Source: Candidatus Methylumidiphilus alinenensis (lineage in GTDB: Bacteria > Pseudomonadota > Gammaproteobacteria > Methylococcales > Methylococcaceae). Taken from it: a stretch of DNA of 34,305 nt. Below are positions 1 through 34,305 of this stretch, piece after piece. The first letter of the stretch is position 1; the number at the start of each line of letters is the position of its first letter. The position numbers and the translations under genes were made by a program. The notes beneath the pieces were generated by a model that was given only the letters and a program-made list of their open reading frames with translations, was not told where the DNA came from and did not search any database. The stretch spans positions 1-34,305 of the forward strand of contig QJPH01000294.1 in assembly GCA_003242955.1 (NCBI GenBank), written 5' to 3'.

Positions 1-473
1 TGCTGATGGGCGAAGTGTTGGGCTTCGGTTCCTGGATCGACGATAATGAAGGGAATGTTGGATTCGTACAACTCGGCGGCGGCCTGTTTGCCCACGCGCC
101 CGAGTCCGGCGATGATAATGTGGGACTTGAGTTTGTCTATTTCACGTTGCATTCTTTTTGCCCCCAGCGGATCGTTGATGCGCCTGCTGACCAAGTAATC
201 CATCACTATGGTAAGACTGTAGAACAGGCTGCCTATCCCGAAGATGGCAACAAACATAGTGAAAATCCGCCCGACACTGCTAAGGTGAATGATTTCACCA
301 TAACCGATGGTGGTGATGGTGGTCACCGTCATGAACAAGGCATCCAGCCATGTCGCGCCTTGTTCACGTCCAAGCCAGACATAACCAACCGTCCCCACCG
401 TGGTCACCAAAAACACCAAGGCTGCCGGGAGCACCAGCCTAACGCGGAGCATGTCGGAAGATTCAACCGCCAT
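1..473 (-). CDS. K+ channel protein with RCK (TrkA-N) domain, partial
   Basis: This is the N-terminal 157 residues of a two-helix potassium channel subunit of the inner membrane; the rest lies beyond the window's left edge. I translated it by hand on the minus strand. A hydrophobic helix lies near residues 11-33, followed by a pore helix and the selectivity filter TTITTIGYGE (51-60), then a second membrane helix (about 67-92). The start of a cytosolic RCK/TrkA-N nucleotide-binding domain follows, with the Rossmann motif GLGRVG (123-128). An in-frame stop lies two codons upstream of the ATG at 473, so the start is the first available. It lies 62 bp downstream of the mepK-like gene on the same strand and may be cotranscribed. 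The fold is clear; the ligand gating the RCK domain cannot be told from this fragment. Confidence 0.9.
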   Translation of the reverse strand, partial: MAVESSDMLRVRLVLPAALVFLVTTVGTVGYVWLGREQGATWLDALFMTVTTITTIGYGEIIHLSSVGRIFTMFVAIFGIGSLFYSLTIVMDYLVSRRINDPLGAKRMQREIDKLKSHIIIAGLGRVGKQAAAELYESNIPFIIVDPGTEAQHFAHQ

Positions 474-535
474 GAGTTAGTTACGACTCTACAACATCGG
501 CAGCCGAAGTGGGGGCGGGTTCATTGCCGCCTCGA

Positions 536-1123
536 TCACCAGGAACGAATCTCGCCAGTGTCGAGATGGACGAAATCACTGGAACCATAGTAGCCTACTC
601 CACCAAGTTGCAGAGAAAGGGCAACTTGTTGGATGGTTCTAGTGGTGAGATCCTCGGTGCGCAGGTCAATCGCCTTGCCTTGAATATGCATACTATGCTC
701 AGCGACGCCATGACCAATTTTGCGTAACCATTGGTTGGTTTCCGGCGAACGATAGCCCGAGAGAATATTGTATTCGCCACGACCGCCCGTCAACACCGTC
801 ACCGCGTAAAGCAGGTCAAGCAAGGCTGGGTCCATGGTGTGGGAGACATCAGCATAATGGTCACGCAAAAAATGGTTTAAGCTGTCCAGCAATGCCGGGT
901 CATAATCTTGTTGGGGCGAACAAACGAACCCCCATTCTTCCTTTGTATGGGTGTTGAATAGGGTGATCCGGCGCTCTCTGCCCAAGGCATTGGCAAAGAC
1001 ATCCGCCGAAGGTATCAGCAGGGCACCCGCTGCGGCGATCCCCACTCGTGTTAGAAAGCCTCGACGGCTAATGCCGCCTTTGGCCTGATGGCCATTTTGG
1101 CCTTTGAAACGGTTAAAACTCAT
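536..1123 (-). CDS. Tat-exported YcbK/MepK-type murein endopeptidase (DUF882, M15 family)
   Basis: A 195-residue protein of the DUF882/peptidase M15 group, whose E. coli member MepK cleaves peptidoglycan cross-links in the periplasm. The N-terminus carries a twin-arginine signal, SRRGFLTR at 19-26 followed by an alanine-rich hydrophobic stretch (28-40), so export in folded form is expected. The zinc ligands of the family are visible: H146 and D153 in SMHIQGKAIDLR and H186 in FVHLDTG. The motif LSGYRSPETN (121-130) is also typical. Full length for the family. It precedes the K+ channel gene on the same strand. The activity is inferred from the family; the exact cross-link cleaved is not visible in sequence. 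Confidence 0.92.
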   Translation of the reverse strand: MSFNRFKGQNGHQAKGGISRRGFLTRVGIAAAGALLIPSADVFANALGRERRITLFNTHTKEEWGFVCSPQQDYDPALLDSLNHFLRDHYADVSHTMDPALLDLLYAVTVLTGGRGEYNILSGYRSPETNQWLRKIGHGVAEHSMHIQGKAIDLRTEDLTTRTIQQVALSLQLGGVGYYGSSDFVHLDTGEIRSW

Positions 1124-1343
1124 GCAATAAAACCCCGCTGGTTAGGTTGCTGCGAAATAGCTACAGCCTGGAGCCTCCAGGACAGCCCCAGTGACAATAA
1201 GATTTACTTTACTGACTAAGCACCCCATAAAGCAACTGTTAATTGCCATGGACTAATAAGCATATTGTGGGCCAAAGGTGGACAAAGTTAAGCCAAACCC
1301 CCAAGAATGCTAGGTTTTCACAAGTGGCAAAATCATTTATGTC

Positions 1344-1370
1344 AAAAATAGAAATAGTTTATTTCTATTT
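1344..1370 (-). terminator. Intrinsic terminator of the mtnDC operon
   Basis: A perfect 10-bp stem (1346-1355 with 1361-1370, 5-nt loop) is followed on the minus strand by a short T run. The stem overlaps the mtnC stop codon at 1365-1367, so transcription of mtnD-mtnC very likely ends here. Confidence 0.75.
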
Positions 1371-2045
1371 AATGAACGCATCCGCGCCGTCGAAATCGGT
1401 TGCACAGGGGTGGTTTTCAGCCATTCTGGCATTCTCCCGTGATAATTGGCAGGTATTGAAGCCAGCCATACTGGCTGCATCCAATTCACTAGCGGTGTCG
1501 GAGAGAAACAGAATTTCATGCGTAGGTAAATTGATTTCTCTAGCAATAGTGCGGTAGGAGTCCGGCGCTTGTTTCGCGCCAACCCGTGTGTCAAAGAAGC
1601 CCGAGAATAATCCTGTGAGATCACCGTATTCCGTATGGCCGAATAGCAGTTTTTGCGCGTGTGTGGAACCTGATGAGTAGAGATAGAGGTCCAGCCCGGC
1701 CTCTTTCCATTCGCGAAGTTTGCGGACAGCGTCAGGATAGACATGCCCGTGGAAATAGCCATCGCAATACCCCGCTTCCCATATCAGGCCTTGCAAAGCC
1801 TTCAAGGGGCCGATTTTACGGTCTTCGTCAATCCAGCGGATTAACTGGGCGATGGCTTGGTTGTCATCCAAGGGCTGGCCGCAGGCTTTGCCGACTTCGC
1901 CCAACAAACCCCGAACTTCGGCATCATCCCTGTGCGAGCGGATGAATTCGTCCATGTGTTCCCTAGCATAGGGGAACAATACGTCCGCCACGAAGGAAAT
2001 GGACGTGGTGGTTCCCTCAATGTCAGTGACAATTGCCCGAATCAT
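1365..2045 (-). CDS. mtnC: Enolase-phosphatase E1 (methionine salvage)
   Basis: A 226-residue HAD-superfamily enzyme. It enolises 2,3-diketo-5-methylthiopentyl-1-phosphate and then removes the phosphate, giving acireductone in the cytosolic methionine salvage pathway. The N-terminal motif VTDIEGTTTSI (6-16) holds the nucleophilic Asp and the Glu that marks this subgroup. YLYSSGS (HAD motif II) and FLSDTASELDAA (motif IV) follow. Length matches the family. The ATG at 2045 overlaps the mtnD stop by 4 bp, so the two genes are translationally coupled and the product passes directly to MtnD. Confidence 0.96.
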   Translation of the reverse strand: MIRAIVTDIEGTTTSISFVADVLFPYAREHMDEFIRSHRDDAEVRGLLGEVGKACGQPLDDNQAIAQLIRWIDEDRKIGPLKALQGLIWEAGYCDGYFHGHVYPDAVRKLREWKEAGLDLYLYSSGSTHAQKLLFGHTEYGDLTGLFSGFFDTRVGAKQAPDSYRTIAREINLPTHEILFLSDTASELDAASMAGFNTCQLSRENARMAENHPCATDFDGADAFIK

Positions 2046-2602
2046 GCATAATCCCTAATAAATTGCTCATACCGTGGAAATTGGTCTGCGATGAGACTAC
2101 CGGTGAAGTCGGCAGCCCAACCTTCCGGCGTGGTAAACAAGCGTATGCACTTTAGATTGGGCTTCACTCCCATGTCGAACCAGTGTTTGGTGTTGGCCGG
2201 GACGGAGATCAAGTCCCCCTTTTCGCACAATACCCCGTAAACATTCTCGTCCGGGTGTAAAAAGAAAAGCCCGCTGCCCTCGACGAAAAAGCGCACTTCA
2301 AAATCGCTGTGCGTATGCTCGCTGAGGAACTTGGCGCGCAACTGGGCTTTTTCCGGATGGTCCGGCGTTACGCTTATCACATCTGCCGACTTGAAGTTAT
2401 ATTTCACTCTAAGTCTTTCCACTTGTTTGGCATAAGCCGAAAGCACAGCATCTTGATTGGACTCTAGGCCGAATTCATGTGATGCCTCCCAGCGCTCGAA
2501 TTGTACGCCGATACCGTTTAGGCGCTTGGTGATGTCATTAAAATTTTGAATGACTTCGGCGGTTTCTGGATGATTTACAGAATGGATTGTGAGTAGACTC
2601 AT
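2042..2602 (-). CDS. mtnD: Acireductone dioxygenase (methionine salvage)
   Basis: A 186-residue cupin metalloenzyme that oxidises acireductone. With Fe2+ it yields formate and 2-keto-4-methylthiobutyrate, the methionine precursor; with Ni2+ the off-pathway reaction releases CO. The cupin metal ligands are visible as H96, H98 and E102 in EHTHSDFEVRFF and H140 in NTKHWFDMG. It is first in a two-gene operon with mtnC. The dehydratase gene mtnB, often clustered with these two, is not present in this window. No clear riboswitch was recognised in the 230 bp upstream. Confidence 0.96.
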   Translation of the reverse strand: MSLLTIHSVNHPETAEVIQNFNDITKRLNGIGVQFERWEASHEFGLESNQDAVLSAYAKQVERLRVKYNFKSADVISVTPDHPEKAQLRAKFLSEHTHSDFEVRFFVEGSGLFFLHPDENVYGVLCEKGDLISVPANTKHWFDMGVKPNLKCIRLFTTPEGWAADFTGSLIADQFPRYEQFIRDYA

Positions 2603-2831
2603 GATAGGCGGGCTCTTCTTGTAATTAAATTAACGCGAGGGTACTGAAGACTGGGTTACTGGAATGACGGTACTGGTTGCAAGTACGACACCAACCTAAA
2701 ATCCAGTGCCTTTTTGCATGTCGGAGGGTGTTCAATGGAATGAAAATTAACCGGCTATGCGCGGCTCGGCGGGAAAGATGTCGAGTTCGCCTAGTCGGCG
2801 ACGTTTAATTGCCTTCTTATTGCCATTTGTT
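2603..2831. other. Intergenic region between mtnD and tRNA-Arg
   Basis: About 230 bp with no supported gene. It must hold the mtnDC promoter and leader on the minus strand, but I see no convincing -10/-35 pair or SAM-type riboswitch fold. Confidence 0.4.
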
Positions 2832-2908
2832 TGGCGCGCCCGGAGGGATTCGAACCCCCGACCAATGGCTTCGGAAGCCACTACTCTATCCAACTGAGCT
2901 ACGGGCGC
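2832..2908 (-). tRNA. tRNA-Arg (anticodon CCG)
   Basis: A complete cloverleaf on the minus strand: 7-bp acceptor stem GCGCCCG/CGGGCGC, D arm, anticodon loop with CCG, GTTCGAATC T loop, and genomically encoded CCA at 2834-2832. It reads CGG arginine codons. It has its own promoter-like -10 upstream. Confidence 0.96.
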
Positions 2909-2919
2909 TTTTGCAAACT

Positions 2920-2925
2920 ATTATA
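2920..2925 (-). promoter_or_regulatory. -10 box of the tRNA-Arg promoter
   Basis: A perfect TATAAT on the minus strand, 11 bp before the mature tRNA 5' end, in an AT-rich setting. The -35 match is weak. Confidence 0.6.
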
Positions 2926-2950
2926 TACCTTTTGCTTGTCTCTTAACAGA

Positions 2951-3076
2951 TGATGTTACGCATGGAGTGGCAAAGCTCGCTTTGCCTGTCAAGGCAAGCC
3001 TTGACACTCCAAATCAAATCGCCGTAGGTCGGCAACCCATTGCCGGCAACAGACCCGCAGTCTGTGCGTAACATCA
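2951..3076. repeat. Palindromic intergenic element with TGATGTTACGCA ends
   Basis: A 126-bp segment bounded by perfect 12-bp inverted ends (2951-2962 and 3065-3076). Inside are smaller inverted repeats and a piece, GTAGGTCGGCAACC, that also occurs in the 62-bp repeats at 14302 and 33277. One end sequence recurs at 7487-7498. The size and ends suggest a MITE-like element; it lies directly after the rep stop codon. Confidence 0.7.
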
Positions 3077-3085
3077 GGCAGTTAT

Positions 3086-5125
3086 TTAATTGGGCGGTGG
3101 AGGTTTGGGTTGGGCGGCCCTTTTCGCGGCAGCTAGGCCATCTAAGGCCATCTCCCTCTTCATTTCCGCCGAGATCGGATTACGGTCATTCCAAATCAAT
3201 TCTTCCAGTGGCAATTCGTCCAAGAAGCGACTAGGCTTGCAATCGGTCATCTCGCCGTACTTTTTCCGGTGGGTGCAGTAACTGAACGTAAGCTGTTTTT
3301 GGGCACGGGTGATGCCGACATAAGCCAACCTTCGCTCCTCCTCAATGGCGTGTTCCTCAATGCTAGTTTGGTGAGGCAACAGGTTCTCTTCCATGCCTAT
3401 CAGATAGACATAAGGAAATTCCAGTCCTTTGGCGGCATGCAGAGTCATCAGGCTGACCCGGTCCCCGCTGTTTTCTTCTTCTTGGCGGTCGAGAATGTCC
3501 AGCAGCATGATCCTGGCAACCACTTCGGCCAGACTCTTCTCACCGCCGCTTTCCTCCTTGGCTAGACGGCGCAACCAATCCAACAGTTCACGCACGTTGC
3601 CCATGCGCCGGTCGGCTTGAGGCTGGCTAGTGCTGTTTTCTTGCAGCCAGCCCTCGTAGTTCAGCGCTTCAATGAAATTGTCAATGACGGCGAACGTATC
3701 ACCGCTATCAGCACGTTCGGACACATCAACCAGCCAGTCACTAAAGTGGCGCAATTTTTTGACGGCGGTCTCCGGCAAGACCTGTTCCAAGCCCAATTCA
3801 AAGCAAGCCTTAAATAGGCTGGAATGGCGTTGTTTTGCGTACTGGCCGAGCTTTTCCAAGGTAGTCGGGCCAATTTCCCTGCGTGGGGTGTTGACTACGC
3901 GAATAAAGGCGGCATCGTCGTCGGGGTTCACCATTAAGCGCAGATAAGCGAGTATGTCTTTGATCTCGGTGTTGTCAAAAAACGATGCCCCGCCACTAAT
4001 AAAATAGGGAATGCTGTGTTCTCGCAAAGACCGCTCGAATAAGCGCGACTGGTGGTTGCCCCGGTACAGGATTGCGTAATCCGAAAGGCGGCTGTTGTGG
4101 CGAAATTTGTGGTGGATGATGTCCGAGGCAATTTGGCGCGATTCGGCAATTTCCTCCTTGGCTTTAATAACTCTGGGCGGGTCGCCGGGACCGAGGGCAC
4201 TCCATAGCCGTTTTTCAATGACATGGGGATTGTTGGCGATCAGTTGGTTGGCTATTTTTAGAATGCGCCCGGTGGATCGGTAGTTTTGCTCCAACTTGAT
4301 GACTTTTAAGCGTGGATAATCCTGTTGCAATTGAGAGAGGTTTTCAGGCTTTGCACCGCGCCAAGAATAGATCGACTGGTCGTCATCGCCCACCACGGTA
4401 AACCGGCCCAAAGAACCGGTCAGCAGTTTAATCAATTGGTACTGGGTCATGTTGGTGTCTTGATATTCGTCCACCAGCAGATAACGAATCTGATTGCGCC
4501 ATTTCTCCAATATGTCGGGATGGTCCTGAAACAACAACACCGGTTGCAAGATCAAATCATCAAAATCCATCGCGTTGTAGGCTTTGATCTGACGGGCATA
4601 CTCTTCATAAACACGCGCGGCAATGGCATCATCAGGGTAAGATGAGTCTTGCCCCATGGCTTGTGCGGGCAGTATGAACTCATTTTTCCAACGGCTGATC
4701 TGCCATCCGTACTGGTCTGCCTTTTCCATGTCATAGACCTGCGGCCCATGCTTGATGAGTTCTTTCACCAGCAATTTGCGGTCATGTTCGTCAAAAATGG
4801 AAATGGCGGATTTCAATCCCAATGCCTGGTGTTCGCGCCGGACAATGTCCAGCCCCAAGGCATGGAACGTGGAAACCCGCAGTCCGCGCAAATCTTTGCC
4901 TTGAACTAGTTTGCCGACACGGGTTTTCATCTCCCGCGCCGCCTTGTTGGTAAATGTCACCGCCGCGATATGCCGGGCCGGGATGCCTTGCTGAATCAAA
5001 TAGGCAATTTTCTCGGTAATGACACGCGTTTTGCCGCTACCCGCCCCGGCCAGCACCAGCAGGGGATGGTCTGTCAGTCTGACAGCGGCGAGTTGTTGGG
5101 GGTTTAACGTGGGGGGGGTGGACAT
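3086..5125 (-). CDS. rep: ATP-dependent DNA helicase Rep (UvrD/Rep superfamily 1)
   Basis: A 679-residue SF1A helicase, close to the length of E. coli Rep. It moves 3' to 5' on single-stranded DNA and clears proteins ahead of replication forks. Visible motifs in order: the Q motif LNPQQLAAV, Walker A GAGSGKT (27-33), TFTNKAA (Ia), VDEYQDTN (II), VVGDDDQSIYSWRGA (III), EQNYRS (IV), LMTLHAAKGLEFP (V) and YVGITRAQ (VI). The start codon at 5125 lies inside the upstream PD-(D/E)XK-like gene (22-bp overlap) and has no Shine-Dalgarno sequence, so translation probably depends on the upstream gene. Codons 3-5 contain a run of eight C. UvrD and PcrA are close relatives, but the length and motifs favour Rep. 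Confidence 0.93.
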   Translation of the reverse strand: MSTPPTLNPQQLAAVRLTDHPLLVLAGAGSGKTRVITEKIAYLIQQGIPARHIAAVTFTNKAAREMKTRVGKLVQGKDLRGLRVSTFHALGLDIVRREHQALGLKSAISIFDEHDRKLLVKELIKHGPQVYDMEKADQYGWQISRWKNEFILPAQAMGQDSSYPDDAIAARVYEEYARQIKAYNAMDFDDLILQPVLLFQDHPDILEKWRNQIRYLLVDEYQDTNMTQYQLIKLLTGSLGRFTVVGDDDQSIYSWRGAKPENLSQLQQDYPRLKVIKLEQNYRSTGRILKIANQLIANNPHVIEKRLWSALGPGDPPRVIKAKEEIAESRQIASDIIHHKFRHNSRLSDYAILYRGNHQSRLFERSLREHSIPYFISGGASFFDNTEIKDILAYLRLMVNPDDDAAFIRVVNTPRREIGPTTLEKLGQYAKQRHSSLFKACFELGLEQVLPETAVKKLRHFSDWLVDVSERADSGDTFAVIDNFIEALNYEGWLQENSTSQPQADRRMGNVRELLDWLRRLAKEESGGEKSLAEVVARIMLLDILDRQEEENSGDRVSLMTLHAAKGLEFPYVYLIGMEENLLPHQTSIEEHAIEEERRLAYVGITRAQKQLTFSYCTHRKKYGEMTDCKPSRFLDELPLEELIWNDRNPISAEMKREMALDGLAAAKRAAQPKPPPPN

Positions 5126-5721
5126 AAGGAATCAATAATATTTTGCAAAACCCCCAACAGTTCCGGGAGGTTCTGAATAAAATAGCGGGATGAATCTATC
5201 CCGACTTGGTTGCCTTCCAAGCACAAGAAAAGCCACTCGTAGCCACTCGTGACAGCGCCGTAGACGCGAGGAATATTATCCTGATGGTTTTGGTTAAACA
5301 ATTGCGCGGCATACATTTCGGCAACGCACTGTGGCGAAGCGTCTATCAAATCTTGGTCTTTTTTCGCTTCGACGATGGCAATCACCGGGCTTTCCACAAA
5401 AGCGGCATTGTACTTGTTTGAAATTAAAAAATCGCAAAATCCTTTCAACCCCCGCTTTTTATCAATATCAAATTGATGACCGGAAAAAATAGCGATTTTT
5501 TCGGTGTTTCGTTGCTTCAATTCCACCAATACCGGCATGATTAATAATTCAGAGCGCGCCTTTTCAGTGCTGGTGGGCAAGGCGTTATTATAAGCCAGCG
5601 TTTGCAATAACCAGGGCGATGGATCAACTGCTGTTATCTGGTCAAATAGCAGTTGCATGGTGACAGAAAGCCCTAACCCGGTTAAATCTTCAGCGGTATA
5701 TTGTGAGTAGGATTTTTTCAT
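5104..5721 (-). CDS. PD-(D/E)XK nuclease-like protein overlapping rep
   Basis: A 205-residue protein with a recognisable PD-(D/E)XK fold signature: acidic E58 in ARSELL, D97 in GFCDFLIS, the E118-x-K120 pair in IVEAKK, and a Q-containing helix (about 131-140). This is the layout of small restriction-like nuclease proteins often found in bacteria with much accessory DNA. No signal peptide or membrane segment is seen. Its last 22 bp overlap the rep start in another frame, across a C8 tract. The ATG at 5721 directly follows GAAAACGCTGT, a repeat-end sequence found elsewhere in the window, and no Shine-Dalgarno is visible. Its biological role is unknown; nuclease activity is inferred only from the motifs. 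Confidence 0.7.
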   Translation of the reverse strand: MKKSYSQYTAEDLTGLGLSVTMQLLFDQITAVDPSPWLLQTLAYNNALPTSTEKARSELLIMPVLVELKQRNTEKIAIFSGHQFDIDKKRGLKGFCDFLISNKYNAAFVESPVIAIVEAKKDQDLIDASPQCVAEMYAAQLFNQNHQDNIPRVYGAVTSGYEWLFLCLEGNQVGIDSSRYFIQNLPELLGVLQNIIDSLCPPPPR

Positions 5722-6082
5722 ACAGCGTTTTCATCAACTATCAGTATTGTACCCCCCTTTAAAAAGGGGGGGTTAGGGGGTTCGTGTGATTAAAAGTGAT
5801 GCAGGAGTGCAAGGCTTGCCTTGCGAGGCCATGTTTTGGCAAGGCAAGCCTTGCACTCCTGCCGTAATTTCAGGCGGTACAAAGTTTATGAGCATCACTT
5901 TTAATCACACCCGGTTCTGGGGCTGGGTTGCATGTCAAGATTTTGAAAAATCGCCCTTGCCCCCCTTTTTGCAGGGGTTGAGGGATCTTTCCACACCCTA
6001 CCATGCTAGACATTTTCAGATGTCTGGGATAATGTACACAAATCTACTGCGAAGTCACAATCTATTTGGGCTGAAGTGAAAA
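5722..6082. other. Repeat-rich gap before tpm
   Basis: This 361-bp gap has no supported gene. It contains the repeat-end motif at 5722-5732, an A/T-cored C-run/G-run palindrome around 5751-5773, and the nested inverted repeat at 5784-5910. Short open frames here are translations of the repeat. Confidence 0.6.
5784..5910. repeat. Nested palindromic element (MITE-like)
   Basis: The outer arms are perfect 19-bp inverted repeats (5784-5802 and 5892-5910). An inner pair of perfect 22-bp arms (5802-5823 and 5840-5861) is nested off-centre. Total 127 bp. No coding capacity is apparent. The structure suggests a short palindromic element within another, or a MITE with a strong internal hairpin. Confidence 0.8.
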
Positions 6083-6760
6083 ATGGACCCTCAATTCTGG
6101 CATGAACAATGGGAACGCAAGCAAATCGGTTTCCACCAACCCCTAGCCCACCCGTGGTTGAGCCAATTTTGGCCGATGCTAGTCAAAGGGCAGGGCCAGG
6201 TTTTCGTCCCCCTGTGCGGCAAGAGCTTGGATATGGCATGGCTGCACGGACAAGGGCATTCCATTCTGGGCATTGAACTTAGCCCCCTCGCCATCACCGA
6301 GTTTTTCCAAGAACAAGACCTAGAACCCTCAACCCGTTCGGAGGGCAGTTTCGACTGGTACGAAAGCAGCGGGTATCAATTGCTGTGCGGGGATTTTTTT
6401 GATCTCAAACCCCAACATCTGTGCAAGGTCGAAGCGGTTTACGACCGGGCAGCCTTGATTGCCCTGCCGCCAGACTTGCAAGCGCGTTATGCCAATCACC
6501 TATTGTACTTATTACCCCACCGTCCGCCTATCCTGTTGATTACGTTTGACTATGACGCGGCGGAAATGCAAGGCCCACCGTTTCCGGTCAGCGAAGAACG
6601 GATTCAAGAGCTATTCGGCCATGCCTATTCGATTAAAGCACTGTCGGCAACTGATGCCCTGCCAAACCAACCGGGGCTAAAAAACCGGGAGTTGAGTGGG
6701 TTGGTTGAGAGGGTCTGTCATCTTTCAGCAATTCCCGGTAAAAATTTTATAATAGATTGA
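6083..6760 (+). CDS. tpm: Thiopurine S-methyltransferase
   Basis: A 225-residue SAM-dependent methyltransferase of the TPMT family. In bacteria these methylate thiopurines and some selenium and tellurium species. The N-terminus FWHEQWERKQIGFHQP (5-20) is diagnostic, and the SAM-binding loop VFVPLCGKSLDMAWL follows near 41-55. The catalytic-domain segment VYDRAALIALPP is also present. The last dozen residues are unlike the usual end, which stops soon after LVERV. Here the C-terminus reads into a palindromic element at 6726-6800, which seems to have replaced the original stop region. It stands alone between repeats, so its partners are not evident. Confidence 0.93.
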   Translation: MDPQFWHEQWERKQIGFHQPLAHPWLSQFWPMLVKGQGQVFVPLCGKSLDMAWLHGQGHSILGIELSPLAITEFFQEQDLEPSTRSEGSFDWYESSGYQLLCGDFFDLKPQHLCKVEAVYDRAALIALPPDLQARYANHLLYLLPHRPPILLITFDYDAAEMQGPPFPVSEERIQELFGHAYSIKALSATDALPNQPGLKNRELSGLVERVCHLSAIPGKNFIID

Positions 6761-6800
6761 ATTAAAATATATTATAAGTTAATAGACCGGGAATTGCTGC
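6726..6800. repeat. Palindromic element overlapping the tpm 3' end
   Basis: 14-bp inverted arms, CAGCAATTCCCGGT near 6727 and its complement near 6787, enclose a very AT-rich core. The terminal CAGCAATTC is shared with the elements at 12942-13102 and 17545-17775. The left arm lies within the final tpm codons. It may also act as a transcription terminator. Confidence 0.65.
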
Positions 6801-6846
6801 AAGCTCAAGCTTGACAGGAGGTTCCATTATTGACACCATTTGTTAA

Positions 6847-7095
6847 GTGACAACGATGCGAAAGATTCTCGACCAAATGCGGCATGAGCCAGCCAATGTC
6901 CGATTTTCGGATTTGCGGAAAGTCTGTGAGTCATTTTTTGGTGAGCCACGGCATCACGGTTCCAGCCATATGATTTTCAAGACACCTTGGCCCGGTGATC
7001 CTCGCGTCAATATCCAAGATGCCAACGGCAAAGCCAAGCCTTATCAAGTCAGGCAAGTGCTCAGGGCAATAGACAAATTGGAGGGCAAGCAATGA
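6847..7095 (+). CDS. HicA-family toxin (mRNA interferase-like)
   Basis: An 82-residue basic protein of the HicA (YcfA) family, which cleaves mRNA when not bound by HicB. The fold centres on a double-stranded-RNA-binding-like domain with a catalytic His, here in GSSHMIFK (about 38-45). The end, VNIQDANGKAKPYQVRQVLRAID, carries the family's proline-lysine turn and last helix. The GTG at 6847 gives 82 residues; an ATG at 6856 would give 79, and neither has a clear Shine-Dalgarno. The stop overlaps the hicB start (ATGA), the usual order and coupling for this toxin-antitoxin type. The toxin is divergent but not truncated. Confidence 0.8.
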   Translation: MTTMRKILDQMRHEPANVRFSDLRKVCESFFGEPRHHGSSHMIFKTPWPGDPRVNIQDANGKAKPYQVRQVLRAIDKLEGKQ

Positions 7096-7415
7096 ACCTC
7101 AATCATTACACTTATCGAGTCACCTGGTCACCAGAAGACAACGAACACCTAGGTTTGTGCGTGGAGTTTCCGTCCTTAAGTTGGTTGGCGGAAACCCCAG
7201 AATTAGCACTGGTCGGCATCCGCCAAGTGGTCGCTGACGTGGTTGGCGACCTTCAGTCTAGCGGCGAAACCATTCCACAACCGTTGGCAGAAAAGCATTA
7301 CAGTGGCGAGTTCCGGGTGCGCATTCCTCCCGAACTTCACCGCCTGCTTGCGTTACAGGCTGCGGAACAAGGGATTAGCCTGAACCGGTTGGCGAGTGCG
7401 AAACTGGCGGGCTGA
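7092..7415 (+). CDS. HicB-family antitoxin
   Basis: A 107-residue antitoxin partner of the gene before it. The N-terminal half is the degenerate RNase-H-like HicB fold (YRVTWSPEDNEHLGLCVEFP; about residues 8-27) that covers the toxin. The C-terminal half (about 76-107) is a ribbon-helix-helix DNA-binding segment, FRVRIPPELHRLLALQA and onward, which probably represses the operon. Starts by a 4-bp overlap with the toxin gene. The two together form a type II toxin-antitoxin module. Confidence 0.85.
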   Translation: MNLNHYTYRVTWSPEDNEHLGLCVEFPSLSWLAETPELALVGIRQVVADVVGDLQSSGETIPQPLAEKHYSGEFRVRIPPELHRLLALQAAEQGISLNRLASAKLAG

Positions 7416-7486
7416 ATTATCCAATAGGGCAAACCTACCCGGTCTGTGCGTTGGAGTATGTTACTGACCGCCAGTGACTTATGAAC

Positions 7487-7593
7487 TGATGTTACGCATC
7501 CGTAGTCCGGATGTAGCCGCTTGGCAAGCGAAAATCCGGGTTTTGTAGCCAACTTCTCCCGGATTTCGCCGCAAGCGGCTACATCCGGGCTAC
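7487..7593. repeat. Palindromic element abutting the AAA-like fragment
   Basis: It begins with TGATGTTACGCA (7487-7498), the same end as the element at 2951. A long hairpin with near-perfect 21-bp outer arms (7502-7522 and 7573-7593) and inner arms follows. The open frame of the AAA-like remnant starts immediately after it, suggesting insertion or deletion at this point. Confidence 0.75.
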
Positions 7594-7594
7594 G

Positions 7595-8026
7595 ACACTG
7601 CTGGAAAAAGGCATTCATGTCGGCGTGGTGGGTTTGCAGCCTTTAGGTAGCCAGCCCGACCCGGTGCTATGGTTTAATGATGTCGTGTATCAGATTGAAG
7701 ATAGCTTAAAGCTTCATACTGACACCTTGGCATGGTGGGAGCAGAACCAGCGACTAGGCCCGATGCAGCGGTTTATCAAATTCCTAGAAGAAGTGGTGTT
7801 AGGCGAGATAAAAGGGAATGTGGTGCTGTTTTTCGATGAAATCGACTCCGTGCTAAGGCTGCCCTTTGCCGATGATTTTTTTACCACCCTGCGTTCTTTT
7901 TACAATGCCCGTTCCACCAAACCCGAATTGAAAGGTCTGAGTTTCGCACTGTTGGGTGTCGCCACGGCCTCGGAATTTATCAAAGACCGTAACCGCACAC
8001 CGTTTAATATTGGGACTTCAATCCAG
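7595..8026 (+). pseudogene. AAA-like ATPase (AAA_35 type) remnant, both ends lost
   Basis: This frame encodes the middle of an AAA-like domain protein of the kind common in cyanobacteria and other accessory-rich genomes. Recognisable segments are GVVGLQPLGSQ (beta strand after the first helix), the Walker B stretch VVLFFDEIDSVLRLPF, and LLGVATASEFIKDRNRTPFN. The N-terminal part with the Walker A P-loop is absent, and the sequence is cut right after FNIGTSIQ, where a palindromic element begins. No start with a ribosome-binding site is seen; the first GTG is at 7625. I read it as a decayed gene whose two breakpoints both coincide with repeats. Confidence 0.75.
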
Positions 8027-8131
8027 CGTAAGCGTTCACTCCCCCCTGCCTTTTGCTGGGAGCGCGGCCATCTTGACCGCCATTTCAGCGGGCGTGACGC
8101 CCGCGCTCCCAAGGGGGAGTGAACACTTACG
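8027..8131. repeat. Palindromic element joining two gene remnants
   Basis: A 105-bp element with 19-bp imperfect inverted arms (8027-8045 and 8113-8131) and inner GC-rich arms containing GGGAGCGCGG and its complement. The AAA-like remnant ends on its left and the DUF4160 remnant begins on its right. Confidence 0.8.
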
Positions 8132-8234
8132 ACAAGTGCAGGTCTGGATTGACCTACACGAGGAAGAACTGATGGCGGACTGGACGCTGGCCGTCAATGG
8201 CGAGCCGGTTTTCCCCATTGATCCACTACGTTAA
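8126..8234 (+). pseudogene. DUF4160 C-terminal remnant
   Basis: The frame ending at the TAA at 8232-8234 encodes about 35 residues, LRQVQVWIDLHEEELMADW and on to a PIDPLR end. This matches the C-terminal end of DUF4160 proteins. The N-terminal half, including the start, is missing; the palindromic element takes its place. DUF4160 genes are usually followed by DUF2442, which is exactly what comes next, so the original pair can still be recognised. Confidence 0.7.
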
Positions 8235-8243
8235 GAGAATGCC

Positions 8244-8492
8244 ATGCTGCCAGCCGTCAACTCTGTACAAGCCTTGCCGAATTATCGCCTGTTATTGACT
8301 TTTGATAATGGCGAGCGCAAATGCTTCGATATGTCACCCTATCTACACTACCCAGTGTTTCAGCGTTTGCAGAACCCCGGGTTCTTTAAGCTGGCACGGA
8401 CAGATTACGGCATCTTCACCTGGCCGGGCGATATCGACTTCGCACCAGAAACCTTATATATCGACGGTGTTTCTGAGCCTAGGCAGGAATAG
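8244..8492 (+). CDS. DUF2442 domain protein
   Basis: An 82-residue protein of the DUF2442 family, small proteins usually paired with DUF4160 in what look like toxin-antitoxin-type or regulatory pairs. The family pattern is visible: LLLTFDNGERKCFDMSPYL (17-35), then PGFFKLARTDYGIFTWPGDI and FAPETLYIDG at the end. Intact, starting 9 bp after the stop of the broken DUF4160 partner. With its partner lost it is probably an orphan. The molecular function of the family is not established as far as I know. Confidence 0.8.
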   Translation: MLPAVNSVQALPNYRLLLTFDNGERKCFDMSPYLHYPVFQRLQNPGFFKLARTDYGIFTWPGDIDFAPETLYIDGVSEPRQE

Positions 8493-8499
8493 CATCGCC

Positions 8500-9039
8500 T
8501 CACCAAACCCCGGGTTGGAAACCCGTGTCATTGCGGATCGTCACCGTGTCGCCGCTCTGCGCCAGTACAAACAATCCTTGCCGGTAGGCGAAGCGGGCGG
8601 TGTCTTCCGGCACGACCATCCCTGCCACCGCTCCCATCACATGGAAGCCGGCATATTGCGGGAACAGCTTCTTGAATCGCTGCAAACGCCCGATATGCTC
8701 CTTGACATCGTCCACTTTCAACTCGCTTTTGACCTCAACCAACACCGCATCAAGGTCGTTGACCACTAGCAGGTCGATTTCCATCGCCTCTTGGTCGCGT
8801 TCGGCGTAAGCACCGCGAAACACCTGATGAACGGCAATGCCACGATCTTGGAACAAGCGCACAACAGCAGGCCGCACCATCTCTTCGACAAACTCACCCA
8901 AGCGGTTGCCCAGTCGCCCGATGGCTTGAGTCACTTCCTTTAACTTGCGGTCGGTTTCTTGCATCCTACGGTCGGTTTCCTCAGAACTAAGTGCAAGTTT
9001 GCGTAGGATTTCCCAGATTTCTTCTTGTATGGTAGCCAT
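8500..9039 (-). CDS. Coiled-coil PD-(D/E)XK nuclease-like protein (DUF3782-type)
   Basis: A 179-residue protein from the ATG at 9039; a GTG at 9078 would add 13 residues. The first 45 residues are charged and helical (IQEEIWEILRKL and repeated EETDRRMQETD-like segments), probably a short coiled coil. The second half has restriction-endonuclease-like signatures: EIDLLVVND with D89 and VLVEVKS with E102-x-K104. The upstream segment GEFVEEMVRPAVVRLF is typical for this widespread family. I chose the ATG because family members usually begin with a MATI-like sequence. The role is unknown. It converges with DUF2442 and does not share the domain layout of the gene overlapping rep. Confidence 0.75.
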   Translation of the reverse strand: MATIQEEIWEILRKLALSSEETDRRMQETDRKLKEVTQAIGRLGNRLGEFVEEMVRPAVVRLFQDRGIAVHQVFRGAYAERDQEAMEIDLLVVNDLDAVLVEVKSELKVDDVKEHIGRLQRFKKLFPQYAGFHVMGAVAGMVVPEDTARFAYRQGLFVLAQSGDTVTIRNDTGFQPGVW

Positions 9040-9104
9040 GGCAGCGGTTTCTGTGGATAAGTCAGGCAAGTATTTCACACCTTTGCGTCAGGTGTCCAGA
9101 ACTC

Positions 9105-10454
9105 CTATTTTCCAATACAAAAACTCCCAAAAACCCGGCCTAACAAATCCTCGGTGGTGAACGCGCCGGTGATTTCCGACAGGGCGTGTTGGGCTTGCCG
9201 TAGGTCTTCTGCCAGCAGTTCGGGGGCGCTATACTCTTCCAGTTGCCGCAAGCCATTTTCGACTGCCTCGCGGGCGCGGGTTAGGGCTTCAAGGTGGCGG
9301 CGGCGGGCGAGGAACACATCGCCGGCCCCGCTATCATAACCAGCACACTGTTTTAGATGTTGTCTGAGTGTTTCCACCCCCGCGCCGGTTTTCACCGACA
9401 GGGTAATTTCCACGCCGCTATCCGTTTCAAGCATTCCAGGTTCCTTACCCGTCAAGTCAATTTTGTTGCGGAGTCGGACGATGGGCAGGTTTTCCGTCCA
9501 TTCCGAAATCAAGTGGTCGCCATTTTTTGACTGCCGGTCATCCACCATCAATAATACGAGGTCGGCATGGCTGATCGCCTCACGCGCCCTCCGTATGCCC
9601 TCCTTTTCAACCAAGTCTGCCCCCTCTCGAAGGCCGGCGGTGTCGATGATGTGCAATGGCATCCCGTCAATCTGTATATATTCGCGCAACAGGTCGCGGG
9701 TAGTGCCGGCAATCGCAGTGACTATCGCCGTTTCGCGTCCGGCCAGGCAATTGAGCAGGCTGGATTTTCCGACATTGGGACGCCCAGCGATGACCACGGT
9801 CAGGCCATCACGCAACACACAGCCCTGTTTGGCCGAACGCTGGATTTGACCCAAGCGTAGTAGCAACTCGGACAGCCGCCCATGGATTGCGCCCTCGCCG
9901 AGGAAGTCGATTTCCTCGTCAACGAAGTCGATGGCGGCTTCCACATATAGGCGCAGATGGATTAATTCTTCAACCAAAGTGTTGACTAGTTTGGAGAATT
10001 CGCCTTGCAATGAGCGCTGGGCGGAACGGGCGGCTTGGACGGTGCTGCTTTCAATCAGATCGGCAATGGCTTCGGCTTGGGCTAAGTCGATCTTGTCGTT
10101 TAGGAAGGCGCGTTCTGAAAACTCGCCGGGTCGGGCCATGCGGACCCCCAGTGATAGGATGCACCGCATTAATAGGTCAAGGACCACCGGACTGCCATGG
10201 GCATGCAATTCCAACACATCTTCGCCGGTGAATGAGTGCGGCGCAGGGAAAAATAGCGCAAGGCCAGAGTCAATGGTGGTCCCGTCTTGGTCAAGAAAAG
10301 GCAGGAAATGGGCTTTACGCGCATGTAGCGACTTGCCAAGCACGAGCCGGATGACATGGGCCACCTTTGCACCGGATACTCGGATTACACCCACTCCGCC
10401 CTTGCCGGGGGGGGTGGCGACGGCCGCGATGGTTTCTTTTGGAAAAGTAGTCAT
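9105..10454 (-). CDS. mnmE: tRNA uridine-5-carboxymethylaminomethyl modification GTPase MnmE
   Basis: A 449-residue GTPase. With MnmG it adds a carboxymethylaminomethyl group to wobble U34 of several tRNAs, using a methylene-tetrahydrofolate-derived carbon. The N-terminal folate-binding domain has [18 protein letters not shown] (11-28). The G domain shows G1 GRPNVGKS (224-231), G2 TTRD (251-254), G3 DTAG (271-274) and a NKID G4. The protein ends in the hallmark CIGK, whose Cys is essential in E. coli. Length is normal. In many gammaproteobacteria mnmE lies beside yidC and rnpA; that context is not seen here. MnmA, which thiolates the same nucleotide, is encoded at 30695. Confidence 0.97.
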
Positions 10455-10510
10455 ACTATTTTACCTGAATAGCAAGATTATTCAGCCAGTTCGCATCAAA
10501 TAGCCGTATT

Positions 10511-10610
10511 CGTCATTCCGGCAGGGATTGCCGGAATCCAGTGGCCATGGAGGGCAATCTACATTCACCTCCCTGTGTTCTGGATACCGGCAATCCCTGC
10601 CGGTATGACG
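10511..10610. repeat. 100-bp palindromic repeat, copy 1
   Basis: A 100-bp element with 30-bp imperfect inverted arms, starting CGTCATTCCGGCAGGGATTG and ending in its near-complement. It is one of three copies of identical length in this window, the others at 13162-13261 and 17612-17711. Copies 1 and 3 are nearly identical throughout. It stands alone between mnmE and the CCA enzyme gene. Confidence 0.9.
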
Positions 10611-10650
10611 CATATATTGGGTTAGCTGTAGCATCTTTCTCATCAGTCCC

Positions 10651-12039
10651 TCATACCCAAAATCGCGCCCAAGCGATAGCCCCCGGTAAATCGTTGAACT
10701 CCCCGTCGAGTTGGGCTTCAAACGCTGCTTTAAGCAACACACCTAGTTCCGGCCCGGACTTTAACCCCAAACTTTGCAAATCCCGCCCACGGAGGATGGG
10801 ATTGGGCGGTTTCTCCACCACGCCTAAACCTGCGGCCCGTTCTTGCAGCCAGTCCACCATAGGGCAAGGCCCTAATGCCTCCGCCGCAGTCCGTCCCCGA
10901 AAGTCCGCAAGAGCCAACCGACACAACGGCAGGATAGGGACGCGCAGGGCCAAGCGACGGATTGTCCCGTCTGTCACAGCTTGGCTAAGATTCTGCCGCC
11001 ACAATTGAAGAGGTTGGCCATGTTCGCGCACCAGTTTGCTTATCCGTTCGACCATTGAGGGCGGACAACCCATTTTCGCCAACAAAGCCCGTGTCGGCAC
11101 ATCGCCAGCGAACTCATGACCGGGATTGCGCCATACCCCATCTATCAACGTGGCTGTGGCCGGTTTGCCAAGATCGTGGCAAAGGGCGGCCAGCATCAGT
11201 TCCAATGTCTCGTTATCAGTCAGTTTCCCTTCCTTGCAGATTGCTGCACAGGCATCTAAAACCAAGTTGTTGTGAGTCCAGACGTCCCCTTCGGGATGGG
11301 CTGCGGGGTTGTGAGTCGCTCCCCGCAATTTTGCAAGTTCTGGAAACAAGGCCAGTGCGCCAGTGGCTTCCATGGCAAGCAAACCAACCGACGGTTGCTG
11401 TGACTTTAGCAGCAACTTCTTAAATTCTTCCCATATTCTTTCCGTGGAAAGGGTAAACAACTCCGCTTGCAGGGATCGGCATTTTGCCAGCGTGTCCCCA
11501 GCGATGGAAAAGCCGAAGCGGGCGGCGAACTGGCAGGCACGTAGCACCCGCAAAGGGTCTTCGTCGAAGGCATTGGACACATGCCGGATAATGCCAGCCT
11601 GAAGGTCTGCACACCCGCCCCAATGGTCAAGGAGTTCGCCAGTGCCTAGGTCCATGCCAATTGCGTTGATGGTGAAGTCGCGCCGCAAAGCTGCCTCGGC
11701 AAACGACATGCCGTGGTCATGGTCAACCTCAAACCCCCGGTGTCCCTGCCCGACTTTCCGTTCCCTGCGGGGCAGGGACACATCGATTTCCATGCCATCG
11801 ATTTTGGCTTTTAACACGCCAAAAGATTTGCCTACGCCATGGACTTTTGCCACGCTTTCAATCGCTGTCATCAATGCTTTGACAGGCAAGCCATAGGACT
11901 CAATATCGAAGTCCTTTGGGACAATGCCAAGAAGATGGTCACGAACCGCACCCCCGACAAGCACTGGCCGACCCCCGGCAGCAAGAATTGCACAAGCGAG
12001 CCGACTGACAGGTTTTGGTAATTGGGCTATGAGTGTCAT
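10651..12039 (-). CDS. cca: CCA-adding/polyA-type tRNA nucleotidyltransferase with HD domain
   Basis: A 462-residue class II nucleotidyltransferase that adds or repairs the 3' CCA of tRNAs. Catalytic features: GGAVRD (29-34), the metal-binding DFDIE (43-47), the third carboxylate in MEIDVSLPRR, and RRDFTINA (119-126). The base-discriminating segment EDPLRVLRACQFAARF follows. A C-terminal HD phosphohydrolase domain is present (H288-D289 in LCHDLGKP), as in the E. coli Cca enzyme, which has phosphatase and phosphodiesterase activity. Length and domain order support a Cca rather than a PcnB poly(A) polymerase. The five tRNAs in this window encode CCA, so its main work here is likely repair. Confidence 0.92.
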   Translation of the reverse strand: MTLIAQLPKPVSRLACAILAAGGRPVLVGGAVRDHLLGIVPKDFDIESYGLPVKALMTAIESVAKVHGVGKSFGVLKAKIDGMEIDVSLPRRERKVGQGHRGFEVDHDHGMSFAEAALRRDFTINAIGMDLGTGELLDHWGGCADLQAGIIRHVSNAFDEDPLRVLRACQFAARFGFSIAGDTLAKCRSLQAELFTLSTERIWEEFKKLLLKSQQPSVGLLAMEATGALALFPELAKLRGATHNPAAHPEGDVWTHNNLVLDACAAICKEGKLTDNETLELMLAALCHDLGKPATATLIDGVWRNPGHEFAGDVPTRALLAKMGCPPSMVERISKLVREHGQPLQLWRQNLSQAVTDGTIRRLALRVPILPLCRLALADFRGRTAAEALGPCPMVDWLQERAAGLGVVEKPPNPILRGRDLQSLGLKSGPELGVLLKAAFEAQLDGEFNDLPGAIAWARFWV

Positions 12040-12563
12040 TGCTACTCGGGTTGTTGGGTGTCAGGCTTAAGTCCCCCGGAATGTTTGCTCGTTCCCAAGC
12101 TCCCGCTCCACTGCCATTAAGTTAAGATGCATTAAGCGTGAAATCAGCCCTTGACGGAACGCCAAGCCCCAGCTTGGCGCGGTACACCCTCATGCCAAGC
12201 TGGGGCTTGGCGTTCCGATAAACGCTTAACTTAGGATATGGTCAAAAATAAATTCCTTGCACAGTAGGCCGGAATAAGCCCGTTTACGGGCGTTTCCGGC
12301 ATAACACCGACAGGTTTGGTCGGCGTGTGGCGTGTCTTTTCCGGAAACGCCCGCCGGGGCGGTCTTATTCCGGCCTACATTTGGCTTCTTTCGGGAAATT
12401 ATATTTGACCAAATCCTTAATGGCAGTGAAGCTCCCGCTCGGGAACCAGCCAATATTTGATTTTAACATGGTAGAGAGAAATACGCTGAACCTGACACTG
12501 TTTGATTAGCCGGGTCTAGGCGTATAATTCCCAGCATAAAATCGCCCTACAGAAGGTAAAACC
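12040..12563. other. Repeat-rich gap between cca and the 12564 gene
   Basis: This 524-bp gap has no supported gene. It is largely filled by one composite repeat (12084-12447) with nested palindromes. The promoter of the downstream gene probably lies between about 12450 and 12550; the leader has an AGAAGG Shine-Dalgarno close to the ATG at 12564. Confidence 0.65.
12084..12447. repeat. Composite repeat framed by CACTGCCATTAAG ends
   Basis: The outer arms match between 12109-12121 (CACTGCCATTAAG) and 12416-12428, with flanking similarity to TTTGCTCGTTCCCAAGCTCC. Nested inside are a hairpin with perfect 24-bp arms (12155-12178 and 12194-12217) and a larger palindrome from about 12232 to 12420. 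The larger palindrome has imperfect ends resembling AGGATATGGTCAAA and inner arms at about 12267-12379. The same outer frame recurs at 13111-13300 with different contents. Confidence 0.75.
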
Positions 12564-12926
12564 ATGGCTACTCAAGACACCTGCGTCACTATCGTACCTT
12601 ATTTTAAAGTCGGGGAAGGACATCTCGATGCTTTCAAGTCCCTATGTGGGCAGTTTGTCGAAAAAACCCTAACCGAACCGAAAGCTTTGTATTATGGTTT
12701 CAGCTTTGCCGGCGACCAGGTGCATTGCCGGGAAGGCTATGCCGATGCAGAGGGTTTGTTGACGCATCTGGACAATGTCGGGGCTTTGTTGCAACAGGCT
12801 TTGCAAATTGCCGAACTGACCCGCTTGGAAATTCACGGAACAGAAGATCAATTGGCCCAATTGCGCGGACCTTTGGCGGATTTAAACCCCGAATACTATA
12901 CGCTTGAATACGGTTTCCGCCGGTAA
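12564..12926 (+). CDS. Putative antibiotic-biosynthesis-monooxygenase-like (ABM fold) protein
   Basis: A 120-residue protein resembling small dimeric alpha/beta-barrel (ABM) proteins. VTIVPYFKVGEGHLDAFKSL (8-27) looks like the first strand and helix of that fold, and YYGFSFAGDQVHCREGYADA and LLTHLDNVGALLQQAL fit the second strand pair and helix. Some family members are quinol oxygenases, others have no known activity. No signal peptide is seen. A Shine-Dalgarno AGAAGG lies 9 bp before the ATG. It stands alone between repeat clusters, so the context gives no clue. The fold call is by pattern recognition and the substrate is unknown. Confidence 0.6.
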   Translation: MATQDTCVTIVPYFKVGEGHLDAFKSLCGQFVEKTLTEPKALYYGFSFAGDQVHCREGYADAEGLLTHLDNVGALLQQALQIAELTRLEIHGTEDQLAQLRGPLADLNPEYYTLEYGFRR

Positions 12927-12941
12927 GAATAGAAGATTCCC

Positions 12942-13102
12942 GCAATTCTCATTTTGGCAAAGATTGTAAGGGCGGGTTTGGAACCCACCCCTACGCATGC
13001 AATTTAAATTTATATTATCAATGTATTGTGAACAAGATACGGAATGTTGATTCGTAGGGGCGGGTTCCAAACCCGCCTGGTATTGTCCAAAACGAGAATT
13101 GC
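12942..13102. repeat. Palindromic element with GCAATTCTCATTTTG ends
   Basis: About 161 bp. The outer ends are GCAATTCTCATTTTG near 12942 and its complement near 13102. The inner arms contain GGCGGGTTCCAAACCCGCC-like inverted segments. It is the uninterrupted counterpart of the element at 17545-17775. Confidence 0.8.
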
Positions 13103-13110
13103 CGATAGAT

Positions 13111-13300
13111 TTTGCTCGTTCCCAAGCTCCTGCTTCACTGCCATTAAGTTAAGAAAAAACTCGTCGTTCCGGCAGGGATCGCCGGAACCTAGGCTCCATG
13201 GATGGCATAGATTGTTGGCATCCCTGCAATCTGGATTCCGGCGGTCCATGCCGGAATGACGGCTTAACTTAATGGCAGTGAAGCTCCTGCTTGGGAATGA
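13111..13300. repeat. Framed repeat carrying a 100-bp palindrome
   Basis: Perfect 18-bp inverted arms (13136-13153 and 13263-13280), extended by TTTGCTCGTTCCCAAGCTCC-like sequence, enclose almost exactly one copy of the 100-bp repeat. The same outer frame at 12084-12447 encloses different palindromes. Confidence 0.8.
13162..13261. repeat. 100-bp palindromic repeat, copy 2
   Basis: Same length and same terminal arms as the copies at 10511 and 17612, but with a diverged centre. It sits 8 bp from the left arm and 1 bp from the right arm of the framing element. Confidence 0.85.
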
Positions 13301-13440
13301 GGTTTTTGAAGCTCCAGCTTCCCGAAGAGCGGCCAAGCAGGAGCTTGCAATATAAGGGTTCCCAAGCCGGAGCTTGGGAACCAGCCAAATTAAGATTATG
13401 TCTGTCACACCGGCATGGTTCGCTGGAACCTAGACTCATT

Positions 13441-13509
13441 AGACTTTATCGGAAACCTAGTCGATGATTTAGCCGTTGCTGTGTCATTTGAAGGTTTCCG
13501 ATAAAGTCT
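13441..13509. repeat. 18-bp-arm hairpin directly upstream of tsaB
   Basis: Perfect 18-bp inverted arms AGACTTTATCGGAAACCT (13441-13458) and their complement (13492-13509) with a 33-bp loop. The hairpin ends 20 bp before the tsaB start codon, so it lies in the likely mRNA leader or marks the end of a repeat. Confidence 0.75.
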
Positions 13510-13529
13510 TAGATATTGAAAACGCTGTT

Positions 13530-14222
13530 ATGAAACTCCTTGCCCTAGAAACCTCCACCGAAGCCTGTTCTGCCGCCTTGTATCTGGACGGCGAAGTGGC
13601 CGAGCGTTATCAACTGGCCCCGCAGCAACATAACAAGTTGATTTTGCCAATGCTCGAATCCTTGCTGGTCGAGGCGGGCTTGAGCTTGCGGCAAATGGAT
13701 GCGCTGGCGTTCGGGCGGGGTCCGGGTTCGTTCACCGGGGTGCGTATCGCCGCTGGCATCGTGCAAGGGCTGGCTTTCGGTGCGGACTTGCCGGTTGCGC
13801 CGGTTTCCACCTTGGCGGCTATGGCAATGGATGTTTTTGCGGAAACCGACAGCCATTTAGCATTCCCCTGCATTGATGCACGGATAGGCGAAGTGTATTG
13901 GGGCATCTACCGGCGTGGAGAGGGTGGCTTGGCCGAATTAGTCGGCGTTGAGTCTGTAGGCGGGGCAGGGGAGGTGGAGTTTCCCGCTGAAGCCTCTGGC
14001 TTCGGCATAGGCAGTGGCTGGAGTGCTTATGCAGACCCATTGCGGGGACGGTTAGGCGAGGCGAAAGTCCATGGCATCTTGGCTGACCGCTTTCCCCGCG
14101 CCAGTTGGGTTGCCCACTTAGGGGTTGAAGTTTTCAGGCAGGGTGGCTGTGTGGCGGCGGAAGATGCCCAACCGGTCTATCTGCGTGACAAAGTGGCGAA
14201 GAAGAAGGGCGGGGGGTATTAG
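13530..14222 (+). CDS. tsaB: tRNA threonylcarbamoyladenosine biosynthesis protein TsaB
   Basis: A 230-residue ASKHA-fold protein, a catalytically inactive paralogue of TsaD. It scaffolds the TsaB-TsaD-TsaE complex that places threonylcarbamoyl on A37 of tRNAs reading ANN codons. Typical features: MKLLALETSTEACSAAL at the N-terminus, QHNKLILPMLESLL, and FGRGPGSFTGVRIAAG near 66-81. I chose the ATG at 13530 because the family begins with this MKLLALETS sequence; the frame extends 54 bp upstream only into repeat DNA. No Shine-Dalgarno is visible; the ATG follows GAAAACGCTGTT, a repeat-end sequence. Confidence 0.95.
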   Translation: MKLLALETSTEACSAALYLDGEVAERYQLAPQQHNKLILPMLESLLVEAGLSLRQMDALAFGRGPGSFTGVRIAAGIVQGLAFGADLPVAPVSTLAAMAMDVFAETDSHLAFPCIDARIGEVYWGIYRRGEGGLAELVGVESVGGAGEVEFPAEASGFGIGSGWSAYADPLRGRLGEAKVHGILADRFPRASWVAHLGVEVFRQGGCVAAEDAQPVYLRDKVAKKKGGGY

Positions 14223-14301
14223 GGCGTAGCCAATCAGTTAAGAGTTGCGATTTCCCCGCACTCCACAAACTCACCCAACGGGCTGAACGATGACCAAGGC
14301 C

Positions 14302-14363
14302 GCAAAGGGTTGCCGACCTACTGCGTATCAAGGACTGTAGGGCGGCAACCCTTTGCCGCCAAC
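14302..14363. repeat. 62-bp palindromic repeat, copy 1
   Basis: A hairpin-forming sequence starting GCAAAGGGTTGCCGACCTAC and ending in CCTTTGCCGCCAAC. A copy of identical length with only four differences lies at 33277-33338. A short piece is also present inside the element at 2951-3076. Confidence 0.85.
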
Positions 14364-14490
14364 TATTTCAAAACATAAACAAAGTAACTAATTTGTATAA
14401 AAAACGCTGTATCCCTTAATAACTTACTAAAAAATTCAGTTGAAACTTTTTAAAAAAAGGAGTCAGATGCCATCGGACATCGGATAGAGC

Positions 14491-14619
14491 TACAGCGTTT
14501 TCATCTTCAAAAAGTACCTTTAAATCATGACAGGCAATAGCATAAGCCACTGATTTAACGAAAGTCTTCACAAATGCGTAAGATTTATCCAGTAACTATT
14601 TGATGTTGAAAACGCTGTA
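14491..14619. repeat. Inverted pair of TACAGCGTTTTCATC ends
   Basis: TACAGCGTTTTCATC (14491-14505) and the inverted partner GATGTTGAAAACGCTGTA (14602-14619) bound about 129 bp of AT-rich sequence. Another inward or outward copy (AAAACGCTGTA) lies at 14401-14411. The same end sequence appears at 5722, 13518 and 33226. Confidence 0.7.
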
Positions 14620-14653
14620 AATCTACCGAATATAGAATTTTGAGGTAATTATT

Positions 14654-16084
14654 ATGAACGAAAAATTCAGCAGGCGTGAGGTCTTAAAACTCTCTGGAGT
14701 GGCATTGGGAAGCATGGCTGTCGTAGGGAATACGGCAATCGGCGGTGAAAACCAAATTCATCACGACGACCCATCTCAAGAGGATAGCTTATTCAGATCA
14801 TTGAAGCCGTTTAAAATTGGCACTCCGCTTGGGTCTAATGAAATGCGGATTTCTTTCATGGGCACCTCGGTGGTTCAAAGACGCACGCAGATGTGCAGTA
14901 GCGTATTTGTGGAGCTTGGCAGCGGTGATTCATTTGTCTTCGACTGCGGCGCGGGTGTCACGGTCAATTACTCAACGATGCAAATACCCATGTCTAAGAT
15001 GAGGAATATCTTTCTCACCCATCTACATGGCGATCATACCAGCGACCTAACCCATATCTATTGCTTCGGGCCGCAACAGGATGGCAAATCCCCACTTTAT
15101 GTCTGGGGTCCATCGCCTTCAGGCATAGCGGACCCTATTACGTCTCAAACTTATGACGATGGCACAGTGAATTTTTGCCAGCATTTTCGGGAAATGAATC
15201 GCTGGCATACCGAATCTCAGAGTTTTGTAGGAACCCAATGGGTAGGTGCGGAAGGTGACGGCTACGATATCGTCGCGACTGAGCTAAATTGGCAAACAGG
15301 TGCCACTTCCAGATATTGGAGTACCAATAGTTCAATTCCTAAACCAAGTTCAGGAAATTGGATAGCTTACCAAAATGCTAATGGTGTAAAAATTTCGTTT
15401 TTCCCGGCAGTGCATGATCGCAATGGATCCATCAGCTACAAATTGGAATGGAATGGTTTGTCCATGATTTTCACCGGGGACACCAAACCAAACAACTTTT
15501 TGATTAACAACGCAACCAATGGCAGTACGGGAGTGGATGTCCTGATCAGCGAGATGGTCGTGCCGCCAGAAGTTTGGGCAATAAAAAACGGGGGAGCGCC
15601 AAACCCCACGGGAGCAGGTTTGTTAGTCGCCAGAACGGTTCAGGAAAATTCCCACACACCCGAAAAAGCATTAGGCTACATCCTCAACCAAACCGCCAAA
15701 CTGGGAAAAGCCCCAAGGCTTGCCGTGGCAACCCATTTTCAAGCTGAGGACGATACCATTTATCCGGCGCTGCAAAACATCCGCTCTTGGTATTCAGGTG
15801 ATGTGACCGTAGCCACCGATTTAATGGTTATCACCGTATCGAAAAACAGCATCCTGAAACAAAAAGCCATCGTTTCAGATTATTCTTGGTTTCCGCCAAT
15901 CGCTGATCCAAGAGCGAAAAATGGTACGATGCCTCCGAAATACACGGATACGAGCAGTTCCAACCCTTACGCTCCGTATGCGCCCCTAGCCCAGTTTGAT
16001 CAATCATTACTGAATCAAGTCATTGATCCGTGTTTATACGACCCTACGGATTTTGGCTGTACGCATCCATACCCAAGTAAGTGA
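14654..16084 (+). CDS. Tat-exported metallo-beta-lactamase-fold hydrolase (GntH-like)
   Basis: A 476-residue MBL-fold enzyme with a twin-arginine signal, FSRREVLKLSG (5-15), followed by a hydrophobic stretch, so the mature protein is probably periplasmic. The zinc motif THLHGDH (122-128) supplies H123, H125, D127 and H128. Further ligands are likely the His in FFPAVHDRNG, the Asp in IFTGDTKPN and the His in VATHFQAEDD. The layout resembles RNase Z/arylsulfatase-type MBL proteins, and I recall similar proteins being labelled GntH from the cyanobacterial guanitoxin pathway. None of the other guanitoxin genes is here, so that name would only indicate homology. The gene ends 20 bp before the HAF-repeat gene, so the two probably form an operon. 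Substrate unknown. Confidence 0.82.
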   Translation: MNEKFSRREVLKLSGVALGSMAVVGNTAIGGENQIHHDDPSQEDSLFRSLKPFKIGTPLGSNEMRISFMGTSVVQRRTQMCSSVFVELGSGDSFVFDCGAGVTVNYSTMQIPMSKMRNIFLTHLHGDHTSDLTHIYCFGPQQDGKSPLYVWGPSPSGIADPITSQTYDDGTVNFCQHFREMNRWHTESQSFVGTQWVGAEGDGYDIVATELNWQTGATSRYWSTNSSIPKPSSGNWIAYQNANGVKISFFPAVHDRNGSISYKLEWNGLSMIFTGDTKPNNFLINNATNGSTGVDVLISEMVVPPEVWAIKNGGAPNPTGAGLLVARTVQENSHTPEKALGYILNQTAKLGKAPRLAVATHFQAEDDTIYPALQNIRSWYSGDVTVATDLMVITVSKNSILKQKAIVSDYSWFPPIADPRAKNGTMPPKYTDTSSSNPYAPYAPLAQFDQSLLNQVIDPCLYDPTDFGCTHPYPSK

Positions 16085-16104
16085 TAGTAAAGGGGGAAAA
16101 CACC

Positions 16105-17532
16105 ATGTCAAAATCAGCATTCAGTCTAATATGTGGATTTCTAGTCGCTTTCATCATCCCGGATGCTTCTTCTGTCGCGTATGCCGATACCCAGCAGGTT
16201 GTCAATCCTTTTTACCCTCCTGCTATCTATCCTATCCCTCCTGCTGTCTCGTATTCCTATATCACGCTGGACATGCCCGGAGCTGCCAACACAAACGCCA
16301 ACGGCATTAACGAGACCAGCCAAGTCGTGGGGTCGTATCTGGATACATTGGGTATCACGCATGGCTTTATTTATGCTGGGGCTAACTATACCGCTCTGGA
16401 TCCGCCAGGCTCTACCTACACTTCAGCACAAGGCATTAATGCCAGTGGCCAAATTATGGGGACATATCAGGATGTTAAGGGTACGACGCGTAGCTTTAGT
16501 TTCATTGGGGGAAATTACACCACGCTGACTGCGTCGGGGGCTACATATACCTATGCCAACGGCATCAGTTCCAACGGTCAAATTGTGGGGAGTTATGTGG
16601 ACACGTCGGGTGTCACGCACGGCTTTTTATACAGCGGGGGCAATTACACCACACTGAACATGCCAAGTGCTAACTACACTTCTGCACTAGGCATCAGCTC
16701 CAGCGGTCAAGTCGTGGGAGGGTATAGTTATGATCCTAATACTAGTAGTGGGAAAGCAGCCTTCGGTTTTATCTACAATGCCGGGATTTACACCACGCTG
16801 ACCCCGTCTGGCGCAAGTTCCACAAATCCGATTGGGATCAACGATAACGGTCAAGTTGTAGGCTCATACTGGGATGCGTCTAACAATGTGGTCAGTTTTT
16901 TTTACAGCGGGGGTAATTACACCACGCTGAATATGCCCGGGTCTACCTACACTTCTGCGCAAGGCATCAACGCCTACGGTCAAGTCGTAGGATGGTATGA
17001 CGATGCGTGTGGCACGATGCGCAGCTTTGTCTACAGCGGGGGGAATTACACCACGCTGGCTGTGCCAGGGGCTACTCAGACTTCACCCGGGGGCATCAAT
17101 GTCAACGGTCAAGTCGCGGGTTATTACATTGATTCCAATCAAAAAAGGCACGGGTTCCTGGCCACTCCAAATTATACCCCTGCGCCTGTGCCCAGTATTT
17201 ACCAGAATTGCAACCAAATCGCCATCTCACTGGATCCCGGTTCCTACCAAGGCGCGAATGGGGACTGGTGGTTTGTCGCCTACGCCCCGTCTTCCGGGCA
17301 CTGGTATTCCTATACCTATCCCCGCCAGTGGAGAGACATCGGCATGGACTTAAGTCAAATCACCCCCGCCTACCAAGGCCCGTTAGCCAAAACGACCAAT
17401 CTAACGCTTTTCAATACCAACGGGATTTCGAGCGGAACCTATTACGTGTACTTTGGCGTAGACACCAATATGAACGGTGTCCTGGACATGAACCAGCTAT
17501 ATTACACGGAATACACATTGACATTGCCTTAG
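16105..17532 (+). CDS. Secreted HAF-repeat protein
   Basis: A 475-residue exported protein. The ATG at 16105 is chosen because AAAGGGGG lies just upstream and a signal peptide follows (SAFSLICGFLVAFIIPDASS), likely cleaved near AYA-D. A proline-rich linker leads to seven tandem repeats of about 43 residues, encoded by 16258-17172. Each has the pattern YTTL..PG.....A.GIN..GQVVG.Y.D..G..H.F.Y.GGN, the probable extracellular HAF repeat, thought to form a beta-propeller-like structure. The last 120 residues are a separate region without repeats (Gln/Asn/Trp/Tyr-rich, with NCNQIAISLDPGSY). Cotranscription with the preceding MBL-fold gene is likely. Function unknown; a surface or periplasmic binding role is inference. 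Confidence 0.85.
   Translation: MSKSAFSLICGFLVAFIIPDASSVAYADTQQVVNPFYPPAIYPIPPAVSYSYITLDMPGAANTNANGINETSQVVGSYLDTLGITHGFIYAGANYTALDPPGSTYTSAQGINASGQIMGTYQDVKGTTRSFSFIGGNYTTLTASGATYTYANGISSNGQIVGSYVDTSGVTHGFLYSGGNYTTLNMPSANYTSALGISSSGQVVGGYSYDPNTSSGKAAFGFIYNAGIYTTLTPSGASSTNPIGINDNGQVVGSYWDASNNVVSFFYSGGNYTTLNMPGSTYTSAQGINAYGQVVGWYDDACGTMRSFVYSGGNYTTLAVPGATQTSPGGINVNGQVAGYYIDSNQKRHGFLATPNYTPAPVPSIYQNCNQIAISLDPGSYQGANGDWWFVAYAPSSGHWYSYTYPRQWRDIGMDLSQITPAYQGPLAKTTNLTLFNTNGISSGTYYVYFGVDTNMNGVLDMNQLYYTEYTLTLP
16258..17172 (+). repeat. Seven ~129-bp tandem coding repeats (HAF)
   Basis: 915 bp encode seven consecutive HAF units averaging 43.6 codons. Units 4 and 5 differ most, unit 4 having a 5-residue insertion. 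Short stretches such as GGGGGCAATTACACCACGCT recur almost unchanged in DNA, suggesting fairly recent duplication or gene conversion between units. Confidence 0.85.
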
Positions 17533-17544
17533 TCGGCCTCAATA

Positions 17545-17775
17545 CAGCAATTCTCATTTTGAACAGAACCGGGCGGGTTCCAACCCCAATGTTGTTGACA
17601 CAGGTTTTGCTCGTCGTTCCGGCAGGGATTGCCGGAACCCAGAGGCCATGGATGGCAGTCTACATTCACCTCCCTGTGTTCTGGATACCGGCAATCCCTG
17701 CCGGTATGACGGTTGTGTCAACAGCATGGGTTCCAAACCCGCCCTTATTAATCTTTGCCAAAATGAGAATTGCTG
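17545..17775. repeat. Palindromic element interrupted by the 100-bp repeat
   Basis: The outer ends are CAGCAATTCTCATTTT (17545-17560) and its exact complement (17760-17775). Inner arms carry GGGCGGGTTCCAA and TTGTTGACACA with their complements. The centre holds the 100-bp repeat copy 3. It matches the uninterrupted element at 12942-13102 in its ends and arms, so one element has been inserted into another. Confidence 0.85.
17612..17711. repeat. 100-bp palindromic repeat, copy 3
   Basis: Nearly identical to copy 1 at 10511-10610 over its full length. It lies at the symmetry centre of the host element 17545-17775, with TGTTGACACA-like arms on each side. Confidence 0.9.
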
Positions 17776-17798
17776 GCATCACCACTAGCCATCGCCTT

Positions 17799-18437
17799 TT
17801 AAACTGCGGTTTCGCCCAACACGCCAGTTATCGCCGCTATCATCAATTGGCTGGTTCTCGCGCCTGCATCAATGCAGCCTATGGCACGTTCACCCAAGAA
17901 AGAGGCACGGCCTTTGGTGGGCAGCATGTCGCGGGTGGATTCGCAGCCTTGTTCGGCCACTTGGTTAAGGGTGGCCAATACGTCCGGCAGTGCTTGCGTT
18001 TGTTCCGCCGCTTCATGCAGCGCATTGGCAACAGGCACCAACACGTCGAGCATAGTTTTCTCGCCGACATCAGATTTCCCTCGCTTTTTCATCGCTTCCA
18101 CGCCTTGCCCAAAGGCATCGGCCATGTTGCATAGGCTCATGTCTTTGTCTTTCATGGCTTTCCCCATTGCGATAAACAGGGTTCCGTAGAGTGAACCGGA
18201 TGCCCCGCCCACCGTACTCATCACACTCATGCCCATTTTTTGGAAGGTAGCAGACCAGTCAAGTCCGGCTAAGCTGTCGGCCAATCCGTCCAAGGTGGAA
18301 AGACCGCGTTGCAGGTTGGTGACATGGTCGCCGTCGCCGATGGCTTGGTCCAGTTCGGTAACCTCATCGGCATTGGCATTGATTACGGTACTGGCCGCTT
18401 GGATGAATGTTTTGATTTGGCTAGTGTTGACGGTCAT
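17799..18437 (-). CDS. dhaL: Dihydroxyacetone kinase subunit L (DAK2 domain)
   Basis: A 212-residue ADP-binding subunit. In E. coli, DhaL holds ADP-Mg permanently, is rephosphorylated by DhaM and passes the phosphate to dihydroxyacetone on DhaK. The Mg-binding aspartates of the family are at the expected positions D30, D35 and D37 in ELDQAIGDGDHVTN. The nucleotide-loop sequence GGASGSLYGTLF is also present, and length is full. No dhaK or dhaM gene lies nearby, so partners must be elsewhere or this subunit serves another role. It lies 17 bp past a palindromic element and is codirectional with the Sel1 gene, 35 bp downstream of its stop. Confidence 0.9.
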   Translation of the reverse strand: MTVNTSQIKTFIQAASTVINANADEVTELDQAIGDGDHVTNLQRGLSTLDGLADSLAGLDWSATFQKMGMSVMSTVGGASGSLYGTLFIAMGKAMKDKDMSLCNMADAFGQGVEAMKKRGKSDVGEKTMLDVLVPVANALHEAAEQTQALPDVLATLNQVAEQGCESTRDMLPTKGRASFLGERAIGCIDAGARTSQLMIAAITGVLGETAV

Positions 18438-18472
18438 TGGTTGCCTCGCTTAAGAAAGTATAGATGCCCTAC

Positions 18473-18955
18473 TTAATGGCTCTTGGATTTCTTGTAATTT
18501 TCCATCCATTCCGCCGCCAGTTTCCGGCTTTCGGCGATCTGTCCGGGTGTCATGGATTTCTCAATGTTTTCCACGCTCGTAAAAGCCTTGGCTATGTGAA
18601 ACCATTTTGCCGCTTCCACCGGGTTTTTGGCCAAGCCTTTGCCTTCCTGATAGAGAAGCCCAACATTGTATTGTGCCTCGGCGTTGCCTTGCCCGGCGGC
18701 ATTCAAGAACCATTTTGCTGCTTGTTGGAAGTCTTGCGGAACGCCTATGCCGTCCATGTACATGACCGCCAAGTTCACCTGCGCGGAGATCACGCCCAAT
18801 TCGGCATCTTTGCGGTACAGGGCGGCAGCCTTTTCATAATTCTCAGCCGAATAAGCCACATCGCCAGCATCCAACTCGGGATGGTCAGCCGCAAAAGCCA
18901 ACCCCATGGTGAACATTATTGCCAATATAGCTTTTGCCATTTTCATTGTTTTCAT
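18473..18955 (-). CDS. Secreted Sel1-repeat (TPR-like) protein
   Basis: A 160-residue protein from the ATG at 18955, with a signal peptide MKMAKAILAIMFTMGLAFA. The longer frame to 19039 adds 28 residues of implausible leader. The mature protein has Sel1 repeats: AQVNLAVMYMDGIGVPQDF and AQYNVGLLYQEGKGLAKNP followed by AAKWF-type helices, preceded by a half-repeat (YSAENYEKAAALYRKDAEL). Sel1 proteins scaffold protein-protein contacts, here probably in the periplasm. No Shine-Dalgarno is clear, so the start could also be at 18946 or 18940. It is codirectional with dhaL; no functional link is evident. Confidence 0.82.
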   Translation of the reverse strand: MKTMKMAKAILAIMFTMGLAFAADHPELDAGDVAYSAENYEKAAALYRKDAELGVISAQVNLAVMYMDGIGVPQDFQQAAKWFLNAAGQGNAEAQYNVGLLYQEGKGLAKNPVEAAKWFHIAKAFTSVENIEKSMTPGQIAESRKLAAEWMENYKKSKSH

Positions 18956-19343
18956 TGTAAGTAGTAGCAATACGGAAATTTTACCAGCATTTTTCGTTAT
19001 TAACCGATGTAACGCAACGCGGTAAGGTGCAATCCACAAGGAACTATTGCGCCCTCGTCGCCAATGGGAGCGACGGCGGAGCAGAAAAACCGGTCAGACC
19101 TGTCACTGTCAACCTGCCCATTGCCATATCACCCATCAGTTGCGCTTTTACGTTGCGTCGTTGCGCCGTTGCGTGAGACCTTCTTTTGCCTTTCTTGCAA
19201 TACGGCATGTCATTTCATGGGCGAAGATTTTTTGTCTCACGCAACGGCGCAACGTTAAGAGCAAAGCAGAATCTACAAGGTCCACCGTAAACTGAAGCTT
19301 GCCATCCTCTTCGATAAGCTCCATCCGGGCTACAAACTCATTC
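18956..19343. other. Gap between the Sel1 gene and photolyase
   Basis: About 390 bp with no supported gene. It contains an inverted repeat with perfect 21-bp arms (19159-19179 and 19234-19254). The Sel1 promoter should lie near 18960-19030 on the minus strand, but no strong box is seen. Confidence 0.55.
19159..19254. repeat. Inverted repeat CGTTGCGCCGTTGCGTGAGAC
   Basis: Perfect 21-bp arms (19159-19179 and 19234-19254) flank a 54-bp loop. The sequence is not related to the other palindromes in the window by eye. It is another candidate MITE-like or REP-like element. Confidence 0.75.
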
Positions 19344-19378
19344 TAAACCGACTCGGTTTTAAAAACCGAGTCGGTTTA
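19344..19378 (-). terminator. Stem-loop terminator after photolyase
   Basis: Perfect 17-bp arms (19344-19360 and 19362-19378) with a single-base loop lie directly against the photolyase stop codon. The U run is short, but position and stem strength suggest a terminator working in either direction. Confidence 0.7.
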
Positions 19379-20818
19379 TTAAACACGCCCACCCATTTGC
19401 TTGAACGCCTCCAAAGCCTGCTCCCTGCTCAATTTTAGGTCTACCAACGGGTAAGGGTAATCCACGCCAAGCCGGACACCGCTAGACTCCAAGTCCGCAG
19501 TCGGCATTTGCCATGGCTGATGAATAAAACGGGTAGGCAACTGGGCAAGTTCGGGAACCCAGCGGCGTACATAATCGCCATTTGGGTCGAAGCGTTGGCC
19601 CTGCAAGACCGGATTGAAGATGCGAAAATAAGGTGCCGCATCGGCACCGCAGCCTGCAACCCATTGCCAGCCTATGGTATTGTTGGCCAAGTCCGCATCG
19701 ACTAAGGTATCCCAAAACCATCGAGCGCCCTCCAGCCAGTGGATGCGGAGGTTCTTGACTAAAAATGAAGCCGCCACCATGCGGACGCGGTTGTGCATCC
19801 AGCCCGTGTGCCACAATTCGCGCATGCCCGCGTCCACTAGAGGAATGCCAGTCTTACCCGTTTGCCAAGCTTGCAAAGTTTGTGACTGAGGTTCGTTCCA
19901 CCGGAAGCTCAGAAAGCTTTCATTCAAGGGGCTTTCCGGCGTATGTGGAAAATGAAACAATAGGTGATGGGCAAATTCGCGCCAACCTAATTGGCGGATA
20001 AAACTCTCCGCCCCGGCGTTTCCGTCCATGCATCCAAGCTTAGCCTGTATTGCCCAGGCGACTTGGCGTGGGCCGATTTCGCCAAAATGCAAATAAGGGG
20101 AGAGACGCGAGGTGCCAGCATGGTCTGGTCTGTCCCTTTCCGCCGAATATCCGCCAATCTCCGAATCGAGGAACTCATCCAGCATTGTCAACGCACCCTT
20201 CTCGCCGGGATGCCAAGCATCCCGGAGACCGCCATCCCATGGGATTTTTGGCAATAACTCCAAATTCTCCAAGGTCAAACTTTCCATGTCGGCTGGAACA
20301 AGGGTCAAGCTACGCGGCAAGGGTAAAATTGAATGTTCCAGACCTTTGCTTTGCAGCGCTTTCCAATAAGGGGTGAAAACTTTGTAAGGCTCGCCCTTGG
20401 CCCGTTTGACTTCCCATGGTTCATAAAACAGAGTGCTATTAAAACTTTCAACAATCAAACCGTCTTGACGCAAACTTTCTTTGATTTCCTTGTCGCGTTC
20501 TATAGTCCGAGGTTCGTAAGCGCGATTCCAAACTATCCGTTGCGCCCCAGTCTCGGCGATAACCTGCCTCAACATTGCCAGACTTGGGCCTTGCCGTATG
20601 ATTAGACGCGAACCAAGCCGCCTTATGGATTCGTCAAAAGCGACAATACTATGGTGTAGCCACCAGCGGCTTGCTGCCCCCATTGCCCATTCGCCATCCT
20701 CTTTGGGCGCATGGATGAACAAAAGCACCACCCGCTCCGCAGATTGTAGGGCTTTTGTGAGTGCGGGGTTGTCTGCCAGCCGTAAATCGCGACGAAACCA
20801 TACTATGGCAGTGTTCAA
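19379..20818 (-). CDS. phrB: Deoxyribodipyrimidine photolyase (class I CPD photolyase)
   Basis: A 479-residue flavoprotein of the photolyase/cryptochrome family that repairs cyclobutane pyrimidine dimers using light. The N-terminal antenna domain begins AIVWFRRDLRLADNPAL (4-20). The FAD domain shows GEIGPRQVAW, QLGWREFAHHLLFHFP, WMHNRVRMVAASFL and DADLANNTIGWQWVAG, all standard for class I CPD photolyases. Translation starts at a TTG (20818-20816) overlapping the ppiD stop as TTGA, the only start that gives the conserved N-terminus. The gene is therefore coupled to ppiD, an unusual partner. A strong stem-loop closes the unit. Confidence 0.95.
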   Translation of the reverse strand: MNTAIVWFRRDLRLADNPALTKALQSAERVVLLFIHAPKEDGEWAMGAASRWWLHHSIVAFDESIRRLGSRLIIRQGPSLAMLRQVIAETGAQRIVWNRAYEPRTIERDKEIKESLRQDGLIVESFNSTLFYEPWEVKRAKGEPYKVFTPYWKALQSKGLEHSILPLPRSLTLVPADMESLTLENLELLPKIPWDGGLRDAWHPGEKGALTMLDEFLDSEIGGYSAERDRPDHAGTSRLSPYLHFGEIGPRQVAWAIQAKLGCMDGNAGAESFIRQLGWREFAHHLLFHFPHTPESPLNESFLSFRWNEPQSQTLQAWQTGKTGIPLVDAGMRELWHTGWMHNRVRMVAASFLVKNLRIHWLEGARWFWDTLVDADLANNTIGWQWVAGCGADAAPYFRIFNPVLQGQRFDPNGDYVRRWVPELAQLPTRFIHQPWQMPTADLESSGVRLGVDYPYPLVDLKLSREQALEAFKQMGGRV

Positions 20819-22698
20819 TTTAATTGTTTGGATTGGTCCGAAACCTCAACCCCTATTTTACCCCGTAGATAATCCAGATAGGCATTGAACTCAGCCTGGC
20901 CAGCATTCTTGCCTAAATATTCTTTGGCCATTTCCAATTCTTTTGGATCAACCGATGCCAACGTGCCATCTTTAACTTCGGTCAATACGAAAACTGCCTG
21001 TACGCCCTTATCCAGCGTTGCCAACGATGCGCTTGGCTTGCCTGCGCTGGGACGGGGTGACTTGTTCACTGCTTTAAGCAAAGCGGGCGGCAAATCGGAT
21101 TTACCGGCTAGTTTCACCGAGGCTTTGTTTAGGGCCGCACCGATAGACTTGGCCGCGTCAGCCAAGGATTTCCCTTTTTGCACATCCGCCAGCAATTGTT
21201 CCGCCTGCTTGCGAGTTGCGTCTTGGGCCATTTTGTCGAGTAGCCGTGCTTTGATTTCACCTTTTATCTCAGCCAGTTGCTTGTCTGAAGCCGGCTGGTG
21301 GTCTTTCAAATGGAGAACGTAAACCTTGTCAGTGCCGATTTCCAATGCCGCACCGTTGTTGCCTTCAAGCACTTCGGGGGCAAAAGCGGCATTTCTAAAT
21401 AGAGCGTCGGCTGCTTCGCCATCGCCTGCTTCCCGTGTAAAAAAACCAGTTTGGGCTATTTTCAGGTTTAGGTTTTTGGCCAATGGTTCCAAACTGTCCT
21501 TATGTTCAAAACTCATTTCATCAAGTTTTTGCTTTGCTTCGTAAAATTTGTTTTCTGCTGCATTACGCCGATAATTCTTCTCAAGTTCGGCGCGGACATC
21601 TTCAAACTTTTTCGTTGTGGCGGGAATCAATTCGGTCACTTTGATCAGGTCGTATCCGAACTTTGTCTTAACCGGTTGGGAGACTTCCCCTTTTGCAAGT
21701 GCAAAAGCTGTGTTGGCTAAATCAGGATGTGTGGCTTCCTTGGTGTTTAGCCCCAAGTCACCGCCCTTCACAGCAGATTCCTTGTCATCAGAGCTTTCCT
21801 TGGCTAACGCGGAAAAGTCTTCACCCTTGGACAATCGCGCCCGTAAAGCCTCTGCCTTGGTTTGTGCGGCCTTGGCCTCGTCTTCCTTGTCCATGTCTGC
21901 TGCAATCAATATATGGCTGACCTTGCGTTGCTCTGGTGTGCCGTATTGGGCTTTTTGTTCCTCGTAGAGATTCTTTAATTCCTCCTCCGTCGGTTTAAAA
22001 TCGCCTGAAATATCGTCTATGCTTAGACTGACATATTCCACCGAAACCTTTTCGGGATTTTGAAATTGGCTTTTGTTTTCTTGGTAATATGCCTCAATGT
22101 CCTTATCCTGGATTTCTGCGTCGGCTTTTTTCAAAGGAATAGTGAAGTATTCAACCTGCCGCTCTTGGTTTCTGAAGCGATAGAAGTTTTCCAGTTGGCG
22201 CTTGGTTACGATGGCCGTGTCGGTGATGCCACGGACAAATTGCTCATTAAGCATTTGCTCTTTAACCTGAGCGGCGAACTGCGGCGGCGACATGCCTTGC
22301 GAGGCTAACACCGAGTTGAGCCGGTCTTTGTCGAACTTGCCTTCGGACTGAAAATATGGCTGGGACTGCACATAGCCGCGAATCTCTGCCTCGCTTACCG
22401 CCAAACCCTCTTTGCGTGAGGCTTGGTTGATTAACTCCATGTTAATGACCTGTTCCAGTGCCTCGTGCCTGAGTTGTTTATCGTCATAATCCGAGGAACC
22501 CATCCGGGCAACTAGGTTTTCGTAAGCCCGATTGACATCTTTTTCCAAGATTTCCCGTTCTCCAACTACCGCAATGGGTTTTTCCTTGCCGCCATTGAAA
22601 TAGTTGTTTATGCCCCATAATCCGAATGGAATGCCTACGAAAAGCAACATGACCCAGGCAAATATTCCATGTGCTTTGTCTCTAATCGCTTGCAACAT
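20815..22698 (-). CDS. ppiD: Periplasmic folding chaperone PpiD (peptidyl-prolyl isomerase family)
   Basis: A 627-residue inner-membrane-anchored chaperone that meets newly secreted proteins at the SecYEG exit. One N-terminal membrane helix (about 12-33, FAWVMLLFVGIPFGLW) is followed by a SurA-N-like chaperone region. A parvulin domain near 250-360 includes QRKVSHILIAAD and GGDLGLNTKEATHPDLANTAFAL, and a long C-terminal region ends the protein. Length is standard. It comes after hupB and two tRNAs in the order lon-hupB-tRNA-ppiD, and photolyase is coupled to its stop codon. Confidence 0.95.
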   Translation of the reverse strand: MLQAIRDKAHGIFAWVMLLFVGIPFGLWGINNYFNGGKEKPIAVVGEREILEKDVNRAYENLVARMGSSDYDDKQLRHEALEQVINMELINQASRKEGLAVSEAEIRGYVQSQPYFQSEGKFDKDRLNSVLASQGMSPPQFAAQVKEQMLNEQFVRGITDTAIVTKRQLENFYRFRNQERQVEYFTIPLKKADAEIQDKDIEAYYQENKSQFQNPEKVSVEYVSLSIDDISGDFKPTEEELKNLYEEQKAQYGTPEQRKVSHILIAADMDKEDEAKAAQTKAEALRARLSKGEDFSALAKESSDDKESAVKGGDLGLNTKEATHPDLANTAFALAKGEVSQPVKTKFGYDLIKVTELIPATTKKFEDVRAELEKNYRRNAAENKFYEAKQKLDEMSFEHKDSLEPLAKNLNLKIAQTGFFTREAGDGEAADALFRNAAFAPEVLEGNNGAALEIGTDKVYVLHLKDHQPASDKQLAEIKGEIKARLLDKMAQDATRKQAEQLLADVQKGKSLADAAKSIGAALNKASVKLAGKSDLPPALLKAVNKSPRPSAGKPSASLATLDKGVQAVFVLTEVKDGTLASVDPKELEMAKEYLGKNAGQAEFNAYLDYLRGKIGVEVSDQSKQLN

Positions 22699-22752
22699 AA
22701 GCCAGAACCTTATCTTAAATGTGTCGTATAAAGTGAATTTTCTTTAGCCCAT

Positions 22753-22782
22753 AAAAAACCCCGTGACTCAATGTCCGGGGTT
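22753..22782 (-). terminator. Intrinsic terminator after tRNA-Asp
   Basis: A 7-bp stem AACCCCG/CGGGGTT (22757-22763 with 22776-22782) is followed on the minus strand by six T. It ends the hupB-tRNA or tRNA-only transcript before ppiD. Confidence 0.75.
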
Positions 22783-22794
22783 CTTATGTGTTAT

Positions 22795-22871
22795 TGGCGG
22801 AGCGGACGGGGCTCGAACCCGCGACCCCCGGCGTGACAGGCCGGTATTCTAACCAACTGAACTACCGCTCC
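22795..22871 (-). tRNA. tRNA-Asp (anticodon GTC)
   Basis: A full cloverleaf on the minus strand with a GGAGCGG/CCGCTCC acceptor stem, GTC anticodon, GTTCGAGCC T loop and encoded CCA. It follows tRNA-Val by 11 bp, so both probably come from one transcript. Confidence 0.96.
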
Positions 22872-22882
22872 ATTAACTGTGA

Positions 22883-22958
22883 TGGTGGGTGCTGTAGGGA
22901 TCGAACCTACGACCCTCGCCTTGTAAGGGCGATGCTCTCCCGGCTGAGCTAAGCACCC
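22883..22958 (-). tRNA. tRNA-Val (anticodon TAC)
   Basis: A full cloverleaf on the minus strand: GGGTGCT/AGCACCC acceptor stem, loop CTTACAA with TAC, GTTCGATCC T loop, and encoded CCA. It starts 29 bp after the hupB stop codon with no terminator between, so it may be processed from a hupB read-through transcript. Confidence 0.96.
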
Positions 22959-22987
22959 GAGTCAATCTTTTCCGTGAACTTATTTAA

Positions 22988-23260
22988 CTATTTTAACGCA
23001 TCCTTTAACGCTTTGCCAGCTTTAAATGAAGGAATTTTGGCCGCCTTAATGGTTATTGGCTCACCAGTCTGTGGGTTGCGTCCCTGCCGTTCGGCCCTTT
23101 CTTTCACGCCAAAGCTTCCAAAACCCACCAAAGAGACCGTATCATCATTTTTCAATGCATCAGTAATGGCCTCAAGGACAGCATCCAATGCCCGCCCCGC
23201 ATCGGATTTTGTCAGGTCGGCTGTTTCTGCAATGGCTTCAATAAGTTCCGATTTGTTCAT
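22988..23260 (-). CDS. hupB: DNA-binding protein HU-beta
   Basis: A 90-residue HU/IHF-family nucleoid protein that bends and compacts [24 protein letters not shown] is the typical start, [18 protein letters not shown] covers the DNA-gripping arm region with its conserved Arg and Asn-Pro, and [14 protein letters not shown] is the usual end. The ATG at 23260 is preferred over the GTG at 23269 because it matches family N-termini and has AGGTGGAG just upstream. It lies after lon, as in other gammaproteobacteria. Confidence 0.97.
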
Positions 23261-23387
23261 ACACTCCACCTGTCTATCATTGTTAAATATTTTTTTTTTA
23301 CTTTGTTACCGCACAGACTTCTTTTCTACACTGGACCTCTAGTGCGCAGGCCACAAAGCAGTAGTGTAAAGCCACTGTCAATGATGA

Positions 23388-25814
23388 TCAATGGGCTGTT
23401 ATTGCATTGACTGCCGTTTGTTTAGCCGTGCAATCCGAGTCAACCACCACCGGAGGCTTCGCAAGAGGTTCTGGCATCCTTTGCAGTGCCAAAGCCAATA
23501 CCTCGTCAATCCAGCGAACACTGATGACTTTTAAATCTTGCTTGATGTTGTCTGGGATTTCGGTCAAATCCTTTTCGTTCTCCTTAGGGATTATCACGGT
23601 GTCAATGCCTCCACGGTGTGCTGCAAGCAGCTTTTCCTTCAGCCCACCTATGGGCAGCACCTCACCGCGCAAAGTTATTTCTCCTGTCATGGCAACATTG
23701 GATCGAACGGGAATCTTGGTTAGCGCTGAAACCAACGAAGTACACATTCCTATGCCCGCGCTAGGGCCGTCTTTCGGTGTGGCACCCTCCGGCACATGGA
23801 TATGGACATCGTTCTTCTGGTAGAACGCTGGATCAATGCCAAGTACATCCGAACGGCTTCGAACCACCGTCATCGCGGTATGGATTGACTCCTGCATGAC
23901 TTCGCCGAGTTTGCCGGTGTAGGTCTGCTTGCCTGTTCCGGTCATGACAGCCGCTTCAATGGTGAGCAATTCCCCACCCACTTCAGTCCAAGCCAAACCT
24001 GTCACTTGCCCGACCTCGTCATTGTCTTCCGCCCTTCCATAACGGAACCGTTGCACTCCTAGGTATTGGTCGAGATTGTCCTCGGTGATTGTCACCAGAT
24101 CGTCGGATGGTTTAAGAACCAAAGCTTTGACAACCTTGCGGCATATCTTGGCGATATCGCGTTCCAAGTTTCGCACACCCGCTTCCCTTGTATAATACCG
24201 AATGATTCCTCTTACAGCCGATTCGCAAATCTCTATTTCAGCCGCCTTCAATCCATTGTTTTTGATTTGCTTGGGTATAAGATAACGCAAAGCAATATTG
24301 ATTTTTTCGATTTCAGTGTAACCGGCGATGCGTATCACCTCCATTCGATCTAATAGCGGGGCCGGTATGTTCATTGTATTGGCCGTGGCAATGAACATCA
24401 CTTCCGACAAATCGAAATCCACCTCCAAGTAGTGGTCGTTGAAAGTGTGGTTTTGCTCAGGGTCCAATACTTCAAGTAAAGCCGAGGCAGGGTCTCCGCG
24501 AAAATCCTGCGCCATTTTGTCGATCTCGTCCAGCATAAACATCGGGTTGCGGGATTTTACCTTAGACAGGTTTTGCAAAATCTTGCCAGGCAAAGACCCG
24601 ATGTAGGTGCGCCTATGCCCCCTGATTTCTGCTTCATCACGGACACCCCCTAAAGCCATGCGGACATATTTGCGGTTGGTGGCTCTGGCGATGGACTGGC
24701 CAAGCGAGGTTTTTCCTACGCCGGGTGGTCCTACTAGGCAGAGTATGGGGCCTTTCAATTTATTGACACGGTTTTGCACCGCCAAATATTCAAGTATGCG
24801 TTCCTTTACTTTTTCTAGTCCGTAGTGGTCCTTTTCTAGCACATCCTCGGCTTTGTTCAAATCCAAGCTTACCTTGGTGCGTTTCTTCCATGGAACACCA
24901 ACCATCCAGTCGATATAATTGCGTACCACTGTAGCCTCAGCCGACATTGGCGACATCAGTTTCAGTTTGTTCAACTCGGCATCGGCTTTGGTTCGGGCTG
25001 CATCGGGCATGCCGGCCTTTTCTATTTTGCGCGCAAGTTCCTCAATTTCATTGGGTACGTCTTCCATTTCCCCAAGTTCTTTTTGGATTGCTTTCATCTG
25101 TTCGTTGAGGTAATACTCCCGCTGGTTCTTTTCCATCTGCTGTTTTACGCGGCCCCTGATACGTTTCTCCATCTCTAACATATCGACCTCGTTTTCCATC
25201 AGGGTCATGAGTTTTTCCAAGCGTCCGGCAATGTCGTCCATTTCCAAAGTCGCTTGTTTATCTTCGATCTTGATGGTCATATGGGCCGCTATGGTGTCGG
25301 CCAGACGGCTAGGATCGTCAATGCCGGACAGGGAGTTTAGAACCTCCGGCGGGATGCGCTTATTCAACTTCACATACTGGTCGAAAGTATTGATCGCTGT
25401 CCGCGACAAAACTTCAATTTCTTGATCGTTCAAATCCAAACGGTCATGCAGTGGAGTCACTATGGCAACATAATGCTTTCCAACAATGCGGTATTTTTCA
25501 ACCTTGCAACGCTGGTTGCCTTCAACTAACACTTTAACCGTGCCATCAGGCAATTTCAAAAGTTGCAGAATGTTCGACAGGGTCCCTACATCATATAAGT
25601 CAGGAAAGCCAGGGTCGTCGTTTTCGGCATCCTTTTGTGCCACCAACATGATCTGTTTATTTTCCCGCATGGCGCTTTCCAAAGCCTGGATCGACTTGTC
25701 CCTCCCAACAAACAGTGGTATCACCATGTGTGGATAGACAACCACGTCGCGCAAAGGCAACACGGGGACCATTTTGTCCACATAACTATCATTTTCAGGC
25801 AATTTTTTTTCCAT
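23388..25814 (-). CDS. lon: ATP-dependent serine protease Lon
   Basis: An 808-residue hexameric protease that degrades misfolded and short-lived regulatory proteins. The N-domain begins with VPVLPLRDVVVYPHMVIPLF, a coiled-coil middle region follows, the AAA+ module has GPPGVGKTS and FMLDEIDKM, and the protease domain has the catalytic Ser in PKDGPSAGIGM with the Lys downstream. I chose the ATG at 25814 because AAAGG lies 8 bp before it; the frame extends to a TTG at 25856 with no ribosome-binding site. The 146-bp gap to clpX contains two hairpins, so lon may have its own promoter or read-through control. Confidence 0.96.
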   Translation of the reverse strand: MEKKLPENDSYVDKMVPVLPLRDVVVYPHMVIPLFVGRDKSIQALESAMRENKQIMLVAQKDAENDDPGFPDLYDVGTLSNILQLLKLPDGTVKVLVEGNQRCKVEKYRIVGKHYVAIVTPLHDRLDLNDQEIEVLSRTAINTFDQYVKLNKRIPPEVLNSLSGIDDPSRLADTIAAHMTIKIEDKQATLEMDDIAGRLEKLMTLMENEVDMLEMEKRIRGRVKQQMEKNQREYYLNEQMKAIQKELGEMEDVPNEIEELARKIEKAGMPDAARTKADAELNKLKLMSPMSAEATVVRNYIDWMVGVPWKKRTKVSLDLNKAEDVLEKDHYGLEKVKERILEYLAVQNRVNKLKGPILCLVGPPGVGKTSLGQSIARATNRKYVRMALGGVRDEAEIRGHRRTYIGSLPGKILQNLSKVKSRNPMFMLDEIDKMAQDFRGDPASALLEVLDPEQNHTFNDHYLEVDFDLSEVMFIATANTMNIPAPLLDRMEVIRIAGYTEIEKINIALRYLIPKQIKNNGLKAAEIEICESAVRGIIRYYTREAGVRNLERDIAKICRKVVKALVLKPSDDLVTITEDNLDQYLGVQRFRYGRAEDNDEVGQVTGLAWTEVGGELLTIEAAVMTGTGKQTYTGKLGEVMQESIHTAMTVVRSRSDVLGIDPAFYQKNDVHIHVPEGATPKDGPSAGIGMCTSLVSALTKIPVRSNVAMTGEITLRGEVLPIGGLKEKLLAAHRGGIDTVIIPKENEKDLTEIPDNIKQDLKVISVRWIDEVLALALQRMPEPLAKPPVVVDSDCTAKQTAVNAITAH

Positions 25815-25864
25815 CGGGGAAACCTTTGAAGTAACTAGGAGGCGAACGTGGATCAATGCGGCTT

Positions 25865-25921
25865 TGGCCTTGATTTTGAAAAAAGGCCAAGCCGATAATA
25901 CCTCATGTTAAGCCATGAGGG
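25865..25921 (-). promoter_or_regulatory. Two hairpins in the clpX-lon gap
   Basis: On the minus strand, CCTCATG/CATGAGG (25902-25920 region) is followed by TTGGCCTT/AAGGCCAA (25865-25872 with 25884-25891). Neither has a clean T run directly after it. They could weaken read-through from clpX, act as a leader structure for lon, or protect the processed mRNA. Confidence 0.4.
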
Positions 25922-25960
25922 ACGTTTGATGCATGAAAAATTGCAAATACTTTACGGGGG

Positions 25961-27235
25961 TTATTCTGCCGTGGCAAACTGCTTTTCTTCGCTTTTGTAG
26001 ATCAAGTAGGGCTGGTTCTCACCTTTAACTACCTTTTCATCAATGACCACCTTGGAAATATGGTCTGTTGAAGGCAGTTCATACATAGTGTCAAGCAGAA
26101 TGTGTTCAAGTATGGTGCGAAGCCCCCTTGCTCCTGTCTTTCTTTCCATTGCACGTATGGCTATTATTTTGAGGGCATCCTCGCGGATTTCAAGGTCGCA
26201 ACCCTCCATCTCAAACAATTTTTTGTATTGTTTGACCAATGCGTTCTTAGGCTCGGTCAAAATTTTCACCAACGCATCCTGATCCAGCTCCTCCAAAGTG
26301 GCAACGACAGGGAGGCGTCCTACGAACTCTGGAATCAATCCGTAACGGATAAGATCCTCCGCCTCCACGTCCGCTAGAACTTGGCCTACATTCCGGCGTT
26401 GGTCTTTGCTCTTGACCTCGGCTGAAAAACCAATGCCTCCCTTCTCGGAGCGGGCGCTAATGATCTTGTCCAGTCCAGCGAATGCCCCGCCGCAAATGAA
26501 TAAAATATTGGCCGTGTTGACTTGCAGGAATTCCTGCTGGGGATGCTTGCGACCGCCTTGCGGCGGGACCGAGGCGACGGTTCCCTCAATCAGTTTTAAT
26601 AGTGCCTGCTGCACCCCTTCGCCCGAAACATCGCGGGTGATGGACGGATTGTCCGACTTGCGCGAGATTTTATCGATCTCGTCAATATAAACAATACCTG
26701 ATTCGGCTTTTGCCACATCATAATCACATTTCTGGAGTATTTTCTGGATAATGTTCTCCACATCCTCGCCCACATATCCCGCCTCGGTCAACGTAGTGGC
26801 ATCGGCGATGGTGAAAGGCACATCCAGAAGCCGCGCCAGAGTTTCCGCCAACAAGGTTTTGCCTGAACCGGTTGGCCCTATCAATAGAATATTGCTCTTT
26901 GCCAGCTCGACCTCATGCTTCCTGCCTTGGGTGCGCAGCCTTTTATAGTGGTTGTAAACAGCCACGGCCAAGATACGCTTGGCCTTTTCCTGGCCAATGA
27001 CATATTCGTCCAAGACGGTTTTAATCTCCTTTGGCTTAGGCAATTGGTCAGAATTTCCGGTGACGTTTTCCTGCAACTCCTCGCGAATAATGTCGTTGCA
27101 TAGTTCCACACATTCGTCACACACGAAAACAGCCGGACCGGCAATAAGTTTTCGGACCTCATGCTGGCTTTTCCCGCAAAAAGAACAGTACAGAAGCTTT
27201 CCGCTCCCTTCCTTGCCGATTTTATCGTCACTCAT
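25961..27235 (-). CDS. clpX: ATP-dependent Clp protease unfoldase subunit ClpX
   Basis: A 424-residue AAA+ unfoldase that feeds substrates to ClpP. The N-terminal zinc domain has [13 protein letters not shown] with the second pair in VCDECVELC. The AAA+ core has GPTGSGKT, the GYVG pore loop, VYIDEIDKI and the GRKH loop. The ClpP-docking IGF tripeptide is present in GGIGFSAE, so it can bind ClpP. A strong AGGGGG lies before the ATG. It lies 120 bp after clpP in the usual clpP-clpX-lon order. Confidence 0.97.
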
Positions 27236-27355
27236 CGAAACCCCCTAAACTAAATCATATGTCCGACAATGTTATCGAGCTATTAATCCAATACATTGCA
27301 ATTGCCATTGCACGATCGACAACAAAAAAGCACTAAGGCAATGCCATTGGGTTAA

Positions 27356-27982
27356 TTAACCAGAGGGTGGTGGTTGACGGCTGGTAAGAACCTTGTCTAT
27401 AAGCCCATATTGGACGGCATCATCACCGCTCATAAAGTTATCACGGTCAGTGTCGATTTGAATCTTTTCCAATGGTTGGCCACAGTGCTTGGCTAAAATC
27501 TTGTTCAGGCGATCACGCACTGCGAGTATCTCCCTCGCATGAATATCAATGTCACTGGCCTGCCCTTGGAAGCCACCCAAGGGTTGGTGGATCATCACCC
27601 TAGAATGAGGGAGGCTGTAGCGTTTGCCTGCCGCCCCTCCAGCCAGCAAAAGCGCACCCATGCTTGCCGCCTGACCGATGCACAAGGTGCTGACATCAGG
27701 TTTGATAAACTGCATTGTGTCGTAGATGGCAAGCCCCGCCGTCACCAAGCCGCCGGGTGAATTGATGTAAAGGTGGATATCTTTGTCTGGATTTTCCGAT
27801 TCAAGGAACAACATCTGGGCAACGACCAGATTTGCCATATAGTCCTCGACCGGGCCGACCAGAAAAATGACTCGCTCTTTTAAAAGACGCGAATAAATAT
27901 CAAATGCCCGTTCGCCCCGTGCGGACTGTTCAATGACAATGGGGACTAGCCCGCCCGCCGCATGGATTTCGTTTTGTTTCAT
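27356..27982 (-). CDS. clpP: ATP-dependent Clp protease proteolytic subunit ClpP
   Basis: A 208-residue serine peptidase that assembles into the 14-mer degradation chamber. Catalytic Ser lies in [11 protein letters not shown], His in VMIHQPLGG, and Asp in the following DTDRDNFM segment. The N-terminal [21 protein letters not shown] is standard and length is normal. It starts 31 bp after the trigger factor stop, so tig and clpP are probably cotranscribed. Confidence 0.97.
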
Positions 27983-28013
27983 ATGTTATTGCCTATAGGG
28001 TATTTATTCAACG

Positions 28014-29126
28014 TCATCCTTGGACGGTCTGTGAAAGGGGTGTCATCAATTCCTTGAAACCGATTTGTTTTTCACTGACGTTAGCATTTGCGAGGATGAG
28101 ATCGACAACTTGGTCTTCAATGACTAAGTTCCGCACTTGATCCAATTGGTTTCGATTGGAATAATACCAGTTCACCACCTCCTCGGGTTTTTCATAACTC
28201 AAGGCAAATTCTTCAATGGTTTGGCGTACCCTCTCATTATCCACTGTCACTTTTTTAGTTTCTACGATCCGGCTAATCAGCAATCCAAGTGCAACGCGAC
28301 GGAGGGCCAAAGAATGAAGCTGTTCCTTGGCAACCGCTTCGTCGAAGGGCTGTCTACGGTTGGCAAAATCGACCTTAGTGGCATTGATCAGGCTTTTCAA
28401 TTCTTCATTGACCAAAGACGCGGGCAAGCTTAAAGCTTCGTTTCTCTGAAGCAACTCCTGCATGACCGAGTCTTTAGTTTTTGCATTTAACGCCCGTTGC
28501 ATTTCCCTTTCCATGCTGGATTTTATTTCTGTGCGGAAAACGTCCACATCGCCGTTTTCGATTCCGTATTTTTGCACAAATTCTGCGTCCAATTCAGGTA
28601 ATGTCACTTCTTCTGTAGGGTTTTCCGGGGGCGTGACCGAATCACCTTGCGCCGCTTGGTTTTCGGATGGTTGGACGATCCGGTGTTGTTCGCGGAGTCG
28701 GAGTAACATATTATCCAAATCATCGTCTTTAACTTCGGAAACGAAACGGTCAACTTCCATCATCTCAATGGGGAAGAGGACAAACTCTGGCATGATCTCG
28801 AAGTCAGCCACATATTTCAAACCCTCACCTTCGGCAGTCAATTCGGGAGTGATTAACGGACCCGATGCGGGCCTTAGCTTTTCTTCGCGGAGTGCTTCAT
28901 TAAAGCTAGACTGGATCAATGCCGTGACAACCTCTTCCCTAACCCCCTTGCCATATCTCTTTTGAATCAAGCTTTGCGGCACCTTTCCTGGCCTAAATCC
29001 ATCAATTTTGACGTTTCCAGCCATGGATTTGAGACGCTCTCTAACTTGTTCCTGGATTTTTTCCTCTGGAACATGCACGGTCATCTTTCTGCTTAATTCA
29101 GAAGTTGTTTCGACGGAAACTTGCAT
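28014..29126 (-). CDS. tig: Trigger factor lacking the FKBP-type PPIase domain
   Basis: A 370-residue ribosome-associated chaperone; E. coli trigger factor has 432. The N-terminal ribosome-binding domain is intact with the signature GFRPGKVP at 43-50, the same position as in E. coli. The C-terminal chaperone arms are also present, from LPELDAEFVQKYGIENGDV (176-194) to the end. The whole FKBP-type prolyl isomerase domain that normally sits between them (about residues 150-246 in E. coli) is missing. In its place is a short acidic/proline linker, about residues 152-174, including QAAQGDSVTPPENPTEE. The frame is open throughout. The ATG at 29126 is chosen since GAGG lies 9 bp upstream and the family start follows; the frame runs to 29141. 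It precedes clpP as usual. Confidence 0.95.
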   Translation of the reverse strand: MQVSVETTSELSRKMTVHVPEEKIQEQVRERLKSMAGNVKIDGFRPGKVPQSLIQKRYGKGVREEVVTALIQSSFNEALREEKLRPASGPLITPELTAEGEGLKYVADFEIMPEFVLFPIEMMEVDRFVSEVKDDDLDNMLLRLREQHRIVQPSENQAAQGDSVTPPENPTEEVTLPELDAEFVQKYGIENGDVDVFRTEIKSSMEREMQRALNAKTKDSVMQELLQRNEALSLPASLVNEELKSLINATKVDFANRRQPFDEAVAKEQLHSLALRRVALGLLISRIVETKKVTVDNERVRQTIEEFALSYEKPEEVVNWYYSNRNQLDQVRNLVIEDQVVDLILANANVSEKQIGFKELMTPLSQTVQG

Positions 29127-29262
29127 CAATATAGTCCTCAAACTGAAATTTTTGGAGAAAATCTCACAATGGCGGGCGCACTCGACACCCCTATCCCGTC
29201 CCGAAGCTGGATTGCCAGTTGGGGAAAGCGGGGCAGGGCAGGGTCAAGGCGCGTTTTATTTA

Positions 29263-29347
<85 letters not shown>

Positions 29348-29364
29348 TTGTGGAATGATGTTGG

Positions 29365-29394
29365 ATTATACTCTAGTTTGTTGGCGTTTGACGA
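29365..29394 (-). promoter_or_regulatory. Promoter of tRNA-Leu
   Basis: On the minus strand a perfect -10 TATAAT (29365-29370) lies 17 bp before the mature 5' end, with a -35-like TCGTCA about 18 bp further upstream. Confidence 0.6.
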
Positions 29395-29548
29395 TGTAAA
29401 ACGCTCCTGGTGGAGTTTCAAGAAATGGTTGGGCCTGTGTGCGGCCTTATTTAAGTTGACTACACCTTAACACATCAGAATATTATAAGACGCTGCGAAA
29501 GTAAAGCTGCTGCGACATAAAATATTGCTTCGTTGTGACGTGTTGATT

Positions 29549-29641
29549 TGGCGGAGAGGGCGGGATTCGAACCCGCGTGGGGCGGTAAAGCCCCCATCCG
29601 ATTTCGAGTCGGCGCCGTTATGGCCACTTCGGTACCTCTCC
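29549..29641 (-). tRNA. tRNA-Ser (anticodon CGA)
   Basis: A 93-nt class II tRNA on the minus strand: GGAGAGG/CCTCTCC acceptor stem, anticodon loop CTCGAAA with CGA, a long variable arm, GTTCGAATC T loop and encoded CCA. It reads UCG codons. The 201 bp between it and tRNA-Leu contain no gene. Confidence 0.95.
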
Positions 29642-29658
29642 CTTTGGGCTAGACTTAC

Positions 29659-29664
29659 ATTATA
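29659..29664 (-). promoter_or_regulatory. -10 box of the tRNA-Ser promoter
   Basis: A perfect TATAAT on the minus strand, 17 bp before the mature tRNA 5' end. The -35 region is weak. Confidence 0.55.
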
Positions 29665-29705
29665 CACAAGTTCGCCGCAAGATATTGAATGCAAGCCCTG
29701 TATAA

Positions 29706-30104
29706 TCACTTCTTTGAGCAAACTTCCTCTGCCTGCCCTGCCTTGATCATCAGTGACATGGGGTATTCGTTTTGTTGGACAAATTTCCTTGCCTCTTGTT
29801 TGGTCAGCCGTTTGGATTCTTCTTGGGCGATGCAATTGCAGAGTTTGGACAGTGCTTCATCTGCCACGCCAGAATTTCCGCTGGTTGGATGCTCCTTCTT
29901 TCTTAAGGCAAGTTCCTGATTGACACACATGTCCACATATTTGGACTCAAAAGCCTTATGGTCCAGATTATCAGAAGGTCTAGCCTGCACGGCGGGTTGC
30001 ACTGGCTTGTCGCTCGCCTTCCCCGAGTCGCTATTTCCACAACCGGAAAGTGCTAGAAGGGCAGAGACGAGCAGCAAAGGGAATACACATTTCAAGTTCT
30101 TCAT
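29706..30104 (-). CDS. Small lipoprotein of unknown function
   Basis: A 132-residue protein with a lipoprotein signal: MKNLKCVFPLLLVSALLALSGC, where the lipobox LSGC puts the lipidated Cys at residue 22. After a Ser/Pro/Gln-rich linker, the mature domain has three further Cys (DMCVNQ, KLCNCIAQ, EVCSKK). They resemble a small helical domain stabilised by disulfides. The longer frame up to 30188 adds 28 residues that are unlikely to be translated. No recognised domain. The gene diverges from the Nudix-mnmA unit; function unknown. Confidence 0.75.
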   Translation of the reverse strand: MKNLKCVFPLLLVSALLALSGCGNSDSGKASDKPVQPAVQARPSDNLDHKAFESKYVDMCVNQELALRKKEHPTSGNSGVADEALSKLCNCIAQEESKRLTKQEARKFVQQNEYPMSLMIKAGQAEEVCSKK

Positions 30105-30209
30105 GTCTATGGTCTGTCGTGATAGGGAATTTTTTGTGGGTCTTGGTGTTGGCAGGTTAAAATACCGCCATGCAGTCAATCTTGTCAACCATAAACCAAA
30201 TCATTGCCC

Positions 30210-30698
30210 ATGTGTAAACTAACCAACACCGGCCAAGCTTTTCCCCGACCCAGAGTGACGGTTGCCAGCGTAGTCGAAAGGGATGGTCGTTTTCTGGTGG
30301 TCGAAGAGTGTACCGAAGGCGGCGAGGTGGTCATCAACCAACCGGCGGGCCATGTCGAACAGGGCGAAACTTTATTAGAGGCTGCGGTGCGTGAAACCTT
30401 TGAGGAAACCGCATGGCAATTTACCCCCGAATTTCTCATCGGCGTTTACCTTTGGGCGCACCCCAGTGGCAGCAGCTATTTACGTGTCTGTCTTGCGGGG
30501 AGTGTTAGCGAGTATCAGGCTGATAGTCCTTTGGATGAAGGCATTCTAGGTACGCACTGGTTTACCCGTGGGGAATTGCAAGCTCAAAATGAACGCTTGC
30601 GCAGCCCCTTGGTTTTGGCTGTCATCGACGATTATCTGGCCGGCGAACGCTACCCGCTCAGTGTGCTGAAATCGTTTCTTTGCTCTTCAAGCCGATGA
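30210..30698 (+). CDS. nudJ: Nudix hydrolase, NudJ-type
   Basis: A 162-residue Nudix enzyme from the ATG at 30210 (a TTG at 30204 would add two residues). The Nudix box is [20 protein letters not shown] plus TAW, keeping the catalytic REUxEE glutamates but with Ala in place of the usual last Gly. In E. coli the homologue NudJ (YmfB) lies just before mnmA and hydrolyses thiamine pyrophosphate precursors and nucleoside diphosphates or triphosphates. Here too it precedes mnmA and overlaps it (ATGA). The substrate is inferred from position and similarity. Confidence 0.85.
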
Positions 30699-31786
30699 GC
30701 CAGCGGGTCATCGTCGGCATGTCGGGTGGCGTGGATTCATCCGTCACGGCCTTGGTGTTGCTTGAGCAAGGCTATGAAGTATCCGGCCTATTCATGAAGA
30801 ACTGGGATGAGGACGACGGCACTGAATTTTGCACCGCCAAAGAGGATTTATCGGATGCTCAGGCGGTGTGCGACAGGTTGGGCATTCCTCTAAACACGGT
30901 CAATTTCTCCGCCGAGTATTGGGATCATGTTTTCGAGATTTTCTTGCGTGAGTACGCCGCCGGACGCACTCCAAACCCCGATATCCTCTGCAACAAGGAA
31001 ATCAAGTTCAAGGCTTTTTTAGACTATGCCCAAGACTTGGGGGGCGAGTTGATAGCCACCGGCCACTATGCCCGTGTCGATGAGTTAGGCGGACGTTACC
31101 GTTTATTGAAAGGGCTGGATGGCAACAAGGACCAAAGTTATTTCATCTATACCCTAGGCCAGCCGCAGTTGTCCCGCACCCTGTTTCCGATTGGGGGAAT
31201 GGAAAAGCCCAAGGTCCGTGAAATCGCGTCTAAGGCAGGTTTCGACAATGCCCGCAAACGCGACAGCACCGGAATTTGCTTTATCGGCGAACGCCGGTTT
31301 AAGGAATTCCTCCAACGCTATCTACCTGCACGTCCGGGGGAAATTCAAACCACCGAAGGTGAAATCGTCGGCAGCCATGAAGGATTGATGTATTACACCT
31401 TGGGTCAGCGGCGCGGTTTTGGCATCGGTGGCGTGAAAGGCGCAGATCAGGAGGCATGGTATGTCTTGCAAAAGGATTTGCTGCATAATGTCTTGATAGT
31501 CGGGCAGGGTCATGACCATCCTTGGCTATTCACAAATTCCCTCGAAGCCGGAACCTTGGATTGGTGCGACAATCATCCATTGCTGGAACCCTTGCGCTGC
31601 ACCGCCAAAACCCGCTACCGGCAACCCGACCAGGCTTGCCGGGTCGAGCCTTTGGATAATGACCGCTGTAAGGTCGTTTTCGACGAACCGCAACGGGCTG
31701 TGACACCAGGGCAGTCGGTGGTGTTTTATCAAGGTGAGGAATGTTTGGGGGGCGGGGTGATTGAGAGTACGATGTGGTCAAACTAA
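30695..31786 (+). CDS. mnmA: tRNA-specific 2-thiouridylase MnmA
   Basis: A 363-residue PP-loop enzyme that adds sulfur to C2 of wobble U34 in tRNA-Lys, tRNA-Glu and tRNA-Gln, using sulfur relayed through TusE. The N-terminal ATP-binding loop is [11 protein letters not shown]. The two catalytic cysteines lie in [12 protein letters not shown] and [12 protein letters not shown], and the central [12 protein letters not shown] is typical. The ATG at 30695 overlaps the Nudix stop; a TTG upstream at 30680 is not needed. Acts on the same nucleotide as MnmE, encoded elsewhere in this window. Confidence 0.97.
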
Positions 31787-31801
31787 GTTTAGGGTGAGGT
31801 T

Positions 31802-32365
31802 ATGAGCGTTGCATTACGATTATATGAACAACTGACCGAAGCCGGGGAAGACAAAACCCGTGCTAAACTCATCGCCGAGGCTTTTGAACAGTTCGAGGAG
31901 CGTTATCCCAACCTCAAAGAGATAGCGACACAAGGCCATGTGCGCGAAAGCGAACTCCGCCTGCAAAAAGAGATCAAGGAAGTTGAGGGCCGTTTGCAAA
32001 AGGAAATCAGAGAAGTCGAGGGGCGTTTGCAAAAGGAAATTAGGGAAGTTGAGGGCCGTTTGCAAAAGGAAATCAAAGGGATTGATATTAAAATATTGGA
32101 GCTTGAAAGCCGCTTGCAAAAGGAAATCAGGGAGGTCGAGGGCCGACTGCTAAAGGAAATCAAAGGGATTGACATTAAAATATTGGAGCTTGAAGGCCGC
32201 TTGCAGAAGGAAATCAAAGAAGTGGAAATAAAATTACAACAAACCGAAGTCAGGCTTGTTTCTGCCATCCACCGGCAAACCTATTGGGTCATCGGTTCAG
32301 TGGGTACGGTGATTGGTTTCATTCGCTTATTGGATTGGTTGTTGGCAAATTTGTCGAAGTTTTGA
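31802..32365 (+). CDS. Repetitive coiled-coil protein with C-terminal membrane helix
   Basis: A 187-residue protein with three parts. Residues 1-50 form a helical region (AKLIAEAFEQFEERYPNLKE). Residues 54-151 are a highly regular coiled coil made of 11-residue units LQKEIKEVEGR, alternating in places with 18-residue units (LQKEIKGIDIKILELESR), that is 11 plus 7. A C-terminal membrane helix (about 162-182, YWVIGSVGTVIGFIRLLDWL) ends it. This resembles small bacterial coiled-coil membrane proteins of the DUF1640/Bdr kind. It starts 16 bp after mnmA and may share its transcript. The next gene also encodes a protein with a C-terminal-half membrane helix. Function unknown. Confidence 0.78.
   Translation: MSVALRLYEQLTEAGEDKTRAKLIAEAFEQFEERYPNLKEIATQGHVRESELRLQKEIKEVEGRLQKEIREVEGRLQKEIREVEGRLQKEIKGIDIKILELESRLQKEIREVEGRLLKEIKGIDIKILELEGRLQKEIKEVEIKLQQTEVRLVSAIHRQTYWVIGSVGTVIGFIRLLDWLLANLSKF
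31961..32233 (+). repeat. 33/54-bp coding tandem repeats
   Basis: Seven units in the order 33, 33, 33, 54, 33, 54, 33 bp encode the coiled coil. The DNA of neighbouring units is very similar (GAGGGCCGTTTGCAAAAGGA recurs with few changes), so copy number is likely to vary between strains. Confidence 0.85.
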
Positions 32366-32398
32366 GTAGGCAGCGCACTGACAACTTTCGGTGTTGAA

Positions 32399-33052
32399 AT
32401 GAGTAATCTTGATATTGTTTTTGGATATACAAAAAAAATTGAGAAATTTTTAGAAACGGAGTTTAAGGCAGAGGGTCGAGGGCTGCATACAAAGATTAAC
32501 AGTATAGAGTACCTTTTACCTATCGCATTAATTAAAAAAGTTCGCTGGATTGCAACCATCAGGAACAATATGGCGCATACGGAAGGCTTTGAATTTGACA
32601 ATATAGATGATTTTAAGTCAACCTGCGAAGCTGTATTATCAGAACTTGAAGCTATAAGAAGAGATAGTGCTGTATTAGGAAAACAAAGAAAGGCTCCTTT
32701 GCAACTCAGCCCTAAAGCACAACACAAAAGGATAAAAAATCAAGTAGACTCATTGATTGATAGAAGATTTAAAGACCAAAGGAAGGAATATTCTGCCTTT
32801 GTTGACACCTCAAGATCAATTCCCTTAAACCAATCGAAGCGAGGGATTAATAATAGGAATATCAATAAGAATATAAAGAAAAGCACTTGGAAGACAATGC
32901 TTGCAGTCGCATTATTTATACTTTTTGGAGTTATTGGAATTTCGAGGTGGAAAGAGGTTAGTAATTTTTTCAATACCTATAATAATCCAGTCAATCTGGA
33001 ATCGATTCCTTATCAGGATGACGACATAAAGCCCAAGCGGAGGCACAAGTAA
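32399..33052 (+). CDS. Membrane protein with HEPN-like RxxxxH motif
   Basis: A 217-residue protein, not assigned to a named family with certainty. Residues 1-95 are predicted helical with WIATIRNNMAHTEGF (50-64). The R55-x4-H60 pattern and its setting resemble HEPN or DUF4145 helical domains, in which this motif is often an RNase site. A basic linker (95-160) leads to one membrane helix (165-183, WKTMLAVALFILFGVIG) and a short charged tail. Base composition is clearly more AT-rich than its neighbours and codon use differs, suggesting transfer. It starts 33 bp after the coiled-coil gene, without a clear Shine-Dalgarno. An RNase role is a hypothesis only. Confidence 0.55.
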   Translation: MSNLDIVFGYTKKIEKFLETEFKAEGRGLHTKINSIEYLLPIALIKKVRWIATIRNNMAHTEGFEFDNIDDFKSTCEAVLSELEAIRRDSAVLGKQRKAPLQLSPKAQHKRIKNQVDSLIDRRFKDQRKEYSAFVDTSRSIPLNQSKRGINNRNINKNIKKSTWKTMLAVALFILFGVIGISRWKEVSNFFNTYNNPVNLESIPYQDDDIKPKRRHK

Positions 33053-33500
33053 CTTGGCTTCTGAGATAAAGCCATTAAAATGTTACAGAAATTTTTAGTA
33101 CAAATTGGTTAATTTTGTTAAGATGTAGAAGCTGACTTGCCCGCGATAAGATGTGAGATCGAAGGTTCAGGCCCTTATCGTTCGTGGGCAAGCCCACTCC
33201 TATGTGTCATGTAAAAAATAGATTATACAGCGTTTTCTATATCCATTGGTTACTTACTTAATGTACCTCCATGTCGGCAAAGGGTTGCCGACCTACTGCA
33301 CATCAAGGATTGTAGGGCGGCAAACCTTTGCCGCCAACGATAAACAAATTAATCAATCGACATTAAAAACTCTGTAATTGAACTTAAAGATAATGCGGTA
33401 ATAAAGATACCGGATTGCCCACAAAAAGTCTTCACAAAATTATATGCTAAAATAACGGATGGCAGACCTTAATTCACCACCCTCAAATTGAAGGCAAACC
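33053..33500. other. Repeat-bearing gap before the DUF29 gene
   Basis: This 448-bp gap has no supported gene. It contains an inverted repeat with CTTGCCCGCGATAAG-type arms at about 33135-33195, a TACAGCGTTTTC end at 33226-33237, and the 62-bp repeat copy 2 at 33277-33338. The last 100 bp are AT-rich and share AAAGTCTTCACAAA with 14561-14575. They probably hold the DUF29 promoter. Confidence 0.55.
33277..33338. repeat. 62-bp palindromic repeat, copy 2
   Basis: Identical in length to copy 1 at 14302-14363, with four base differences. As at copy 1, a GAAAACGCTGT-type end lies within 60 bp, so the two loci share a composite layout. Confidence 0.85.

Positions 33501-34305
<805 letters not shown>

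Follow-up and report, generated by a model that had tools for sequence, protein, structure and literature searches.

In the genome of Candidatus Methylumidiphilus alinenensis a single trigger factor was detected, and this protein has very probably undergone a genuine loss of its FKBP-type prolyl isomerase (PPIase) domain while staying a working chaperone. It is encoded by the tig gene in a window of 34,305 nucleotides, which is the whole stretch of DNA analysed here, and the best reading of its sequence is that of a ribosome-docked holdase which would lack isomerase activity. The protein shares with the canonical three-domain trigger factor (tig, TIGR00115; E. coli 1w26) the N-terminal domain, the ribosome-binding loop, the C-terminal cradle and the neighbouring clpP and clpX genes, but is devoid of the FKBP/PPIase domain. 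Since orthology, model score and two of the three domains agree with a trigger factor and only the third defining feature fails, it is filed here as a trigger factor variant.

The domain content is apparent from several searches. The NCBIfam tig model TIGR00115 scores the protein at 264.8 bits against a cut-off of 180.2, with the match falling into two stretches, and a phmmer search of solved structures pairs residues 1-162 of the protein with 1-162 of E. coli trigger factor and residues 170-362 with 239-429, skipping the PPIase part. A Pfam scan of the 370-residue protein gave no FKBP_C match at a maximum E-value of 10, a setting at which the HMMER filters discard most matches above about 0.1. 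The GFRxGxxP loop motif of trigger factors is present as GFRPGKVP. The sister protein within the genus, L006, is 441 residues long, and by a hand count on the sequences six residues in the shorter protein stand for 75 in the sister. The original prediction had described a protein of 370 residues with the loop at its E. coli position, a normal C-terminal chaperone region and no central FKBP domain, all of which is borne out, and its placement of the linker at about 152-174 is fair. The remnant AAQGDSVT which it had pointed out does pair with the stretch AALGDRLT in the sister, where its FKBP region begins. The clean in-frame deletion which it proposed is indeed in frame; clean it is only in part, given the divergence on both flanks and six bridging residues for which there is no evident equivalent. 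Its view of a naturally reduced chaperone is the best-supported reading in the light of the domain content, the changed junction and the parallel cases described below. The genes tig, clpP, clpX and lon lie on one strand of the window in the usual context of tig. The arrangement with clpP, clpX, lon and a ppiD-like gene downstream of tig is also the one known from E. coli.

Table 1. Features of the tig gene, its product and its surroundings in the window
Feature	Position	Strand	Remarks
tig, trigger factor without PPIase domain	28014..29126	-	370 aa; ATG at 29126, stop at 28014-28016, stop codon counted
Trigger_N, ribosome-binding domain, residues 1-142	28701..29126	-	Pfam PF05697, E 4e-40
Ribosome-binding loop GFRPGKVP, residues 43-50	28977..29000	-	position as in E. 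coli
Linker in the place of the PPIase domain, residues 146-171	28614..28691	-	R148H, W151V, P157Q, R163S relative to residues constant in five congeners
Junction PPENPT, residues 166-171	28614..28631	-	sister protein has 75 residues of FKBP domain here
Trigger_C, cradle with arms, residues 194-345	28092..28547	-	Pfam PF05698, E 4.2e-29
clpP, next gene downstream of tig	27356..27982	-	Pfam CLP_protease
clpX	25961..27235	-	Pfam zf-C4_ClpX and AAA_2
lon	23388..25856	-	Pfam Lon_C and LON_substr_bdg
ppiD-like gene, SurA_N and parvulin domain	20815..22698	-	Pfam SurA_N_3 and Rotamase
tRNA-Leu (anticodon tag), upstream of tig	29263-29347	same strand as tig	
tRNA-Ser (anticodon cga), upstream of tig	29549-29641	same strand as tig	

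All six congeners retain the missing segment. With the protein as probe, one full-length match is found in its own genome (G000) as against two matches in each of the congeners, and in the five congeners which carry the gene on one contig the paired matches are separated by 222-225 bases. The FKBP_C profile (PF00254) detects the PPIase domain of tig in all six, that of G003 being spread over two contig ends. Trigger factor is 434-445 residues long in 28 full-length relatives. Trees built without the FKBP columns place the shortened protein inside the genus beside L006 (FastTree support 0.91-0.95), and in a tree of 93 sequences its N and C parts likewise fall among the congeners (support 1.0); this larger tree left out twelve named loci as well as L089-L106 and includes three genomes twice (L005/L034, L007/L036 and L008/L038). 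Because the protein is nested in the genus beside L006, the excision of the FKBP domain would most likely fall on this species' own branch. The tig gene of G003 is split inside the FKBP region between the end of contig C61 (L004) and the start of contig C156 (end of L037). The two ends do not overlap exactly by as many as 20 bases, and one of them contains a stop codon; these features could be strain variation or an end-of-contig error.

The residues that flank the lost domain have drifted, as expected of an old loss. They were compared in a set of 29 sequences, the protein and 28 others, without L004, whose gene is cut by a contig end, and hence with five of the six congeners. Within residues 146-165 the protein departs, by the four substitutions given in Table 1, at 4 of 8 positions that are constant in the five congeners and at 15 of 164 elsewhere (one-sided Fisher p=0.006, a test that rests on 8 columns). 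Other ranges give p=0.015 (141-165) and p=0.019 (150-165), and the inclusion of residues 172-176, a range picked post hoc, raises the departures to 6 of 12, as compared with 13 of 160 elsewhere (p=5e-4). When each of the five congeners is taken in turn as the focal sequence, 0 or 1 departures are counted in 146-165. A first version of the test used columns with at least 85% conservation among the other 28 sequences and did not separate the protein as clearly, with 3 of 5 departures in the protein and 0-2 of 5-6 in the others. Residues W151 and R163 are E. coli positions as counted on the alignment. In the 23 sequences from outside the genus, R occupies position 148 in all but one, which has K; position 151 is W in 20, F in two and R in one, and position 163 is R in 17, Q in four and E in two. 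The rest of the gene shows what codon positions indicate to be purifying selection: in the aligned N and C parts the differences from the sister at codon positions 1, 2 and 3 amount to 0.197, 0.154 and 0.454, and those between the full-length congeners L005 and L006 to 0.223, 0.150 and 0.524.

These observations bear on whether the gene is an assembly artefact or strain chimera in which about 207 bases were dropped inside an ordinary tig gene. The draft state of the genome (597 contigs, 4.4% contamination) would allow for this, and the split of the G003 gene in the FKBP region, with its stop codon, implies that the stretch can be hard to assemble. A dropped segment, however, predicts flanks like those of the relatives, whereas both sides are changed at residues constant in the five congeners, and six new residues join the two sides without breaking the frame. 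A PF00254 search found no tig-type FKBP segment elsewhere in the G000 assembly; its FKBP_C matches come from two genes only, both outside tig, on contigs C135 and C10, so that the missing piece did not turn up on another contig. Four other genomes share the two-domain architecture, three of them in one genus. Together the changed junction residues, the purifying selection and the nesting in the genus make an artefact very unlikely. The original prediction had taken close relatives with a full FKBP domain, together with reads carrying the missing segment, as signs of an assembly error or strain artefact; the first half holds, since all six congeners have an FKBP domain here, but the changed junction residues and the parallel cases speak against the error itself.

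The parallel cases come from a survey of 1003 genomes (G000 to G1002), of which five are known to have a two-domain trigger factor: G000, G668, G977, G978 and G981. They fall in three separate places of the tree, and nearly all trigger factors in the surveyed genomes carry the PPIase domain. In G668 the tig model is matched at positions 2-142 and 234-410, with 12 bases between the two parts in one open frame. The two-domain form occurs in all three searched genomes of its genus (G668, G978 with 99% identity and G977 with 68%) and, at 25% identity to G668, in G981, which belongs to another family and falls under the TIGR00115 cut-off (135.9 against 180.2). All four proteins consist of Trigger_N and Trigger_C with no FKBP in Pfam, and in all four genomes tig lies before clpP and clpX, which were identified by Pfam names in G981 and by the resemblance of their translations in the other three.

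Two matches per genome were taken as the sign of an intervening domain, and spacing and frame length were read from the matches listed, about 150 each in the order, phylum and class surveys. Matches were obtained in 230 of 234 genomes of the order, where besides G000 only G177 has a single match; in 392 of 396 of the phylum, where single matches besides G000 number 15, each full length by TIGR00115; in 366 of 379 of the class, where five besides G000 have one match, G668 among them; and in 70 of 76 relatives of G668. The 28 genomes of the 1003 without a match are those without a match to a trigger factor protein probe. In the four of the order survey and the 13 of the class survey a second search, with TIGR00115, produced weak matches at most; the others were searched with a protein probe only (G244, G349, G367 and G450 of the phylum survey; G021 and G050; G980, G982, G983, G984 and G988). 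Where the window's own protein served as the query, a divergent two-domain form like that of G981 could have escaped. Several candidates were set aside. G177 covers only tig model positions 145-410 in a 285-residue frame, its N part being missing; G748 and G910, single matches of the class survey, are full length, and G811, another, has no TIGR00115 match; G679 yielded only fragments in both the class survey and that of the G668 relatives; G993 is cut by a contig end with the FKBP segment present; and G353 has two matches in the class survey.

Other irregularities of tig surfaced in the same searches. No convincing trigger factor was found in G735 and G805 (genus g376), G811, G744 and G950, which are 97-99% complete: the first two have weak TIGR00115 matches only, within model positions 304-408 or 148-239, and the other three have none, G811 giving one weak protein match. 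Besides the normal gene, a second and divergent one resembling trigger factor, with 28-35% identity and a frame of 459 residues, occurs in G013 (C1:4448096-4449415) and G022 (C1:4397566-4398885), which share a genus within the same family. In G999 (C1:1858269-1859541) the tig matches lie in three open frames of 103, 140 and 316 residues, from which it follows that the gene is broken or the assembly contains frameshifts. The tig stretch of a Methylocucumis oryzae draft (L056:5001-6291) is not open, with 9 stops in the frame tried.

The loss in Ca. M. alinenensis is, judged by these comparisons, independent of that in the G668 group, since its N and C parts sit inside the genus with support of 1.0, the two proteins are only 29% identical and their junctions differ. 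The loss in G981 is likely to be independent of the G668 group as well; it does not group with it in the 93-sequence tree, but because its branch is long and weakly placed (support 0.737) its independence is only probable. The existence of two-domain forms in other lineages also raises horizontal transfer from a lineage already so equipped. This is most improbable and largely refuted by the placement within the genus and the low identity to the G668 protein, by the 28 residues between REQ and LPEL as against 11 in G668, in junctions that differ in sequence too, and by the usual gene context.

It could also be argued that the deletion is real but lies in a gene on its way to being lost, the protein being a non-functional remnant. 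Trigger factor is absent from 334 of 15,575 genomes in the available part of PMC11559001, and some genomes of the class are without a detected one, which implies that its loss is tolerated. Yet the frame is open, the ribosome loop is intact and the third-position excess is like that of the full-length congeners, and G668 and G977 have kept both the two-domain form and a third-position excess at 68% identity. A remnant is therefore quite unlikely, and a reduced chaperone that is still in use is the preferred reading.

How the domain came to be lost is less certain, and the congeners may offer a clue. Excerpts of PMC9527764 name Glu178, Ile195, Phe198, Tyr221 and Phe233 as key residues of E. coli trigger factor, and F198A is reported to abolish its isomerase activity (PMC7804408, available excerpt). 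Position 178 was set aside from the comparison, as 21 of the 23 sequences from outside the genus have T there. Of the four remaining residues (195, 198, 221 and 233), all are retained in L005, L007 and L008; the sister L006 has Y221S together with the conservative I195L, and L009 has F198L, Y221H and F233V. F198 and F233 are invariant in the 23 sequences from outside the genus; Y221 is replaced once there, by F, and 195 is I, V or L. Position 196 is Q in L007 and L008 and P in 22 of the 23 sequences outside the genus. The exception, L029, carries G at this position and D at 197, a finding that counts against decay before the loss. The FKBP_C match of L006 (27.1 bits) is the weakest among the five congeners with the gene on one contig. 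These changes, found in the two proteins L006 and L009, are suggestive of relaxed selection on isomerase activity before the loss. Mean identity among the five congeners is 0.77 for the N part, 0.61 for FKBP and 0.65 for the C part, and pairs of non-congeners from the family-level set whose N and C parts are about as similar give 0.74, 0.62 and 0.62; low FKBP identity (0.41-0.51) occurs only in congener pairs that include L009. The FKBP part as a whole is thus not evolving faster in this genus, which speaks against erosion having come first. A possible path would run from relaxed selection on the isomerase in the genus through decay of the active site to excision on this species' branch. The balance tilts slightly towards the wider account in which the PPIase domain was shed independently at least twice, probably three times, in Gammaproteobacteria, with the two-domain chaperone under selection and, in this genus, an active site that eroded before the domain was cut out in one species.

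The original prediction had further suggested that the isomerase function might be taken over by other proteins. As a gain this finds no support, the isomerase counts being like those of the congeners. Outside trigger factor there are two FKBP_C matches in G000 and two to four in the congeners; cyclophilin gives one match in G000 and one in each congener, and parvulin-type domains six in G000 and five to six in the congeners. No gain of extra isomerases of these three types is seen in G000 relative to the six congeners.

The two-domain protein, presumably without isomerase activity, may work as follows. The N domain would dock at the ribosome exit via GFRPGKVP, the C-terminal cradle and arms would keep hold of nascent chains independently of ATP, and the two parts would be bridged by a 28-residue linker (148-175). 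The cradle may stay more open, since there is no PPIase head onto which Arm1 could fold back, and closing by the head would be impossible. In simulations described in the available text of PMC4626277, collapsed trigger factor has Arm1 bound to the PPIase head, and such collapsed forms have a weaker hold on unfolded chains.

Reduced trigger factors of other kinds provide a measure for this one. An engineered E. coli trigger factor without the PPIase domain, reportedly the subject, by its title, of a 2010 article by Gupta, has the same N and C set. That form is laboratory-made, whereas the present protein is natural and its linker has diverged. E. coli trigger factor can do without its PPIase domain both in vitro and in vivo according to the accessible part of PMC9287376. 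The chloroplast Tig2 of plants is likewise a naturally truncated trigger factor, but as far as the excerpted PMC11731035 describes it, it consists of the ribosome-binding domain only, is without chaperone activity and has a role in ribosome biogenesis, while the present protein keeps the cradle. The trigger factor duplicates of Myxococcales are reduced homologs too, although with the opposite loss: in the available part of PMC11559001 it is their N domain that is lost or altered, and the PPIase and C domains remain. Against the MPN555 model (NF045756) the present protein scores 20.5 bits where the cut-off is 200, with only its C part matching the 179-position model. The MPN555 family of Mycoplasma is taken here to be a trigger-factor-like chaperone without a PPIase domain. 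Among the matches listed from a mostly open-access literature, no title or abstract describes a natural bacterial trigger factor made of N and C parts.

Trigger factor itself is close to universal in bacteria, being found in 97.86% of 15,575 genomes (PMC11559001, available part). With similar losses in one other distant lineage at least, and probably in two, its PPIase domain becomes open to study as an accessory that can be dispensed with. The natural losses, of which one lies in a genus that otherwise keeps the domain, would make it possible to compare clients, proline usage and ribosome interaction directly between proteins that have the domain and proteins that lack it, and if the losses are truly independent, the role of the PPIase domain of trigger factor would be testable between natural sister species.
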